From assembly GCF_006517625.1 (NCBI RefSeq), contig NZ_VHQI01000003.1:62001-126000 (forward strand): DNA of 64,000 nt. The letters run 5' to 3'. Made by a program: the position numbers and the translations under genes. This document shows, piece by piece, positions 1-64,000 of the stretch. Positions within the stretch are counted from its first letter, which is position 1. Every line of letters starts with the position of its first letter. The notes beneath the pieces are model-generated. The model was not told where the DNA came from and searched no databases. It worked only from the letters and a program-made list of their open reading frames with translations. Source of the DNA: Mixta tenebrionis (GTDB lineage Bacteria > Pseudomonadota > Gammaproteobacteria > Enterobacterales > Enterobacteriaceae).

Positions 1-2
1 GA

Positions 3-563
3 TTCTGGTGGCTGGTCGCTGTACTGGGTAAAATGCCGCTCGCACTGGGGAAAATCTGGCTGCTGGTTAGCATGGCGCTGGGAATCGTCTTCGTCTGGGC
101 AATGACCCGCGTTTACCTGATCGATACCGTGCCGACCTGGCATACTGGCTATACGACGCTGGTGTTCTTCATGACGGTGTTGCTCAGCGGTCCGCTGTTC
201 GCGGCGTTACTGCTACGGGCTTCCGGCGTCACTTTTAGCGGAACCATGTTCGCCAGTATCAGCGTGCTGGCGTTGCTGGTCAGCGTGGCGGTCGTTGTCC
301 TGCAGGGTATGTCGCTGGCGACGATTCACAGTTCGGTTCAGCAGGCCTCTGCGCTGGTGCCGGATTACGCCTCCCTGCAGGTATGGCGTGTGGTGCTGCT
401 TGCCGCCGGGCTGGGCTGCTGGATCTGCCCGCTGGTGCGTCGTAAAGAGCCGCATGTCACCGGCTTACTGTTGGGCCTGCTTTTGGTGCTTGGCGGCGAA
501 ATAATGGGGCGCGGCCTGTTTTATGGCCTGCATATGACCGTCGGTATGGCAGTGGCTGGTTAA
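3..563 (+). CDS. dmsC: Anaerobic DMSO reductase membrane anchor subunit DmsC (3' part)
   Basis: The open frame runs in from the left edge, so the N-terminus is missing; 186 residues are visible, against about 287 for the family. The protein is almost entirely hydrophobic, with about five visible membrane segments, as expected for the DmsC/YnfH subunit. That subunit anchors the molybdoenzyme and Fe-S subunits on the inner membrane and passes electrons from menaquinol. The chaperone gene dmsD follows 42 bp downstream, which supports the call. YnfH, the paralogue in ynfEFGH-dmsD operons, is equally possible because that operon also ends in dmsD. Confidence 0.85.
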   Translation, partial: FWWLVAVLGKMPLALGKIWLLVSMALGIVFVWAMTRVYLIDTVPTWHTGYTTLVFFMTVLLSGPLFAALLLRASGVTFSGTMFASISVLALLVSVAVVVLQGMSLATIHSSVQQASALVPDYASLQVWRVVLLAAGLGCWICPLVRRKEPHVTGLLLGLLLVLGGEIMGRGLFYGLHMTVGMAVAG

Positions 564-605
564 CAAATCGGTACGGGGAAACCCGTACCTTTCAGGACAA
601 TTTCT

Positions 606-1220
606 ATGACAGAGTTTAACCCCAGTGATGATTTTTCCATGACGGCACGCGTACTTGGAGCGCTGTTCTATTACGCGCCGGACAGCGCGGAAGCCGCACC
701 GCTGGTTTCAGCATTATCGACGGATGGCTGGCAAACGCAATGGCCGCTTCCGCCAGCCGTGTTGTCACCACTGGCAGCAGGATTTAAGAGCGGCAGTGAT
801 AAATCTCTGACAGAGGCCTTTCAGCGTTTATTTGTTGGCCCCTATGCCTTGCCGGCGCCGCCATGGGGTTCTGTTTGGTTGGATCGAGAAAACGTCCTGT
901 TTGGGGAATCTACGCTGGCCCTACGTCAGTGGATGTATGACAACGGCATTCGCTTCGAAATTCAGCAGAACGAACCAGAAGATCACTTTGGAGCATTGTT
1001 GTTGATGGCGGCATGGCTATCGGAGACGGGGCGATACGGTGAATGCGAACAGTTGCTGGCCTGGCATCTTTTCCCGTGGTCATTCCGTTTCCTCGATATT
1101 TTTGTTGAGAATGCCGACCATCCTTTTTATCAGGCATTAGGTGAGTTAGCCCGTCAGACTCTGGCACGATGGGCATCGTGTTTGCTGCTCCCGGTGGCGG
1201 TGAAACCAATAACACGATAA
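606..1220 (+). CDS. dmsD: Tat proofreading chaperone DmsD
   Basis: 204 residues, the same length as E. coli DmsD (TorD/DmsD/NarJ-type family, all helical). The family binds the twin-arginine leader of the DMSO reductase catalytic subunit in the cytoplasm and holds it until cofactor insertion is complete. The family-typical hydrophobic/proline segment (LFVGPYALPAPPWGSVW) is present near residues 75-92, and the acidic EPEDHFG motif near 121-127. It is the last gene of the dms operon. A weak RBS (aggacaattt) lies ahead of the ATG. Confidence 0.92.
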   Translation: MTEFNPSDDFSMTARVLGALFYYAPDSAEAAPLVSALSTDGWQTQWPLPPAVLSPLAAGFKSGSDKSLTEAFQRLFVGPYALPAPPWGSVWLDRENVLFGESTLALRQWMYDNGIRFEIQQNEPEDHFGALLLMAAWLSETGRYGECEQLLAWHLFPWSFRFLDIFVENADHPFYQALGELARQTLARWASCLLLPVAVKPITR

Positions 1221-1252
1221 GCCACAGGTTTTTCCCGTATCAGGACGAGTCA

Positions 1253-1638
1253 ATGCAAACAAAAAAGCCTGAACTTTCGCTCAGGCTTTCTCGTTGAATA
1301 ATGGCGGTGAGGGGGGGATTGACTCGCTGCGCTCGCCCTGCGGGCAGCCTGCGGCTGTCCAACCGCTGCGCGGTTGTCGGACCCGGCGGGGGTTCTCATC
1401 ACCCCCCTGGCCGGTGCGCTATGCAAACAAAAAAGCCTGAACTTTCGCTCAGGCTTTCTCGTTGAAAAATGGCGGTGAGGGGGGGGATTGACTCGCTGCG
1501 CTCGCCCTGCGGGCAGCCTGCGGCTGTCCAACCGCTGCGCGGTTGTCGAACCCGGCGGGGGTTCTCATCACCCCCCTGGCCGGTGCGCTATGCAAACAAA
1601 AAAGCCTGAACTTTCGCTCAGGCTTTCTCGTTGAATAA
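1253..1638 (-). repeat. Two and a fraction tandem ~168-bp repeats carrying the tRNA-Ser 3' end and its terminator
   Basis: Units start at 1253, 1421 and 1590 (period 168-169 bp). Each begins with the same terminator-like hairpin (AAGCCTGA...TCAGGCTT). It continues into a copy of the last 19 bp of the neighbouring tRNA-Ser gene (20 in the middle unit, from an extra G), then a GC-rich palindromic stretch. In the third unit the tRNA-like segment is the real tRNA 3' end. The only open frames here are Arg/Pro-rich, follow the repeat, and are not credible genes. The arrangement resembles the tyrT (rtT) repeats of E. coli. Confidence 0.9.
1590..1632 (-). terminator. Terminator of tRNA-Ser
   Basis: The hairpin AAGCCTGA / TCAGGCTT has a run of A on its left side on the + strand, which is a U-run for leftward transcripts. 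It lies just after the tRNA 3' end. The same hairpin recurs at 1261-1292 and 1428-1460 in the upstream repeat units. Confidence 0.8.
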
Positions 1639-1726
1639 TGGCGGTGAGGGGGGGATTCGAACCCCCGATACGTTGCCGTATACACACTTTCCAGGCGTGC
1701 TCCTTCAGCCACTCGGACACCTCACC
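1639..1726 (-). tRNA. tRNA-Ser (anticodon GGA)
   Basis: Read on the minus strand, the 88-nt sequence starts GGTGAGG, pairs with CCTCACC, and ends in an encoded G-CCA. It has a long class II variable arm, a GGTTCGAATCC T-loop, and the anticodon GGA (complement of 1690-1692) in a CUGGAAA loop. This fits serine tRNA reading UCC/UCU (serW/serX type). The 3' 19 bp are duplicated in the downstream repeats. Confidence 0.95.
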
Positions 1727-1855
1727 ACATTGTCAGCTGCTACCGCTCAGGGTGGCAACGGGGCGCTACTATAGGGAGTTGCCCTGACAGGGTCAAGCAC
1801 TATTTCCTTCATTTGTAACACCCGGTTAAGCCTTAACCATTAAAGCCACCGCACA

Positions 1856-1873
1856 AGGTCATAAAACTGCCAT
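1856..1873 (+). promoter_or_regulatory. Pho box upstream of phoA
   Basis: AGGTCAT-AAAA-CTGCCAT forms two 7-bp direct repeats with a 4-bp A-rich spacer. It matches the PhoB consensus CTGTCAT-N4-CTGTCAT at 5 of 7 and 6 of 7 positions. It lies about 80 bp ahead of the phoA start, so phosphate-starvation induction is expected. Confidence 0.75.
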
Positions 1874-1954
1874 TAAGCGGTAAAAAAAAGATCACCTCAC
1901 TGTCGCACACTGCTTCACACAGCGTTAATGCTGTTATTAACAAGGATTAAATGG

Positions 1955-3364
1955 ATGAAAAAACAGCCTTTATTTGCCGTCTCGTTGCTGGCGGCGTTGG
2001 TGTGCGGTAGCGCCGCGGCGGAGATGTCTGCCATTACGCGCGCGGCGCAGGGCGATATTACCCAGTTCGGCGGCGCACGGCGCTTTAGCGGCGATCGGAC
2101 CGAAGCGCTGAAAGCCTCGCTCAGCAATGCGCCAGCGAAAAACGTCATTCTGCTGATTGGCGACGGCATGGGCGATTCAGAGATCACGCTGGCGCGCAAC
2201 TATGCGCTGGGAGCGGGCGGCTTTTTTAAAGGTATCGATGCGCTGCCGCTAACCGGTCAGTATACCCATTACTCCCTGGATAAAGAGACGCATAAGCCGG
2301 GCTATGTTACCGATTCGGCGGCCTCGGCCACCGCCTGGTCTACCGGGGTAAAAACCTACAACGGCGCGCTGGGCGTTGACGTTAACGGCAAAGATCATAT
2401 GACCCTGCTGGAGATGGCGAAGGCGGGCGGTAAAGCGACCGGCAACGTCTCCACCGCCGAGCTGCAAGATGCCACGCCTGCCGCGCAGATTTCGCACGTT
2501 ACCTCGCGGAAGTGCTATGGGCCGGAAAAAACCAGCGAACTCTGCGCCAGCAACGCGCTGGAAAACGGCGGCAGGGGATCGATCGCCGAGCAGCTGCTTG
2601 TCGCTCGTGCCGATGTCACGCTGGGCGGCGGCGGCAAAACCTTTAGCGAAACGGCGAAGGCGGGCGATTATCAGGGGAAAACCCTGCGCGAGCAGGCGCA
2701 GGCGCGCGGCTACCGGCTGGTTGAGGATCTCAACGGCCTGCAAGCGGTCACCGAGGCGAATAAGCAACAGCCGCTGCTGGGGTTGTTCAGCGCAGGTAAT
2801 ATGCCGGTGCGCTGGCAGGGACCAAAAGCGAGCTATCACGGTAACCTCGATAAGCCCGCCGTTACCTGCGAAATAAACGCGGAACGTCCCGCCTCTACGC
2901 CGACGCTGGCGCAGATGACCGATAAAGCGATTACCTTGCTCAGCAAGAATCCGCAGGGCTTTTTCCTGCAGGTTGAGGGCGCTTCCATTGATAAGCAGGA
3001 TCATGCCGCTAACCCGTGCGGTCAGATTGGCGAAACGGTCGATCTGGATGAAGCGGTGCAGAAGGCGCTTGATTTTGCGCGTAAGGATGGCAACACGCTG
3101 GTTATCGTCACCGCTGACCATGCGCACTCCAGCCAGATTGTGGAAAACGGCACTAAAGCGCCGGGGCTAACGCAGGCGCTGAATACCAAAGATGGCGCAG
3201 TGATGACCGTCAGCTACGGCAACTCGGAAGGGGAATCACAGGAGCATACCGGCGCGCAGCTGCGTATTGCTGCCTATGGTCCGCATGCGGCCAACGTGGC
3301 TGGCCTGACCGATCAAACCGACCTGTTCTTTACTATCCGCGATGCGCTGGGCCTGCAGCCCTGA
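1955..3364 (+). CDS. phoA: Alkaline phosphatase PhoA
   Basis: Periplasmic homodimeric phosphomonoesterase that releases phosphate from organic esters. I start at 1955 because AAGGA at 1942-1946 sits at proper spacing and the product begins with a clean signal peptide (MKKQPLF..., AAA cleavage near residue 22). An upstream in-frame ATG at 1928 would add nine residues with no RBS. The protein is 469 aa, against 471 in E. coli. The nucleophile motif VTDSAAS (Ser121) and metal ligands in [10 protein letters not shown] and TADHAH are intact. Two disulfide pairs are plausible from [11 protein letters not shown] and the TC/PC cysteines. A Pho box lies upstream. Confidence 0.96.
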
Positions 3365-3384
3365 TACGCCGCAGGCAATAGCGC

Positions 3385-3569
3385 GAGGCGCGTTGCCCTG
3401 CGGGCCACTACTGCCGCTTGTCAGCTTTGCGGCGGCAATGGCGCGTATGCAAAAACGCTAAAGAAAACTATCCTGCCGGCCCGGCGCGCGCCTTCTCCGC
3501 TGTGAGGCGCGTTGCCCTGCGGGCCGTCGCTGCCGTTTATCAGCGCCAGCGCGGCAGCAATGGCCCGTC
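3385..3569. repeat. Pair of BIME/REP-like palindromic elements between phoA and msrA
   Basis: Two imperfect copies of about 65 bp (3385-3450 and 3504-3569) share GAGGCGCGTTGCCCTGCGGGCC, each followed by a CTGCCG stretch and closed by a near-complementary GGCAATGG / CAGCAATGG arm. They fill the space between two convergent genes. That is typical of REP-type elements, which often end transcripts or stabilise their 3' ends. Confidence 0.6.
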
Positions 3570-3582
3570 ACAGGCAGAAGAT

Positions 3583-4122
3583 TCAGGAAGATGACTTCAC
3601 GCGATTAGCGAAGCTTTTGCGCAGCTTCTGCAGCTTGGGCGGAATCACCGCCAGGCAATAGCCGTTACGCTGACCGGCGCCTTCCCAGTAATCCTGATGG
3701 TAAGCTTCCGCCGGATAAAACTCTTTCAGCGGTTCGATAGTGGTGACGATAGGATCGCTGTGATCCTGCTGCGCGCGGGCGATAGCCGCTTTAGCCTCAG
3801 CTTCCTGTTCCGCGTTAGCCGGAAAAATCGCCGAGCGGTACTGGGTGCCGATATCGTTGCCCTGACGGTTAAGCTGGGTGGGATCGTGGGTCGCAAAGCT
3901 GATATCCAGCAGATCGCCATAGCTAATCTGCTGCGGATCGAAGCCGATGCGGATCGCTTCGGCATGTCCGGTAGCGCCGCTGCATACCTGCTCATAGCTG
4001 GGGTCAGGGCGCGCGCCGCCGGTATAGCCGCTTTCTACGGATACCACGCCGATAAGATCTTTAAATACCGCTTCGGTGCACCAGAAGCAGCCGCCCGCAA
4101 TTACCGCATATTCGATTGCCAT
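3583..4122 (-). CDS. msrA: Peptide-methionine (S)-S-oxide reductase MsrA
   Basis: Repairs the S-epimer of methionine sulfoxide in proteins using thioredoxin. The catalytic GCFWC motif is at residues 11-15 (Cys12 nucleophile), and Cys156 in NGYCLAV is a candidate resolving cysteine. I start at 4122 because GGAGAG precedes this ATG and the motif then sits next to the N-terminus; the frame is open upstream without an RBS. The 179-aa form is shorter than E. coli MsrA (212 aa), lacking its N-terminal extension. Convergent with phoA. Confidence 0.93.
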   Translation of the reverse strand: MAIEYAVIAGGCFWCTEAVFKDLIGVVSVESGYTGGARPDPSYEQVCSGATGHAEAIRIGFDPQQISYGDLLDISFATHDPTQLNRQGNDIGTQYRSAIFPANAEQEAEAKAAIARAQQDHSDPIVTTIEPLKEFYPAEAYHQDYWEGAGQRNGYCLAVIPPKLQKLRKSFANRVKSSS

Positions 4123-4367
4123 TGTTCTATTCTCTCCGGAAGGATGGTGAAGCGTAGTGCTGCATCCTCGCATAACCTGCGGTTAACGAGCAAATAACCC
4201 CGCTCTTTCTGTTCAGCAAAACAGCTAACAGGAGAAACTTTCATGTTACATCAGCCGTCTGGCTGAGAGCGGCGCCGATCGTTGTGGCCGCCTTACCGGG
4301 CGCTGCGGGGGAAAAGGGAAGAGCGACTGTATGCCGCTACTGATAAAAGTAGCGGCAGAAAGCGGAA

Positions 4368-5564
4368 TTAACGGCTGTTCAGGCGAATCGCAAGGCCGCC
4401 TGCCGCCGCCAGCGTTGCCAGCGCGACTACGCCGTTCCAGCCCGCCAGCGCCAGCGCATGGCTGCCCAGCGCCGCGCCGCTCGCCATACCGATAAATACC
4501 ACGGTAAACATCACCGCGTTCAGGCGGCTGCGCGCTGCCGGATCCAGGCTGTAGATCAGCGTCTGGTGAGCAATCAGCGTCGCCTGCAGACCCAGATCGA
4601 AACCGATAGCGGAGATAACAATTACCGCCATCTGCGCCGGCGGTGACAGCAGCGGCATAACAAACATCAGGGCAAAGGAGAGCGTGACCAGCGCCGCGCC
4701 GATGCGTGTTACCTGGTTTGGGCCGCGGCGATCGGCAATCGCCCCGGCAATCGGCGCCGCCAGCGCGCCCGCCGCGCCCGCCAGGCCAAAGGCGCCCGCG
4801 CTGGCGCTGCCGAGGTGATAACGCTCCGCCAGCATCAGCGCCAGCGTTGACCAGAAGGCGCTAAAGGCCACCGACAGCAGACCCTGCGCCAGCGCCGCAC
4901 GGCGCAGCGGAGCGTGACGCAGCCAGAGCTGCCCCAGCGAACGCAGCAGCGCCAGGTAAGAGAGGCGTGAACCAGGCGTAAAGCGCGGCAGCGCCTGCCA
5001 GATGGCGAGGGTGATTATCAGCACGCCGAGGGCGGCGGCACTATAGACGCTACGCCAGCCAAACCAGTCGGCAACCGCGCCGCTGATCACCCGTGACAGC
5101 AGAATTCCCGCCAGCAGGCCGGTCATTACCGTACCGACGGTTCTACCGCGCTGCTGTTCGCTGGCAAGCGTTGCCGCCGCCGGAATAATATCCTGCGCCA
5201 CGGTGGCCGCCAGCCCCATCGCCAGGCTGGTTAGCAGCAACATGCTGAAGGTGCCGCTCAGGCTGCAAAACAGCAGAGTCAGCGCCAGCAGCAGCCCCTT
5301 CAGCAGAATGATATGGCGACGATCGTAGCGGTCGCCAAGCGGCGTCAGAAACAGAATGCCGAGCGCATAGCCGAGCTGGGTCAGCGTCGGCACCAGGCCG
5401 GTATCGGCGATGCTGGCATGAAAGCTGCCGCCCACCGCGCCGAGCATCGGCTGGCTGTAATAGATAGAAGCCACGCTCAACCCGGCGCCGCTCGCCAGCA
5501 GGAACTGCGTGCTGCGCGACAGGCCGCTGGCGTCAGCGGTAGAAGAGGGCAGTGAAAGCGACAT
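4368..5564 (-). CDS. MFS transporter (drug/sugar efflux type), partner of the divergent LysR regulator
   Basis: 398 aa with about twelve membrane segments. The MFS loop 2-3 motif GDRYDRRH is near residue 75. A second half-repeat loop contains IADRRG. The start at 5564 has GGAGAG nine bases upstream. The sequence resembles the YnfM-like exporter group, but the substrate cannot be read from the sequence. It is divergent from the LysR gene with a 95-bp gap, so that regulator probably controls it. The 194 bp downstream hold no gene apart from a seven-codon frame at 4243-4266 with a good RBS. Confidence 0.85.
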   Translation of the reverse strand: MSLSLPSSTADASGLSRSTQFLLASGAGLSVASIYYSQPMLGAVGGSFHASIADTGLVPTLTQLGYALGILFLTPLGDRYDRRHIILLKGLLLALTLLFCSLSGTFSMLLLTSLAMGLAATVAQDIIPAAATLASEQQRGRTVGTVMTGLLAGILLSRVISGAVADWFGWRSVYSAAALGVLIITLAIWQALPRFTPGSRLSYLALLRSLGQLWLRHAPLRRAALAQGLLSVAFSAFWSTLALMLAERYHLGSASAGAFGLAGAAGALAAPIAGAIADRRGPNQVTRIGAALVTLSFALMFVMPLLSPPAQMAVIVISAIGFDLGLQATLIAHQTLIYSLDPAARSRLNAVMFTVVFIGMASGAALGSHALALAGWNGVVALATLAAAGGLAIRLNSR

Positions 5565-5646
5565 GAGGATCTCTCCAAAAGCGAATGTGCGGCTATTTTT
5601 CGCTTTCGCCAGCGCAATGGGTAGCCGTCGCCGGGGTAAAACTGTT

Positions 5647-5661
5647 ATACGTAATACGTAT
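5647..5661. promoter_or_regulatory. Perfect inverted repeat overlapping the LysR start codon
   Basis: ATACGTA-A-TACGTAT is a perfect 7-bp inverted repeat with a one-base centre in the divergent promoter region. Its right end contains the first two bases of the LysR start codon. Self-repression by the LysR product or another regulator is inference. Confidence 0.5.
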
Positions 5662-6616
5662 GAAAGAACCAAACGCTATCGGTACAGACCGTATAACGCT
5701 GTTGCATACCTTTGTGCGCATCGTCGAGAGCGGCAGTCTCTCCGCCGCCGCACAGCAGATGCAGACCAGCCAGCCTACCGTGAGCCGGCGTTTACAGACG
5801 CTGGAGCAGCTGCTTGGCGCGCGTTTAATTCAGCGCACCACCCACCATATGAAGCTGACCGACGATGGCGAGCGCTGTTATCAGCATGCGCGCCGCCTGA
5901 CGGAGCAGTGGCTGCTGCTGGAGGACGATCTGCAGGCCGTCAGCGATGAGCCGGTCGGCGTGTTAAGGGTACGCGCGCCGCACGCCTTCGGTCAGGATCA
6001 GCTGATTGCGCCGCTGGGCGATTATCTGCGCCGCTATCCGCTGACGCGCATTGAGTGGACGCTGAACGATCATACGCCCGATTTTATTGCCGAGGGCATC
6101 GACTGCGCCATCCACGTTGGCGAGGTTACCGATCCGTCGGTGGTCGCCATTCTGCTGGCCGAGGTGCCGCGCATTGTGATCGCCGCGCCCGATCTGCTGG
6201 CGCAGTTTGCGCCGGTGCGTCAGGTGGCGGACTTAACGCAGCTGCCCTGGCTGGCGCTGCGCATTTTCTACAGCAATGAGGTGATCCTTAACGATGCGCG
6301 CAGCGGCGAACATTTCCAGTTTCCGATTACGCCGCGCCTGAGCAGCGACAGCCTGTATGCGGTGCGGCGTGCTGCGCTGGACGGCCTCGGCGCGGCGATG
6401 GTCTCCGCCTGGGTAGTAAAGGAAGATTTGCAGGCGGGACGTTTGCAACAGCTGACGCCCGGCTGGCAGGCGCCGCCGCTGCCGGTTTATCTGCTCTATC
6501 CCTACGCCAGCTACTATCCGGCGCGCCTGCGCCAGTTTATCGCGCTGATGCGCGAAGTGATGCCGCGTATCACCGGCACGCAGCCGCCCAGCCGCCAGCC
6601 GCGTCCGGCGCCCTGA
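5660..6616 (+). CDS. LysR-family transcriptional regulator
   Basis: 318 aa. An N-terminal winged helix-turn-helix (GSLSAAAQQMQTSQPTVSRR, about residues 28-47) is followed by a substrate-binding LysR domain (about 100-300). I chose the ATG at 5660 because it puts the HTH near the N-terminus as usual; there is no strong RBS, and the start overlaps an inverted repeat. It is closest in style to the group that regulates adjacent, divergently transcribed exporters or dehydrogenases. Its likely target is the divergent MFS gene. The ligand is unknown. Confidence 0.9.
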   Translation: MKEPNAIGTDRITLLHTFVRIVESGSLSAAAQQMQTSQPTVSRRLQTLEQLLGARLIQRTTHHMKLTDDGERCYQHARRLTEQWLLLEDDLQAVSDEPVGVLRVRAPHAFGQDQLIAPLGDYLRRYPLTRIEWTLNDHTPDFIAEGIDCAIHVGEVTDPSVVAILLAEVPRIVIAAPDLLAQFAPVRQVADLTQLPWLALRIFYSNEVILNDARSGEHFQFPITPRLSSDSLYAVRRAALDGLGAAMVSAWVVKEDLQAGRLQQLTPGWQAPPLPVYLLYPYASYYPARLRQFIALMREVMPRITGTQPPSRQPRPAP

Positions 6617-6712
6617 AGCTTAAAAAACGGCGTACGCTGCGCGGCGAATTATGCTTATTCCGCTCCTGTCGCGTTACGCGCCTTCTATACTCTCTGATAT
6701 TAAGGAGGCGCT

Positions 6713-7396
6713 ATGTGCGGACGCTTTACTCAAATTCAGTCGCGTGAGGCCTGGCTGTCGCTGCTTGAGGGGCAGGCGGAGCGCGCTATTGCCTGGGATG
6801 AACAGCCGACAGGGCGCTATAACGTCGCGCCTGGCAGCAATGTGCTGCTGTTGAATCATCGTGACGACGCGCTGCATCTCGATCCGGTGTTCTGGGGCTA
6901 TGCGCCGCCGTGGTGGCATAAGGCGCCGCTGATTAACGCGCGCGGCGAAACTGCGGCGGAGAGCAAAATGTTCCGTCCGCTCTGGCAGCATGGGCGCGCC
7001 GTTGTGATGGCGGACGGCTGGTTTGAGTGGAAGCGTGAAGGGGATAAGAAACAGCCTTACTATATCTTTCATCGTCGACGGCAGCCGCTGTTTTTCGCCG
7101 CCATCGGTCAGGCGCCCTATGGGCAGGCGCATGAGAAAGCGGGCTTTGTCATCGTTACCGCCGCCAGCGATCGCGGCATGGTCGATTTGCACGATCGGCG
7201 TCCGCTGGTGCTGGAGGCGGATGCGGTCTGCGCCTGGCTACATCCTGAAACCTCAGCCCGCCGCGCCAGCGAGCTGGCGCAGCAGGCGGCGATGGATGCG
7301 CAGCAGTTTAGCTGGCACCCGGTCAGCCGGGCGGTGGGCAATCCACATCATCAGCAGCCGGAGCTGGTGGAACCTGTTGACGATCCGCTTTGCTGA
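6713..7396 (+). CDS. yedK: Abasic-site processing protein YedK (SRAP/HMCES family)
   Basis: 227 aa SRAP-domain protein. It forms a covalent DNA-protein crosslink to abasic sites in single-stranded DNA through the amino group of Cys2, shielding them. All key residues are seen at family positions: Cys2 (MCGRF), Asn75 (INARGET), Glu105 (GWFEW) and His160 (DLHDRRP). The start is fixed by the need for Cys2 after Met removal, and by TAAGGAGG immediately upstream. Transcribed alone. Confidence 0.94.
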   Translation: MCGRFTQIQSREAWLSLLEGQAERAIAWDEQPTGRYNVAPGSNVLLLNHRDDALHLDPVFWGYAPPWWHKAPLINARGETAAESKMFRPLWQHGRAVVMADGWFEWKREGDKKQPYYIFHRRRQPLFFAAIGQAPYGQAHEKAGFVIVTAASDRGMVDLHDRRPLVLEADAVCAWLHPETSARRASELAQQAAMDAQQFSWHPVSRAVGNPHHQQPELVEPVDDPLC

Positions 7397-7725
7397 GGTT
7401 GAAAAACCTGTCGGTCCGGAAAAATTCAGTCAATTCTGAAAATGTCCGCCTGCCTGGCGCAGGTGGAATTCGCGTCTATACTGAGTTGTTACGATGTTCG
7501 CAAGAAGTGATGCGAGATGGGCAGTCGGTCACGCGCCGACGAACAACAGGTTAACTCAGGGGAGAGTCGTCATCGTTCGCTATCCAGCATTACGCCACTC
7601 ATCTCATTCAGAAGCGCCGTAAACCTGCCCACGTTCGCCTCCTTCCGCTGCGTCAAACCGTTCTCTGTTCGTTGCCATCCCAACCCGATAGCGCAACGGA
7701 CGTGATTCAAAGCCGGAGGAAGAGC
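7397..7725 (+). promoter_or_regulatory. otsBA leader with a sigma-S-like -10 at 7476-7482
   Basis: This 329-bp region has no credible gene. CTATACT preceded by GCGT at 7476-7482 matches the -10 preferred by sigma-S. That agrees with the known RpoS and osmotic induction of otsBA in E. coli. If used, the leader would be about 240 nt. No clear -35 is visible, which is common for sigma-S promoters. Confidence 0.5.
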
Positions 7726-8541
7726 GTGACAACCGTAGCAGCAGAACAAGCAACATTACCCTCACTGAGCGGCGGCCTCTACGCATTCTTCTTTGATGTT
7801 GACGGCACGCTGGCGGCGATTCAGCCGCGTCCCGATGAAGCCTTTATTCCTGAGCCGGTGCGGCAAACGCTGCAGGCGCTGTATCGTCTGAGCGGCGGCG
7901 CGCTGGCGCTGGTATCGGGGCGGCCGATTCACGAACTGGATATGCTGGCTGCGCCGCTGCGCGCGCCCGCCGCCGGGGTACACGGCGCCGAACGCCGCGA
8001 TGCCGGCGGTGAGTTACACCGCATTTCCCTGCCCGCCTCGCTGGGGCAGGAGCTGAGCGATACGCTGCACCAGGCGATGGCGCAGTGGCCCGGTACGCAG
8101 CTGGAGACTAAAGGAATGGCCTTTGCACTGCACTATCGCCGCGGCGAGCAGTATGCGGACCAGGTCATGCAGCTGGCGGAAAGGCTGGTTGCCCGCTATC
8201 CGGAGCTGGCGCTGCAGCCCGGTAAATGCGTGGTGGAGATTAAGCCACAGGGCGTGGACAAAGGAGCGGCAATCCAGGCTTTTATGGGAGAAGCGCCGTT
8301 TGCCGGACGTATTCCGGTATTTATTGGTGACGATTTGACGGATGAAAAAGGATTTCTTGCGGTCAACGCGCTGCAGGGCATCTCCGTCAAAGTCGGTGAA
8401 GGCTCAAGCCAGGCGCGCTATCGCCTGCATGGGGTAAATGAGGTTCACGCCTGGCTGGAGCAGATTAAATTACAACTAGAGCAAGACGAAACAACGTCGG
8501 TAAGGAGTCAAGGTTATGAGTCGCTTAGTGGTCGTATCTAA
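7726..8541 (+). CDS. otsB: Trehalose-6-phosphate phosphatase OtsB
   Basis: Converts trehalose-6-phosphate to the osmoprotectant trehalose in the cytoplasm. HAD-family motifs are FDVDGT (Asp24 nucleophile, Asp26), the VSGR loop, and FIGDDLTDE near the C-terminus. I chose the GTG at 7726 because GGAGGA lies six bases upstream; this gives 271 aa against 266 in E. coli, while the in-frame ATG at 7672 has no RBS. The 3' end overlaps otsA by 26 bp, so the two are translationally coupled. Confidence 0.94.
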   Translation: MTTVAAEQATLPSLSGGLYAFFFDVDGTLAAIQPRPDEAFIPEPVRQTLQALYRLSGGALALVSGRPIHELDMLAAPLRAPAAGVHGAERRDAGGELHRISLPASLGQELSDTLHQAMAQWPGTQLETKGMAFALHYRRGEQYADQVMQLAERLVARYPELALQPGKCVVEIKPQGVDKGAAIQAFMGEAPFAGRIPVFIGDDLTDEKGFLAVNALQGISVKVGEGSSQARYRLHGVNEVHAWLEQIKLQLEQDETTSVRSQGYESLSGRI

Positions 8542-9952
8542 CCGTATCGCGGTGCCAGATGGTTCAAAAGCCAGCGCTGGCGGATTAGCGGTCGGCATCC
8601 TCGATGCGTTGAAAACGACAGGAGGATTATGGTTTGGCTGGAATGGCGATATCAGCGCCATCGAAGAAGAAGACAACGATGACCTTGATATCATCAAACA
8701 TGAAGGCATTACCTACGCCTCTTTTCCGCTGAATCAGAACGACTATGATCTTTACTACTGTCAGTTCTCCAACACGGTTATCTGGCCCGCCTTCCACTAC
8801 CGTCTCGATTTAGTTGAGTTCCAGCGTGAAGCCTGGGACGGCTACTGCAGCGTAAACGAACAGCTGGCGCAGCGTCTGCTGCCGCTGATTGAGCCTGACG
8901 ATATCCTGTGGATCCATGATTATCACCTGCTGCCGTTTGCCGCCGCGCTGCGTAAGCTGGGCGTGAAAAATCGTATCGGTTTCTTCCTGCATATTCCTTT
9001 CCCGACGCCGGAAATCTTTAACGCGCTGCCGCCGCATAACGAGCTGCTGGAAATGCTGTGCGATTACGATCTGCTTGGTTTCCAGACCGAAAACGATCGC
9101 CTGGCGTTCCTGGAAAGCATGGCGCTGCTGACGCCGCTGCAGGAGCAGGGCGAGAAGCGCCATCGCGCCTTCGGCCGTACTTTCGCTACCGAGGTTTATC
9201 CCATCGGCATCGAGCCGGACAGCATTAAAGAGATGGCGGAAGGTCCGCTGCCGCCGAAGATGGCGGCGATGAAGCGCGAGCTGGGCGATGCGAAAAATAT
9301 TATCGCCTGTGAGCGTCTTGACTACTCCAAGGGGCTGCCGGAACGTTTTCTGGCCTATGAGGCGCTGCTGGAGAACTACCCGCAGCACCGCGGTAAAATT
9401 CGTTATTCGCAGATAGCCCCGACGTCGCGCGGCGACGTGCAGGCCTATCAGGATAACCGTCATCAGCTGGAAACCGAGGCGGGGCGCATTAACGGTAAAT
9501 ATGGCACCCTCGGCTGGACGCCGCTCTATTATCTCAACCAGCATTTCGATCGTCGCCTGCTGATGAAAATTTTCCGCCTGACCGACGTGGCGCTGGTTAC
9601 GCCGCTGCGCGACGGCATGAACCTGGTGGCGAAAGAGTATGTCGCGGCGCAGAATCCGCAAGATCCTGGCGTGCTGGTGCTGTCGCGCTTTGCCGGCGCG
9701 GCGAACGAACTCACCTCCGCGCTGATCGTTAACCCTTACGATCGCGACGAGGTGGCGGCGGCGCTGGATCAGGCAATCACCATGCCGCTTGAGGAGCGCG
9801 TCTCCCGCTATAACGATATGATGGCGGTGCTGCGTAAAAATGATATTTCCCACTGGCGCGAAAGCTTTCTGAAAGACCTGCGCGCGATTACTCCGCGTAG
9901 TGAAGATCGTGCGGCTGGCGATAACGTGGCGACTTTGCCGCGTCGCGCCTGA
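8516..9952 (+). CDS. otsA: Trehalose-6-phosphate synthase OtsA
   Basis: 478-aa GT20 glycosyltransferase joining glucose from UDP-glucose to glucose-6-phosphate. Family signatures are visible: the N-terminal loop ([20 protein letters not shown]), [23 protein letters not shown] and the C-terminal [14 protein letters not shown], which contact the donor and acceptor. An RBS (TAAGGAG) lies inside otsB. Second gene of otsBA. Confidence 0.97.
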
Positions 9953-9964
9953 TCCCTTTGCGCT

Positions 9965-9998
9965 CGCCTGTCGACAGGGAAGTCGACGGCGTTTTATT
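9965..9998 (+). terminator. Probable terminator of otsBA
   Basis: CGCC-T-GTCGAC / GTCGACGGCG hairpin with one bulge, followed by GTTTTATT, 12 bp after the otsA stop. Confidence 0.55.
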
Positions 9999-10735
9999 GT
10001 GCTGGCGCGCTTTAACGCGCTGACGTTATCCTGTCTGGTAGGTTCTCTGTTATTTCCCCTTTGCCTTGTCGCTTTTTTTCGCCATGCCGGCGAAGGTTGC
10101 GGAGGTCCGTCGCGCTGGCCTGCGTTAAATCATCGCCTGCGTGGTGCGTCGACCGCAGAATATACTGTGATTGCGCTGATTAATCCGGGTGAAATAAAAA
10201 ACGCCGCCTGATGCTATATGCGCATTTTTTGCGCAGTCGCTGTGCTTTCTAATAAAACTGCCGCGTAATTAATAAAGCATTGCGGCTCGCTGCCGATAAT
10301 TGTGGCGCACGCCTGTCGGGCGCAAAGAAAACATTCATATCTCTAATGTCACAGATAGTTACATCTGCTGATGCCCTTCATACACTGTCTCTTCACTGTT
10401 AACAAACCGTTGTCAAAACGCCGCAATTTTACCCGGAGGGCGCCGACAGCAGATTCCTCTTGCCCGGAAACTATTTTACTAAGTGATTAATATCGCAACG
10501 GCTTTGCTGTGTTCATTGCAGCAGGAAATGCTGTTTTTACAAAAATTGACAGATGTTAATTTCAGGTGAATGGCGGGTGACCGCGCACAGAACGGGTATC
10601 GCCTGAAAAGCGTACTTATGTGAATTTATTGTTTAATTTTAGATAAAAATTTAGCAAAAAATGGCTTTATTGGTTGCGTTGTGCACTATTCACAAGCGTT
10701 ACTGATGGATTTTTTAGCGTGATTTGCCTTAAAAG
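9999..10735. other. Gene-free region between otsA and the flhDC promoter
   Basis: No open frame here has an RBS or recognisable product. Sequence becomes AT-rich towards flhD. E. coli carries uspC and other genes between otsA and flhD; no trace of them is seen. It may hold additional upstream regulatory sites for flhDC, but I could not identify any by motif. Confidence 0.5.
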
Positions 10736-10751
10736 TGTGATGTGGATCACA
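10736..10751 (+). promoter_or_regulatory. CRP site of the flhDC promoter
   Basis: TGTGATGTGGATCACA is a perfect match to the TGTGA-N6-TCACA palindrome. Its centre lies 71.5 bp ahead of a putative start near 10815, the spacing known for the CRP site of E. coli flhDC. A -10-like TACATT is at 10803-10808. Confidence 0.85.
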
Positions 10752-10818
10752 TTTTATCTAAAATTTTACCTGTCGCTCGTTGTATGTGGAAATCAGAGGG
10801 GATACATTTGCACGGCTT

Positions 10819-10832
10819 TCAGAATAATCTTA
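10819..10832 (+). promoter_or_regulatory. RcsAB-like box in the flhDC leader
   Basis: TCAGAATAATCTTA matches the E. coli flhDC RcsAB box TAGGAAAAATCTTA at 11 of 14 positions. It sits at about +4 to +18 relative to the start inferred from the CRP site, again as in E. coli. Repression of motility by the Rcs envelope-stress system is the expected effect. Confidence 0.6.
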
Positions 10833-11060
10833 AAAAACTGTAAGCGAACGTCACGGAAGAGAATGAGAACTCAGGTAATAGCTGGTCATAATGACCTGAC
10901 TGTTATTGATTCAAAATCCTGGTAGGACGTAAAACCAGTGCGACAGACATTGGGCTTCGTTTCTGCCTTTTTTGCCATCTTTAGATTTACCAGCCAGCAA
11001 CCAAGCATGCGGTAGCCATTCCGCACAGTTAAAAGTAGTGTTAGTCAGGATGGAAAAAGA

Positions 11061-11408
11061 ATGGGCACATCCGAATTATTAAAACATATTTACGATATCA
11101 ATTTGTCATATTTGCTGCTTGCACAACGTTTAATTAACCAGGAAAAAGCTTCTGCAATGTTTCGCCTTGGTATTGATGAAGCTATGGCTGATACGCTTTC
11201 TCAGCTGACGCTGCCAGAGATGGTTAAACTGGCGGAAACTAATCAGCTGGTATGTCAGTTTCGTTTTAACGATCACAATATTATTAACCGCTTAACGCAG
11301 GACTCTCGTGTGGATGATTTACAGCAGATCCATACCGGGATTTTATTATCCAGCCGCTTATTACGCGATGCCGCCAGAGATGAAGCGCCGAAAAAGAGGG
11401 CGGTATAA
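11061..11408 (+). CDS. flhD: Flagellar master regulator subunit FlhD
   Basis: 115 aa. FlhD dimerises and joins FlhC in the FlhD4C2 activator of flagellar class 2 promoters. The sequence aligns along its length with enteric FlhD ([20 protein letters not shown] at the N-terminus, a variable C-terminal tail). The 5' leader is about 245 nt. The stop overlaps the flhC start (TAATG), giving translational coupling. Confidence 0.96.
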
Positions 11409-11986
11409 TGAGCGAAAAAAGTATTGTTCAGGAGGCGCGCGATATTCAGCTGGCGATGGAGCTGATTACGCTTGGCGCGCGTTTACAAATGCTGGAAAGC
11501 GAAACTCAGCTTAGCCGTGGGCGCTTAATTAAATTATATAAAGAGCTGCGCGGCAGCCCGCCGCCGAAAGGCATGTTGCCGTTCTCTACCGACTGGTTTA
11601 TGACCTGGGAACAGAATATTCACGCCTCGATGTTCTGCAACGCCTGGCAGTTTCTGTTGAAAAGCAAGCTGACCAGCGGCGTGGATGCGGTGATTAAGGC
11701 CTATCGCCTCTATCTGGAACAGTGCCCTCAGTCAGATGACGGCCCGCTGCTGGGGCTGACCCGCGCCTGGACGCTGGTGCGCTTTGTGGAAAGCGGCATG
11801 CTGGAACTGGCCGACTGTAAATGCTGCCGCGGCAGCTTTATCAACCATGCGCACCAGCCGCCGGGCAGCTTCGCCTGTAGCCTGTGCCAGCCGCCATCAA
11901 GGGCGGTAAAAAGACGTAAACTTTCACCAGAGAGTGCCGATAACATTTCACAACTGCTGGATGAACAGGTTAAACGCGCCGTTTAA
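11408..11986 (+). CDS. flhC: Flagellar master regulator subunit FlhC
   Basis: 192 aa DNA-binding partner of FlhD. The zinc-binding cysteines are present as CKCC and CSLC near residues 137-160. The start overlaps the flhD stop. The last 70 bp of the coding sequence also carry a full sigma-28 promoter for the downstream motA operon, so this segment has two functions. Confidence 0.96.
11917..11943 (+). promoter_or_regulatory. Sigma-28 (FliA) promoter inside the flhC 3' end, driving motA-cheW
   Basis: TAAACTTT-N11-GCCGATAA matches the FliA consensus TAAAGTTT-N11-GCCGATAA at 15 of 16 positions. It is the only such site ahead of motA. Confidence 0.88.
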
Positions 11987-12044
11987 GATTGTTCGCATTG
12001 TGGAATGACATCCAGCAGCGGTTTTTAACCGCTGCTTTTTTTTT
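11950..12044 (+). ncRNA. MotR-like sigma-28 sRNA upstream of motA
   Basis: From the FliA promoter in flhC a transcript would begin near 11950 and meet a strong terminator ending at 12044, giving about 95 nt. E. coli MotR is a sigma-28-dependent sRNA of this size, from the same place, and promotes flagellar synthesis. Position, promoter and length match; sequence homology was not tested. Read-through transcribes motAB-cheAW. Confidence 0.6.
12014..12044 (+). terminator. Strong terminator between flhC and motA
   Basis: AGCAGCGGTT-TTT-AACCGCTGCT is a perfect 10-bp stem followed by eight T. It ends flhDC transcripts and probably the MotR-like RNA. Confidence 0.9.
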
Positions 12045-12121
12045 GCCTCCACTTTGCTGAATAACGCCTGCGGCTCTCTGGCTTAACTTCCACCAACACG
12101 TTACTGACGTAAGGATTTATT

Positions 12122-13009
12122 GTGCTGGTAATTCTGGGTTATATCCTCGTGGTCGCTTCGGTGTTGGGCGGCTATATGATGGTCGGCGGGCACCTTGGGG
12201 CGCTTTATCAACCTTCTGAACTGTTGATTATCGGCGGGGCCGGCATTGGCGCTTTTGTCGTCGGTAATAACGGCAAATCCATTAAGGCGACGTTAAAAGC
12301 ATTTCCTCTACTGCTGCGCGGCTCAAAATACAATAAAGCCGTTTATATGGATTTGATGGCGCTGCTTTACCGGCTGATGGCGAAATCACGCCAGCAGGGA
12401 ATGATGTCGCTGGAACGCGATATTGAAAATCCAAAAGAGAGCGAAATTTTCGCCAATTACCCACGTATTCTTGCCGACAGTAAATTAGTTGATTTTATTA
12501 CCGACTACATGCGCCTGATGATCAGCGGCAATATGAACGCCTTTGAAATTGAAGCGCTGATGGATGAAGAGATTGAAACCTACGAGCATGAATGCGACGT
12601 ACCAGCGCAAAGTTTAGCCGCGGTGGGCGATTCGCTGCCGGCGTTCGGCATTGTGGCGGCGGTGATGGGCGTGGTGCATGCGCTGGCCTCGGCGGATCGG
12701 CCGGCGGCGGAGCTGGGCGCGCTGATCGCTCACGCCATGGTGGGCACCTTCCTCGGCATCCTGCTGGCCTACGGCTTTGTATCGCCGCTGGCGTCGGTGC
12801 TGCGCCAGAAGTGCGCGGAAACCACCAAGATGATGCAGTGCATCAAGGTCACGCTGCTTTCCAGCCTCAACGGCTATGCGCCGCAGATCGCCGTTGAGTT
12901 TGGCCGTAAAACGCTCTATTCCAGCGAACGTCCGTCGTTTACCGAGCTGGAAGAACATGTGCGCAACGCGAAGTCACCCGCGAAACAGACATCGGGCCAG
13001 GACGCATGA
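12122..13009 (+). CDS. motA: Flagellar stator protein MotA
   Basis: 295 aa, four membrane helices and a large cytoplasmic loop. With MotB it forms the proton channel that drives the motor. The rotor-contacting charges (Arg90, Glu98 in [12 protein letters not shown]) and the functional proline in GDSLPAFG are present. The start is GTG, with AAGGA upstream; alternative starts would cut the first helix. The end overlaps motB (ATGA). Confidence 0.96.
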
Positions 13010-14037
13010 AACACGACAATCACCCGATTGTGCTGGTGAAACGGCGCAAGCATAAAAAACATGAGGGTGGTCACGGCTCGTGGAAAATCGCCTACGCCGA
13101 TTTTATGACCGCGATGATGGCGTTTTTTCTGGTGATGTGGCTGATCTCCATCGCCAATCCGCAGCAGCTGGTAAAGATTGCGGAATATTTTCAGACGCCG
13201 CTAAAAGTAGCGATTACCGGCGGCCAGCGTAACAGCGACAGCAGCAGTCCGATTCCCGGCGGCGGCGACGATCCGACGCAAAAAATCGGCGAGGTGCAGA
13301 AACATGTCGATATGGATGCGGAAAAACGCAAGCTGGATGAAATTCGTCTTAACCGCCTGCGTGAACGGCTCGATCGGCTGATTGAATCAGATCCGCGCCT
13401 GAAAACGCTGCGGCCGCATCTGATTATTAACCTGGTGGAAGAGGGGCTGCGCATTCAGATTATCGACAGCCAGAACCGCCCGATGTTTAAAACCGGCAGC
13501 GCGCAGGTAGAGCCTTATATGCGCGATATCCTGCGCGCTATTGCGCCGATCCTGAACGATCTGCCGAATAAGATCAGCCTGGCGGGCCACACCGATGATT
13601 TTCAGTACGCGCTGGGCGATCGCGGCTACAGCAACTGGGAGCTGTCGGCGGATCGCGCCAATGCCTCACGTCGCGAGCTGGTCGCGGGCGGCCTTGACGG
13701 CAGCAAAATGCTGCGCGTGGTTGGCATGTCCGACACCATGCGGCTGAAAAACCGCGGCGGCGATGAGGCGGTTAACCGCCGCATCAGCCTGCTGGTGCTG
13801 AATCACGACACCCAGACGCAAATCGAAAAAGAAAATGCCGAAAGCGACGCGACGACGCTCAGCGATCCGCAGAGTATTAAACAAATTACCGCGCCGGCGC
13901 AGCCGACCGATGCGGCGATTAACCCAGATCATCAACCTTCACAGGCCGCGCCGGCCCGTCAGGAGCCGCCGGTTACCCCGGCGTCGACCGCTCCCGTCAG
14001 CCCGCCGCAGCCTGATCGCGACTCACAGCAGAGGTGA
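13006..14037 (+). CDS. motB: Flagellar stator protein MotB
   Basis: 343 aa. One N-terminal membrane helix carries the proton-binding Asp32 ([13 protein letters not shown]). A plug/linker and a periplasmic OmpA-like peptidoglycan-binding domain (about 150-270, with [10 protein letters not shown]) follow. The Pro/Ala-rich C-terminal tail is longer than in E. coli (308 aa). Overlaps motA by 4 bp. Confidence 0.96.
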
Positions 14038-14042
14038 TAACC

Positions 14043-16037
14043 GTGAGCATGGATATCAGCGATTTTTACCAGACGTTTTTCGATGAAGCTGACGAGCTGT
14101 TGGCCGATATGGAGCAGCACCTGCTTGGCTTAGACCCGCAGGAGCCTGATTCAGAACAGCTTAACGCCATTTTCCGTGCAGCCCATTCGATTAAAGGCGG
14201 AGCCGGCACCTTCGGTTTTGCGGTTTTGCAGGAAACCACGCATATCCTGGAAAACATTCTGGACGGTGCGCGCCGGGGCGAGATGCAGCTCAGCACTGAC
14301 ATTATCAACCTGTTTTTGGAAACCAAAGATATTATGCAGGAACAGCTCGATGCCTATAAGGCGGGACAGGAGCCGGACGCCGACAGTTTTAAATATATCT
14401 GTGAAGCGCTGCGCCAGCTGGCGCTGGAGGCGAAGGGCGAAATCATCGCGCCGGCAAGAAAAATTGATGTTGCTCCGGCTGTCGCTGAAGCGCCCGCCGC
14501 CGCTGGCCTGCGCCTGAAGCTGAGCAGCCTGAAGCCGAACGAAGTCGGCCTGCTGCTGGAAGAGCTGGGCAACCTCGGCAGCGTCAGCAACGTGATCAAA
14601 GGGGAAAACAGCCTCGAAGCGACGCTCGATTCCTCGGTGGGCAAAGACGATCTGGTGGCGGTGCTCTGCTTTGTGATTGAGGAATCACAGATTAGCTTCC
14701 CGCCGGATGCGGCCAGCGCGCCGCTCGCCGCATCAGCGCCGCCGCCGGCTACCATGGCCGAAGCGGAAATCGCCGCCGCGCCGGCGGCGATCGGTGAATT
14801 AGCGCCGGCGGCGAAGCGCGAACCGAAGAAAGCGGCTCCGGCGAAAACCAGCGAGTCCAGCAGTATCCGCGTGGCGGTGGAGAAGGTCGATCAGTTGATT
14901 AACCTGGTGGGCGAGCTGGTGATTACCCAGTCGATGCTGGCGCAGCGATCCGGCGCGCTCGATCCGGTGGCCCACGGCGATCTGCTGAACAGCATGGGCC
15001 AGCTGGAGCGCAACGCGCGCGACCTGCAGGAATCGGTGATGTCGATTCGTATGATGCCGATGGAGTACGTTTTCAGCCGCTTCCCGCGTCTGGTACGCGA
15101 TCTGGCCAGCAAGCTGGGTAAAGAGGTGGAGCTGACGCTGCTCGGCAGCTCTACCGAACTGGATAAAAGCCTGATTGAGCGCATTATCGATCCGCTAACT
15201 CATCTGGTGCGCAACAGCCTCGATCACGGCATTGAATCGCCGGAAAAACGCCTCGCCGCCGGCAAAAGCGCGGTGGGCAACCTGACGCTCTCCGCCGAGC
15301 ATCAGGGCGGCAATATCTGTATCGAAGTTATCGATGACGGCGCCGGCCTGAACCGCGAACGTATTCTGGCGAAGGCGATCTCTTCCGGTCTGCCGGTCAG
15401 CGAGACGATGAGCGACGAAGAGGTGGGGATGCTGATCTTCGCCCCCGGCTTCTCCACCGCCGAGCAGGTGACCGATGTTTCCGGGCGCGGCGTCGGCATG
15501 GACGTGGTGAAACGTAACATTCAGGAGATGGGCGGACATGTAGAGATCGCCTCGAAACAGGACAAAGGCACCACTATTCGTATCCTGCTGCCGCTGACGC
15601 TGGCGATCCTTGACGGCATGTCGGTGCGGGTAGCGGATGAGGTCTTTATTCTGCCGCTGAATGCGGTGATGGAATCGCTCCAGCCGCGCGCGGAAGAGCT
15701 GAAGCCGCTGGCGGGCGGCGAACGCGTGCTTGAGGTGCGCGGCGAATATCTGCCGCTGGTGGAGCTGTGGAATGTCTTTGACGTACAGGGCGCGAAAACC
15801 GAAGCGACGCAGGGCATCGTGGTGATACTGCAAAGCGCCGGCAAACGCTATGCGCTGCTGGTCGATCAGCTGATTGGTCAGCACCAGGTGGTGGTGAAGA
15901 ACCTGGAGAGCAACTATCGCAAGGTGCCGGGCATTTCCGCCGCCACCATCCTCGGCGATGGCAGCGTGGCGTTGATTGTCGATGTTTCGGCGCTGCAATC
16001 ATTGAACCGTGAGAAGCGCGTGGCCGGCGCCGCGTGA
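14043..16037 (+). CDS. cheA: Chemotaxis histidine kinase CheA
   Basis: 664 aa. Domains in order: HPt with phospho-accepting His48 (AAHSIKGG), CheY/CheB-binding P2 (about 155-235), dimerisation P3, HATPase P4 (NSLDHGIE, DDGAGL, GRGVGMDV) and CheW-like P5. I use the GTG at 14043, as in E. coli, with AGAGGTGA upstream; a GTG at 14034 would overlap motB. Met98 (DIMQEQ) is the position where E. coli starts the short form CheA-S. The Pro/Ala linker after P2 is expanded. Confidence 0.96.
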   Translation: MSMDISDFYQTFFDEADELLADMEQHLLGLDPQEPDSEQLNAIFRAAHSIKGGAGTFGFAVLQETTHILENILDGARRGEMQLSTDIINLFLETKDIMQEQLDAYKAGQEPDADSFKYICEALRQLALEAKGEIIAPARKIDVAPAVAEAPAAAGLRLKLSSLKPNEVGLLLEELGNLGSVSNVIKGENSLEATLDSSVGKDDLVAVLCFVIEESQISFPPDAASAPLAASAPPPATMAEAEIAAAPAAIGELAPAAKREPKKAAPAKTSESSSIRVAVEKVDQLINLVGELVITQSMLAQRSGALDPVAHGDLLNSMGQLERNARDLQESVMSIRMMPMEYVFSRFPRLVRDLASKLGKEVELTLLGSSTELDKSLIERIIDPLTHLVRNSLDHGIESPEKRLAAGKSAVGNLTLSAEHQGGNICIEVIDDGAGLNRERILAKAISSGLPVSETMSDEEVGMLIFAPGFSTAEQVTDVSGRGVGMDVVKRNIQEMGGHVEIASKQDKGTTIRILLPLTLAILDGMSVRVADEVFILPLNAVMESLQPRAEELKPLAGGERVLEVRGEYLPLVELWNVFDVQGAKTEATQGIVVILQSAGKRYALLVDQLIGQHQVVVKNLESNYRKVPGISAATILGDGSVALIVDVSALQSLNREKRVAGAA

Positions 16038-16061
16038 TCGCAACCAAGTAAGGGCAAAGCT

Positions 16062-16559
16062 ATGACTGGAATGGCAAATGTAACGAAGCTGGCCGGGGAA
16101 ACCGTCGGTCAGGAATTTCTGGTATTCACCCTCGGCGATGAAGAGTATGGCATCGACATTCTGAAGGTGCAGGAGATCCGCGGTTATGACCAGGTCACCC
16201 GCATCGCCAATACCCCTGCTTTTATCAAAGGGGTTACCAATCTGCGCGGCGTGATCGTGCCGATTATCGATCTGCGCATTAAGTTTGCGCAGCCGGGCGT
16301 GGCGTATAACGACAATACGGTGGTGATCGTGCTCAATCTGGTGCAGCGCGTGGTCGGCATTGTGGTTGATGGCGTCTCTGACGTGCTGTCGCTGACCGCC
16401 GATCAGATTCGTCCCTCGCCGGAGTTCGCCGTCACCATGTCTACCGAATACCTGACCGGTCTGGGAGCGCTGGGCGAGCGCATGCTGATTCTGGTAGATA
16501 TCGAGAAACTGCTGAGCAGCGAAGAGATGGCGTTGATGGACACGTTGCGCAGCGCCTGA
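16062..16559 (+). CDS. cheW: Chemotaxis coupling protein CheW
   Basis: 165 aa, SH3-like adaptor linking receptors to CheA. The sequence aligns along its whole length with E. coli CheW ([45 protein letters not shown]). Last gene of the motA-cheW operon. Confidence 0.97.
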
Positions 16560-16605
16560 CGGCAGGTAGTAAAGTCGGTTGATTATAACGGCGTGACAAA
16601 ATAAA

Positions 16606-16632
16606 AAAAGGGCGGTATAATGTAGCCCTTTT
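16606..16632 (+). terminator. Terminator after cheW
   Basis: AAAAGGGC / GCCCTTTT, an 8-bp stem with an 11-nt loop, about 50 bp after the cheW stop. It is A-rich on one side and T-rich on the other. Confidence 0.65.
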
Positions 16633-17155
16633 ACTATATAATTCAGAAAAATCTCACCAGGGGCGTGTTGATAACAAGATGTTTTTTTAGTACAGCTTGC
16701 GATAAATAAAGCTTTTACCGTTAGTCAGACGTCAGATTTAAACAGCAGGAAAAAATTCATGTTAAAGGATATTAACATTCATAACACATCACGGCTGTTT
16801 TACAGAGTGTACGCCAAACATATAAAAGAAACGATTTATTATCGCTTATTGCGCGATTACCATTTATATCGTTTGCTTTTGCCATATCTACCGTTAATTA
16901 AAAACCACCAGACTTATTTTTATCCACAACAACATAGCTATTCGTTTTAATAATATCAGAAACGGCTTCTTTTTAAGAAATAACCAGAAGCCAAGCTCTC
17001 TGTCAGGTTGTTTTTTATTGCTGTAGAACTGTCTGACAAAAGCCGCCGAGAAGGCGCTATAGGGCTGCGGAACGGGGTGAAGCCACCGCGCCGGCTGCTG
17101 CGCGCTGTTAACGCCCAGGCTCCGCGCCGTATGCGATCAACCATAAGGGACTTAT
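16633..17155. other. AT-rich gap between cheW and the first chemoreceptor
   Basis: About 520 bp, much richer in A and T than the flanks. It holds one small open frame (16759-16950). I found no convincing sigma-28 promoter for the receptor: the best -10 (GCCGAGAA near 17044) has no -35 at the correct spacing. Confidence 0.5.
16759..16950 (+). CDS. Possible small protein of 63 aa, unknown
   Basis: The ATG has CAGGA about ten bases upstream. The product is rich in Tyr, His, Leu and Ile, ends in HSYSF, and has no signal peptide and no recognised domain. Base composition is AT-rich, unlike neighbours, so it could be transferred DNA or a chance frame. Confidence 0.25.
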   Translation: MLKDINIHNTSRLFYRVYAKHIKETIYYRLLRDYHLYRLLLPYLPLIKNHQTYFYPQQHSYSF

Positions 17156-18829
17156 ATGTTTAAAAATATAAAGATTGTGACAGTTATGTTTTTGATACTG
17201 GCACTGTTCGGCGTTATGCAAATGATCACCAACGGATTCTATTTCAAATCCGTCAGGGAAAATCAGACTAACGTCAAAATCGAGGAACGGTACAGTTTGC
17301 GCCGGACTCATTTACATAATCTCTGGGCTTATTTACTGCAGGCGCGTAGTTCACTGAACCGCGCTGCATTGCGTATTAATATGCATTCCGAGATGCGTAA
17401 TATGGATGCGCAGACGGAAGAGCTGCTGGCGCTGGCGGGTAAACAGCTGGCAAGCGCCGAGGAAAAATATGCTGAGTTCCAGCAGGTTCATCAGCAGCTG
17501 AATCATCTGGATCATGAAAATCTCGATAGCAAAACGCTGGTTGATACTTATCAGGAGTTATATCAAAAGTTACAGGAGCTGAAATCGCTACTTACCCAGC
17601 GCGATATACAGGGCGCACTCGCCCAGCCGACGCAGCACTATCAGGACCGCTTTGAAAAGGCCTACGATCTGTGGATTAAAACCAACCGCGATCAGTCACA
17701 GGAGAACAGCAGCGAAAGCGAACATAATTATTCTGTGTCGTTAATGCTGGCGGGGCTGATGATGGTGCTGATCGTGATTGCCCTGGCGGCGATGTGGGTG
17801 GTGCTGCAGCGTATCCTGCTGCGTCCGCTGGATCGCGTTATTGCGCATATTAAGCGCATTACCGAAGGCGATCTGACGGCAAAAATTGAAGTGACCACTC
17901 ATAACGAAATGGGCCAGCTGGCGGAAAGCCTGCGCGATATGCAGCGCTCGCTGGCGACAACCGTGCGCGACGTGCGCAGCGGCGCGGATATTATCTATAC
18001 CAGCGCCAGCAAAATCTCTCTTGATAGCGGCGATCTCGCGTCGAGAACCGAACAGCAGGCCGCCTCGCTGGAGCAGACCGCCGCCAGCATGGAAGAGCTG
18101 ACCGCCACCGTGAAGCAGAATGCCGATAACGCGCGTCAGGCGTCGCAGCTGGCGCTGAGCGCCTCGGAAACCGCGCAGCGCGGCGGCAAGGTGGTGGACG
18201 GCGTGGTGAAAACCATGAGTGAAATTGCCGACAGCTCGAAGAAAATCGCCGATATTATCAGCGTGATTGACGGCATCGCCTTCCAGACCAATATCCTGGC
18301 GCTGAACGCGGCGGTGGAAGCGGCGCGCGCCGGCGAGCAGGGGCGCGGCTTTGCGGTAGTGGCGGGCGAAGTACGTAGCCTGGCGCAGCGCAGCGCCCAG
18401 GCGGCGAAAGAGATTAAAGATCTGATCGTTGATTCGGTAAGCTGCGTCGATACCGGCGCGGAGCTGGTGGAGAGCGCCGGTGAAACCATGAGCGAGATCG
18501 TCAGCGCCGTTAATCGCGTTACCGATATTATGGGCGAGATTGCTGCCGCTTCGGATGAACAGAGCCGCGGTATTGAACAGGTGGGTCAGGCGGTTACGGA
18601 AATGGATGGCGTCACGCAGCAGAACGCCTCGCTGGTAGAAGCTTCCGCCGCCGCCGCCGCCGCGCTGGAAGAGCAGGCCAGCCGTCTGGGCAAGGCCGTT
18701 GCCGTGTTTACGCTGCCGGGCGGTGAAAACAGCATCGAGCGCTCAGGCACACCGGCGCTGACCCTGAAACCGGGCACGGTGAAGGAAAAAAACACCGCGA
18801 CCGCTGAGGATGACTGGGTCACCTTCTAA
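17156..18829 (+). CDS. Methyl-accepting chemotaxis protein (Tsr/Tar-like)
   Basis: 557 aa receptor. It has an N-terminal membrane helix (about 6-30), a periplasmic four-helix ligand domain (about 31-190), a second helix (about 193-217), HAMP, and the long cytoplasmic hairpin with the conserved tip ([20 protein letters not shown]). The ligand domain keeps arginines at the amino-acid binding helix ([12 protein letters not shown]), so an amino acid or related ligand is possible. The C-terminus is DDWVTF, a degenerate form of the NWETF tether for CheR/CheB. No clear FliA promoter is seen. Confidence 0.93.
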
Positions 18830-18855
18830 TCTCCGTCGTTATTTTCTCCCCTCTG

Positions 18856-18912
18856 ATGCCGTCGCCCGACGGCATTTTTTTACGCCGTCACTGCGCCCGA
18901 CGGCGTTTTTTT
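18856..18912 (+). terminator. Two tandem terminators between the two chemoreceptor genes
   Basis: First: ATGCCGTCG / CGACGGCAT followed by seven T (18856-18881). Second: ACGCCGTC / GACGGCGT followed by T (18882-18912). The second receptor is therefore expected to rely on its own promoter. Confidence 0.85.
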
Positions 18913-18923
18913 CCCGGCGGCGA

Positions 18924-18950
18924 TAAACGTTGCCGCATCGTTGCCGATAA
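18924..18950 (+). promoter_or_regulatory. Sigma-28 promoter of the second chemoreceptor operon
   Basis: TAAACGTT-N11-GCCGATAA, with exact FliA spacing and a perfect -10. It probably drives the receptor and cheRBYZ. Confidence 0.88.
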
Positions 18951-18988
18951 CCTGCTGGTAGTTCATTTTCTCAATACCAGGGGTAAGT

Positions 18989-20662
18989 ATGTTAAAGCGA
19001 ATCAAAGTGGTAACCAGTCTGATTGTGGTGCTGGTTGTTTTCGGCGTCATGCAGCTGCTGGCGGGCGGTCTGTTCTTTCAGGCGCTGAATCAGGACAAAA
19101 ACAATTTTTCCGTCTCGCAGACCTCCAGCCAAAACGTGGCGGCGCTTACCGATGCCTGGATCGCGCTTAACCAGACGCGCATCACGTTGAATCGCGGCAT
19201 GCTGCGTCTGCAGAGCGATATGGCCAGCAATATCAACGGCGGCGGGCTGGATGCGCTGGTGCAGCAGAGCCGCAGCCAGCTGGCGGAAGCGGATAAGCAA
19301 TATCGCTTATATAAAGCAATACCCGATACGCCGGGCCAGGACAATGCGCTGACGCAGCGCATGGAAGAGCGATATGGCACGCTGGCGGAAACCCTGGGCG
19401 ATATGATCGATCTGCTGGCGGCGAAACAGCTGGAAACCATGTTTAAACTCAACATCGAACAGAAGCAGAACGATGCTCAGGCAGCCTATAGCGAGTGGCG
19501 TAGCGCGCAGGCGGCGCTGTCGGCAAAAGGCGTGGCGGAAAATGAACGCGCGTTTAGCGTCATGCTGTGGATACTTGGCGCGGTAATGGCGCTGGTGCTG
19601 GCGGTTATCGTACTGTGCTGGTTCGGCCTGCAGCATATCCTGCTGCAGCCGCTGCAAAAGGTGATGCAGCATATTCAGGCTATCGCCAGCGGCGATCTGA
19701 CGCAGCCGATCGCGGTGGAGGGGCGCAACGAAATGAGCCTGCTGGCCGCCAGCCTGCAAAATATGCAGCAGGAGCTGGTACGCACCGTCAGCGACGTGCG
19801 CGACGGCTCCGACGCCATCTACACCGGCGCCAGCGAAATCACCGCCGGCAGCAACGATCTCTCTTCCCGTACCGAGCAGCAGGCCGCCTCGCTGGAGCAG
19901 ACCGCCGCCAGCATGGAGCAGCTGACCGCCACCGTGAAGCAGAACGCGGAGAACGCGCGTCAGGCGTCGCAGCTGGCGCTGAGCGCCTCGGAAACCGCGC
20001 AGCAGGGCGGGCTGGTAGTGGACGGCGTGGTGAAAACCATGAGCGACATCGCCGGCAGCTCGAAAAAAATCGCCGATATTATCAGCGTGATTGACGGCAT
20101 CGCCTTCCAGACCAATATCCTGGCGCTGAACGCGGCGGTGGAGGCGGCGCGCGCCGGCGAGCAGGGGCGCGGCTTTGCGGTGGTGGCGGGCGAGGTGCGC
20201 AACCTGGCCAGCCGCAGCGCGCAGGCGGCGAAAGAGATCAAATCGCTGATTGAAGATTCCGTCGCGCGCGTCGATACCGGCTCCGCGCTGGTAGGCACCG
20301 CGGGCGAAACCATGAGCGATATCGTCAGCGCGGTGACGCGCGTCACCGACATTATGGGAGAGATCGCCTCGGCGTCGGATGAGCAGAGCCGCGGCATCGA
20401 CCAGGTGGGTCTGGCGGTAACCGAGATGGATCGCGTGACGCAGCAGAACGCCGCGCTGGTGGAGGAGTCCGCTGCGGCGGCGGCCGCGCTGGAAGAGCAG
20501 GCGAGCCGTCTCAGCCAGGCGGTTTCCGTGTTCAGAATTGGTAAAGAATTCGCCGCCGCCGCCGTTAACCTGAATGCGGCAACGAAAAAATCGCAAGGCG
20601 CAGCGCCGGCTGCGGCAGCGCGCAAAGCCGTAGCCGCAGATGAGAATTGGGAAACGTTCTGA
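18989..20662 (+). CDS. Methyl-accepting chemotaxis protein with NWETF tether
   Basis: 557 aa, same architecture as the preceding receptor. The membrane helices are at about 8-30 and 190-215, and the ligand domain is clearly diverged ([16 protein letters not shown] helix). The signalling domain is almost identical to its neighbour's, down to long identical DNA stretches. It ends in ENWETF, the full CheR/CheB docking pentapeptide, so it is the high-abundance type receptor of the pair. A FliA promoter lies 38 bp upstream. Ligand unknown; Tsr/Tar-like. Confidence 0.94.
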
Positions 20663-20674
20663 TTCTCCAGGCCA

Positions 20675-20734
20675 GATGAGGTCACGCAACAGAATGCCGC
20701 GCTGACAGAGGAAGCGGCAGCCGCCACGGAATAG
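20675..20734 (+). pseudogene. C-terminal relic of a third chemoreceptor gene
   Basis: In this frame the DNA reads [19 protein letters not shown]-stop. This matches the receptor segment before the C-terminal linker (compare [20 protein letters not shown] in the intact gene). It lies 12 bp after the preceding receptor's stop and has no start. Codon choice differs from the intact gene, so it is not a fresh duplication. It marks a deletion between neighbouring receptor genes. Confidence 0.75.
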
Positions 20735-20869
20735 CGCGAAGCCCGCTGATAACGGAAAAACCGCCGCGATGCGCAGCCGCATGGACGGCAGAACGGGTGA
20801 GAAGCGGGTCAGCATTGTCAGCAGGCGGCGCCCTGTACCCCTTAAATTGCTTTTGTTGGGTGAACCTGG

Positions 20870-21745
20870 ATGAAGAAATCGACACTACTGGCACCACCTG
20901 AGAGCACCACGCTGCTGGCCCAAATGGTTCAGCGCCTGCCGCTCTCCGATACGCACTTTCGCCGGATCAGCCAGCTTATTTATCAGCGTGCCGGCATTGT
21001 GCTCGCCGATCACAAGCGGGAAATGGTTTACAACCGGCTGGTGCGCCGCCTGCGCACCCTGAATATTGATGATTTCGGGCGCTATCTCGCGCTGCTGGAA
21101 AACGACGCCAACAGCGCCGAGTGGCAGGCGTTTATTAACGCGCTGACCACTAACCTGACGGCCTTTTTCCGCGAGGCGCATCATTTCCCGATTCTGGCGG
21201 ATCACGCCAGACAGCGCGGCGGCAGCTATAGCGTCTGGAGCACCGCCGCCTCTACCGGCGAAGAGCCTTACTCCATCGCTATGACGCTGGCGGAAACGCT
21301 GGGCGCCGGGCCGGGAAAATTTTCGGTTCACGCCAGCGATATCGATACCCAGGTGCTGGAGAAGGCCGCGTCGGGCGTCTATCGCCAGGAAGAGCTGCGC
21401 ACGCTGTCGCAGGCGCAGATGCAGCGTTTCTTCCTGCGCGGCACCGGGCCGCATGCCGGGATGGTGCGCGTGCGGCCGGAGCTGGCGAATGCGGTAACTT
21501 TTGCCCGGCTGAATCTGCTGGCGCACGAGTGGACGCAGCCCGGCCCCTTTGATGCGATTTTTTGCCGCAACGTAATGATCTATTTCGATAAAGAGACTCA
21601 GGAAAAGATCCTGCGGCGTTTTGTCCCGCTGCTGAAGCCGGGCGGCCTGCTGTTTGCCGGCCACTCGGAAAACTTCAGCCAGATCAGCAAAGAGTTTTAT
21701 CTGCGCGGGCAGACGGTCTACGGACTGACGAAGGAAAGATCATGA
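20870..21745 (+). CDS. cheR: Chemoreceptor glutamate methyltransferase CheR
   Basis: 291 aa. Methylates receptor glutamates with S-adenosylmethionine. An N-terminal helical domain is followed by the SAM-binding domain ([16 protein letters not shown], about 123-138) and the beta-subdomain that docks on [16 protein letters not shown] and [13 protein letters not shown] are typical. The stop overlaps cheB by 4 bp. Confidence 0.96.
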
Positions 21746-22791
21746 GCAAAATCACCGTAATGTGCGTTGATGACTCAGCGCTGATGCGTCAGCTGATGAC
21801 GGAGATCATCAACAGCCATCCCGATATGGAGATGGTAGCGACCGCGCCCGATCCGCTGGTGGCGCGCGATTTAATCAAGCAGTACGACCCACAGGTGCTG
21901 ACGCTGGATGTGGAGATGCCGCGCATGGACGGCCTCGACTTTCTGGAAAAGCTGATGCGCCTGCGCCCGATGCCGGTAGTGATGGTTTCTTCTCTGACCG
22001 CTAAAGGCTCGGAAGTGACGCTGCGCGCGCTGGAGCTGGGGGCGATCGATTTCGTTACCAAGCCGCAGCTGGGGATTCGCGAGGGGATGATGGCCTACAG
22101 CCAGATGATCGCCGACAAAATCCGTGCGGCGGCGCGCGCCCGGCTGGTGCCGCGCATGCCGCAGGCGGCGCCGGCGCTGCTGAAGGCCGGCCCGCTGCTG
22201 AGCAGCGAGAAGCTGATCGCCATTGGCGCCTCAACCGGCGGCACCGAGGCGATCCGCCATGTGCTACAGCCGCTGCCGGTCACCAGTCCGGCGCTGCTGA
22301 TTACCCAGCATATGCCGCCGGGCTTTACCCGCTCCTTTGCCGAGCGGCTGAACAAGCTGTGCCAGATCACCGTGAAAGAGGCGGAAGATGGCGAACGTAT
22401 TCTACCGGGGCACGCCTATATCGCGCCCGGCGCCATGCATCTGGAGCTGGCGCGTAGCGGCGCCAACTACCAGGTGAGGCTGAACGATGGGCCGCCGGTC
22501 AACCGCCACAAGCCGTCGGTGGACGTGCTGTTTAAGTCGGTGGCGCAGCACGCCGGACGTAACGCCGTCGGCGTGATCCTGACCGGCATGGGCAACGACG
22601 GCGCGGCGGGGCTGCTGGAGATGTATCGCGCCGGCGCCTGGACCATCGCCCAGAACGAGGCGAGCTGCGTGGTTTTCGGCATGCCGCGTGAGGCGATTGC
22701 TCACGGGGGAGCCAGTGAAGTGGTGGATCTGCAGCAAATCAGCCAGCACATGCTGGCAAAAATTAGCGCCGGACAGGCATTGCGAATTTAA
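21742..22791 (+). CDS. cheB: Chemoreceptor methylesterase/deamidase CheB
   Basis: 349 aa. A receiver domain with Asp56 ([12 protein letters not shown]) is joined to a methylesterase domain with the nucleophile Ser near 164 ([12 protein letters not shown]), His near 190 (ITQHMPPGF) and Asp near 286 (TGMGNDGA). Phosphorylation by CheA activates removal of receptor methyl groups, giving adaptation. Confidence 0.97.
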
Positions 22792-22831
22792 CCGGGCCCG
22801 TCCAGCGGGACGACATAACACAGGAGTAGAT

Positions 22832-23221
22832 ATGGTTGACAAGAATATGCGCTTTTTGGTGGTGGATGACTTCAATACGATGCGTCGTATCGTACGCAAC
22901 CTGCTGAAAGAGCTGGGCTTCAATAACGTTGAAGAGGCGGAAGACGGCGCCGACGCGCTGACCAAGCTGCGCGCCGGCGGGTTTGATTTCGTTATTTCCG
23001 ACTGGAACATGCCGAATATGGATGGCCTGCAGCTGCTGCAAACCATTCGCGCCGACGCCGCGCTGGGCAAGCTGCCGGTGCTGATGGTGACCGCCGAGGC
23101 GAAGAAAGAGAACATTATTGCCGCCGCGCAGGCTGGCGCCAGCGGCTATGTCGTTAAACCTTTTACCGCAGCGACCCTGGAAGAGAAGTTAGGTAAGATC
23201 TTCGAAAAATTAGGTATGTAA
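22832..23221 (+). CDS. cheY: Chemotaxis response regulator CheY
   Basis: 129 aa single receiver domain. Asp12/Asp13, the phosphorylation site Asp57 ([12 protein letters not shown]), Thr87 (MVTAEA) and Lys109 (YVVKPF) are all present. The start at 22832 has CAGGAG at correct spacing and gives the exact family length; the frame is open further upstream through the cheB end. CheY-P binds FliM to switch rotation. Confidence 0.97.
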
Positions 23222-23230
23222 GGAGACGTG

Positions 23231-23875
23231 ATGAGCGAACTTACGAAACCAGCGACCGATGCGGCTTCGGCGCAAGATATTATCTCACGCATCGGCTCCC
23301 TGACGCGAATGCTGCGTGACAGCCTGCGCGAGCTGGGGCTGGATCAGGCGATTGCGGAAGCGGCGGAAGCGATTCCCGACGCCCGCGACCGTCTCGACTA
23401 TGTGGTGCAGATGACGGCGCAGGCGGCCGAGCGCGCGCTGAACTGCGTTGAGGCGTCGCAGCCGCGCCAGGAGGCGCTGGAAAGCGGCGCTAAAGATCTA
23501 AAAACGCGCTGGGATGCCTGGTTTGAACACCCTGTCGAGCTGGCGGACGCGCGCGTGCTGGTTTCGGATACGCGCGATTATCTGGCAGCGGTGCCGGAAC
23601 ACACCTCCTTTACCAACGCGCAGCTGCTCGACATCATGATGGCGCAGGATTTTCAGGATCTCACCGGTCAGGTGATTAAGCGCATGATGGATGTGATCCA
23701 GGAGATTGAGCGCCAGCTGCTGATGGTGCTGCTGGAGAATATGCCGGAGGCGAACGCGCGTCAGAAGCGGGAAGAGAACAGCCTGCTGAACGGCCCGCAG
23801 ATCAACGCCGCCGCGCCGGGCGTAGTAGCAAATCAGGACCAGGTTGACGATCTGCTTGATAGCCTGGGCTTTTAA
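23231..23875 (+). CDS. cheZ: CheY-P phosphatase CheZ
   Basis: 214 aa, the E. coli length. The catalytic Gln of [13 protein letters not shown] is near residue 147. The C-terminal CheY-binding peptide DDLLDSLGF is intact. The ATG at 23231 follows AAGGAGACGTG; the GTG three bases earlier is in frame but less likely. Last gene of the receptor-cheRBYZ operon. Confidence 0.96.
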
Positions 23876-24060
23876 GTAGAAGGCCGTCGTCCGTTAACCG
23901 GCGCGATGGCCTGTGGTTTTACGTAGCGGGCTGGCATCAGGTCAGCTCGCCGCGTCCATTCCGGCAAATAACCCCCGTTTAACCCCGCTACTCGGCGTAT
24001 TAAAAGCTGCCGCTTTTGGCAACCTATGCTTCATTCCCATGAAGGCGCAGGTTTTGCAAC

Positions 24061-25212
24061 GTGGCTGAAGAGAGCGACGAGGAAAAAACAGAATCCCCCA
24101 CACCCCACCGACTTGAAAAAGCGCGGAAAGAGGGGCAGGTCCCGCGCTCGCGTGAGCTGACGTCGCTGCTGATGCTGTTGGCGGGGCTGCTGATCCTCTG
24201 GATGGGCGGCGAGCCGATGGCGCGCCAGCTGGCGGAAATGGTGGCCTCCGGTTTTAGTTTCGATCACCGCCTGATTAACGATCCGGGCCAGATAGTGCGT
24301 CACGTCAGCCGTCTGCTGGGGCAGGCGGTCTGGGCGCTGCTGCCGATGATGGGCGGCCTGGCGCTGGTAGCTATCGCCGCGCCGATGCTGACTGGCGGCA
24401 TTGTCCTCAGCGGCAAGGCGATCGCGTTTAATTTCGGCAAGCTGAATCCGCTGAGCGGCCTGAAGCGCATGGTTTCCTCCCAGGCCTGGGCCGAGCTGCT
24501 GAAGGCGGTATTGAAGGCGGCGCTGGTTGGTTCGGTGGCGGGCTGGTATGTCTGGACAAAGTGGCCGGAGATGCTGCGTTTGATTACCGAGTCGCCTGTT
24601 GACGCGCTGGCGCACGGCCTGAATATGGTGGCGGTGTGCTGCTTTCTGGTAGTGCTGGGACTGGTGCCGATGGTTGGTTTCGACGTTTTCTGGCAGCTGT
24701 TCAGTCATTTCAAAAAGCTGCGCATGACGCGCCAGGAGATCCGCGACGAGCATAAGGAGATGGAGGGCGATCCGCACGTTAAGGGCCGTATCCGCCAGGC
24801 GATGCGCGCCGCCGCCCGCCGTCGCATGATGGCCGATGTGCCGAAGGCGGACGTGATCGTCACTAACCCGACGCACTATTCGGTAGCGTTGCAGTATGAC
24901 GAGAAGAAGATGAGCGCGCCGAAGGTGCTGGCGAAAGGCGCCGGCGAGGTGGCGCTAAGGATTCGCGAGCTGGGTAAAGCGCACCGCGTGCCGATTCTGG
25001 AGGCGCCGCCGCTGGCGCGCGCGCTTTATCGTCACAGTGAGATCGGGCAACACATTCCGGGCACGCTTTATGCGGCGGTAGCCGAGGTGCTGGCCTGGGT
25101 ATGGCAGCTGAAACGCTGGAAGCGCGAGGGCGGGCTGATACCGAAAAAACCTCAACGTTTGCCGGTTCCGGCTGAACTGGACTTTGCAGGAGAAACACAA
25201 TCCGATGGCTAA
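24061..25212 (+). CDS. flhB: Flagellar export apparatus protein FlhB
   Basis: 383 aa. Four membrane helices are followed by a cytoplasmic domain with the self-cleaving NPTH motif (VIVTNPTHYSVAL, about residue 270), which switches export from hook to filament substrates. The start is GTG, as in related genomes (conserved PTPHRLEKARKEGQVPRSRE). Overlaps flhA by 8 bp. First gene of flhBAE; a 185-bp gap to cheZ leaves room for a class 2 promoter. Confidence 0.95.
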   Translation: MAEESDEEKTESPTPHRLEKARKEGQVPRSRELTSLLMLLAGLLILWMGGEPMARQLAEMVASGFSFDHRLINDPGQIVRHVSRLLGQAVWALLPMMGGLALVAIAAPMLTGGIVLSGKAIAFNFGKLNPLSGLKRMVSSQAWAELLKAVLKAALVGSVAGWYVWTKWPEMLRLITESPVDALAHGLNMVAVCCFLVVLGLVPMVGFDVFWQLFSHFKKLRMTRQEIRDEHKEMEGDPHVKGRIRQAMRAAARRRMMADVPKADVIVTNPTHYSVALQYDEKKMSAPKVLAKGAGEVALRIRELGKAHRVPILEAPPLARALYRHSEIGQHIPGTLYAAVAEVLAWVWQLKRWKREGGLIPKKPQRLPVPAELDFAGETQSDG

Positions 25213-27289
25213 TCTGGCCGTTTTACTTCGCTTACCGGGCAATATAAAAGATTCGCAGCTGAAGGTGCTGGCTGGCCCGCTGCTGATTCTGATGATCCTG
25301 GCGATGATGGTGCTGCCGCTGCCGCCCTTTATCCTCGATCTGCTGTTTACCTTTAATATCGCGCTTTCCATCATGGTGCTGCTGGTGGCGATGTTCACGC
25401 AGCGCACGCTGGAGTTCGCTGCTTTTCCTACCATTCTGCTGTTTTCTACCCTGCTGCGTCTGGCGCTGAACGTTGCCTCGACGCGCGTGATTTTGCTGGA
25501 TGGGCATACCGGCGCGGCCGCTGCCGGGCGCGTGGTGGAGGCCTTCGGTCACTTTCTGGTCGGCGGCAACTTCGCTATCGGTATCGTGGTATTTATTATC
25601 CTGATCATCATTAACTTTATGGTGATTACCAAGGGCGCCGGACGAATTGCCGAAGTAGGCGCGCGTTTTGTGCTGGACGGTATGCCCGGCAAGCAGATGG
25701 CGATCGATGCCGATCTGAACGCCGGTTTGATCGGCGAGGAGGAGGCGAAGAAGCGCCGCGCCGAGGTGACGCAGGAGGCGGATTTCTACGGCTCAATGGA
25801 CGGCGCCAGTAAGTTTGTCCGTGGCGACGCCATTGCGGGCATTATGATCATGATTATTAACGTGGTCGGCGGCCTGCTGGTAGGCGTGGTGCAGCACGGT
25901 ATGCCGCTCGGCGCGGCGGCGGAGAGCTATACGCTGTTGACCATCGGCGACGGTCTGGTGGCGCAGATCCCGGCGCTGGTGATTTCCACCGCGGCGGGCG
26001 TGATCGTGACGCGCGTCAGCACCGAGCAGGATGTAGGCGAGCAGATGGTGAACCAGCTGTTCAGCAATCCGCGCGTGTTGATGCTGAGCGCAGGCGTGCT
26101 GGGCCTGTTGGGCCTGGTGCCGGGCATGCCGAACCTGGTGTTTTTGCTGTTTACCGCCGCGCTGCTGGGGCTGGCGTGGTGGCAGCGCGGGCGCGAGATG
26201 CAGCCGAAGCCTGCCGCGTCGCCGTTGATGCCGCGCGCGCAGGAGAGCGCCGCTACGGTGGAGGCGACCTGGGGCGACGTGCAGCTGGAGGATTCGCTGG
26301 GGATGGAAGTAGGCTATCGCCTGATTCCGATGGTGGATCAGCAGCAGAACGGCGAGCTGCTGGGGCGTATCCGCAGTATTCGTAAGAAGTTCGCGCAGGA
26401 GATGGGCTTTTTGCCGCCGGTGGTGCACATTCGCGACAATATGGATCTGCCCGCCGCGCGCTATCGCATACTGATGAAGGGCGTGGAGATCGGCAGCGGC
26501 GATGCTTACCCAGGACGCTGGATGGCGATTAATCCCGGTACCGCCGCCGGCACTCTGCCCGGCGAACCGACGGTCGATCCGGCGTTTGGCCTGGCCGCTA
26601 TCTGGATTGACAGCGCGCTAAAGGAGCAGGCGCAGATTCAGGGCTTTACCGTGGTGGAGGCCAGTACCGTAGTAGCGACGCATCTTAATCATCTGATCGG
26701 CCAGTACGCCAGCGAGCTGTTTGGGCGTCAGGAGGCACAGCAGCTGTTGGATCGCGTGAGCCAGGAGATGCCGAAGCTGACGGAGGATTTGGTGCCGGGC
26801 GTGATTTCGCTGACGACGCTGCATAAGGTGTTGCAGAATTTGCTGGCGGAGCGGGTATCGATGCGTGATATGCGCACCATCATTGAGACGCTGGCGGAAC
26901 ATGCGCCGGTGCAGAACGATCCTTATGAGTTGACGACGGTGGTGCGCGTGGCGCTGGGGCGTGCTATTACGCAGCAGTGGTTTCCCGGCAGCGGCGAGGT
27001 ACAGGTGATCGGTCTGGATGCGACGCTGGAGCGTTTGCTGTTGCAGGCGTTGCAGGGCGGCGGCGGTCTGGAGCCGGGGCTGGCGGATCGTTTGCTGGAA
27101 CAGGCACAGCGTGCGTTGCAAAATCAGGAGATGCTGGGCGCGCCGCCGGTGCTGTTGGTGAATCATCCGCTGCGGGCGCTGCTGGCGCGTTTTCTGCGTC
27201 GTAATCTGCCGCAGCTGGCGGTGTTGTCCAATATGGAGCTGACCGATAACCGACAGATTCGTATGACGGCGACGATTGGAGGCCAGTGA
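25205..27289 (+). CDS. flhA: Flagellar export gate protein FlhA
   Basis: 694 aa. About eight membrane helices (residues 20-310) include the conserved FHIPEP-type loop (GKQMAIDADLNAGLIGEEEAKKRR). The large C-terminal cytoplasmic ring domain docks chaperone-substrate complexes. I use the ATG at 25205 (MANLAVLLRLPGN), matching the E. coli start. Its AGGAG is about 12 bases upstream, longer than ideal, so coupling to flhB translation may matter. Confidence 0.97.
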   Translation: MANLAVLLRLPGNIKDSQLKVLAGPLLILMILAMMVLPLPPFILDLLFTFNIALSIMVLLVAMFTQRTLEFAAFPTILLFSTLLRLALNVASTRVILLDGHTGAAAAGRVVEAFGHFLVGGNFAIGIVVFIILIIINFMVITKGAGRIAEVGARFVLDGMPGKQMAIDADLNAGLIGEEEAKKRRAEVTQEADFYGSMDGASKFVRGDAIAGIMIMIINVVGGLLVGVVQHGMPLGAAAESYTLLTIGDGLVAQIPALVISTAAGVIVTRVSTEQDVGEQMVNQLFSNPRVLMLSAGVLGLLGLVPGMPNLVFLLFTAALLGLAWWQRGREMQPKPAASPLMPRAQESAATVEATWGDVQLEDSLGMEVGYRLIPMVDQQQNGELLGRIRSIRKKFAQEMGFLPPVVHIRDNMDLPAARYRILMKGVEIGSGDAYPGRWMAINPGTAAGTLPGEPTVDPAFGLAAIWIDSALKEQAQIQGFTVVEASTVVATHLNHLIGQYASELFGRQEAQQLLDRVSQEMPKLTEDLVPGVISLTTLHKVLQNLLAERVSMRDMRTIIETLAEHAPVQNDPYELTTVVRVALGRAITQQWFPGSGEVQVIGLDATLERLLLQALQGGGGLEPGLADRLLEQAQRALQNQEMLGAPPVLLVNHPLRALLARFLRRNLPQLAVLSNMELTDNRQIRMTATIGGQ

Positions 27290-27684
27290 TGCGGTTTTTA
27301 TGGTTAGCATTAGCGCTGTTGTTGCCGTTGGCGGTACAGGCGGCAGGCGGCGCGTGGCAGGGCAGCGCCGCGGGCGTGGCGTTGAGCAATCGTGGCGTCG
27401 AGGCCGCTTCCGCGCCGATTTCGCCGCCCGATCCGATTTCTGGCGTGATGACATTGATTTACTGGCGGTTTGAGTTGACTGGCCCGCAGCCCGCGGGATT
27501 GCAGGTTAAGCTCTGTTCCAGTACCCGCTGTACGTCGATTGAGGGAGCCAGCGGTGCGACGCGCGGGCTGACGAATGTTGCGGCGGGCGATACGTTGCGT
27601 TTTATTTATAGCGTGCCGGGGCAGGGACGACTGTTTCCAGTGCTGCGGGTGCGTAGCAATCAGGTGATGGTGAATTATCAATAG
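27289..27684 (+). CDS. flhE: Flagellar periplasmic protein FlhE
   Basis: 131 aa with a signal peptide (MRFLWLALALLLPLAVQA, cleavage near residue 18) and two cysteines in LCSSTRC. E. coli FlhE (130 aa) is a periplasmic protein that limits proton leakage through the flagellar export gate. The start overlaps the flhA stop (TGATG). It ends flush with a palindromic repeat element. Confidence 0.92.
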   Translation: MRFLWLALALLLPLAVQAAGGAWQGSAAGVALSNRGVEAASAPISPPDPISGVMTLIYWRFELTGPQPAGLQVKLCSSTRCTSIEGASGATRGLTNVAAGDTLRFIYSVPGQGRLFPVLRVRSNQVMVNYQ

Positions 27685-27862
27685 GCGGCAGATGTTCACC
27701 GGACTGAAGCCGGGAGGGAAGAGGCCGCGAAGTAAAGCTTCCGCGTCAGGGATGACGCGGCAGAGCCTCCAGGGATGGATCTAGGGCGTCTTTATGCAGC
27801 GGCCTCTTTCCTCCACAGGCGGGCGCATAACGTATGTCAGCTGCAGATTCCGCCGTGCTTAC
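27684..27862. repeat. 179-bp palindromic element, copy 1
   Basis: Near-identical to 28196-28374. It has nested inverted repeats: an outer pair GGAGGGAAGAGGCCGC (27713-27728) with GCGGCCTCTTTCCTCC (27799-27814), and inner hairpins such as CCGCGTCA-GGGA-TGACGCGG. It begins at the last base of the flhE stop codon. Confidence 0.85.
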
Positions 27863-28195
27863 CCTCTGACCGATTTCAATCGTTCCGTGCAGGGGGCTAA
27901 AAAAACAAACCGTGCCGGTCACGATCGCAACCGTGGCACACAGGGGAACTAAAAAACCGTGCCGGTCGCAGAAGGGGCAGCCCGTTCGGCGGGACGGCAT
28001 AAATCCGTCCCTGGAGCCTCCGCCCGCGCCTTCCCTGGCGCGGGAGGCCCGCCTCATCGTGCTACCCCTTCCGCTTCCCACAGGCGGCGCTGTCGTAACC
28101 TGACCTGATTAGTTCTCTTTTTGCGTAATAGGCTTCCTGGCTGAACATGGTGATTCGTCAGCGGTTTCTGCAGCGATACTGAAAGTTAACCGGGC
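27863..28195. repeat. Spacer with a diverged, inverted relative of the same element
   Basis: No gene. ATCCGTCCCTGGAGCCTCC near 28005-28023 is the reverse complement, with changes, of the CTCCAGGGATGGAT motif of the flanking copies. A short direct duplication of the AAAAAACCGTGCCGGTC type occurs at about 27907-27970. Both suggest repeated insertion of related elements here. Confidence 0.5.
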
Positions 28196-28374
28196 GGCGG
28201 CAGATGTTCACCGGACTGAAGCCGGGAGGGAAGAGGCCGCGAAGTAAAGCTTCCGCGTCAGGGATGACGCGGCAGAGCCTCCAGGGATGGATCTAGGGCG
28301 TCTTTATGCAGCGGCCTCTTCCCTCCACAGGCGGGCGCGGAACGTATGTCAGCTGCAGATTCCGCCGCGCTTAC
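28196..28374. repeat. 179-bp palindromic element, copy 2
   Basis: Direct repeat of 27684-27862 at an offset of 512 bp, with only a handful of differences. Same orientation, nested hairpins preserved. It lies between flhE and the argS end. Confidence 0.85.
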
Positions 28375-28449
28375 TTCAAAACCGCCCAAATAAAAATCCA
28401 CGCCGAAGCGTGGATTCATTGACATCAACTCAGCGCTAACCAAACGCGC

Positions 28450-30183
28450 TTACATACGCTCAACCGTCTCAATTCCCAGCGTATCCAGACCCTGCTTCAG
28501 CGTTCTTGCCGTCAGCAGCGCCAGCTTCAGACGGCTCTGACGCACCGCTTCATCTTCCGCTGACAAAATCGGACAGTGTTCATAGAAACCGGAGAACAGG
28601 CCTGCCAGATCGTACAGATAGGCACACATCACGTGCGGCGTGCCGTCGCGCGCAACCTGCGTAATCGTCTCTTCAAACTGCAACAGACGAGCCGCCAGCT
28701 GCGCTTCGCGCGCGTCGCTCAGCTGAATCTTGCCTGCCAGCGGCGCCGTCTCGTCAATGCCTGCCTTGCGGAATACTGACAGCACGCGCGTATAGGCGTA
28801 CTGCATATAGGGCGCGGTATTGCCCTCAAAGGCCAGCATATTATCCCAGTCGAAAATATAATCGGTGGTGCGGCTCTTCGACAGATCGGCATATTTCACC
28901 GCGCCAATACCGACAATATTCGCCAGCTTGCACAGCTCGTCTGCATCCATATCCGGGTTCTTTTCAGCAACCAGCGCCGTGGCGCGTTCCACCGCTTCAT
29001 CCAACAGATCGGAAAGCTTAATGGTGCCGCCGCTGCGGGTCTTGAATGGACGCCCGTCCTTGCCCAACATCATGCCGAACATATGGTGCTCAAGCGGCAC
29101 CGATTCCGGCACGTAGCCCGCTTTACGTACGATAGTCCAGGCCTGCATCAGATGCTGATGCTGACGAGAATCGATGTAATACAACACGCGATCGGCATGC
29201 AGCTGCTCATAGCGATACTTCGCGCAGGCGATATCCGTGGTGGTGTAAAGATAGCCGCCATCCTTTTTCTGGATGATGACGCCCATCGGTTCGCCTTCCT
29301 TATTTTTAAACTCATCAAGGAAAACCACGGTGGCGCCTTCGCTCTCTACCGCCAGCCCTTTGGCTTTCAAATCGGCCACGATGCCCGGCAGCATATCGTT
29401 GTACAGACTCTCGCCCATCACATCCTTGCGCGTCAGCGTCACGTTAAGACGATCGTAAACCGTCTGGTTCTGCGTCATGGTGATGTCGACCAGCTTTTTC
29501 CACATGGTGCGGCAATACTCGTCGCCGCCCTGTAGTTTCACTACGTAGCCGCGCGCCCGTTCGGCGAATGCTTCATCTTCATCGTAGGTCTTCTTCGCTT
29601 CGCGATAGAAGGCTTCCAGATCGGCAAGGGCGATCGCCTCGTGATGCTCGCGCTGCTGTTTTTCCAGATAAGCGATCAACATACCGAACTGCGTGCCCCA
29701 GTCGCCAACGTGGTTGGCGCGGATAACGTTATGACCGAGGAACTCCAGGGTACGGGCCGCCGCATCGCCGATAATAGTGGAGCGCACGTGACCAACATGC
29801 ATCTCTTTCGCTACGTTTGGCGCAGAGTAGTCGATAACGATGGTTTGCGCCTCTACCGGCGTCACATCCAGCCGCGGCGAAGCAAGCGCGCTTTCGGCCT
29901 GCTGCGCCAGCCACTCCGGCGCGAGAAAAATGTTAATGAAGCCCGGACCGGCGATTTCAACTTTGCTGGCGATGCCGTCCAGCGCAAGATGCTGCACAAC
30001 CTGCTCAGCCAGCTGACGCGGTTGCTGCCCCAGCTTCTTCGCCACCGCCATGATGCCGTTGGCCTGGTAATCGCCAAACTGGACTCTGGCCGACTGACGA
30101 ACCATAGGTTCGCAATCTGCTGGCGCGCCAACGGCGATCATCGCCTGACTAACTTTTTCGGAAAGGAGAGCCTGAATATTCAC
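28450..30183 (-). CDS. argS: Arginyl-tRNA synthetase ArgS
   Basis: 577 aa, the E. coli length. Class I synthetase: an N-terminal tRNA-binding domain, the HVGH version of the HIGH motif ([16 protein letters not shown], about 120-135), a catalytic core and an anticodon-binding C-terminus (ending GIETVERM). I choose the GTG at 30183 because AAGGTAA lies eight bases upstream and [10 protein letters not shown] follows directly, as in E. coli. The frame extends upstream without an RBS. Confidence 0.96.
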
Positions 30184-30804
30184 CGAGTTACCTTCATCTG
30201 TCTGCATTGCCCGCCGCGTAGCGGTTATGGGCACGATCGTCACGACGCCTGACAGCCTGGCAGGTTGCTGTACAATAGCGTCGGGGAAAAAAGAAGGGGA
30301 GAAGTATACTCGATTTGGAAGGAGGCGTCAGCAGCCCCAACGGGCGGAAACATGGCTGAGTATGTTTCCGCCGGGGAGAAAAAAGGTTAGCGGCGACGAA
30401 AATGTCGGTATGGATTGCTGACCGTTTTTTCATTACGCACCTTCCAGTGGCGGGAGATAGCAAACCCCATCAGCGCGATAAGAACTGCAATAATAATGAG
30501 TTTAAACATATAGCCATTCCTTGTGTGATGGTTCGGGTAAATTTATAAGAAAGGCTTAGGGGCCGCAATTGTCGCGCGGTCCAATTAGGAATTACCTTAA
30601 GCCTCGAACAAACGTAATGTAAAACATAAAGTTAATGGTGTTTTTATAAAATATTTTTTGGTCTTGTACCGTGCTAAACTGGACATTAATACGATAAATT
30701 ACGTTAATTTATCAAGAATATTTAAGTTAAAAGGTATTTTTATAACTATCAATGGCCTTGTGATTGCGTTCGCAGGGCATCAATACTTTAGCATAATTGT
30801 ATAA
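30184..30804. other. Promoter region between argS and yecM
   Basis: About 620 bp with one small open frame (30387-30509). The part after 30580 is strongly AT-rich and probably carries the yecM promoter, but I cannot pick one element with confidence. Confidence 0.4.
30387..30509 (-). CDS. Small membrane protein, 40 aa, unknown
   Basis: MFKLIIIAVLIALMGFAISR is one hydrophobic helix (residues 3-19) followed by a basic, soluble tail ending in RHFRRR. AAGGAA lies eight bases before the ATG. The layout (one N-terminal helix, positive C-terminal tail) is that of many enterobacterial single-span small proteins. I do not recognise the family. It sits upstream of argS on the same strand. Confidence 0.55.
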   Translation of the reverse strand: MFKLIIIAVLIALMGFAISRHWKVRNEKTVSNPYRHFRRR

Positions 30805-30816
30805 ATGTGGGGGCTA

Positions 30817-31383
30817 ATGGTGCCGTTCAGGAATAATCTGGAAGCGCTTTTCGACCTGGCAGAAGACCTGCCACGCTTTGAACAACAGCTGATCGATCTG
30901 GCGGAAAAGCTGGGTTTAACGCTGGAAAACCTTGAGGCCGACCATATTTCGCTGCGTTGTCATCAAATCACCACGGCGGAGCGCTGGAAGCAGGGGCTGA
31001 TGCAGGTTGGACGCCTGTTCTCAGAAAATATGATCAACGGACGTCCTGTCTGCTTGTTTGAGCTGGATACGCCGCTGACGGTGGGGCCGTGGCGCATCAG
31101 CGTGGTTGAGCTGCCGTGGCCCGGTCAGAAACTCTATCGCCATGAAGGCTGGGAGCACGTTGAGATTGTGCTGCGCGGCGATCCGCAAACGCTGGGCGCG
31201 CGGGCGATGTCGCTGTTATCCGATAGCGGTCTGCTACAGCCGGGCATCTCGTTTAAAACCAGCGCGCCGCAGGGAGAGAATGAACGCCTGCCTAATCCGA
31301 CGCTGGCGGTAACCAATGGACAGATCACCATTAAATTCCATCCGTGGAGCATTCAGGAGATCGTCGCCAGCGAGCAGCAGTAA
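30817..31383 (+). CDS. yecM: YecM family protein (VOC-like fold)
   Basis: 188 aa, the same length as E. coli YecM and clearly homologous (ADHISLRCHQ, AERWKQGL, SENMINGRPVC, ELPWPGQK, HEGWEHVEIVL, LPNPTLAVTNGQITIKFHPWS). The fold resembles vicinal-oxygen-chelate enzymes with a possible metal site (His and Glu in ADHIS and EHVEI). The biochemical role is not known. The start is uncertain: ATG 30805, ATG 30817 and GTG 30820 are all in frame around a GGGGG stretch. In E. coli yecM also lies between argS and cutC. Confidence 0.9.
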   Translation: MVPFRNNLEALFDLAEDLPRFEQQLIDLAEKLGLTLENLEADHISLRCHQITTAERWKQGLMQVGRLFSENMINGRPVCLFELDTPLTVGPWRISVVELPWPGQKLYRHEGWEHVEIVLRGDPQTLGARAMSLLSDSGLLQPGISFKTSAPQGENERLPNPTLAVTNGQITIKFHPWSIQEIVASEQQ

Positions 31384-31583
31384 CCGCCGGCGGGGCGCAG
31401 GGCGCAGGGGCTGACAAAGGGAAAAAGATTAGGGTTTTCGCTACTTCGGAGCGGCGCTGTGATGGCGGTCTATCCACAGAGCGGAATTGAATGCCATGAT
31501 TACTCTTCTCACTATACTGCCCTGCAAACTGAGCTCAACGGAAATCAGGTAACCAGCCAGCAGTCATTAAACAGGAGGATGAA

Positions 31584-32336
31584 ATGGTTAAACTGGAAGT
31601 ATGCTGCTACGGAGTGGACTGTGCGGTTATCGCACAGGAAGCGGGCGCCGATCGGGTTGAGCTATGCGCGGCGCCGAAAGAGGGCGGATTAACGCCTTCC
31701 TTCGGTATGTTGCAGGCGGCGCTGGCGCAGCTTGAAATACCGGTTCATCCCATTGTTCGTCCACGCGGCGGCGATTTTTGCTACAGCGCCAGTGAATTTG
31801 CCGCTATGAAATCTGATGTGGCGATGATCCGCGAGCTGGGTTTTCCCGGCGTGGTATTTGGCATGCTGGATGAAGATGCACATATAGATATCAGGAAGAT
31901 GCGCGAGATTATGCCGCTGTGCGGCGACATGCAGGTAACTTTCCATCGCGCATTCGATCTCTGCCATAGCCCGAAACGCGCGCTGGAGATGTTGACCGGG
32001 CTGGGCGTTGCGCGCATTCTGACGTCGGGGCAGCAGCAGAGCGCCGAAAGTGGAATTGTGCTGTTAAAGGAACTTACTGAGTTAAGTGAAGGTCCAATCA
32101 TTATGGCAGGCGCGGGAGTACGGTTGAGCAATCTGCAAAAGTTTCTGGATGCCGGCATTCGCGAGCTGCACAGTTCTGCCGCGCAGCTGGTGGCTTCACC
32201 GATGCGCTATCGCAAAGCGGGCGTTTCCATGAGCTCCGCTGTTGAAACCGATGAGTTCAGCCGTCACTGCGTGGATGGCGACATGGTTGAGGCGATGAAA
32301 AGTATTATGCAGTTGAATACCGCCCGGGTCGCCTGA
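31584..32336 (+). CDS. cutC: CutC family protein
   Basis: 250 aa TIM-barrel protein of the CutC family ([54 protein letters not shown]). It was once linked to copper homeostasis; in E. coli that phenotype was later assigned to the MicL RNA produced from the gene's 3' end. An AGGAGGATGAA RBS precedes the ATG. The coding sequence holds a sigma-E-like promoter near its 3' end. Confidence 0.94.
32069..32097 (+). promoter_or_regulatory. Sigma-E-like promoter inside cutC
   Basis: GGAACTT (32069-32075) is the canonical -35 of sigma-E. It is followed after 17 bp by TCCAA (32093-32097), a near match to the TCTGA/TCAAA -10. Confidence 0.6.
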
Positions 32337-32425
32337 ACCCTGACAGTTTTTGCCGCGCAGCACGCCGTTCCTCAGACGTGATGTTTGCAAGTACCAAACC
32401 CCAGCATGTTGTTGGGGTTTTTTTT
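32104..32425 (+). ncRNA. micL: MicL-like RNA from the cutC 3' end
   Basis: A transcript from the sigma-E-like promoter to the terminator at 32396-32427 would be about 320 nt. E. coli MicL is about 308 nt, made from a sigma-E promoter inside cutC, processed to an 80-nt 3' piece, and represses lpp. Location, promoter type and length agree; the lpp seed was not checked. Confidence 0.6.
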
Positions 32426-32427
32426 AT
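32396..32427 (+). terminator. Terminator of cutC / MicL-like RNA
   Basis: AAACCCCA / TGGGGTTT, an 8-bp stem with a 9-nt loop followed by a run of T. Confidence 0.85.
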
Positions 32428-33284
32428 TTCACCGCCATGTGGTCAGAACTCACCGACGGCGCGATCCCCGCAAGTCTTGTTACGTTTCCCCTGGCAGCGG
32501 CGCGTCGTTAACCTGCCATTCAGGCGCAGGCATTATGCGCTCAGAGTGATTTTATTACCCTGCGCTCAGCCTTTTCGCAGCAGATCAGATCAATCGCCTG
32601 GTAGCGGCAAGGTTAATTTGCGGCTATTAATTTATGCGGGTAATAATATCTGTTGGTAATTTTTAGCGTGTTGATGATATGCGTTTTTTCAGATGTATAG
32701 TTCAATCTTATAAAATTAACGCTGGCTAATTTATTATCGCTGCCGGCAAATATAATAAAGAAAAGCTTTATTATAAGAAAATGAGCGTTAATATCGTAAA
32801 ATAAAAGTGCATTGAGGTTATTTAAGCGTGAAATTAGTGTGGTGATTTTATTTTTGGCTAAACAAGGTGCGGGCGCTGCCGTATTTTCTCACTTAACTGC
32901 TCTTCTGCTCTTTGCGCCAGTACGCTTACCGCTATTGAAGGGTAATATTTCGTTGCTGCGTCTTTCTTGCTGTGTACTGTGCCCCTTATGCGGTGATTAT
33001 CCGCTGGCGCAAGGATATGCGTTCATGGATTTTTCTTATGTAAATTAAAAGCTTATAACTTAACAGGCAGTGGTTGATAAGATATTTCTGTGTTGGCAGG
33101 TTAAGGCGTATAATCAACGCCGGTGCTTTTTATTCAGCATCAGACACAGCAAAGCCAGAGTAAGGTAATATTATATTCCGCCAAATAATAGGTGGCTAAA
33201 AATATTCTTTTACTATGGTTGCAGATGAAATGTTAATGTTTGTCGTGCTGTGATGGCATATCAGCGAATTAAGGTAAATATTTT
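32428..33284. other. AT-rich gap upstream of tehA
   Basis: About 860 bp without a credible gene. A perfect 10-bp inverted repeat TATAATAAAG-AAAAG-CTTTATTATA lies at 32751-32775. The E. coli torYZ genes that follow cutC are absent. AAGGTAA near 33270 serves as the tehA RBS. Confidence 0.5.
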
Positions 33285-34283
33285 ATGAGGAAACAGAGCC
33301 CGCGGGGAGCGATTAATCTGCCGGCCAGCTATTTTGGTATGGTATTAGGCATCATCGGAACGGGTTTCGCCTGGCGCTATGCCGCAACTATCTGGCCGGT
33401 ATCGGCAATGCCGGGCATGGTATTAATTAGCATGGCGATAGCGGTATGGGCGCTACTGGCGAGCTTTTTCATTATCCGCCTGATCCGCCATCCTTATGCT
33501 CTGTTAGATGAGGTGCGCCATCCATTAAAAGGCAGCTTTGTTAGCCTGTTTCCTGCAACGACCATGCTGGTTTCAATTGGCGTCACGCCCTGGCAGCGCT
33601 CCGCTGGCGAAGCGCTGTTTATAACTGGCGTTGCGATACAGCTGGGATATGCCGCCTGGCAGGGCGCCGGACTGTGGCGCGGCGCACATCCCGCGACGGC
33701 GACTACGCCGGGCCTCTATTTGCCTACCGTGGCGAATAATTTTATCAGCGCGATGGCCTGCGGCGCGCTGGGCTATCACGATATGGGTATTCTGTTTCTG
33801 GGCGCCGGGATATTTTCATGGCTTAGTCTGGAGCCGGCAATCTTACACCGGCTACGCAGTCACGGTGAAATGCCGCTGGCGGTGCGCCCCTCGTTGGGTA
33901 TTCAGATGGCGCCGGCGTTTGTTGCCTGTAGCGCCTGGCTTAGCGTTAATGGCGGGCAGGTAGATGTGCTGGCGAAAATGCTGTTTGGCTATGGTCTGCT
34001 GCAGCTGTTGTTTATGATCCGTCTTATTCCCTGGTATGCCAGCCAGCCGTTTAACGCTTCATTCTGGAGTTTTTCATTCGGTGTTTCTTCGCTGGCAAAT
34101 ACGGCGCTTCATTTAGGGCACAGCGCTTCCGGCGGCGCGTTATACCATCTCGCCATCCCGCTTTTTATTATCGCTAACCTTGTTATCGCCCTGCTTATCT
34201 TCCGCACGCTGCTGCTTCTGCTGCAGGGGAAATTGCTGGTGCGCGCGGAACCCTCGCCGCCAGCGTCATCAGTAAATAGTTAA
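33285..34283 (+). CDS. tehA: TehA family transporter (SLAC1/C4-dicarboxylate type)
   Basis: 332 aa with ten membrane segments, close to E. coli TehA (330 aa) along its length: [81 protein letters not shown]. TehA is the bacterial model for plant SLAC1 anion channels, and overexpression gives tellurite tolerance. The gating phenylalanine region ([11 protein letters not shown]) is intact. The usual partner tehB is missing. Confidence 0.92.
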
Positions 34284-34313
34284 GAACAGCTCTGATTTTT
34301 TATCCTGATTCCG

Positions 34314-34338
34314 GCCCCGCATGCGCGGGGCTTTTTTA
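34314..34338 (+). terminator. Terminator of tehA
   Basis: GCCCCGC-ATGC-GCGGGGC followed by six T, 30 bp after the tehA stop. Confidence 0.92.
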
Positions 34339-34657
34339 TTTCCCCAATGTTTTACGCACCGTCGAGAAGAGCGTTGCTAATATATCTGGCTGCAACGGCT
34401 TAATGATTTTTAACATGAGAAACAAAGTGATAGCACGCGCTGTTTCGCGTCAGTGACTGCATCACCTGCAAATGGTCTTTTTTTTCAGCGTAATTGCTAA
34501 TGCTGGCGGCGTTGCTATGTCTGAGCAGAATGGTCAGCCATAGATGCGGGTTAAGATTATTCCCAAACTGTTAAGTTGTGTTATTGTATAACCATTATCA
34601 TTATTGATGATTTTGATCGATGGTAAAACCTGATATGGAAGCTTTGGGGAGACTAAG
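34339..34657. other. Gap between tehA and the lipoprotein gene
   Basis: No gene. The AT-rich second half (about 34550-34640) probably carries the promoter for the lipoprotein gene. Confidence 0.4.
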
Positions 34658-35110
34658 ATGAAAAGCAGGGTAGCAGGAGCTGCTATTGCGGTAATAGTGT
34701 TAGCCTTAATGGGATGCAAGGAAGAAGAGGGCATCCATTTTATCAAAAATCCTGATAACCCCGGCGAAGTGTTAACGCCTCCCGCCTGGGCCAGTATGGC
34801 GCGTGAAGAGCTGCAAGGCGCGCTTTCGATGAGCGTTTTTAGCGCCAGATGCAAACTACTGTATCGTGACAGCCGCTGGTTTGTAGGCTGTAAGCCGGCG
34901 AACGCTAAGGCGCCGGTGATGTTGTATGCGCTTAAAAAAAACGAGGCGTTAAGGGAAAGTTTTATCGCGATGGCCGTTAATAACCAGGCCAGACAATATA
35001 CCCGACAGAATGTACTGCTGCGGCAGATTGTGGTATCCGCTGAGCCGCATGAGCCGGCGCTGATAATTGAAAAGCTACAGCAGGATTTTACTGCTTTGAA
35101 TGACGCATAA
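34658..35110 (+). CDS. Predicted lipoprotein, unknown function
   Basis: 150 aa. A lipoprotein signal peptide ends in the lipobox LALMGC, with Cys20 followed by acidic residues (KEEEG); a Lys at +2 leaves inner versus outer membrane sorting open. The mature part has a possible disulfide pair (SARCKLLYRDSRWFVGC) and no domain I recognise. GGGGAG precedes the ATG. It stands alone, followed by a minisatellite. Not found in the E. coli order here, so accessory. Confidence 0.8.
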   Translation: MKSRVAGAAIAVIVLALMGCKEEEGIHFIKNPDNPGEVLTPPAWASMAREELQGALSMSVFSARCKLLYRDSRWFVGCKPANAKAPVMLYALKKNEALRESFIAMAVNNQARQYTRQNVLLRQIVVSAEPHEPALIIEKLQQDFTALNDA

Positions 35111-35228
35111 AATATTTATGCGGTTTTAAACGGGCGGCTGAAAACAGTATCGGTTGTATTACAGGTTCGTAGCCGTCAGGTAATAACAACCATCCAGCGA
35201 ATGTTAGCTGCGGGCATAACGTAGCCGC
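35111..35228. other. Gap between the lipoprotein gene and the minisatellite
   Basis: Nothing recognised beyond short GC-rich stretches; no clear terminator. Confidence 0.4.
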
Positions 35229-35402
35229 ACAGGAAAGTCAGGCCATACAGGGAAGCCAGCCATACAGGAAAGTCAGCCATACAGGAAAGCCAGCCATACA
35301 GGAAAGTCAGCCATACAGGAAAGCCAGCCATACAGGAAAGTCAGGCCATACAGGAAAGTCAGGCCATACAGGAAAGTCAGGCCATACAGGAAAGTCAGCC
35401 AT
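35229..35402. repeat. Minisatellite: ten tandem 17/18-bp units
   Basis: Units read ACAGGAAAGTCAG(G)CCAT. Units 1 and 7-9 are 18 bp (extra G), the others 17 bp. Units 3-6 alternate AAAGTCAG and AAAGCCAG, a 34-bp higher-order repeat, while 7-9 are identical. This is the pattern left by slippage. It is not part of a credible open frame. Confidence 0.95.
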
Positions 35403-36072
35403 CCGCTGCTAACGCTGCGTAGCCTGGCTGGCTGCTCTGTGGAAATTCTTGTAGCAGGCCGTCGTTGGCTGATTGCTGGTTGGGCGCCTTTCTGATGAAA
35501 ACGTTCATCACATCTCTTTTCTCCCCATCTTTTTCCAGGTAATGGGCGCTCTGGTGCTTTTTCCGCAGAGATAGCTATTACTTTTAATACGCGAGGCTGT
35601 TTGTTTTTTCATCACTGGCGATGCGATCTTAATCAAATTCTGATTGGCAGGGTATCGTCATTGATAACCTTTTCTTACTACATAAGCGATGCTTGAGCGT
35701 GTGGGGAAGAAATTTTTATTTATGCTCTTTTTTATTTATCTCTTTGAAATTAGACGTAATTTATTTGTGATGTTTTCTTCGTTTGCGACAAGTTTTTTCT
35801 TCTCATCCTCATCCGACATGCTCAAATATCAGTGCTCTGCTATGCATTCCTTTGAAAGTATTGCGCTTTTTCCAGCCTTCTGAGGCTGGAGCGCGGTAAC
35901 AGGCAAGCAATTCTGATGCTTAAGAAAAAAATTTATAATTTTTTTTACCTTAAGTTACCGTTAAGCCTGTTTAAGCTGTTTTTGCGAAAAAACGGTTAGC
36001 TGACATGGGTTTAGCTCATGCTTTATCACCCCTTACACTGCACTAATCCTACGTTTAGCTATCAAAAATGAC
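35403..36072. other. AT-rich gap before the phage-like cassette
   Basis: About 670 bp. The only frame (35689-35883) is Phe/Ser-rich, without an RBS, and probably chance. No integrase or attachment site was recognised. Confidence 0.45.
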
Positions 36073-36093
36073 CCGCCGCAAAGGCGGTTTTTT
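36073..36093 (+). terminator. Small terminator at the left edge of the phage-like cassette
   Basis: CCGCC-GCAAA-GGCGG followed by six T. Confidence 0.7.
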
Positions 36094-36105
36094 CAGTAAA
36101 TAAAC

Positions 36106-36133
36106 TTGACACTTTTTTAATAGCTAATAGTAT
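36106..36133 (+). promoter_or_regulatory. Rightward sigma-70-like promoter
   Basis: A perfect -35 TTGACA (36106-36111) and TAGTAT (36128-36133) with a 16-bp spacer. It points at two small open frames (36151 and 36309) that run towards the repressor gene. Confidence 0.6.
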
Positions 36134-36150
36134 TTTTAATAACAAAGGTT

Positions 36151-36225
36151 ATGAAATGTGGTGAATGCGTTAACCGCCTCGTCAGCGAACTTATAAGCCG
36201 CATTCATGCTTCAGGAGGTTGTTGA
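36151..36225 (+). CDS. Possible 24-aa peptide, unknown
   Basis: MKCGECVNRLVSELISRIHA..., with CXXC near the start. The ATG is 17 bp after the promoter -10 and has AAAGG just upstream. Short, no known family; may be a leader peptide or the remnant of an early phage gene. Confidence 0.3.
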   Translation: MKCGECVNRLVSELISRIHASGGC

Positions 36226-36308
36226 AGCATAGTTAACCCACGGAGCGGCGCTGTAGCGTCGATGGGAAGTTGGATAACTGACGGGCTGAGTAGCTGAAGA
36301 GGTTCGCC

Positions 36309-36509
36309 ATGATTTATGTCTTATATCGTGTCGCCGGTGGGCAATATTGCGAAATTACCTTACCGGATGAAGATGTGGCGGCTTACCGGCGCAGATCACG
36401 GATTAAAAAGATAGCGACGCCGACAAGTTCGGCTGATGAGGAGAGTTCTACCGCTGGCAAGCGCGGGTCATCTACGGTCAGGAAGCCGTTGGACGGACCT
36501 TCGAGATAG
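36309..36509 (+). CDS. Possible 66-aa protein, antisense to the repressor 3' end
   Basis: AGAGG lies at good spacing before the ATG. The first 26 residues (MIYVLYRVAGGQYCEITLPD...) look protein-like; the rest is Ser/Arg-rich and lies antisense to the repressor C-terminus (from 36383). It could be a truncated phage gene that now reads into foreign sequence, or a true convergent overlap. Confidence 0.35.
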   Translation: MIYVLYRVAGGQYCEITLPDEDVAAYRRRSRIKKIATPTSSADEESSTAGKRGSSTVRKPLDGPSR

Positions 36510-36985
36510 CGATAGACGCTGATGCGTTCGTTAAGCCGGGCGATAACAAGGTCGCCTGATTCCGGCGGAAGATCGGTATCGACGATCACGATACTGCCCG
36601 CAGTGGCTTCAGCGCAACCGCTGTTGCGGTCGATAAGATAGGCTCGCCAGGTTTTTTTGGCGCGGATGCCATTAGGGGTGGTGACGGTTTCGCCGGTTTT
36701 ACCGGCCAGCGTCCAGACAGGCACGTCACTGGCCGCGGGAGCTTGCGAAAAGCCTTCTTTAGCTGAAGGCCCTTGCATCTCTCCCTGACCTTTGGCCAGC
36801 CACTCAACGTTGACGTTGAGCGCTGCCGCGATGTCGACCAGCTTACGCGAGCCGGCAGCCTGACCTTTCGTCAGGCGCCAGATAGTCGGCTGAGAAACGC
36901 CGGATGCTTTTGCCAAAGCACCCTGCGTCATCCCGGCCATTGTCATCGCCATATTGAGCCGCGTAGCAAGAGAATCTGTTTTCAT
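36383..36985 (-). CDS. Phage-type repressor, XRE helix-turn-helix with S24-like C-terminal domain
   Basis: 200 aa. The N-terminal XRE HTH (MTQGALAKASGVSQPTIWRL, about residues 19-38) is joined by a linker to a LexA/CI-type domain (AGSIVIVDTDLPPESGDLVIARLN). The Ser-Lys dyad expected of a self-cleaving repressor is not evident: the usual serine position reads GSIVIVD. SOS cleavage is therefore doubtful. I start at 36985, which puts the HTH near the N-terminus; no RBS is seen, so the message may be leaderless. Divergent from the lysozyme gene and the likely regulator of it. Confidence 0.85.
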   Translation of the reverse strand: MKTDSLATRLNMAMTMAGMTQGALAKASGVSQPTIWRLTKGQAAGSRKLVDIAAALNVNVEWLAKGQGEMQGPSAKEGFSQAPAASDVPVWTLAGKTGETVTTPNGIRAKKTWRAYLIDRNSGCAEATAGSIVIVDTDLPPESGDLVIARLNERISVYRYLEGPSNGFLTVDDPRLPAVELSSSAELVGVAIFLIRDLRR

Positions 36986-37050
36986 AAACGAAAATTTATA
37001 GCGTGCCGTATTGTTCGTCAAACACGCTTTGCTATCGCCTGAATTTATAC

Positions 37051-37088
37051 GTTTTGTTATGGATTCTCAGCATTATACATAACAGAAC
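37051..37088. promoter_or_regulatory. Candidate repressor operator
   Basis: GTTTTGTTATG (37051-37061) and CATAACAGAAC (37078-37088) are inverted repeats matching at 10 of 11 positions, 16 bp apart. AACGAAAA occurs next to the right arm (37086-37093) and again at 36987-36994 beside the repressor start. They lie between the divergent repressor and lysozyme genes. Confidence 0.5.
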
Positions 37089-37157
37089 GAAAACCACCAA
37101 TGTGTCGGAGCCAATTTTTACTAAGGTCGCGGGTTAGCCGTAAAAAGGAGCGTAAAG

Positions 37158-37628
37158 ATGAGCGAAATAATAAAAATTCTTAAATTTGAAGAGGGTTATC
37201 GGGCCAAACCTTATATCGATACCGAAGGTTTTCCTACCGTGGCTTACGGCATCAAGCTTGGGCCACGCGGCTGCCCGATAGAGCACTATACCTTTACGGT
37301 ACCTGAGGCGGTAGGCAGTATCTGGCTGGAAAATCTGTTAGCGAATAACAGGTTGCAGATGAACGGCATTCCAGCGATTGTCGATGCGCTTCAGCACTGT
37401 AACCAACCACGTAGCGATATTTTATACAGTATGGCATGGCAAATGGGCGTTGACGGCCTTGCCGGTTTTAAAAATACGCTGGCCCTGATTGCGCAGGAAA
37501 ACTTTACTGCCGCCGCCAGCAGTATGTTGATGAGCAAGTGGGCACGACAAACGCCCAATCGGGCGAAGCGTCATGCTGAAGCGATGCGTAGCGGTAGTTA
37601 TCAAAGCTACAAAGGGGTGATCATATGA
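37158..37628 (+). CDS. T4-type lysozyme/endolysin (GH24)
   Basis: 156 aa. Cleaves the peptidoglycan glycan chain. The T4 lysozyme triad is recognisable as Glu11, Asp21 (YIDTEG) and Thr27, with one extra residue relative to T4. QMGVDGLAGFKNTL and SKWARQTPNRAKRHAEAMRSG match the T4 C-terminal lobe. No signal or SAR sequence, so it needs a holin to cross the membrane. AAGGAG precedes the ATG. The stop overlaps the next gene (ATGA). Confidence 0.92.
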   Translation: MSEIIKILKFEEGYRAKPYIDTEGFPTVAYGIKLGPRGCPIEHYTFTVPEAVGSIWLENLLANNRLQMNGIPAIVDALQHCNQPRSDILYSMAWQMGVDGLAGFKNTLALIAQENFTAAASSMLMSKWARQTPNRAKRHAEAMRSGSYQSYKGVII

Positions 37629-37909
37629 CTATAAAGTTAAAATTGGTAAAAGACTGGCCGGACTGGTGGCGTTGGCATTCTACGAAAGCGCTGGTGTTGC
37701 TGGGTCTGCTGCCAACCGTCTGGCATGAAATGCCGCCTGAGTGGAAAACCATGATACCAGCGAGCTGGCTGCAGGCTGCCTCTTTCATCATCATGCTGTT
37801 GGGAATACTTTCACGCATTACGCTACAAAAGGCGCCGCCGGGACAGCAGCCAATCCTGGAAGAGAGCGAGGTTGAAAATAACGATAGCGAAAATAAACAC
37901 CAGGGCTAA
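37625..37909 (+). CDS. Holin-like small membrane protein
   Basis: 94 aa. An aromatic N-terminus (KLVKDWPDWWRWHS) leads into two hydrophobic segments (about 22-32 and 47-66) and a charged C-terminal tail rich in Glu/Asn. The position right after a lysozyme gene, overlapping it by 4 bp, and the WRWHS motif fit phage holin-type proteins. Holin activity is inference. Confidence 0.7.
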   Translation: MTIKLKLVKDWPDWWRWHSTKALVLLGLLPTVWHEMPPEWKTMIPASWLQAASFIIMLLGILSRITLQKAPPGQQPILEESEVENNDSENKHQG

Positions 37910-38036
37910 ATAACAAAAACGGCAAAAAAATAATTTCCGTAATACAAGCGGAAAGGGAATTCCGCAACCTGAATTTGTGTGCTGCCTGTTTTAACAAGGA
38001 CTCAACCCTTTAATTATTTTATTCCGGAGGTTCACC

Positions 38037-39722
38037 ATGGCTGTAAATACATCTACGCAAAAAATCAGTGCTAACGGCGCGACGGATTATACCACCGATA
38101 ATACCGCCGCCTTTCAGGCGCTGCTTAATAAAGAAAGACATGTCATCGTCGATACTATTATTAATCTTTCTGCGCAGGTCAGAACTGCCTTTGAAGGGCA
38201 GATTATCGAAGGTACTGAAACGGGTGAAATCAGGCCGATCGGCGCGGATATGAGCATTAAGGCCATGGTTGCGCTGAAGCATAAACGTTGCCGGGTGCGT
38301 AATTTAAAATCGACTAACCCGCTACTGCTGCAAAGCAATGCTTCGGGCAGCGAAGGCGGACGTCAGGGAACCATCGATATCCAGGCTGACTTCTGCGTGG
38401 TAGAAGGCTGTACCATGATTAATCAGGTCAATGCGGTTATTGCCAGCACCATTCAGCGCGCTCACGGCTCGCGTATTATCGGTAATAACTTCCTCGATTG
38501 CCTTGGCGTCGGTCTGGAAGATCGCGGCGATGCGGTCAGTATCTGGGGATCCGGTACGGTGATTGCGCATAATTACGCCTCCTGTAAGGCGGGCACTGAT
38601 GGGCGAATCGCTTTCCATGCCGAAGCGCCGGTATCTGCCAACAGCGGACGCGCGGAGCTGGATGCGCAGCACATTATTATGGCGAATAACCTCGCCTATG
38701 GGCCTTTCCGCCGCCACTTTGTGATGGAGGGGATTAGCAACGGCAGTTCGATCGGCAACGTATCGATTGGCGGCGCGACCTGGTGGGGCGAGGCCTACAT
38801 TATGTGTACCAACGTGGTGGTGGAAAATACCATCAAATATACCCGTACCGCTAACGATAATCAGGGCAGCAACTGGGCGCCAAAACGCGGGGCGATTTGC
38901 GTGCAGAACTGGTCAAACAACGTCAATATTCGCTCAACGGTAGTAATGGATGAGGAGTCGCTGGGGGATGGCTTCGTGCTCGATCGCTCAACAACGGTAC
39001 AGGGCGCGCACAAACTGACGCTGCAGCTGTCAATGATCAACAAAGGCAATACCAAAAATAACGGCTTTAATCTGGTGCCGGCGGAAGATCTGCACCTGAA
39101 CAACTGCTACGCCGAAGGTTTCGCGAATCTGATAAAAACCTCGACCAGCGATTATAACAAAGTCCTGCTTACCGGCTGTCGCCTGATCGGCAACGGCACC
39201 GCCACCGGGATCCTTGTTCAGGGCGGCAGCGGCGGTACGCTCTCCATTAACCACAGTCTGATCGATGTCGGCAGCAGCGATTTCGCCGTTAACCTGCTTA
39301 ATCTGGCTAAGGTACATATCACCAGTACCGGCTATGTTGCGGGTAAATATGCCGTAGGGCTGCAGAATATCAGCGACAAGTTTGTAATGAGCAACTGTTA
39401 CAACCTTAACTCTGATGTACCGTTGAGCGTGCGCTATACCAGAATCAACGTTTCCGGCGGTTCAGCGATTCTCACCCAGGGCGACGTACCGGAAATCGAG
39501 TGGTTGTTTAACGAGAACGACGGTATTACCTGCGGCTTCGTCTACTCGCAGGCGCAGCTCAAAGCCGTCGCATCCACGGTGAATACCGTTGGCAAGGCGA
39601 TGGGTAAAATCGTGCTGGGCTACGGCGCGGATAAGAAACTGCGTTACTACTACGCGACGGCGCCAGCTGCTAACGCCAGCTGGATTTCCTTTGATAATAC
39701 TGAAACCGTAACGCCGGCATAA
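38037..39722 (+). CDS. Right-handed parallel beta-helix protein, phage tailspike/depolymerase-like
   Basis: 561 aa, no signal peptide. The N-terminus has the pectate-lyase-like signature of tailspikes (ISANGATDYTTDNTAAFQALLN, here 'NGATDYTTDNTAAFQALL'). Many beta-helix turns of the NxxIxGN type follow (GSRIIGNNFLDC, VVEGCTMINQ, LTGCRLIGNGTATGI). The C-terminus (GYGADKKLRYYYA...ASWISF) resembles tailspike end domains. Likely role: polysaccharide binding or cleavage; catalytic residues not identified. GGAGG lies upstream. It follows the lysis pair by 127 bp, and no tail or capsid genes are present. Confidence 0.8.
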   Translation: MAVNTSTQKISANGATDYTTDNTAAFQALLNKERHVIVDTIINLSAQVRTAFEGQIIEGTETGEIRPIGADMSIKAMVALKHKRCRVRNLKSTNPLLLQSNASGSEGGRQGTIDIQADFCVVEGCTMINQVNAVIASTIQRAHGSRIIGNNFLDCLGVGLEDRGDAVSIWGSGTVIAHNYASCKAGTDGRIAFHAEAPVSANSGRAELDAQHIIMANNLAYGPFRRHFVMEGISNGSSIGNVSIGGATWWGEAYIMCTNVVVENTIKYTRTANDNQGSNWAPKRGAICVQNWSNNVNIRSTVVMDEESLGDGFVLDRSTTVQGAHKLTLQLSMINKGNTKNNGFNLVPAEDLHLNNCYAEGFANLIKTSTSDYNKVLLTGCRLIGNGTATGILVQGGSGGTLSINHSLIDVGSSDFAVNLLNLAKVHITSTGYVAGKYAVGLQNISDKFVMSNCYNLNSDVPLSVRYTRINVSGGSAILTQGDVPEIEWLFNENDGITCGFVYSQAQLKAVASTVNTVGKAMGKIVLGYGADKKLRYYYATAPAANASWISFDNTETVTPA

Positions 39723-39725
39723 TTT

Positions 39726-39809
39726 ATCGGGTCCCGGCCGCCGGGCCCGATGCATTCAGGCTGGTTTTCTGTCGGGCGGGACGATTTAACCGTTAATCGT
39801 CCCGCCCGA
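39726..39809. terminator. Two strong hairpins after the beta-helix gene
   Basis: ATCGGGTCCCGG / CCGGGCCCGAT (39726-39751), then a perfect 15-bp stem TCGGGCGGGACGATT / AATCGTCCCGCCCGA with an 8-nt loop (39772-39809). Neither has a T-run, so they may act as 3'-end stabilisers rather than intrinsic terminators. Confidence 0.6.
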
Positions 39810-40246
39810 TGATTATCTGTCAGCCAGAAAGCGAGGCGCCGTGGTTAGCGCGACATTAGCTTACGGAGCGCCGCCGCTTATTGCGGCTATTTTTTATTGC
39901 GGGCAGCAGCGGGATGCGCCTCTGCGTGCCGTTTGCCCGTAACAGGAAGCAAGCAGGTTAAGTCATTATTTACTCGCTACGCCGGTATAAGCCGTAACTT
40001 TATATTCACTGATATGACTAAATAACCCTGCCGCTACGCGAGCGGCAAGAAGAAACGGGAAAATAGCCGTTTGGCTATAATAAAAAAAGATAATTGCGCT
40101 ATGATTATCTGGCGGGCAGCGGGCGTGGCGCGCAGGAACTGCGGCAGGCTGCCGTTTCGTTAATGCCGGCCTGCTTCGGTAAGCCTTCCGTATTTTCGGA
40201 AGGCATTTTTATGCCATGTATCGGCGCATTATTCACGTGAGGGATT
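39810..40246. other. Gap with a candidate short transcript ending at 40210
   Basis: TATGAT at 40099-40104 could be a -10 with no clear -35. About 105 bp later lies the terminator at 40183-40210. No open frame lies between. A small RNA is possible. Confidence 0.3.
40183..40210 (+). terminator. Terminator upstream of the secreted-protein gene
   Basis: GCCTTCCG-TATTTT-CGGAAGGC followed by ATTTTT. No gene on the + strand ends just before it. Confidence 0.8.
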
Positions 40247-41104
40247 ATGAAGTCTGTCTGTCTGGCTTTTATTATCGGCACTGGCTACTTGTGGTCTGGC
40301 GGCGTGGCGCTGGCGGCCGGGACGTGCCATGCCGCTTCCGAGGCAATAAAAAACAGCAATAGCGTGATTATGCTCGGCGGCACGGTTAAAGGGAAAATTA
40401 AGCAGGTGGTGATGGGCGAGTTCGGTAAAAACGTTAACTCGCAAAAACGCCTGCTAAGCCAGTTCGATAGCTGCGGTCAGCTCACCGTGGCGGATATGAG
40501 CTACGATAAGGTGGAAAAAAACGTGGTGCTGGCGATGGTGCAGCATATTACCCGCGTCAGCCAGGGCTGGCTGGCGGAATATCAGATTTCAGTAAAGGTG
40601 AAGAAAGAGGATGCGCTGGTCGAGGTCACCAATAAAAAAGGCGTTATCAGTTATATGGTGGGTGAAAAGGGCAATATTATCAGCGCCAGCGACAGCTTTG
40701 TACTGATGGGCAACAAGGGATTTACTGAAACCACCTACCGCTATGATAAGCAGCTGCGTCTGTTAAGCAGCGTGGCGCGCGGTTCTGACGAACTGTCCAA
40801 CGGCGAGTACCACTATAGCTGGAGCCGTGACGGACTGCTGCTGAGCAGCATCTCCGGGCGCATGAAAGAGCGTTATCGCTATGATAAACAGCAGCGCGAG
40901 CTGGAGCTGTTTACCGTTAGCGCCACCCGCACCGGCGCGATTACCGCGCTAAATGAATGCCAGAGCTGGGATAGCGTCGGCAACTGTACCCTGAGCTATC
41001 TGCAAGAGACTGAAACGGATGGCGATCTCGCGCAACAGCGCCAGCTCAGTATCGCCACGCGTTTCGAATACTGGGATAGCGGCACCGAAGGCAACGTTAA
41101 ATAG
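40247..41104 (+). CDS. Secreted protein, distantly YnfC-like
   Basis: 285 aa with a signal peptide (MKSVCLAFIIGTGYLWSGGVALA, cleavage near 23-24) but no lipobox. The mature protein has paired YRYDKQ repeats (TTYRYDKQLRLLS, ERYRYDKQQRELE) and CQSWDSVGNCTLSY, reminiscent of YnfC lipoproteins (EYRYDDQG..., CEYDSHANPVDC). Periplasmic location is likely. The YnfC relationship is remote and from memory, and the function is unknown. GAGGG lies before the ATG. Confidence 0.7.
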   Translation: MKSVCLAFIIGTGYLWSGGVALAAGTCHAASEAIKNSNSVIMLGGTVKGKIKQVVMGEFGKNVNSQKRLLSQFDSCGQLTVADMSYDKVEKNVVLAMVQHITRVSQGWLAEYQISVKVKKEDALVEVTNKKGVISYMVGEKGNIISASDSFVLMGNKGFTETTYRYDKQLRLLSSVARGSDELSNGEYHYSWSRDGLLLSSISGRMKERYRYDKQQRELELFTVSATRTGAITALNECQSWDSVGNCTLSYLQETETDGDLAQQRQLSIATRFEYWDSGTEGNVK

Positions 41105-41108
41105 CCGC

Positions 41109-41558
41109 TTAACCGTAGCGCTGCTGATGCGCCTTTTTGCGCCGCAGATAATCTTCGTCGGCGCGAATTTTGTCCCAGTAGCTTTTGAAAATGGCGGCCG
41201 ATTCCGCTTTCTCCGCATTGATCTGCTGCGGCAGCACCTGACGCTGCGCATCATACTTCTTGCCGCCGGGATGGTTGGCGTAGCGCCGCGCGCGCGTAAA
41301 GCCCATCTGGATAAACTTACGCGCCATATCCATACCGACAAAATCATCCTGCTGACGATACGCTTCAAACAGATCCATGATTTTTTCCGCCGATTCATGG
41401 GCGATGTCGGGAGTGCGAAAGCGCCAGTAGGGCAGGATTTCCGATTTATAGGGTTCGACGAGCAGCACCCCCTGTTCGCCGCGTCCCACCTGGTACAGCT
41501 CCGGATGCTGGCGGAAGTCGATTTGCGTAAAATCCTGCTGGTAATCAAATTCTTTCAT
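41109..41558 (-). CDS. DUF4385 family protein
   Basis: 149 aa cytoplasmic protein with the family core (IDFRQHPELYQVGRGEQGVLLVEPYKSE, DFVGMDMARKFIQMGFTRARRYANHPGGKKY). It is found in bacteria and in phages; its function is unknown. AGGAGGG lies before the ATG. Convergent with the secreted-protein gene, four bases apart. Confidence 0.88.
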   Translation of the reverse strand: MKEFDYQQDFTQIDFRQHPELYQVGRGEQGVLLVEPYKSEILPYWRFRTPDIAHESAEKIMDLFEAYRQQDDFVGMDMARKFIQMGFTRARRYANHPGGKKYDAQRQVLPQQINAEKAESAAIFKSYWDKIRADEDYLRRKKAHQQRYG

Positions 41559-41632
41559 TGTCCCTCCTGCGGCTGTTACGCTAAGTTTAGTTTCCGTCCC
41601 GACACTCTGCTTTTTTCTCTAAGGAACGCGCT

Positions 41633-42253
41633 ATGATTTCGTCGCTGCTGGCCTTTCTGGTCGCTATCATCATTCTCACCCTGACACCCGGATTTGATAC
41701 CGCGCTGGTGCTGCGTACTTCCGCCGCCTGTGGCTGGCGTCGGGCGCTGGCGACGGCGCTGGGCGTCGCGGGAGGCTGTTTTGTCTGGGGCGTGGCGGTA
41801 GGGTTTGGTCTTGGTGCGCTGCTGTTGGCCTCGGAAATGGCGTATAACCTGCTGAAGTGGATGGGCGCCGCTTATCTGCTGTGGCTGGGTATCGGCCTGC
41901 TGCTGCGTCCGCGCCGCGCGTTGCCCGATGCGCAGGATCAGAAAACCGCGCCGGGCTGGAAGGCGCTGTTTATGAAAGGGCTGCTGGGTAATTTACTGAA
42001 CCCGAAAGTAGGGATTTTTTATGTGTCGTTCTTACCGCAGTTTATTCCGGCTGGCGCGTCGGTGGCGGTCTGGAGCAGCGCGATGTCACTCACGCACGCG
42101 TTTATCGGCCTGCTGTGGAGCGGCATGCTGATTGCCGGTACGCGCTATTTCGCCGAAAAACTGCGGCGTCCAGGCGTAATGAAAGCGATGGATCGTCTGA
42201 CCGGCTGTGTATTTATCGGTTTCGCTGCGAAGCTGGCGCTGTCGCGCCGCTAA
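41633..42253 (+). CDS. LysE/RhtB family amino-acid exporter
   Basis: 206 aa, about six membrane segments. The family signature LTLTPGFDTALVLRTSAACGWRRALATALGV is near the N-terminus, and GNLLNPKVGIFYVSFLPQF in the middle. Exports amino acids or homoserine-like compounds; the substrate is unknown. AAGGAA precedes the ATG. Divergent from the DUF4385 gene. Confidence 0.9.
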   Translation: MISSLLAFLVAIIILTLTPGFDTALVLRTSAACGWRRALATALGVAGGCFVWGVAVGFGLGALLLASEMAYNLLKWMGAAYLLWLGIGLLLRPRRALPDAQDQKTAPGWKALFMKGLLGNLLNPKVGIFYVSFLPQFIPAGASVAVWSSAMSLTHAFIGLLWSGMLIAGTRYFAEKLRRPGVMKAMDRLTGCVFIGFAAKLALSRR

Positions 42254-42295
42254 CACAAAAGGCGTGGCGAGCCGGATAATTATCGCCAGAAAAAC

Positions 42296-42319
42296 AAGGC
42301 GCCCGCAGGCGCCTTTTTT
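42296..42319. terminator. Terminator between the LysE-family gene and cmoB
   Basis: AAGGCGCC-CGCA-GGCGCCTT followed by T. Convergent genes on both sides. Confidence 0.8.
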
Positions 42320-42321
42320 CA

Positions 42322-43290
42322 TCAGGGCTTGCGCGCCACCAGCACGGCGCGCAGAGGCGCCGGATAGCCCTCCAGCGTTTTGCTGCTGTCGTGGGGATCG
42401 AGGAAATCCGCCAGCGATTCGGTGGTCATCCAGTCGGTGCGGCGTTGCTCTTCCGTGCTGGTGCGTGAGAAATCGACGATGCGCACGTCGACAAAACCGC
42501 ATTTCTCCAGCCAGCGGCTCAGCGCCGGGGCGGAAGGTATAAACCAGACGTTGCGCATCTGCGCGTAGCGTTCGCCGGGCACCAGTACATCATGCTCGTC
42601 GCCCTCAATCACCAGCGTTTCCAGCACCAGCTCGCCGCCGCTGACCAGCTGATTTTTAAGCTGGAACAGATGATCGAGCGGTGAGCGGCGGTGGTAAAGC
42701 ACGCCCATAGAAAACACCGTATCGAACGCCTTCAGCTCCGGCAGCTGCTCGATGCCCAGCGGCAGCAGATGCGCGCGCGTATCGCCGCCCAGCAGCTTAC
42801 GCACCGCCTCAAACTGACAGAGGAACAGCTGGGTGGGATCGATACCCACCACCAGCGCGGCGCCGGCGCCGACCATGCGCCACATGTGGTAGCCGCTGCC
42901 GCAGCCGACATCCAGCACGGTGCGATCGGTCAGCGGCGAGATATGCGGCAGCACGCGATCCCATTTCCAGTCGGATCGCCACTCGGTATCGATATGCGTG
43001 CCGTAGAGGGAGTAGGGGCCTTTACGCCACGGCATCAGGTTGCGCAGCAGTTTCTCTATGCCCTGACGCTGACGCTCGCTGAGGTCGTCGCGATCGGCGC
43101 TGACGCGCTGTTGCAGATCGAGCTGCTGCGGCGTCAGCAACGGCAGATTATCCACCGTTTTTTGCCAGTTGCGGAAATGACCGTGCAGATTTTCACGCTG
43201 CCAGGCGGCCAGCTGCGCCGGAAGCACCTCAAGCCAGCTCGCCAGCGGGCCCAGCGCAATCTGCTGATAAAATTTGCCGAACTCAATCAT
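42322..43290 (-). CDS. cmoB: tRNA U34 carboxymethyltransferase CmoB
   Basis: 322 aa, the E. coli length. Transfers the carboxymethyl group from carboxy-SAM to 5-hydroxyuridine at tRNA position 34, making cmo5U. Rossmann SAM-type site [15 protein letters not shown] and [14 protein letters not shown] are typical. Three bases after cmoA, same operon. Confidence 0.96.
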
Positions 43291-43293
43291 GCC

Positions 43294-44329
<1,036 letters not shown>

Positions 44330-45154
44330 TCAGAACAGCGCGGCCTGCTGCGGCCAGTTCGGCGCGTCGCCCACCTGCGGCAGCGCCTGCTGCAGGCGCG
44401 GCCATAGCCGCTGCACCAGATCCAGCACCTCGCCGATATCGGGCGTATGAATAAACAGCCAGGGCGTGCCGCTGGCCTGCCAGCCTGGCAGTTTCGTCAG
44501 CCAGTCCCCGAACCAGACCTCATTTTCCTGCGGCGATTCGCTGCCGATAAAACGCACCATCGGATCGCTGGCGGTCATAATGGCGTGCGGCGGCACCTTC
44601 GGCTTCTTCGCTTTGGCATCCAGCGTCGCGGGGCTGGTGGCGCTGGAGGCGTGAACCGGACGGCTGTCAAGGATCACGCGGTTAACGCCGCGCTGGTGCA
44701 AACCGCGATTTAAGGCGCGCTCCGCCTCGCCTTTGGCGAAAAAGGCGGGATGGCGCACTTCAACGCCGTAGCGAAAAGCGACGGGAAGCCGGTCGAGAAA
44801 GGTCCACAGCGCTCCAAGCGCGTCGGGGCCAAAGGCGGCGGGCAGCTGCAGCCAGTATTGCCCGATGCGCGCGCTCAGCGGATCGAGCGTGCGAAAAAAG
44901 GTTTCCACTAAATCGTCGCAGTCGCGTAGCCCCGACTGATGACTGATGCTGGCGGGAAATTTAAAGCAGAAGCGAAACGCATCGCTGGTCATCGCCCGCC
45001 AGCGCTGTACTACCTCCGCTTTCGGCAGAGCATAGAGCGTAGTGTTGCCTTCCACGCAGTTAAAATAGCGCGCGTAATCGGCCAGCGTTTCCAGGCCGTA
45101 GCGTTTCCAGTGTGGATGCTGCCACTGCGGCAGTCCCAGACGAAATGTCGACAT
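44330..45154 (-). CDS. yecE: DUF72 family protein YecE
   Basis: 274 aa TIM-barrel protein, close to E. coli YecE (272 aa): GLPQWQHPHW, YFNCVEGNTTLYALP, FRFCFKFPASISHQ, IGQYWLQLPAAFGP. Enzymatic role unknown. I start at 45154, with GGGAG upstream; the frame extends further without an RBS. 40 bp after yecD, same strand. Confidence 0.93.
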   Translation of the reverse strand: MSTFRLGLPQWQHPHWKRYGLETLADYARYFNCVEGNTTLYALPKAEVVQRWRAMTSDAFRFCFKFPASISHQSGLRDCDDLVETFFRTLDPLSARIGQYWLQLPAAFGPDALGALWTFLDRLPVAFRYGVEVRHPAFFAKGEAERALNRGLHQRGVNRVILDSRPVHASSATSPATLDAKAKKPKVPPHAIMTASDPMVRFIGSESPQENEVWFGDWLTKLPGWQASGTPWLFIHTPDIGEVLDLVQRLWPRLQQALPQVGDAPNWPQQAALF

Positions 45155-45194
45155 GAAGCTCCCATAGCGGGCGAGCCGTCCCGCCCGAATTCGG

Positions 45195-45758
45195 TTACAG
45201 CGCGGCGATAATCTCCTCCGCGCGTCGCACTTTGGCAATGCGTGGGAAAATCCACTGCAGGCTGCTGTTATGCTGCTCAGCGCTGCCGGCGCTGCAAATA
45301 TCCTCGGCAATTACCAGCTTAAAGCCCAGCTCCCAGGCGTTGCGCGCGGTAGATTCTACGCCAATATTGGTGGCGATGCCGCCAAGCACGATGGTATCAA
45401 TGTTGCGACGGCGCAGCTGCAGCTCCAGATCGGTGCCGTAAAAGGCGCCCCACTGATGTTTTACCACCGCGATATCGCCCGGCTCAACGCCCAGCGCGGG
45501 CGGATAGTCCCACCAGTTTTCCGGCAGCGCGCCATGCGCCAGAGGCGCATCCACCTCCTGCTGCGGGGCGTCGGCGAAATCAGGCGCCCAGCCAACGCGC
45601 ACCAGCACCACCGGCGCGTTCAGGGCGCGGAATTTCGCCGCCAGCCTGGCCGCGCCGCTGACCACCTGCTGCGCGCTGTGCGGGCCGCCGGCGAAAGGCA
45701 GAATGCCTTCCTGTAAATCGATAAGTACCAGGGCGGTTGATGTGGGGTTGAGTTTCAT
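45195..45758 (-). CDS. yecD: Isochorismatase-family hydrolase YecD
   Basis: 187 aa cysteine hydrolase fold. [10 protein letters not shown] carries the catalytic Asp, KHQWGAF the Lys. At the usual nucleophilic cysteine position the sequence reads [14 protein letters not shown], where family members often have a Cys (compare GVATSACV). The expected cysteine is replaced by Asn, so hydrolase activity is uncertain. I start at 45758 with GGAGAG upstream. Divergent from aspS. Confidence 0.9.
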
Positions 45759-46070
45759 AATGCTCTCCGCAAGTAAAGGGATTAAGACTACGCCAGCCAA
45801 ACCGCGCCAGACGAGAGAAAAAATGTCGTGAATTCATGAATTTTGTGAATTTCTGTGTGCTTAGCGCTAACATTAGCCTGCGCAGGGCAACAAATGGGCG
45901 CGCTTTACGCTCTGCACGCCGTTCCCCCTTATCGCGCCTTGCTTTTTACATTATAATGCCTGCCTTTTTGCGGCAGCGTCTGCCTGACGGTTATCCGCCG
46001 GATAGCCGCACCACACGACGACACAACCGGGCTGCCCAAGCTGCAGCGGCGAAGTTAAAAGGATAGCGTT
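45759..46070 (+). promoter_or_regulatory. Divergent yecD/aspS promoter region
   Basis: 312 bp, no gene. TATAAT at 45952-45957 is a perfect -10 for aspS; the -35 is weak. AAAGGAT near 46059-46065 is the aspS RBS. Confidence 0.5.
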
Positions 46071-47849
46071 ATGCGTACAGAATATTGCGGGCAGATCAAT
46101 CTGTCTCATGTTGGCCAGCAGGTAACTCTCTGCGGTTGGGTTAACCGCCGTCGCGATCTGGGGAGCCTGATCTTTATCGATATGCGTGACCGCGAAGGCA
46201 TCGTGCAGGTCTTTTTCGATCCCGATCGTCAGCAGGCCTTTGAACTGGCCTCTGAGCTGCGTAACGAGTTCTGCATTCAGGTCACCGGCGTGGCGCGCGC
46301 GCGCGACGAGCGCAATAAAAATCCCGATATGGCTACCGGCGAGGTAGAGGTTTTTGCTACCGAACTGACCATCATCAACCGTGCCGAACCGCTGCCGCTG
46401 GATTCCAACCAGGTCAACAGCGAAGAGGCGCGCCTGAAATATCGCTATCTCGATCTGCGTCGCCCGGAGATGGCGCAGCGCCTGAAAGCGCGTGCGAAAA
46501 TTACCAGCTTCGTGCGCCGCTTTATGGATGATAACGGCTTCCTCGATATCGAAACGCCGATGCTGACCAAAGCGACGCCGGAAGGGGCGCGCGACTATCT
46601 GGTGCCGAGCCGCGTACATAAAGGCAAATTCTACGCGCTGCCGCAGTCGCCGCAGCTGTTTAAACAGCTGCTGATGATGTCCGGCTTCGATCGTTACTAT
46701 CAGATCGTAAAATGCTTCCGTGACGAAGACCTGCGCGCCGATCGCCAGCCGGAATTCACCCAGATCGATGTGGAAACCTCCTTTATGACCGCGCCGCAGG
46801 TGCGTGAGGTGATGGAGCGCATGGTGCGCCAGCTCTGGCTGGAAGTGCAGGGCGTAGAGCTGGGCGAGTTTCCGCAGATGACCTTCGCGGAAGCGATGCG
46901 TCGCTACGGCTCCGACAAGCCCGACCTGCGCAATCCGATGGAGCTGGTGGACGTGGCCGATCTGGTGAAAGAGGTTGAATTCAAAGTCTTCTCCGGCCCG
47001 GCTAACGACGCTAAAGGCCGCGTGGCGGCGCTGCGCGTGCCGGGCGGCGCCTCGCTCAGCCGCAAGCAGATCGACGAGTACGGCAAATTTATTGAAATTT
47101 ACGGCGCGAAAGGGCTGGCTTATATCAAGGTCAACCAGCGCGCGCAGGGCCTGGAAGGTATCCAGAGTCCGGTAGCGAAATTCCTGACGGCGGAGATCGT
47201 TGAGGCGATCCTGACGCGCACCGGCGCGCAGGATGGCGATATGGTGTTCTTCGGCGCCGATAAAGCCAGCGTGGTGGCGGATGCGATGGGCGCGCTGCGC
47301 CTGAAGCTGGGCCGCGATCTGAACATCACCGATGATAAAGCCTGGCGGCCGCTGTGGGTGGTAGACTTCCCGATGTTCGAAGATGACGGCGAAGGCGGCC
47401 TGACGGCGATGCACCATCCGTTTACCGCTCCGCGCGATATGACGCCGGAAGAGCTGAAAGCCGCGCCGGAAACCGCCATCGCTAACGCCTACGATATGGT
47501 GATCAACGGCTACGAAGTGGGCGGCGGCTCGGTGCGTATTCATAACGGCCAGATGCAGCAGACCGTGTTCGGCATTCTCGGCATTACCGAAGCGGAACAG
47601 CGTGAGAAGTTCGGCTTCCTGCTGGATGCGTTGAAGTTCGGTACGCCGCCGCATGCGGGTCTGGCATTCGGCCTTGACCGTCTGGTGATGCTGCTGACCG
47701 GCACCGATAATATCCGTGACGTTATCGCCTTCCCGAAAACCACCGCCGCCGCCTGCCTGATGACCGAGGCGCCGAGCTTCGCGAACCCGGCCTCGCTGGA
47801 AGAGCTGGCGATTCAGGTGGTGAAAAAGGAAAAGCCAGAGAGCCTGTAA
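46071..47849 (+). CDS. aspS: Aspartyl-tRNA synthetase AspS
   Basis: 592 aa class II synthetase. An N-terminal OB-fold anticodon domain is followed by a catalytic core with motif 1 near LDIETPML, motif 2 ([19 protein letters not shown]) and motif 3 ([15 protein letters not shown]). A GAD insertion domain lies at about 290-420, as in bacterial AspRS. nudB follows two bases later. Confidence 0.97.
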
Positions 47850-47850
47850 A

Positions 47851-48285
47851 ATGAGCTTTAAGCATCCCGTTTCGGTACTGGTGGTGATTTATGCGCGCGA
47901 CACCGGGCGGGTGCTGATGCTGCAACGGCGCGACGATCCCGCGTTCTGGCAGTCGGTTACCGGCAGCCTGGAGGCGGGAGAAACGCCGCTTGAGGCGGCG
48001 CGGCGCGAAGTGTTTGAGGAGCTGGCCATTGACGTGGCGGCGGAGGGGCTGACGCTGAAAGATTGCCGGCGGCAGATTGAGTTTGAGATCTTTGCCCACT
48101 TTCGCCATCGCTACGCGCCTGAGGTTACGCACAATACCGAGCACTGGTTCTGCCTGGCGCTGCCGCAGGAAAGAAACGTTATGCTGAGCGAGCATCTCGC
48201 CTGGCAATGGCTGGATGCGGCTGAGGCCGCCAGGGTTACCAAGTCATGGAGTAACCGCCAGGCAATTGAAGAATTTGTCGGCTAA
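47851..48285 (+). CDS. nudB: Dihydroneopterin triphosphate pyrophosphatase NudB
   Basis: 144 aa Nudix hydrolase. It removes pyrophosphate from dihydroneopterin triphosphate in folate synthesis. The Nudix box is GSLEAGETPLEAARREVFEE (about 33-52). KSWSNRQAIEEFV at the C-terminus matches E. coli NudB. ATG starts 2 bp after aspS. Confidence 0.93.
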   Translation: MSFKHPVSVLVVIYARDTGRVLMLQRRDDPAFWQSVTGSLEAGETPLEAARREVFEELAIDVAAEGLTLKDCRRQIEFEIFAHFRHRYAPEVTHNTEHWFCLALPQERNVMLSEHLAWQWLDAAEAARVTKSWSNRQAIEEFVG

Positions 48286-48470
48286 TCCTTGCCGACAGCC
48301 GCGCCGCGCGCTGCAAAGGGCATCGCTGTTTCTGGCGCGAGCGTGCTGAAGCCGTCAGTCGATGTGACTGATACAAAATCAACAGCGTCAGGCATAAGGC
48401 GCGCTGTCTCCCCGCAGGGGAGCTGGCCTTAAGGGTGTCTGACCGATGTCAAACTGGAGAGAGCAGAGTT

Positions 48471-49214
48471 ATGGCAGGTCATAGTAAATGGGCCAACACC
48501 AAGCACCGCAAAGCGGCACAGGATGCCAAGCGCGGTAAGATTTTCACCAAAATTATTCGCGAGCTGGTTACCGCGGCTAAGCTGGGCGGCGGCGATCCCG
48601 CCTCGAACCCGCGTCTGCGCGCGGCGATGGATAAAGCGCTGTCCAACAACATGACGCGCGACACCATGGATCGCGCTATCGCACGCGGCGTAGGCGGCGA
48701 CGATAACAGCAACATGGAAACCATCATCTATGAAGGCTACGGCCCCGGCGGCAGCGCCATTATGGTGGAGTGCCTGAGCGACAATCGCAACCGTACCGTT
48801 TCCGAAGTGCGCCACGCCTTTACCAAGTGCGGCGGCAACCTTGGCACCGACGGCTCCGTAGCCTATCTGTTCACCAAAAAAGGCGTGATCTCCTATGCGC
48901 CGGGCCTGGATGAAGATACGGTAATGGACGCGGCGCTGGAAGCGGGCGCGGATGACGTGGTCAGCTATGACGACGGCGCCATCGACGTGTTCACGCCGTG
49001 GGAAACCTTCGGTACGGTGAAAGATGCGCTGGACGCTGCTGGTTTGAAAGCGGAAACGGCGGAAGTAACTATGATCCCTTCCACCAAAGCGGATATGGAT
49101 GCGGAGACCGCGCCTAAGCTGATGCGCCTGATCGATATGCTGGAAGACTGCGACGACGTGCAGGAAGTTTACCATAACGGTGAGATTTCCGACGAGGTGG
49201 CGGCCACCCTGTGA
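48471..49214 (+). CDS. yebC: YebC/PmpR family protein
   Basis: 247 aa. The N-terminal [25 protein letters not shown] is diagnostic and sets the start at 48471 (GGAGAG upstream). Family members are described as transcriptional regulators and, more recently, as ribosome-associated factors helping polyproline translation (TACO1 relatives). Upstream of ruvC, as in E. coli. Confidence 0.95.
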
Positions 49215-49251
49215 CGTCCCCGGCGATGGTTCAACCTGACGGAGTAGCCTG

Positions 49252-49776
49252 ATGGCGATTATTCTGGGCATCGACCCAGGTTCCCGTATTACCGGTTATG
49301 GCGTTATACGTCAGGTGGGGCGGCAGTTAACCTATCTGGGCAGCGGCTGTATCCGCACCAACGTTGAGGATCTGCCGTCCCGTCTCAAGCTGATTTACGC
49401 CGGCGTTAGTGAGATCATCACGCAGTTTCAGCCTGACTTTTTCGCCATTGAGCAGGTCTTTATGGCGAAAAATGCCGATTCGGCGCTGAAGCTGGGCCAG
49501 GCGCGCGGCGCGGCGATCGTGGCGGCGGTAAATCAGGATTTGCCGGTGTTTGAATATGCGGCCCGGCAGGTGAAGCAGACGGTGGTCGGCATCGGCAGCG
49601 CGGAAAAAAGCCAGGTGCAGCATATGGTGCGCACCCTGCTGAAGCTGGCAGCCAATCCCCAGGCCGACGCCGCCGATGCGCTGGCAATCGCCATTACCCA
49701 TTGCCATGTCAGCCAGAACGCCGGCCGGCTCAGCGAGTCGAAGCTCACCCTGGCGCGCGGCAGGCTGCGTTCGTAA
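49252..49776 (+). CDS. ruvC: Holliday junction resolvase RuvC
   Basis: 174 aa endonuclease that cuts four-way junctions. The acidic catalytic residues are in ILGIDPGSR (Asp7), AIEQVF (Glu66) and [10 protein letters not shown] (two Asp near 138-141). Followed by a hairpin that is also the LexA box of ruvAB. Confidence 0.96.
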
Positions 49777-49786
49777 CCCATTATCA

Positions 49787-49812
49787 GGCTGGATATTCAT
49801 CCAGCCTTTTTT
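49787..49812 (+). terminator. ruvC terminator overlapping the ruvAB LexA box
   Basis: GGCTGGAT-ATTC-ATCCAGCC followed by six T is a strong terminator. Inside it CTG-N10-CAG (49789-49804) is a LexA (SOS) box, as known ahead of E. coli ruvA (CTGGATATCTATCCAG). The same palindrome would therefore end ruvC transcripts and repress ruvAB. Confidence 0.85.
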
Positions 49813-49861
49813 ATGTTATAACTCTGACACTTTCTCTCCCCATCGATTAAAGGAAGCTACT

Positions 49862-50476
49862 GTGATAGGTCGTCTGCGAGGCATCATTCTGGAAAAACAA
49901 CCGCCGCTGGTATTGCTGGAGGCGAACGGCGTGGGATATGAAGTCCATATGCCGATGACCTGCTTCTATGAGCTGCCGGAGCTGAATCAGGAAGCGATCG
50001 TGTTTACCCAGTTTGTGGTGCGTGAAGATGCGCAGCTGCTTTACGGCTTTAACAGCAAGCAGGAGCGCGCGCTGTTTCGCGAGCTGATTAAAGTCAACGG
50101 CGTCGGCCCCAAGCTGGCGCTGGCGATCCTCTCCGGCATGTCGGCGCAGCAGTTCGTGACCGCCGTCGAGCGGGAAGAGGTGGCGACCTTAGTGAAGCTG
50201 CCGGGCGTGGGTAAAAAAACCGCCGAGCGTTTGGTGGTGGAGATGAAAGATCGCTTTAAAGGAATGCATGGCGACCTGTTCGGCGGCGACGCGACCTTTA
50301 CGCTGACCAGCGAAAACGCGGCGCCGGAAAGCAACGACGCCGAAGCCGAAGCGGTTGCCGCGCTGGTGGCGTTGGGGTATAAACCGCAGGAAGCCAGCCG
50401 GATGGTCAGCAAAGTGGGCCGCCCGGATGCTGATTGTGAAACCCTGATCCGTGAAGCGCTGCGTGCCGCGCTCTGA
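49862..50476 (+). CDS. ruvA: Holliday junction binding protein RuvA
   Basis: 204 aa. Tetramer that grips the junction and loads RuvB. OB-fold N-terminus ([27 protein letters not shown]), two helix-hairpin-helix motifs ([33 protein letters not shown]), and a C-terminal RuvB-binding domain ([12 protein letters not shown]). The start is GTG, as in E. coli, after TTAAAGGAAG. Confidence 0.96.
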
Positions 50477-50484
50477 GGTAAACC

Positions 50485-51489
50485 ATGATTGAAGCCGATC
50501 GCCTGGTCTCTCCCGGCAACATCAGCGAAGAAGAAATTATTGACCGCGCTATTCGTCCGCGCCTGCTGGCGGAGTATGTCGGCCAGCCGCAGGTGCGCGA
50601 GCAGATGGAGATCTTTATCAAGGCGGCGAAAATGCGCGGCGACGCGCTGGACCACCTGCTGATTTTCGGCCCGCCGGGGCTGGGGAAAACCACGCTGGCG
50701 AATATTGTGGCGAATGAAATGGGCGTTAACCTGCGCACCACCTCCGGCCCGGTGCTGGAGAAAGCGGGCGATCTGGCGGCGATGCTCACCAACCTTGAAC
50801 CGCATGACGTGCTGTTTATCGATGAAATTCACCGTCTGTCGCCGGTGGTGGAAGAGGTGCTCTATCCGGCGATGGAGGATTATCAGCTCGATATCATGAT
50901 TGGCGAAGGCCCGGCGGCGCGCTCGATCAAGCTGGATCTCCCGCCCTTTACCCTGATCGGCGCTACCACCCGCGCCGGCTCGTTAACTTCGCCGCTGCGC
51001 GATCGCTTCGGCATCGTGCAGCGCCTGGAGTTTTATCAGGTAAAAGATTTGCAGCATATCGTGGGCCGCAGCGCCGCCTGTCTGGGGCTGGAGCTTAGTG
51101 AGGAAGGGGCGCTGGAAGTAGCGCGCCGCGCGCGCGGCACGCCGCGCATCGCTAACCGGCTGCTGCGCCGCGTGCGTGATTTCGCCGAGGTGCGCGCCGA
51201 TGGCGTGATGAACGGCGAAGTGGCGGCAAAAGCGCTCGATATGCTGAATGTCGATAACGAAGGCTTTGACTATATGGACCGCAAGCTGCTGCTGGCGATT
51301 ATCGATAAGTTCACCGGCGGCCCGGTAGGGCTGGATAACCTGGCGGCGGCGATCGGCGAAGAGCGCGAAACCATTGAAGATGTGCTGGAGCCTTATCTGA
51401 TTCAGCAGGGCTTTATTCAGCGCACGCCGCGTGGACGTATCGCTACCCAGCACGCTTTTAAACATTTCGGTCTCAGCCGCGAAGTATAA
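50485..51489 (+). CDS. ruvB: Holliday junction branch migration ATPase RuvB
   Basis: 334 aa AAA+ motor. Walker [12 protein letters not shown] (about 62-72), Walker [10 protein letters not shown], sensor 1 [18 protein letters not shown], and C-terminal winged helix ([14 protein letters not shown]). Eight bases after ruvA. Confidence 0.98.
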
Positions 51490-51491
51490 AA

Positions 51492-51515
51492 AAACGCCAG
51501 CGATCGCTGGCGTTT
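51492..51515. terminator. Bidirectional terminator between ruvB and znuB
   Basis: AAACGCCAGCGA / TCGCTGGCGTTT, a perfect 12-bp palindrome with A/T flanks, between convergent genes. Confidence 0.85.
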
Positions 51516-51537
51516 CTGTTTGAGCGCTACGCCGATC

Positions 51538-52323
51538 TCAGGCCGGAACTTTTTTTAGCTGGCTGAAAATAAACAGCAGTGCGGCGCACAGCACCACCGA
51601 AGGGCCTGCGGGCGTATCGTAAAAGGCGGAGAAGGTCAGGCCGCCGGTAACCGCCATCACGCCGACGCCGATAGCCAGCAGCGCCATCTGCTCCGGCGCG
51701 CGGGCAAAGCGGCGCGCGGCGGCGGCGGGGATCACCAGCAGCGAAGTAATAATCAACGCGCCGACAAACTTCATCGCCACGCCGATAATCAGCGCGGTCA
51801 CCAGCATCAGCAGCATGCGGGTACGGGCGATATTAACGCCATCCACCTGCGCCAGCTCCGGGCTGATAGTCATCGACAGCAGCGGCCGCCACTGCCAGGC
51901 CAGCCCCGCCAGCACCAGCGCCACGCCGCCGCCGATAATCACTAAATCGTCCGGCGTTACCGCCAGCAAATCGCCAAACAGGTAGGCCATTAAATCGACG
52001 CGCACGTTGGACATCAGGCTAACCACCACCAGCCCCAGCGACAGCGCGCTGTGCGCCATAATTCCCAGCAGGGTATCGATGGCGAGGTGAGGGCGCCGCT
52101 CCAGCCACACCAGGCCCAGCGCCAGCAGCAGCGTAACGGCGATAACCGCATAAAACGGGTTAACGTCCAGCAGCAGACCGAAAGCGACCCCCAGCAGCGA
52201 AGCGTGCGCCAGCGTATCGCCAAAATAGGACATGCGGCGCCACACCACGAATGAACCGAGCGGACCGGCCGCCAGCGCCAGCATCACGCCGCCCAGCCAG
52301 CCGGGAAGTAGTAATTCCAGCAT
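51538..52323 (-). CDS. znuB: Zinc ABC transporter permease ZnuB
   Basis: 261 aa, about eight membrane segments, metal ABC-3 permease family ([37 protein letters not shown]). Imports Zn2+ with ZnuA and ZnuC. The start touches the znuC stop (shared base). Confidence 0.96.
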
Positions 52324-53078
52324 TATTTTTCTGTTCCTTTACGCAAAACAATCCGCCCCTGTAAATCGTGACGATGATTATGGTGATGACGGTAAATCGC
52401 CAGCTGCTCGGCGCCGCGCGGGCCAAACATAGCAATAAATTCGGGGTGGCGGGAGACCGCCTCCGGGGTGCCGGAACAACAGATATGGTGATTAAGGCAG
52501 AGTACCTCATCGGTTTTCGCCATTACCAGATGCAGATCGTGCGATACCATCAGCACCGCGCAGTTCAGCTCCAGCCGCAGCTGGTTGATCAGATCGTAGA
52601 GCGCCACCTGGCCGTTGACGTCCACGCCCTGCGTCGGTTCATCCAGCACCAGCACGCGCGGTTGATTCAGCAGCGCCCGCGCCAGCAGTACGCGCTGCGC
52701 CTCGCCGCCGGAGAGTTTTTGCATTGGCGCGAACTGCAGGTGGCCCGCCTGGACGCGCTTCAGCGCGGGCAGAACATCCGCCTTACGCGTCGCCGGGCGC
52801 AGGCGTAAAAAGCGGTCGACGGTCAGCGGCAGCGTGGCGTCAAGGTGCAGCTTTTGCGGCACGTAGCCGATGCGCAGCGGATCGTCGCGGGTAATTGTGC
52901 CGCTGTCCGGCGCGATCAGGCCCAGCACCACCCGTACCAGGGTGGATTTACCGGCACCGTTAGGGCCGAGCAGCGTCAAAATGCGCCCAGGTTCCAGCGT
53001 TAATGAGATATTTGACAATACCTGTCGCTGACCAAAGCTGACGGAAATATTTTCCAGGCTGATTAATGTCGTCATCAT
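52323..53078 (-). CDS. znuC: Zinc ABC transporter ATPase ZnuC
   Basis: 251 aa. Walker [13 protein letters not shown] (about 37-48), signature [16 protein letters not shown], Walker [13 protein letters not shown]. The C-terminal tail is His-rich ([16 protein letters not shown]), as in other enteric ZnuC. Two ATG codons in a row at the start; the second (53075) is equally possible. Divergent from znuA across a Zur box. Confidence 0.96.
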
Positions 53079-53101
53079 TATTAAAACTTGCAGAAGTTAT
53101 C

Positions 53102-53124
53102 TAATGTTATAATATCACATTTTC
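53102..53124. promoter_or_regulatory. Zur box between znuC and znuA
   Basis: AATGTTATAATATCACATT lies in the 74-bp divergent gap. It is a near-perfect match to the Zur palindrome (GAAATGTTATA.TATAACATTTC pattern). Zinc repression of both znuCB and znuA is expected. Confidence 0.88.
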
Positions 53125-53152
53125 TTACCTGGTCACGATGGATTGAAGCATT

Positions 53153-54100
53153 ATGTTACAGAATAAAAAGGCGTTGTTTTCCCTGCTGTTACCCCTCGGC
53201 ATTGCCGCTTCGCTAAGCGCGCCCGCCAGCGCGGCGGTGGTCGCCTCAATCAAGCCGCTGGGCTTCATCGCTGCCGCCATCGCCGACGGCGTGACGCCGG
53301 TTGACGTCTTGCTGCCGGATGGGGCTTCCGAACATGACTACGCGCTGCGCCCATCTGACGTCAAACGCTTGCAGGACGCGGATCTGGTGGTGTGGATCGG
53401 CCCGGAAATGGAGGCGTTTATCAGCAAAACCGCCAGCGCCTTTCCCACCAGGAAAAACCTTGAACTGGCTAATTTACCTGCGGTTAAACCGCTGCTGATT
53501 ACCGGCGCTGAAGATGAGGATGAGCAACATGATGAAGATGATCAACATCATGACGCCGCGCATGAACATCACCATCACGGACAATATAATATGCATCTGT
53601 GGATGTCGCCGGAAATAGCGCGCCAATCTGCGGTTGCAATCCACGCAAAATTATTGGAACTTATGCCGCATAGCAGAGCCAAACTGGACGCAAACCTGCA
53701 GCAATTTGAGTCACAATTGACGAAAAGCGACGAGCAGATAGCGCGTCAGCTGGCGCCCGTTAAAGGAAAAGGTTATTTCGTTTTTCACGATGCCTATAGT
53801 TATTTTGAAAAACACTACGGTCTCACGCCGCTTGGCCATTTTACCGTAAATCCTGAAATTCAACCGGGCGCGCAGCGTTTACATCAAATTCGAACACAGT
53901 TGGTTGAGCATAAAGCGACCTGCGTTTTTGCTGAGCCACAATTCAGACCAGCGGTCATCGATGCCGTTGCCAGAGGGACCCAGGTACGTAAAGGTACGCT
54001 CGATCCGCTGGGAATGGGCATCAGCTTAGGAAAGGACAGTTATGTGAAATTCCTCTCACAGCTGTCGAGCCAGTATGAAAGCTGCCTGAAAGGAGCATGA
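53153..54100 (+). CDS. znuA: Periplasmic zinc-binding protein ZnuA
   Basis: 315 aa with a signal peptide (cleavage near ASA, residue 24). Zinc ligands are recognisable in [21 protein letters not shown] and [12 protein letters not shown]. The charged loop typical of ZnuA is rich in His, Asp and Glu (about residues 121-143, [10 protein letters not shown] then HEHHHHG). Shuttles Zn2+ to ZnuB. Confidence 0.96.
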
Positions 54101-54113
54101 GGAATCCTGAATA

Positions 54114-55439
54114 GTGCAACAGATAGCCCGCTCTGTCGCTCTGGCATTTAATAACCTGCCGCGGCCCCATCGCATAATGCTTGGGTCGCTTACCGTGGTG
54201 ACTCTGGCCGTCGCTGTCTGGCGGCCTTATGTTTATCATCCGGGTGAATCCTCACCCATTGTGAAAACTATTGAGATTGATAAAGAAGAGCTGCGTACGC
54301 TGCTGCCTGAGGCCAGCGAGCCGCTTGACCAGCCTGCGCCCGCGCCGGAAGACGATCTGCCGAAAGATGAAATCGATGAAGACGTCACGGCGGAAAGCGG
54401 CACCCATGACTACGTGGTTTCCAGCGGCGATACGCTGAGCAGCATTCTTAATCAGTACGGCATCGATATGGGCGAGATCAACCAGCTGGTGAAGACGGAC
54501 AGCGCGCTGCGCGGCCTGCAGGTTGGTCAGCAAATCTCCTGGACGCTTACCGATGACGGCGAGCTGAAGCGCCTGAGCTGGGAAATGTCGCGACGGGAAA
54601 CCCGCATCTACGATCGCGTCGGCAACGGCTTTAAGATGTCCAGCGAGATGCAAAAGGGCGAATGGAAAAACAGCGTGCTGACCGGGGTGGTCAACGGCAG
54701 TTTTGTCACCAGCGCGCAAAATGCCGGACTGAGCAGCGCCGAAATCAGCAGCGTGATTAAAGCGCTGCAGTGGCAGATGGATTTCCGCAAGCTGCGCGCC
54801 GGCGACCGCTTTAGCGTGCTGATGTCGCGTGAAGAGCTGGATGGGAAAAGAGAGCAGAGCCAGCTGTTAGGCGTGCGTCTGCGTACCGGCGGGCGGGATT
54901 ATTACGCTATCCGCGCCGAAGACGGCAAGTTTTACGATCGCAGCGGCTCCGGCCTGGCGCGCGGCTTTATGCGTTTTCCCACCGTGAAGCAGTACCGCGT
55001 CTCCTCTAACTTTAATCCGCGCCGCCTGAATCCGGTAACCGGACGCGTGGCGCCGCATAAAGGCGTCGATTTCGCAGTGCCGACCGGAACGCCGGTGCTG
55101 GCGGTCGGCGATGGCGAAGTGGTGCAGGCGAAATATAGCGCCGGCGCCGGCAACTACGTCGCTATTCGTCATGGACGCCAGTATATGACGCGTTATATGC
55201 ATATGAGCCGTCTGCTGGTGAAACCGGGCGATAAGGTGAAGCGCGGCGATCGTATCGGCCTTTCCGGCAGCACCGGGCGCTCAACCGGCCCGCATATTCA
55301 CTATGAAATCTGGATCAATAATCAGGCGGTGAATCCGCTGACGGCCAAGCTGCCGCGCACCGAAGGGCTGACCGGTAAAGATCGTTCCGCCTATCTGGCG
55401 CAGGTCAGAGAAGTGTTGCCGCAGCTGAAGCTGAAATAA
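54114..55439 (+). CDS. mepM: Murein DD-endopeptidase MepM
   Basis: 441 aa. One N-terminal membrane anchor (LGSLTVVTLAVAVW), a LysM-like domain (YVVSSGDTLSSILNQYGID, about 97-140), and a C-terminal M23 peptidase with its zinc motif (HKGVDFAVPTGTP, IRHGRQYMTRYMHMS, TGPHIHYEIW). Cuts cross-links to let new glycan strands in. The start is GTG, matching the E. coli N-terminus MQQIARSVALAFNNLPRPHR. Confidence 0.95.
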   Translation: MQQIARSVALAFNNLPRPHRIMLGSLTVVTLAVAVWRPYVYHPGESSPIVKTIEIDKEELRTLLPEASEPLDQPAPAPEDDLPKDEIDEDVTAESGTHDYVVSSGDTLSSILNQYGIDMGEINQLVKTDSALRGLQVGQQISWTLTDDGELKRLSWEMSRRETRIYDRVGNGFKMSSEMQKGEWKNSVLTGVVNGSFVTSAQNAGLSSAEISSVIKALQWQMDFRKLRAGDRFSVLMSREELDGKREQSQLLGVRLRTGGRDYYAIRAEDGKFYDRSGSGLARGFMRFPTVKQYRVSSNFNPRRLNPVTGRVAPHKGVDFAVPTGTPVLAVGDGEVVQAKYSAGAGNYVAIRHGRQYMTRYMHMSRLLVKPGDKVKRGDRIGLSGSTGRSTGPHIHYEIWINNQAVNPLTAKLPRTEGLTGKDRSAYLAQVREVLPQLKLK

Positions 55440-55615
55440 ATCTGAGATAACCTTACCTGCGGGCGGCTGCCGTCGCCCGCACGCTTTGCTGTTTTATGCA
55501 GCAAAATGAAGCAAATTTCCCCTGTTTTTCCTGTGGATTACGCCTCACCTGCGGTAAGCGTTGCAAATTTGTCTGCCCACACTATCATTAGCCGGTTATT
55601 GATTGAGGCGAGTGC

Positions 55616-56590
55616 ATGGAAAACAGCAAGAAAAACAATACAGAATTTATCCCTACCTTTCAGAAGTCCTTCCTGATGCCGAAATACTGGGGCGCCTGGC
55701 TGGGTATCGGGGCGTTCGCCGGCATGGCGCTGCTGCCGCCTGCGCTGCGCGATCCCATTCTTGGCGCGGCGGGACGTCTTGCTGGACGCTTTGCCAAAAG
55801 CGCTCGCCGTCGGGCGCAAATCAACCTGTTCTACTGCCTGCCGGAGCTTTCTGAAGCCGAGCGGGAAACCATTATTGATGAGATGTTCGCCACCGCGCCG
55901 CAGTCAATGGTGATGATGGCCGAGCTGGCGCTGCGCAAACCGGAGCGGGTGCGCGAACGGGTGCGCTGGCACGGCAAAGAGATTATCGAGGCGATGCAGG
56001 CGGAAAAACAGAATGTCATTTTTCTGGTGCCGCACGGCTGGGCGGTGGATATCCCGGCGATGCTGCTGGCCTCTGAAGGGCAGTTGATGGCGGCGATGTT
56101 CCACAACCAGAGCAATCAGCTGTTCGACTATATCTGGAACTATGTGCGTCGGCGTTTTGGCGGCAGGATGCATGCGCGCAATGACGGCATCAAACCTTTT
56201 ATCAGCTCGGTGCGCCAGGGGTACTGGGGCTACTATCTGCCCGATCAGGATCACGGGGCGGAGCACAGCGAGTTTGTCGATTTCTTCGCTACCTATAAGG
56301 CGACGCTGCCCGCGGTAGGCCGCCTGATGAAGGTGTGCCGCGCGCGCGTGGTGCCGCTGTTCCCGGTGTATAACAGTAAAACGCATCAGCTGGATATCTA
56401 TATCCGTCCGCCGATGGACGATCTGCTGGAGGCCGACGATCGCACCCTGGCGCGCCGGATGAACGAAGAGGTTGAGATCCTGGTACGCCCCAATCCGGAA
56501 CAGTACACCTGGATTCTCAAGCTGCTGAAAACGCGGCGCGAAGGAGAGATCGAACCCTACCGCCGTAAAGAGCTTTATCCACGCCGCTGA
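55616..56590 (+). CDS. lpxM: Lipid A acyltransferase LpxM
   Basis: 324 aa inner-membrane enzyme adding the last (myristoyl) chain to Kdo2-lipid A. The HX4D catalytic motif is VPHGWAVD. N-terminal [14 protein letters not shown] and [28 protein letters not shown] match E. coli LpxM. In E. coli pykA is next; here the dfo cluster intervenes. Confidence 0.96.
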
Positions 56591-56610
56591 ACCCGCGCCA
56601 AATACAAAAA

Positions 56611-56636
56611 GCCCCGCACCAGAGGCGGGGCTGTTT
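56611..56636. terminator. Bidirectional terminator between lpxM and dfoS
   Basis: GCCCCGC-ACCAGAG-GCGGGGC with AAAAA before and TGTTT after; convergent genes. Confidence 0.85.
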
Positions 56637-56667
56637 GATTAAGCCAGAACGTTTATCGCTTTTGCCC

Positions 56668-57921
56668 TCAGGCGGCGTCAGCAACATTGTCAGCCTCGTT
56701 CAGTCGGCTGCGTCGTCTGCGCTCGCGCAGGAAAGCGGTTACTAAAACCAGCCACAGCAGGCCGCTCGCCAGATTGATCAGGCTAAACCAGGCCGCGCCG
56801 CCGTGGAAATAGCCATACTTCGTCACCTCAATCCCCAGTGCAAAGGCGATAATGCTGACCATGCCGAGCATCGCCGCCACGCTGCCTTTACCGGCATTGC
56901 TGGAAAAGAGCGTCAGACGATAAAGCCCGGCGTTGACCATGCCTGCGCCATACGCATAGATACTGAGCCCGGCGGTCAGCCACAGATAGCTGTGGCGATC
57001 GATCAGCGAAGCGGTCGTCGCCAGCCCCAGCCCCGCGAGGATCGGCCAGGCGCCCAAACGCAGCGGCCCTTCAATCGGCAGGCGGTTCGCCAGTTTCCCC
57101 AGCGTCAGGTTACCGGCGATCATCGCCAGAAATACCGGCAGCTGCAGCAGCGCGTAATCCATACGCGTCAGCCCCTCGTCCTTAATCAGTATCACCGGCG
57201 ACAGCGCTACCCAGGCGAGAATCGGGATAAACACCAGCCCGATCGCCAGCGAGCCGGACATAATCTGCCGCTCACGCGCCAGCGTCAGGTAGGTGCGTCC
57301 CAGGCTGCGCAGGCTGATGGAAACGCTGCGGTCGCCCGCAGTTTCCGGCATTGCACGCCACAGGCCAATCAGCGCCAGCGCGGCGATAATGGCGAACAGC
57401 CAGAACATGGTGCGCCAGTCGCCGACGGTCAGGAAAGCCGCGCCCGCCAGCGGGCCAGCCAGCGGCGCCAGCAGCGCGACATTCGCCATCAGCGCCATAA
57501 TGCGCACGCTGCGCGTCTCATCAAACGCCTCCTGAATGGCGGCGTAGCCCACCGCGCCGATAAAGCAGAGGCTGGCACCCTGTAAAAAGCGCAGGGCGAC
57601 GAACTGCTGAATAGAGGCGACCCAGTGCGTCAGCGCGCAACAGACGATAAAAAACAGTACGCCGCTCAGCATCACCGGGCGCCGGCCATACTTATCGGAG
57701 AGCGGGCCAAGCAACCATTGCAGCACAATGCCGCCAATCAGATAGGCGGTCAGCGAGGTGGAAACCCACTCGGCGCCAACGTGAAATTCGCTGGTTACCA
57801 GCAGCATACCGGGCTGAATCATATCGTGCGCAATATAGGTTGCGAACTCGAACAGCACCAGCGAGAGGGGAAATAACAGATGCCTGAATGTCAGGTGTGA
57901 AACCGGGGTATAGGCGGCCAT
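56668..57921 (-). CDS. dfoS: MFS exporter DfoS, probable desferrioxamine efflux
   Basis: 417 aa, twelve membrane segments, MdfA/MdtM-like (FEFATYIAHDMIQPGMLLV with the conserved acidic residue in helix 1, LLGPLSDKYGRRPVML, RFLQGASLCFIGAVGYAAIQE). Taken alone it would be called a multidrug exporter. Its place at the end of a dfoJAC cluster makes export of desferrioxamine the likely role, as described for dfoS in Erwinia and Pantoea. A terminator and possible own promoter separate it from dfoC. Confidence 0.82.
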   Translation of the reverse strand: MAAYTPVSHLTFRHLLFPLSLVLFEFATYIAHDMIQPGMLLVTSEFHVGAEWVSTSLTAYLIGGIVLQWLLGPLSDKYGRRPVMLSGVLFFIVCCALTHWVASIQQFVALRFLQGASLCFIGAVGYAAIQEAFDETRSVRIMALMANVALLAPLAGPLAGAAFLTVGDWRTMFWLFAIIAALALIGLWRAMPETAGDRSVSISLRSLGRTYLTLARERQIMSGSLAIGLVFIPILAWVALSPVILIKDEGLTRMDYALLQLPVFLAMIAGNLTLGKLANRLPIEGPLRLGAWPILAGLGLATTASLIDRHSYLWLTAGLSIYAYGAGMVNAGLYRLTLFSSNAGKGSVAAMLGMVSIIAFALGIEVTKYGYFHGGAAWFSLINLASGLLWLVLVTAFLRERRRRSRLNEADNVADAA

Positions 57922-57947
57922 GCAGGCTTGCTCCAGAAAGATAAAAA

Positions 57948-57971
57948 ACGCGCCCGCAAAGGCGGCCGCGT
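57948..57971 (-). terminator. Terminator between dfoC and dfoS
   Basis: On the minus strand ACGCGGCCGCC-TTT-GCGGGCGCGT is followed by TTTTTT. It would limit transcription from dfoC into dfoS. Confidence 0.7.
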
Positions 57972-57972
57972 C

Positions 57973-58010
57973 AGTATAGCGTTTAAATCATATTACCTGA
58001 GAATGATTAG
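57973..58010 (-). promoter_or_regulatory. Possible dfoS promoter with Fur-like half site
   Basis: On the minus strand TATACT (57973-57978) is a good -10. Upstream, TAATCATTCTC (58000-58010, overlapping the dfoC stop region) resembles part of a Fur box. This suggests separate iron control of dfoS. Confidence 0.35.
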
Positions 58011-60361
58011 CGATGCGCGTAAACGGCGATCGGGTTATTCAGCTCGCCTGCAAACTTCAGGTTCTCCGCCGGATCGGACAGATTGATCATCTGCTGATTA
58101 TTCGCCAGCTGTAGCCGGTTCAGGCAGGAGCGCGCGAAGGTCGGCGCAAACAGATCGTAACGGGCGAATTTGTGCGCCAGCTGCGGGTGCGCCTGCTGGT
58201 AATCCTGCACGCACTGCGCCACGCGCTGCCAGAAGCGCGCCTCCGGCAGGATGCCGCTTTCATCAAGAATGGCGGAGATAAAGCGGAAAATGCAGTCGAA
58301 GACATCGGTAAAGATCGACAGGATTTTCAGATTCTCCGGCACCTCTACCACCAGCCGCCGCGCCTTCTCCGGCAGCTGCGCATCCGGGTTCAGCACCGCA
58401 ATTTCCTCGCCGATATCCTTCATCCAGGCGCTGACCGGCACGTTGTGGTCAAACTGCAGGATCAGGTTTTCGCCGTGCGGCATAAAGACGATATCGTGCT
58501 GATAGAAACAGTGCAGCAGCGGACTGAGATAGCAGCTCAGGTAGCGGTCGATCCACTCCGCCGGCGCCAGTCCGGAATCGGCAATCAGCGCGGGCAGCAG
58601 CGCCTGCTGATGGCAATCGATATGCAGCAGCGCAGCCATGGTCATCAGGCGCTGGCCTGGCTGAAGCTGGGGCAGCGGATTATCGCGCCACAGCGCGGCG
58701 AACATCTTCTTATAGGCCGAGTCGCCCTGAATCGCGCGCTCATAATAGCGGTTATGATAGCCAATGGCCGCCACCTCGCGCAGGATGCGGAAAGCGCACC
58801 GCTTCAGCCACGGATCCTGCTTAACAATCCCTTCCAGCCACTGGTTCACCGCCGGCGTGGTCGCCATATAGTAGGGCGAGAGGCCGCGCATAAACCCCAT
58901 ATTCAGCACCGACAGCGCGGTTTTCACGTAGCGTTTGGTCGGCTGGCTGCGGTTAAAGAAGGTGCGGATAGACTGCTGCGCCTGATAGCTGTCCGCGCCT
59001 TCGCCCAGCCAGATAATGTCGCGCGCGGCAATATCGGCGGCGAACACCGTCAGCAGCTTGTTCTGCCACTGCCAGGGATGGACCGGCATCAACAGATAAT
59101 CCTGCGGATCGACCGCCAGCGCCCGCAGCCGATCGGCGAAGGCTGCCAGCGTGCTTTCTCCCAGCTCCTCCGCCATTAGCTGCTGATAGCTCAGCGCGTC
59201 GATACTGGAAAAATGGGCGTTGCGCGTATGCACCGCCACCCATACCAGCTGAATCGGCGCCGCCGCCTCTGGCGCATAGGCGAGATAGTCACGCGCATCA
59301 AAGCCGATACGGCCATTATTGGCGACAAAGCAGGGGTGGCCTTCGGTCATTGAGGCTTCCACCGTCTGAAAATCAGCGTTAACCAGCGCCGCGCTGTCCG
59401 GATTGCCTTTTTGCAGCTTATAGACGCTGCTGCACAGCGTGCTGGCGATCTCTTCCATATAGGTGGCCAGCATGGCGGCAGGGATGCCGACCTGCTGGTT
59501 GAATTCGATAATAAACTGCAGCGCATCCAGCGGCAGCGGCGCGCCGTTCTCGCTTTTCCTCAGCGAATCGGGATCGATCTGCCAGTGATCGAGCGCCAGC
59601 CGGCGCGCGCGGAAATGATAAACCGCTTCACCGCCCGGTACCGCCAGCTGCCAGCTATTTTCCGCAGCAGGCTGGGGGGCGATCAGTTTCTCGTGAGCGA
59701 ATTCGGCAATCGCTTTACGTAGCAGCAGGCGGTTTGCCAGCGCCCAGCTGTCGTTGGTGAGATGCTGCCCGTGGGCGAATCGAGAAGTGGTGGTCATGGT
59801 TAAGGATTCCTGCAATTGGGCCTGCTGATAATCTTCACGCTGGCAAAAGGCGAGCCAGGCGGTTTTATGTCCCATATCGATAGTGTGCTGGTAGCGGAAA
59901 CCGGCACGTTTATTGAGACGATGAATTTTTTCATTGCGCACGTCTGGTTCCACTACCACGCGCCGCACCTGCGGCTGGCTGAAAAGAAAGTCCATTACCG
60001 TGGTGAAAACCTGCCAGCTGAACTGCGGCACCGGCTTTTCGGCGGGCGCGATCAGGATATGCATGCCGTAATCGTCGGGCCGGGCCGGGTAGTGCCGGGC
60101 GATTTCATCCTGCCGCGCACGGTAAAACTCCATCAGGAAAACCGGCTGATCGTTGCACAGACCGATCATCGCCGCCTGCGGATTGTCGGCGGTAAGCTGC
60201 TGATAGAAGGCGCTTACCTGCGCCAGCGTGTCGGTCTGCATTCCCCAGAAACGGGCATACTCCTGGGTTACCCAGCGGTGAATGAGCGGCGCGTCCTGCG
60301 CCGTCACAGGACGCAGGCTGAACTCGCCCGCCGGACGATGGCAGCGGTATAATATGTTCAT
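58007..60361 (-). CDS. dfoC: Fused acyltransferase / NIS synthetase DfoC for desferrioxamine
   Basis: 784 aa in two parts. Residues about 1-190 are a GNAT acyltransferase (FSLRPVTAQDAPLIHRWV, VEPDVRNEKIHRLNKRAGF) that acylates N-hydroxycadaverine. About 215-784 are an IucA/IucC-type NRPS-independent siderophore synthetase (EGHPCFVANNGRIGFDARDYLAYAPE, HPWQWQNKL, SIRTFFNRSQPTKRYVKTALSV, HGENLILQFDHNVP) that joins and closes the units. In Streptomyces these are the separate DesC and DesD. The ATG at 60361 is 1 bp past the dfoA stop, with GGAG upstream. Confidence 0.92.
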   Translation of the reverse strand: MNILYRCHRPAGEFSLRPVTAQDAPLIHRWVTQEYARFWGMQTDTLAQVSAFYQQLTADNPQAAMIGLCNDQPVFLMEFYRARQDEIARHYPARPDDYGMHILIAPAEKPVPQFSWQVFTTVMDFLFSQPQVRRVVVEPDVRNEKIHRLNKRAGFRYQHTIDMGHKTAWLAFCQREDYQQAQLQESLTMTTTSRFAHGQHLTNDSWALANRLLLRKAIAEFAHEKLIAPQPAAENSWQLAVPGGEAVYHFRARRLALDHWQIDPDSLRKSENGAPLPLDALQFIIEFNQQVGIPAAMLATYMEEIASTLCSSVYKLQKGNPDSAALVNADFQTVEASMTEGHPCFVANNGRIGFDARDYLAYAPEAAAPIQLVWVAVHTRNAHFSSIDALSYQQLMAEELGESTLAAFADRLRALAVDPQDYLLMPVHPWQWQNKLLTVFAADIAARDIIWLGEGADSYQAQQSIRTFFNRSQPTKRYVKTALSVLNMGFMRGLSPYYMATTPAVNQWLEGIVKQDPWLKRCAFRILREVAAIGYHNRYYERAIQGDSAYKKMFAALWRDNPLPQLQPGQRLMTMAALLHIDCHQQALLPALIADSGLAPAEWIDRYLSCYLSPLLHCFYQHDIVFMPHGENLILQFDHNVPVSAWMKDIGEEIAVLNPDAQLPEKARRLVVEVPENLKILSIFTDVFDCIFRFISAILDESGILPEARFWQRVAQCVQDYQQAHPQLAHKFARYDLFAPTFARSCLNRLQLANNQQMINLSDPAENLKFAGELNNPIAVYAHR

Positions 60362-60362
60362 C

Positions 60363-61655
60363 TTATCGCTCCGATTCTGCCGGGAAGGTCTGGAAGGCGA
60401 TGCGCTGTTCAACCGGGTAAACTTCGCGTCCGGCAATTTCACGAATCAGCACCGAATTGCGATAGCAGGCCATGCCAAGATCGGGCGTGACAAAGCCGTG
60501 GGTGTGCAGCTCGGCATTTTGCACAAATACCCGGTTGTGACGATCGATGCTGTAGTTGCGCTGTACATCGTAGCGCCCTTGTTCATCCCAGCGCAGGCGG
60601 CCGGCGATGCCTTCAATAAACGGCGGCGGCTGGTAATGATAGCCGGTCGCCATCACCAGCCCTTCGGTGCGCCGCGTATAGTGCTGATCCTGCTCGCGCT
60701 GGTGCAGAGAAAGCTCCAGCTCATCATTTGGCAGACGACGTAAATCGGTGAGCGCCGAATTGGTAAACAGCCGCACCTTCAGATCGCCATCCAGCTGCTT
60801 GATATACATCAGATCGTAGATATCGTTGATCAGGCTGCTGTTGATACCTTTAAACAGATTTTTATGTCCGGCGTTCAGTTCGTCGCGCTTGCTGGCGGGC
60901 AGGGCATGGAAATAGTCGATCCACTCCGGCGAAGTCATTTCCAGCGTCAGTTTGGTGTATTCCAGCGGATAGAAGCGCGGCGCGCGCGTCACCCAGTTCA
61001 GCTGGTAGTGATGCCGATCGATTTCGTTCAGCAGATCGTAGAAGATCTCCGCCGCGCTCTGACCGCTGCCCAGTACGGTAATGGCACGCTGCGCCTGCAG
61101 CTTCGCTTTATTCGCCAGGTAGCGACTGGAGTGCACGACGCGATCGCGCAGGGGGCGGCTGCACTCCGGCAGCCAGGCGACCGGTCCGGTGCCCAGCACC
61201 AGCCGGCGCGCCAGCCAGCTGCGCCGTTCGCCGCTGCGCGTATCAAGGGTATGCAGCTGATAACATTCGCGGCTTTCATCGTAGCTGGCATACTCGACGC
61301 GCGTGTTCCAGCGCAGGTTATTCAGCTGCGAACAGGCCCACTGGCAATAGTGGTTATACTCTTTGCGCATCAGGAAGAAGCTTTCGCGTATGTAAAAGCT
61401 GTACAGCTTGCCTTGCTGCTTCATGTAGTTAAGCAGGCTGAAGGGGCTGGTGGGATCGGCCAGCGTCACCAGATCGGCCATAAACGGCGTTTGCAGGTGA
61501 GCGCTTTCCAGCATCATGCCGGTATGCCAGTCGAAGCCGGGATTTTGATCGAGAAACAGGCCGTTAACCTCTTCCAGCGGCGCGGTCAGGCAGGCGAGGC
61601 CGAGGTTAAACGGGCCGATGCCGATGCCGATAAAGTCATAAATAGTGTCGTTCAT
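60363..61655 (-). CDS. dfoA: Cadaverine N-hydroxylase DfoA
   Basis: 430 aa flavin N-monooxygenase of the IucD/DesB family. FAD site GIGIGPFNLGLACL (about 11-24), NADPH site VLGSGQSAAEIFYDLL (about 200), and the C-terminal TGY motif (LVMATGYHYQ). Adds the hydroxyl group to cadaverine, the first step to the hydroxamate. I start at 61655, eight bases after AAGGG; a GTG just before is in frame. Ten bases after dfoJ. Confidence 0.92.
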   Translation of the reverse strand: MNDTIYDFIGIGIGPFNLGLACLTAPLEEVNGLFLDQNPGFDWHTGMMLESAHLQTPFMADLVTLADPTSPFSLLNYMKQQGKLYSFYIRESFFLMRKEYNHYCQWACSQLNNLRWNTRVEYASYDESRECYQLHTLDTRSGERRSWLARRLVLGTGPVAWLPECSRPLRDRVVHSSRYLANKAKLQAQRAITVLGSGQSAAEIFYDLLNEIDRHHYQLNWVTRAPRFYPLEYTKLTLEMTSPEWIDYFHALPASKRDELNAGHKNLFKGINSSLINDIYDLMYIKQLDGDLKVRLFTNSALTDLRRLPNDELELSLHQREQDQHYTRRTEGLVMATGYHYQPPPFIEGIAGRLRWDEQGRYDVQRNYSIDRHNRVFVQNAELHTHGFVTPDLGMACYRNSVLIREIAGREVYPVEQRIAFQTFPAESER

Positions 61656-61665
61656 CACGATGCCC

Positions 61666-63216
61666 TTACTGATTGGCTGCGCTTAATGACAGGCTGTGCG
61701 AAAGCTCGCGTCCGTAGTGGCTAATCAGCGCGATAACATCCTCTATATCCGTCACGCTGGTCGCCGGGTTAAGCAGGGTAAACTTCAGATACTGACGGCC
61801 GTTGACCCTGGTGCCCGCCACGACCGCGTTACCGGAGCGGAACAGCGCCTTGCGGATTTGCGCGTTCACCTCATCTGTCACCTCCGCATTCAGGCCCGGA
61901 CGCGGAATAAAGCGGAATACCTGAGTGGTCAGTTCCGGCGCATGCAGTACCTCAATCGCTGGATGCGCCTGCAGCAGACGGTGGGTCTGCTGCGCCAGCG
62001 TCAGCACGCAGTCAAAGGCTTCGCCCAGCTTCTGCGCGCCCATAATGCGCAGCGTCATCCACATCTTCAGCGCATCAAAGCGGCGGGTGGTCTGAATGCT
62101 TTTATTCACCAGGTTAGGCGTGCCTTCCTGCTGGGCGCTGAGCGGGTTGAGATAGTCGGCGTGTACCGTAACGTGGCCGAGATGCTGCCTGTCGCGCACA
62201 AAGAAGGCGCCGCAGCTGACGGTCTGGAAAAAGGATTTATGGTAATCGACGGTAACCGAATCGGCGTGCTCAATGCCGCGCAGACGCTGACGATGCTGCG
62301 GCGATACCAGCAGGCCGCAGCCGTAGGCGGCATCAACATGCATCCAGAGCTGGTAATGACGGCAAATAGCGCCGATCGCCTGTAGCGGATCGATACTGCC
62401 GAAATCGGTGGTGCCTGCGGTAGCGACCACGGCGATGGGAATCAACCCTTCCTGCAGGCACTGCTGAATCGCCTGCTCCAGTTTGGCGGCGTCCATACGG
62501 TAGCGATGGTCATGGTCGATGGCGATCACCGCGTCATAGCCGAGACCGAGAATGGCGGTCGATTTCTGAATGCTGAAATGGCTCATTTTCGAGGTAAAGA
62601 TGCGCCACTTGCCCGCTTCCGGCGGCAGGCCGCGCTGCTTGATCAGGTGGCCCGGATGCTGACGGGCGCACCAGCTGTCGCGCGCCAGCAGCATCGCCAT
62701 CAGGTTGGACTGGGTGCCGCCGCTGGTGAAAATGCCGTCCGATCCGGCGGGTAACCCGATGCGTTGCAGCGTCCAGTCAATCACCTTTTGCTCAATCAGC
62801 GTGCCGCCCGCGCTCTGATCCCAGGTATCTACCGAGCTGTTGACCGCGCTGATAATCTGCTCAGCCAGCAGCGAAGGCAGGACGATGGGGCAGTTGAGGT
62901 GGGCGACATACTTTGGATGATGGAACCAGACCGCATCGCGCAGATAAACTTCCGTCAGCTCGGCCAGCGCCGCCTGCTGGTCGCCCAGCGGGTTATCTAA
63001 ATCGATAGCGCGCAGCGTCGGCGCCAGCTCGTGTGGCAAAATGCCGCTGAACGGCTTTTCCGTTTGCCGTAGCTGCCGTTGGATCAGGGCCAGCGCGCTT
63101 AGCGTCTGCTGCGCATACTGCTCCAGCTGCGCCTCGTTAAAGAAGAAGGCGCTGCTGGCGGCAGCGTCCTGGCGATCCGTAGCGATGTTTGGTGTTTTTG
63201 CGGAAACCGAAGCCAT
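61666..63216 (-). CDS. dfoJ: PLP-dependent lysine decarboxylase DfoJ
   Basis: 516 aa group II amino-acid decarboxylase. The pyridoxal lysine is in VTVDYHKSFFQ, the cofactor-binding stretch in WMHVDAAYGCG, and FTSGGTQSNLMAMLLARD is typical of the family. Makes cadaverine for DfoA; lysine as substrate is inferred from the cluster. First gene of dfoJAC, preceded by a 600-bp region with Fur and CRP-like sites. Confidence 0.9.
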   Translation of the reverse strand: MASVSAKTPNIATDRQDAAASSAFFFNEAQLEQYAQQTLSALALIQRQLRQTEKPFSGILPHELAPTLRAIDLDNPLGDQQAALAELTEVYLRDAVWFHHPKYVAHLNCPIVLPSLLAEQIISAVNSSVDTWDQSAGGTLIEQKVIDWTLQRIGLPAGSDGIFTSGGTQSNLMAMLLARDSWCARQHPGHLIKQRGLPPEAGKWRIFTSKMSHFSIQKSTAILGLGYDAVIAIDHDHRYRMDAAKLEQAIQQCLQEGLIPIAVVATAGTTDFGSIDPLQAIGAICRHYQLWMHVDAAYGCGLLVSPQHRQRLRGIEHADSVTVDYHKSFFQTVSCGAFFVRDRQHLGHVTVHADYLNPLSAQQEGTPNLVNKSIQTTRRFDALKMWMTLRIMGAQKLGEAFDCVLTLAQQTHRLLQAHPAIEVLHAPELTTQVFRFIPRPGLNAEVTDEVNAQIRKALFRSGNAVVAGTRVNGRQYLKFTLLNPATSVTDIEDVIALISHYGRELSHSLSLSAANQ

Positions 63217-63456
63217 TTCCTGACCCTTTTCTGGACGTAAGAAACCCGTACCGCCATAAAAAGATGACGGCCCTGTACGCCTGATATCTGCCGATATCAG
63301 TTAAATATATTTAATGTTTTATCCGAAGGCCACGAAAGCCGTCGACGGTAAGTAAAAAAGGGGGATACCCTTTTACGGGTTAAACCTCCCATTTTATGCG
63401 GTTATCGCCGCTTATGTTACGCAAATGCTAAGGCTTATAAGTGAAATGCGATTATA

Positions 63457-63475
63457 AATAGCAATCATTATCATT
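63457..63475 (-). promoter_or_regulatory. Fur box upstream of dfoJ
   Basis: AATAGCAATCATTATCATT. The core TAGCAATCATTATCA matches the TGATAAT-N-ATTATCA 7-1-7 palindrome perfectly on one arm and 4 of 7 on the other. About 245 bp from the dfoJ start. Iron repression of dfoJAC is expected. Confidence 0.7.
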
Positions 63476-63525
63476 CAATAAGATTTTGGTGACAATTTAG
63501 TGATAAGTAATATTAATATTTAAAG

Positions 63526-63541
63526 TGTGATATTGATCACG
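63526..63541 (-). promoter_or_regulatory. CRP-like site upstream of dfoJ
   Basis: TGTGATATTGATCACG has one mismatch to TGTGA-N6-TCACA. It lies about 55 bp beyond the Fur box, further from dfoJ. Confidence 0.55.
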
Positions 63542-63605
63542 TTTTGATGTAAGAGTCGTTGCTGAAAAGCGCCAAAAAATGTCAGTGTCCGGCTGCCTGA
63601 AAAGC

Positions 63606-63639
63606 GTTCAGCGTTCAGCGTTCAGCGTTCAGCGTTCAG
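63606..63639. repeat. Heptamer tandem repeat (GTTCAGC, nearly five copies)
   Basis: Four exact copies of GTTCAGC and a fifth reading GTTCAGG. A seven-base unit shifts the reading frame on each slip, but no gene is present to be affected. Confidence 0.9.
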
Positions 63640-63831
63640 GGCGCAGGCGGCGGATAAGCTTCAAGGGTGGGAAGGGCAGACGGCGGATAAGTTTTCAGAG
63701 CGCCAAAAAGGGCAAAAGCCAGCTAAAGCGTAGCCCGTTGCGAATTGTGACCAGCAATAAGAAAACGTCGGGAAAGGGCCGGTGTGGCAGGTTGTTGGCT
63801 ACCGCAGGCGGGCTGCGGTAGCCTGTAGGTT

Positions 63832-64000
63832 TTACTCGACGCGCAGCACGCGGCTGGTGTTAGTCGTGCCGGTGGTGCTCATAACGTCGCCCTGGGTAAC
63901 GATCACCAGATCGCCGGATACCAGGAAGCCTTTATCGCGCAGCAGATTAATCGCATCATGCGCCGCCGCTACGCCGTCGTTATTGCTGTCGAAATGGACC
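63832..64000 (-). CDS. pykA: Pyruvate kinase II PykA (3' end)
   Basis: Only the last 55 residues are inside the window: [20 protein letters not shown], then [20 protein letters not shown] and [15 protein letters not shown]-stop. They match the C-terminal allosteric domain of E. coli PykA. The 5' part lies beyond the right edge. Confidence 0.93.

Follow-up and report, generated by a model that had tools for sequence, protein, structure and literature searches.

A conserved phage-type lysis cassette in Mixta that may release a probable exopolysaccharide-cutting enzyme

Introduction

Genes for a phage-type repressor, a lysozyme, a holin-like protein and a beta-helix protein stand together in Mixta without the remainder of a phage. 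What could such a set do for its host, and is it kept or merely left over? We examined the cassette in a window of Mixta tenebrionis DNA (the whole stretch analyzed, 64,000 nucleotides) and in related genomes. The locus touches two open questions, how plant-associated Enterobacterales remove a matrix of their own making and by what route large leaderless enzymes get out of the cell; a conserved lysis unit carrying its own exopolysaccharide (EPS) enzyme would make both testable by single-gene deletions. It would also offer a possible role for headless tailspike genes, which are usually annotated as prophage debris.

Results and Discussion

Architecture of the cassette

A preliminary description had reported the four genes as intact, with a hairpin at either edge of the cassette and no integrase, capsid, tail or terminase gene. 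We found all four reading frames open (Table 1), and family matches agreed with the assignments. The repressor matched HTH_3 in Pfam (E 3.7e-8; Peptidase_S24 stayed below the cut-off) and the PHROGs repressor family phrog_4 (E 4e-26), the lysozyme matched Phage_lysozyme (Pfam, E 1.6e-5) and the endolysin family phrog_7 (PHROGs, E 2e-15), and the holin-like protein matched DUF7940 (E 4e-17) and the holin family phrog_1356 (PHROGs, E 5e-18). The repressor gene starts with TTG, while an alternative ATG at 36985 would give 200 aa, and the start of the holin gene overlaps the end of the lysozyme gene by 4 nt. Both hairpins were recovered by a terminator scan. PHROGs comparison of the cassette and ten flanking genes gave no family of integrase, capsid, tail or terminase proteins, and this region does not meet the definition of a complete or active prophage, which calls for genes of these four kinds. 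We also found no spanin ORF between the holin and beta-helix genes or elsewhere in the Mixta cassette. Relatives of the lysis genes occur in two ordinary Mixta prophages (L055 and L057), and a relative of the repressor lies in a prophage of genome G113. Two other candidates were set aside: the only Rfam match was sub-threshold (sX7 at 39763-39854, 26.7 bits against 55), and PADLOC gave only HTH-level anti-phage defence matches for the repressor.

Table 1. Features of the cassette, in positions of the Mixta tenebrionis window
Feature	Position	Strand	Basis
Terminator-like hairpin with T run, left edge of cassette	36073-36087	+	Terminator scan
Promoter-like TTGACA-N16-TAGTAT, rightward towards 66-aa ORF	36106-36133	+	Nearly invariant in 8 Mixta genomes
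Structured leader RNA, conserved (inferred)	36134-36308	+	Column identity, fold z
Gene for a 66-aa protein, in antisense overlap with the repressor gene at its 3' end	36309-36509	+	pN/pS, open frame
XRE/S24-like repressor	36383-37021	-	HTH_3, phrog_4
Operator-like inverted arms CGTTTTGTTATG / CATAACAGAACG, spacing 16 nt (function inferred)	37050-37089	.	Conserved stretch, 8 Mixta genomes
T4-type lysozyme (endolysin)	37158-37628	+	Phage_lysozyme, phrog_7
Holin-like protein, DUF7940	37625-37909	+	DUF7940, phrog_1356
Right-handed beta-helix protein of 561 aa, leaderless and headless, probably an EPS depolymerase	38037-39722	+	Model, alignment
Strong terminator-like hairpin, end of operon	39770-39811	+	Terminator scan

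The beta-helix protein

Neither Pfam nor NCBIfam matched the 561-aa protein, and PDB sequences gave nothing at E up to 1, whether it was searched singly or as a 15-sequence profile; by this search it does not belong to the sequence family of WceF/AmsF (6TGF), the EPS-cluster beta-helix hydrolase of Pantoea and Erwinia. WceF cuts stewartan (PMC7949094). Its predicted structure (pLDDT 82) met our criterion for a tailspike-type right-handed beta-helix, aligning by VIA with the Pam1 tailspike (Z 32.2 over 442 residues) and the Phi92 colanidase (Z 26.4), which bears out the tailspike-like character suggested earlier from the sequence. Foldseek E-values were modest (best 1.7e-5), and the absence of WceF from the 50 VIA-align matches listed carries no weight either way.

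Unlike phage tailspike depolymerases, whose fold it shares, the cassette protein lacks the N-terminal virion-binding domain (by comparison with loci L059, L060, L165 and L168); phage and prophage members of its family have 177-262 more residues before the shared part. A relative encoded in the Mixta EPS cluster, at the place corresponding to WceF in 8/8 genomes, has a Tat-type N-terminus, with 83-87 extra residues and an RR motif, whereas the cassette protein begins at the beta-helix. The missing export signal was judged by alignment and eye, without a signal predictor; no signal peptide was seen on the lysozyme either, in line with the preliminary description. Five acidic residues (E161, D165, D188, E196 and E231) are invariant in 15 aligned family members, which is only suggestive of EPS cutting. 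We regard the protein as a probable EPS depolymerase, with inferred activity and a substrate that is a guess.

Searches for a source of the genes were unrewarding. With the single beta-helix protein we found none in viral_contigs and, among phage records, only Bacillus phage Goe8 (31%); a search with the alignment gave four distant loci in all, one being Goe8 and another a Mixta prophage. The only plasmid match was a partial one in Cupriavidus. For the lysozyme the best phage match was 61% (Enterobacter phage vB_Ecl_MII_001), again with none in viral_contigs.

Parallel modules in Erwinia and Pantoea

The preliminary description had proposed looking for the same genes together elsewhere, and this check was positive: the gene set was found at other loci, with other beta-helix enzymes. 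In Erwinia, a related repressor faces a Q-lysozyme-EPS depolymerase series in 17/37 genomes (two repressor matches at 36-37% are not counted), and 16 of these 17 modules have holin, Rz and Rz1 genes. The Erwinia depolymerase matches WceF (6TGF) over residues 169-732 (E 1.9e-91) and 149 phage records; the enzyme of the Erwinia and Pantoea modules corresponds to WceF minus the Tat signal and the head-binding-like region. Pantoea places an unrelated repressor and an N antiterminator before the same output genes, in the order repressor-N-lysozyme-holin-depolymerase, in 53/61 genomes. Forty-five of these modules are intact and eight have a broken gene; most have Rz/Rz1 spanins, one (L224) being without. 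Their dN/dS was 0.070-0.129 over 45 of the 53 loci, those with a broken gene being excluded, and the Erwinia dN/dS analysis used 15 of 18 locus-A loci, leaving out two near-duplicates and one locus from another genus. A third variant has another repressor, and genome G027 combines non-orthologous lysis genes with colicin M.

This is a clear case in which phage lysis circuits have been coupled to one output more than once. The modules are dispensable in Erwinia and Pantoea, since they are missing from 20/37 and 8/61 genomes, respectively, and broken in 8/53 Pantoea loci. We found no description of the Mixta, Erwinia or Pantoea modules in the open-access PMC literature. A plasmid-borne lysozyme and holin of P. 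stewartii are activated by Lrp, as reported in PMC12285263; identity with our module is not shown there, and we did not accept them as a known instance.

Proposed lysis and release of the enzyme

We propose, with a probability of roughly 60%, that the cassette has been domesticated and serves, under repressor control, to lyse cells and release an EPS-cutting enzyme; lysis, release and activity are inferred, without expression, lysis or activity data. Once repression was relieved, lysozyme and holin would be produced in some cells, along with beta-helix enzyme that collects in the cytoplasm. The holin would open the inner membrane and the lysozyme the wall, the cell would burst, and the freed enzyme could cut the exopolysaccharide of the population and loosen the matrix. 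A possible target is suggested by the enzyme's family: cassette and EPS-cluster enzymes belong to one family (in 8/8 Mixta genomes, and in Erwinia via WceF 6TGF), which points to EPS of the host's own type. Close kin that produce this EPS would not be spared.

The enzyme might instead serve as a weapon, freed by lysis to strip the capsule or EPS of competitors or to clear a path for bacteriocins. Colicins are usually released through lysis, and in G027 the depolymerase gene is followed by genes for colicin M and a small membrane protein (immunity?), an arrangement repeated in metagenomic contig L173. Like colicin lysis cassettes, the modules would release a cytoplasmic protein suicidally; unlike them, they combine a complete endolysin-holin pair with a polysaccharide-active enzyme, and the Mixta promoter has no LexA box. 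With a colicin in only one of the genomes examined, and a cassette enzyme related to that of the host EPS cluster in both Mixta and Erwinia, we consider a weapon unlikely.

The closest known counterpart of a lysis-and-release unit is type 10 secretion (Serratia marcescens ChiWXYZ, Yersinia entomophaga YenLC), in which a holin and an endolysin of phage origin occur independently of a phage, with regulators nearby and leaderless cytoplasmic cargo (PMC10847048). The Mixta cassette meets the holin-endolysin and cargo criteria but not that of spanins, which the Erwinia and Pantoea modules share with type 10. The modules differ in encoding their cargo, the EPS depolymerase, within the unit and in being controlled by repressors of phage type, with a Q or N antiterminator, rather than by host regulators such as RoeA or ChiR. 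The lack of spanin genes in the Mixta cassette, like that of the S24 catalytic Lys in its repressor, speaks against a simple lysis story. It would suit a non-lytic route, by which holin and lysozyme pass a folded protein out of a surviving cell; PMC9527704 argues for such non-lytic, holin-dependent secretion. We give this route little credence: Rz/Rz1 are retained in the Erwinia and Pantoea modules, and a lytic mode of action has been demonstrated for the cassettes of Y. entomophaga and S. marcescens (PMC10847048).

Retention in Mixta

All four genes were full-length and free of frameshifts in the 8/8 Mixta genomes examined, with repressor identities of 93-98%. Their median dN/dS was 0.039-0.158 (lysozyme 0.039, beta-helix 0.097, holin-like 0.158), near the values of cmoA and cmoB, so that purifying selection acts on them much as on neighbouring housekeeping genes; n was 6 or 7 for flanking genes, and a Mantel test took 7/8 species (in the eighth the contig ends right of the cassette). 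Four full-length ORFs recurring in every genome at low dN/dS are more than chance would leave. None of the eight genomes has a complete prophage at the site, which holds the small cassette in each, and the same site is without it in 6/6 genomes of other genera. The preliminary description had named a complete prophage here, or frameshifts across strains, as what would refute a functional unit; neither was seen. With the gene set also recurring in Erwinia and Pantoea, a retained unit rather than a decaying prophage is well supported. That the genes are a slowly decaying remnant, persisting by chance or only for repressor-given superinfection immunity, is improbable: every gene is phage-type, the lysis genes and the repressor have relatives in the prophages noted above, a tRNA-Thr is found at or close to several Pantoea modules (2/5 loci scanned) and 8/53 are broken, but immunity needs the repressor only, the set recurs with different repressors, and beta-helix duplicates beside the cassette do decay (G007, G005) where the cassette copy does not.

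Control region and the 66-aa gene

The conserved inverted repeats may be the route by which the repressor keeps the rightward promoter off. LexA-type self-cleavage was rejected for the Mixta repressor, in which Arg replaces the S24 catalytic Lys and the Ser-Lys dyad is incomplete; among 27 module repressors of its family, Ser is kept in all and Lys replaced in all (Arg in 26, His in 1). The Pantoea-type repressor has Ser in 47/51 and Lys in 51/51. SOS control through a LexA box was rejected as well: CTGT-N8-ACAG with at most one mismatch was not found at the Mixta promoter, the sole cassette match lying at 38629 within the beta-helix gene (window total 15 observed, 13.6 expected). With neither the Lys nor a LexA box, the inducing signal remains unidentified. 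Repression might be relieved through the overlapping 66-aa gene.

This conserved gene had been overlooked in the preliminary description. It adds a component to the cassette, and we consider it a candidate for the trigger, a role that is conjectural. A wider scheme is conceivable and tentative, with the odds somewhat against it: Mixta, Erwinia and Pantoea would share a modular programmed lysis, in which mini phage switches (repressor alone, with Q or with N) were joined time and again to a block of holin and endolysin and to a plug-in depolymerase matching the host EPS cluster, a few cells would burst to dissolve the matrix for kin, and in Mixta and Erwinia the 66-aa protein would be the built-in trigger, its gene preceded in Mixta by a structured leader RNA. 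The leader had a mean column identity of 95% (8 sequences) and fold z of -2.30 and -2.13, with compensatory changes in 0/57 pairs of the 8-sequence Mixta alignment. The 66-aa frame was open in 8/8 Mixta genomes. Over codons 2-24, which lie outside the repressor gene, its pN/pS was 0.23 in Mixta (7 of the 8 sequences, the script motif having missed one open ORF) and 0.20 in Erwinia (14), as compared to 1.1-2.6 for the other frames.

Retention of the cassette across Mixta

The preliminary description had reported four intact genes closed by hairpins and without other phage genes beside them, and this held: the genes were open and correctly placed, hairpins were present at both edges, and integrase, capsid, tail and terminase families were absent from the ten flanking genes (PHROGs). 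The beta-helix and lysozyme genes were found in all eight Mixta genomes examined, and these two as well as the repressor and holin genes were full-length in every one. The site was constant as far as the contigs reach. The right flank (a 285-aa gene and cmoB) was common to seven of the eight, the contig of genome G006 stopping just past the cassette, and the left flank (a cutC-like gene and/or a 150-aa gene) was likewise found in seven, with other genes there in G004. The names CutC, ProA, FliE, FliF, CheV, GalF and GalE are presumptive, being assigned from the sequence alone and not taken from a library search.

Median dN/dS values of the repressor, lysozyme, holin and beta-helix genes were 0.064, 0.039, 0.158 and 0.097, respectively, with cmoB (0.063) and cmoA (0.069) as comparison genes. 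Among seven species, cassette distances tracked those of cmoAB (Mantel r 0.70-0.84, a level reached in 25-47 of 5040 permutations). Cassette-gene matches were absent from the site in six of six genomes of other genera (G394, G335, G027, G252, G099 and G118), in which the host neighbourhood was present. Taken together, these observations make it most likely that the cassette entered before diversification of the genus and was retained thereafter. Extra beta-helix copies lay directly downstream of the cassette. In G001 they were intact, in G007 they had decayed and in G005 a remnant was left; decay was visible in these duplicates and not in the cassette. The beta-helix family was rare beyond Mixta (0/52 genomes in one search and 3/292 in another).

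Features of the Mixta cassette and related loci (bare coordinates refer to the window; L, locus read; G, comparison genome)
Feature	Location	Strand	Remarks
XRE/S24-like repressor	36383-37021	-	divergent from the next three genes
Lysozyme	37158-37628	+
DUF7940 holin	37625-37909	+	overlaps lysozyme
561-aa beta-helix protein	38037-39722	+
Inverted arms	37050-37061, 37078-37089		in conserved stretch of repressor-lysozyme gap
Holin/beta-helix gap	37910-38036
Promoter-like site, structured leader, 66-aa gene	36106-36509		far side of repressor from lysozyme; all strongly conserved
66-aa gene	36309-36509	+	overlaps 3' end of repressor gene
Erwinia module	G252		repressor, then divergent Q (PF06530), lysozyme, DUF7940 holin, Rz, Rz1, EPS depolymerase
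Third arrangement	G252		different S24 repressor facing lysozyme-holin-depolymerase
Pantoea module	G335, downstream of proA		unrelated S24 repressor, N antiterminator (PF25694), lysozyme, holin, Rz/Rz1, headless depolymerase
G027 module	near fliE/fliF		repressor (57%), P21-type holin, lysozyme of another kind, Rz, depolymerase, colicin M gene, small membrane protein
DinI-like gene	L131:12108-12404
Phage_holin_8 gene	L131:6906-7373
Repeat-bearing holins	L156:6511-8055, L157:6758-7540
Colicin M gene and small membrane protein	L092:4048-5292, L173:10039-11283		3' of depolymerase
Second leaderless beta-helix gene	L050:11808-13496 (window's genome), L051:10079-11768

Control region and the overlapping 66-aa gene

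In all 27 module repressors of the Mixta repressor's family the S24 serine was kept and the lysine was replaced, by Arg in 26 and by His in one. Because of this replacement, LexA-type self-cleavage would not be expected from the sequence. A prophage relative in G113 retained the lysine, and the Pantoea-type repressor had the serine in 47 of 51 cases and the lysine in 51 of 51. The holin/beta-helix gap contained conserved TTTCCG..CGGAAA..TTTCCG inverted segments, which could form alternative hairpins; since they lack a T run, read-through from holin into the beta-helix gene is plausible.

The leader ahead of the 66-aa ORF had a mean column identity of 95% and fold z values of -2.30 and -2.13. 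The first 24 codons of the ORF, which lie outside the repressor gene, had a pN/pS of 0.23 in Mixta and 0.20 in Erwinia, and the two other frames gave 1.1-2.6; this stretch is evolving as protein. The ORF was open in 8/8 Mixta genomes; of the 19 other module loci, 17 had its conserved N-terminus (start lost in G432, diverged in G027). The overlap is a possible reason for the low dS (0.36) of the repressor gene in Mixta. A trigger role for the 66-aa protein is guessed from its position only.

Related modules in Erwinia, Pantoea and G027

The suggestion to look for the gene set at other loci proved fruitful, and repressor-lysis-depolymerase units were met outside Mixta in Erwinia, Pantoea and G027 (genomes grouped by database genus label). 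Repressor relatives at 75% and 71% pointed to G252 and to G201, a genome outside Erwinia. The G252 depolymerase matched phrog_4250 (E 1e-166), and its module lies between fliE/cheV and a GGDEF-type gene. The repressor occurred at at least 78% in 17 of 37 Erwinia genomes, adjoined in all 17 by lysozyme and a headless depolymerase. Antiterminator Q was also in all 17 (18/18 loci counting G201), and holin, Rz and Rz1 were in 16, G442 being without all three. Median dN/dS over 15 Erwinia loci was 0.080 for repressor, 0.111 for lysozyme, 0.177 for holin, 0.197 for Rz and 0.107 for depolymerase. A DinI-like gene and a Phage_holin_8 gene were noted at a locus of the third Erwinia variant, and in two Erwinia modules the holin ORF carried long C-terminal low-complexity repeats (514 aa in L156 and 260 aa in L157 vs about 115 aa).

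In 61 Pantoea genomes the headless depolymerase was full-length in 49 and broken in 4. In all 53 loci the sequences ran in the order repressor, N, lysozyme, holin; these genes and the depolymerase were intact in 45, and eight loci were broken in at least one gene. The intact loci had dN/dS of 0.070-0.129 (proA, 0.075). A tRNA-Thr lay downstream in two of five Pantoea loci scanned. The colicin M gene of G027 matched PF14859 (E 1e-32), and metagenomic contig L173 carried the same gene set as the G027 module. The fact that different repressors, antiterminators and non-orthologous lysis genes precede one kind of cargo argues for selection on the whole unit.

Type 10 secretion systems are holin/endolysin/spanin clusters outside phages that were shown to act by lysis (PMC10847048). 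Their gene content is matched by the Erwinia and Pantoea modules. The Mixta cassette would work alike, but it lacks spanins and for this reason we do not class it as such a system. Every functional step is inference, and genes may stay together in this way because of release, competition or some other role. No description of the Mixta, Erwinia or Pantoea modules was found in open-access papers; the built-in EPS enzyme, phage-switch control, recurrence with exchanged parts and overlapping 66-aa gene are new.

The beta-helix protein and its possible substrate

The proposed beta-helix fold was supported by a structure model of the 561-aa protein (7 sequences, pLDDT 82, pTM 0.79), a tailspike-like right-handed beta-helix that matched the Pam1 tailspike with Z 32.2 over 442 residues (rmsd 2.8) and Phi92 colanidase with Z 26.4. 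Foldseek E-values against PDB were modest (best 1.7e-5). E161, D165, D188, E196 and E231 were invariant in 15 aligned family members. Members of this family fall into three classes. Tailspikes of viruses or prophages (L059, L060, L165, L168) carry 177-262 residues ahead of the shared part; all eight Mixta genomes have a copy adjoining galF and galE whose N-terminus is of the RR type; and the cassette protein is leaderless (without export signal) and headless (without the virion-anchor-like N-terminal part), both being judgements from alignments and by eye.

The Erwinia/Pantoea depolymerase family divides in the same way, into enzymes of phages (149 phage records), copies like the EPS-cluster hydrolase WceF, and the cassette enzyme. 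WceF-type copies with an export-type N-terminus sit in the EPS cluster (context read in L140 and L141), and the L141 copy matched the WceF structure 6TGF with E 0; the cassette depolymerase aligns to 6TGF residues 169-732. A longer second copy was present in 54 of 61 Pantoea genomes (gene context not read). WceF, a stewartan hydrolase with a Tat signal, is conserved across Pantoea and Erwinia (PMC7949094). Given these three classes in both families, the cassette enzyme pairs in each lineage with the enzyme family of the host's own EPS cluster. This kinship is a hint at its substrate, not a measurement.

A Mixta prophage (L060/L166) carried a 799-aa tailspike of the cassette beta-helix family beside baseplate-type genes. 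A second leaderless beta-helix gene (66% identity) had no lysis genes adjoining, so its product could leave the cell only with lysis genes elsewhere acting in trans; its counterpart in G003 was split in two frames.
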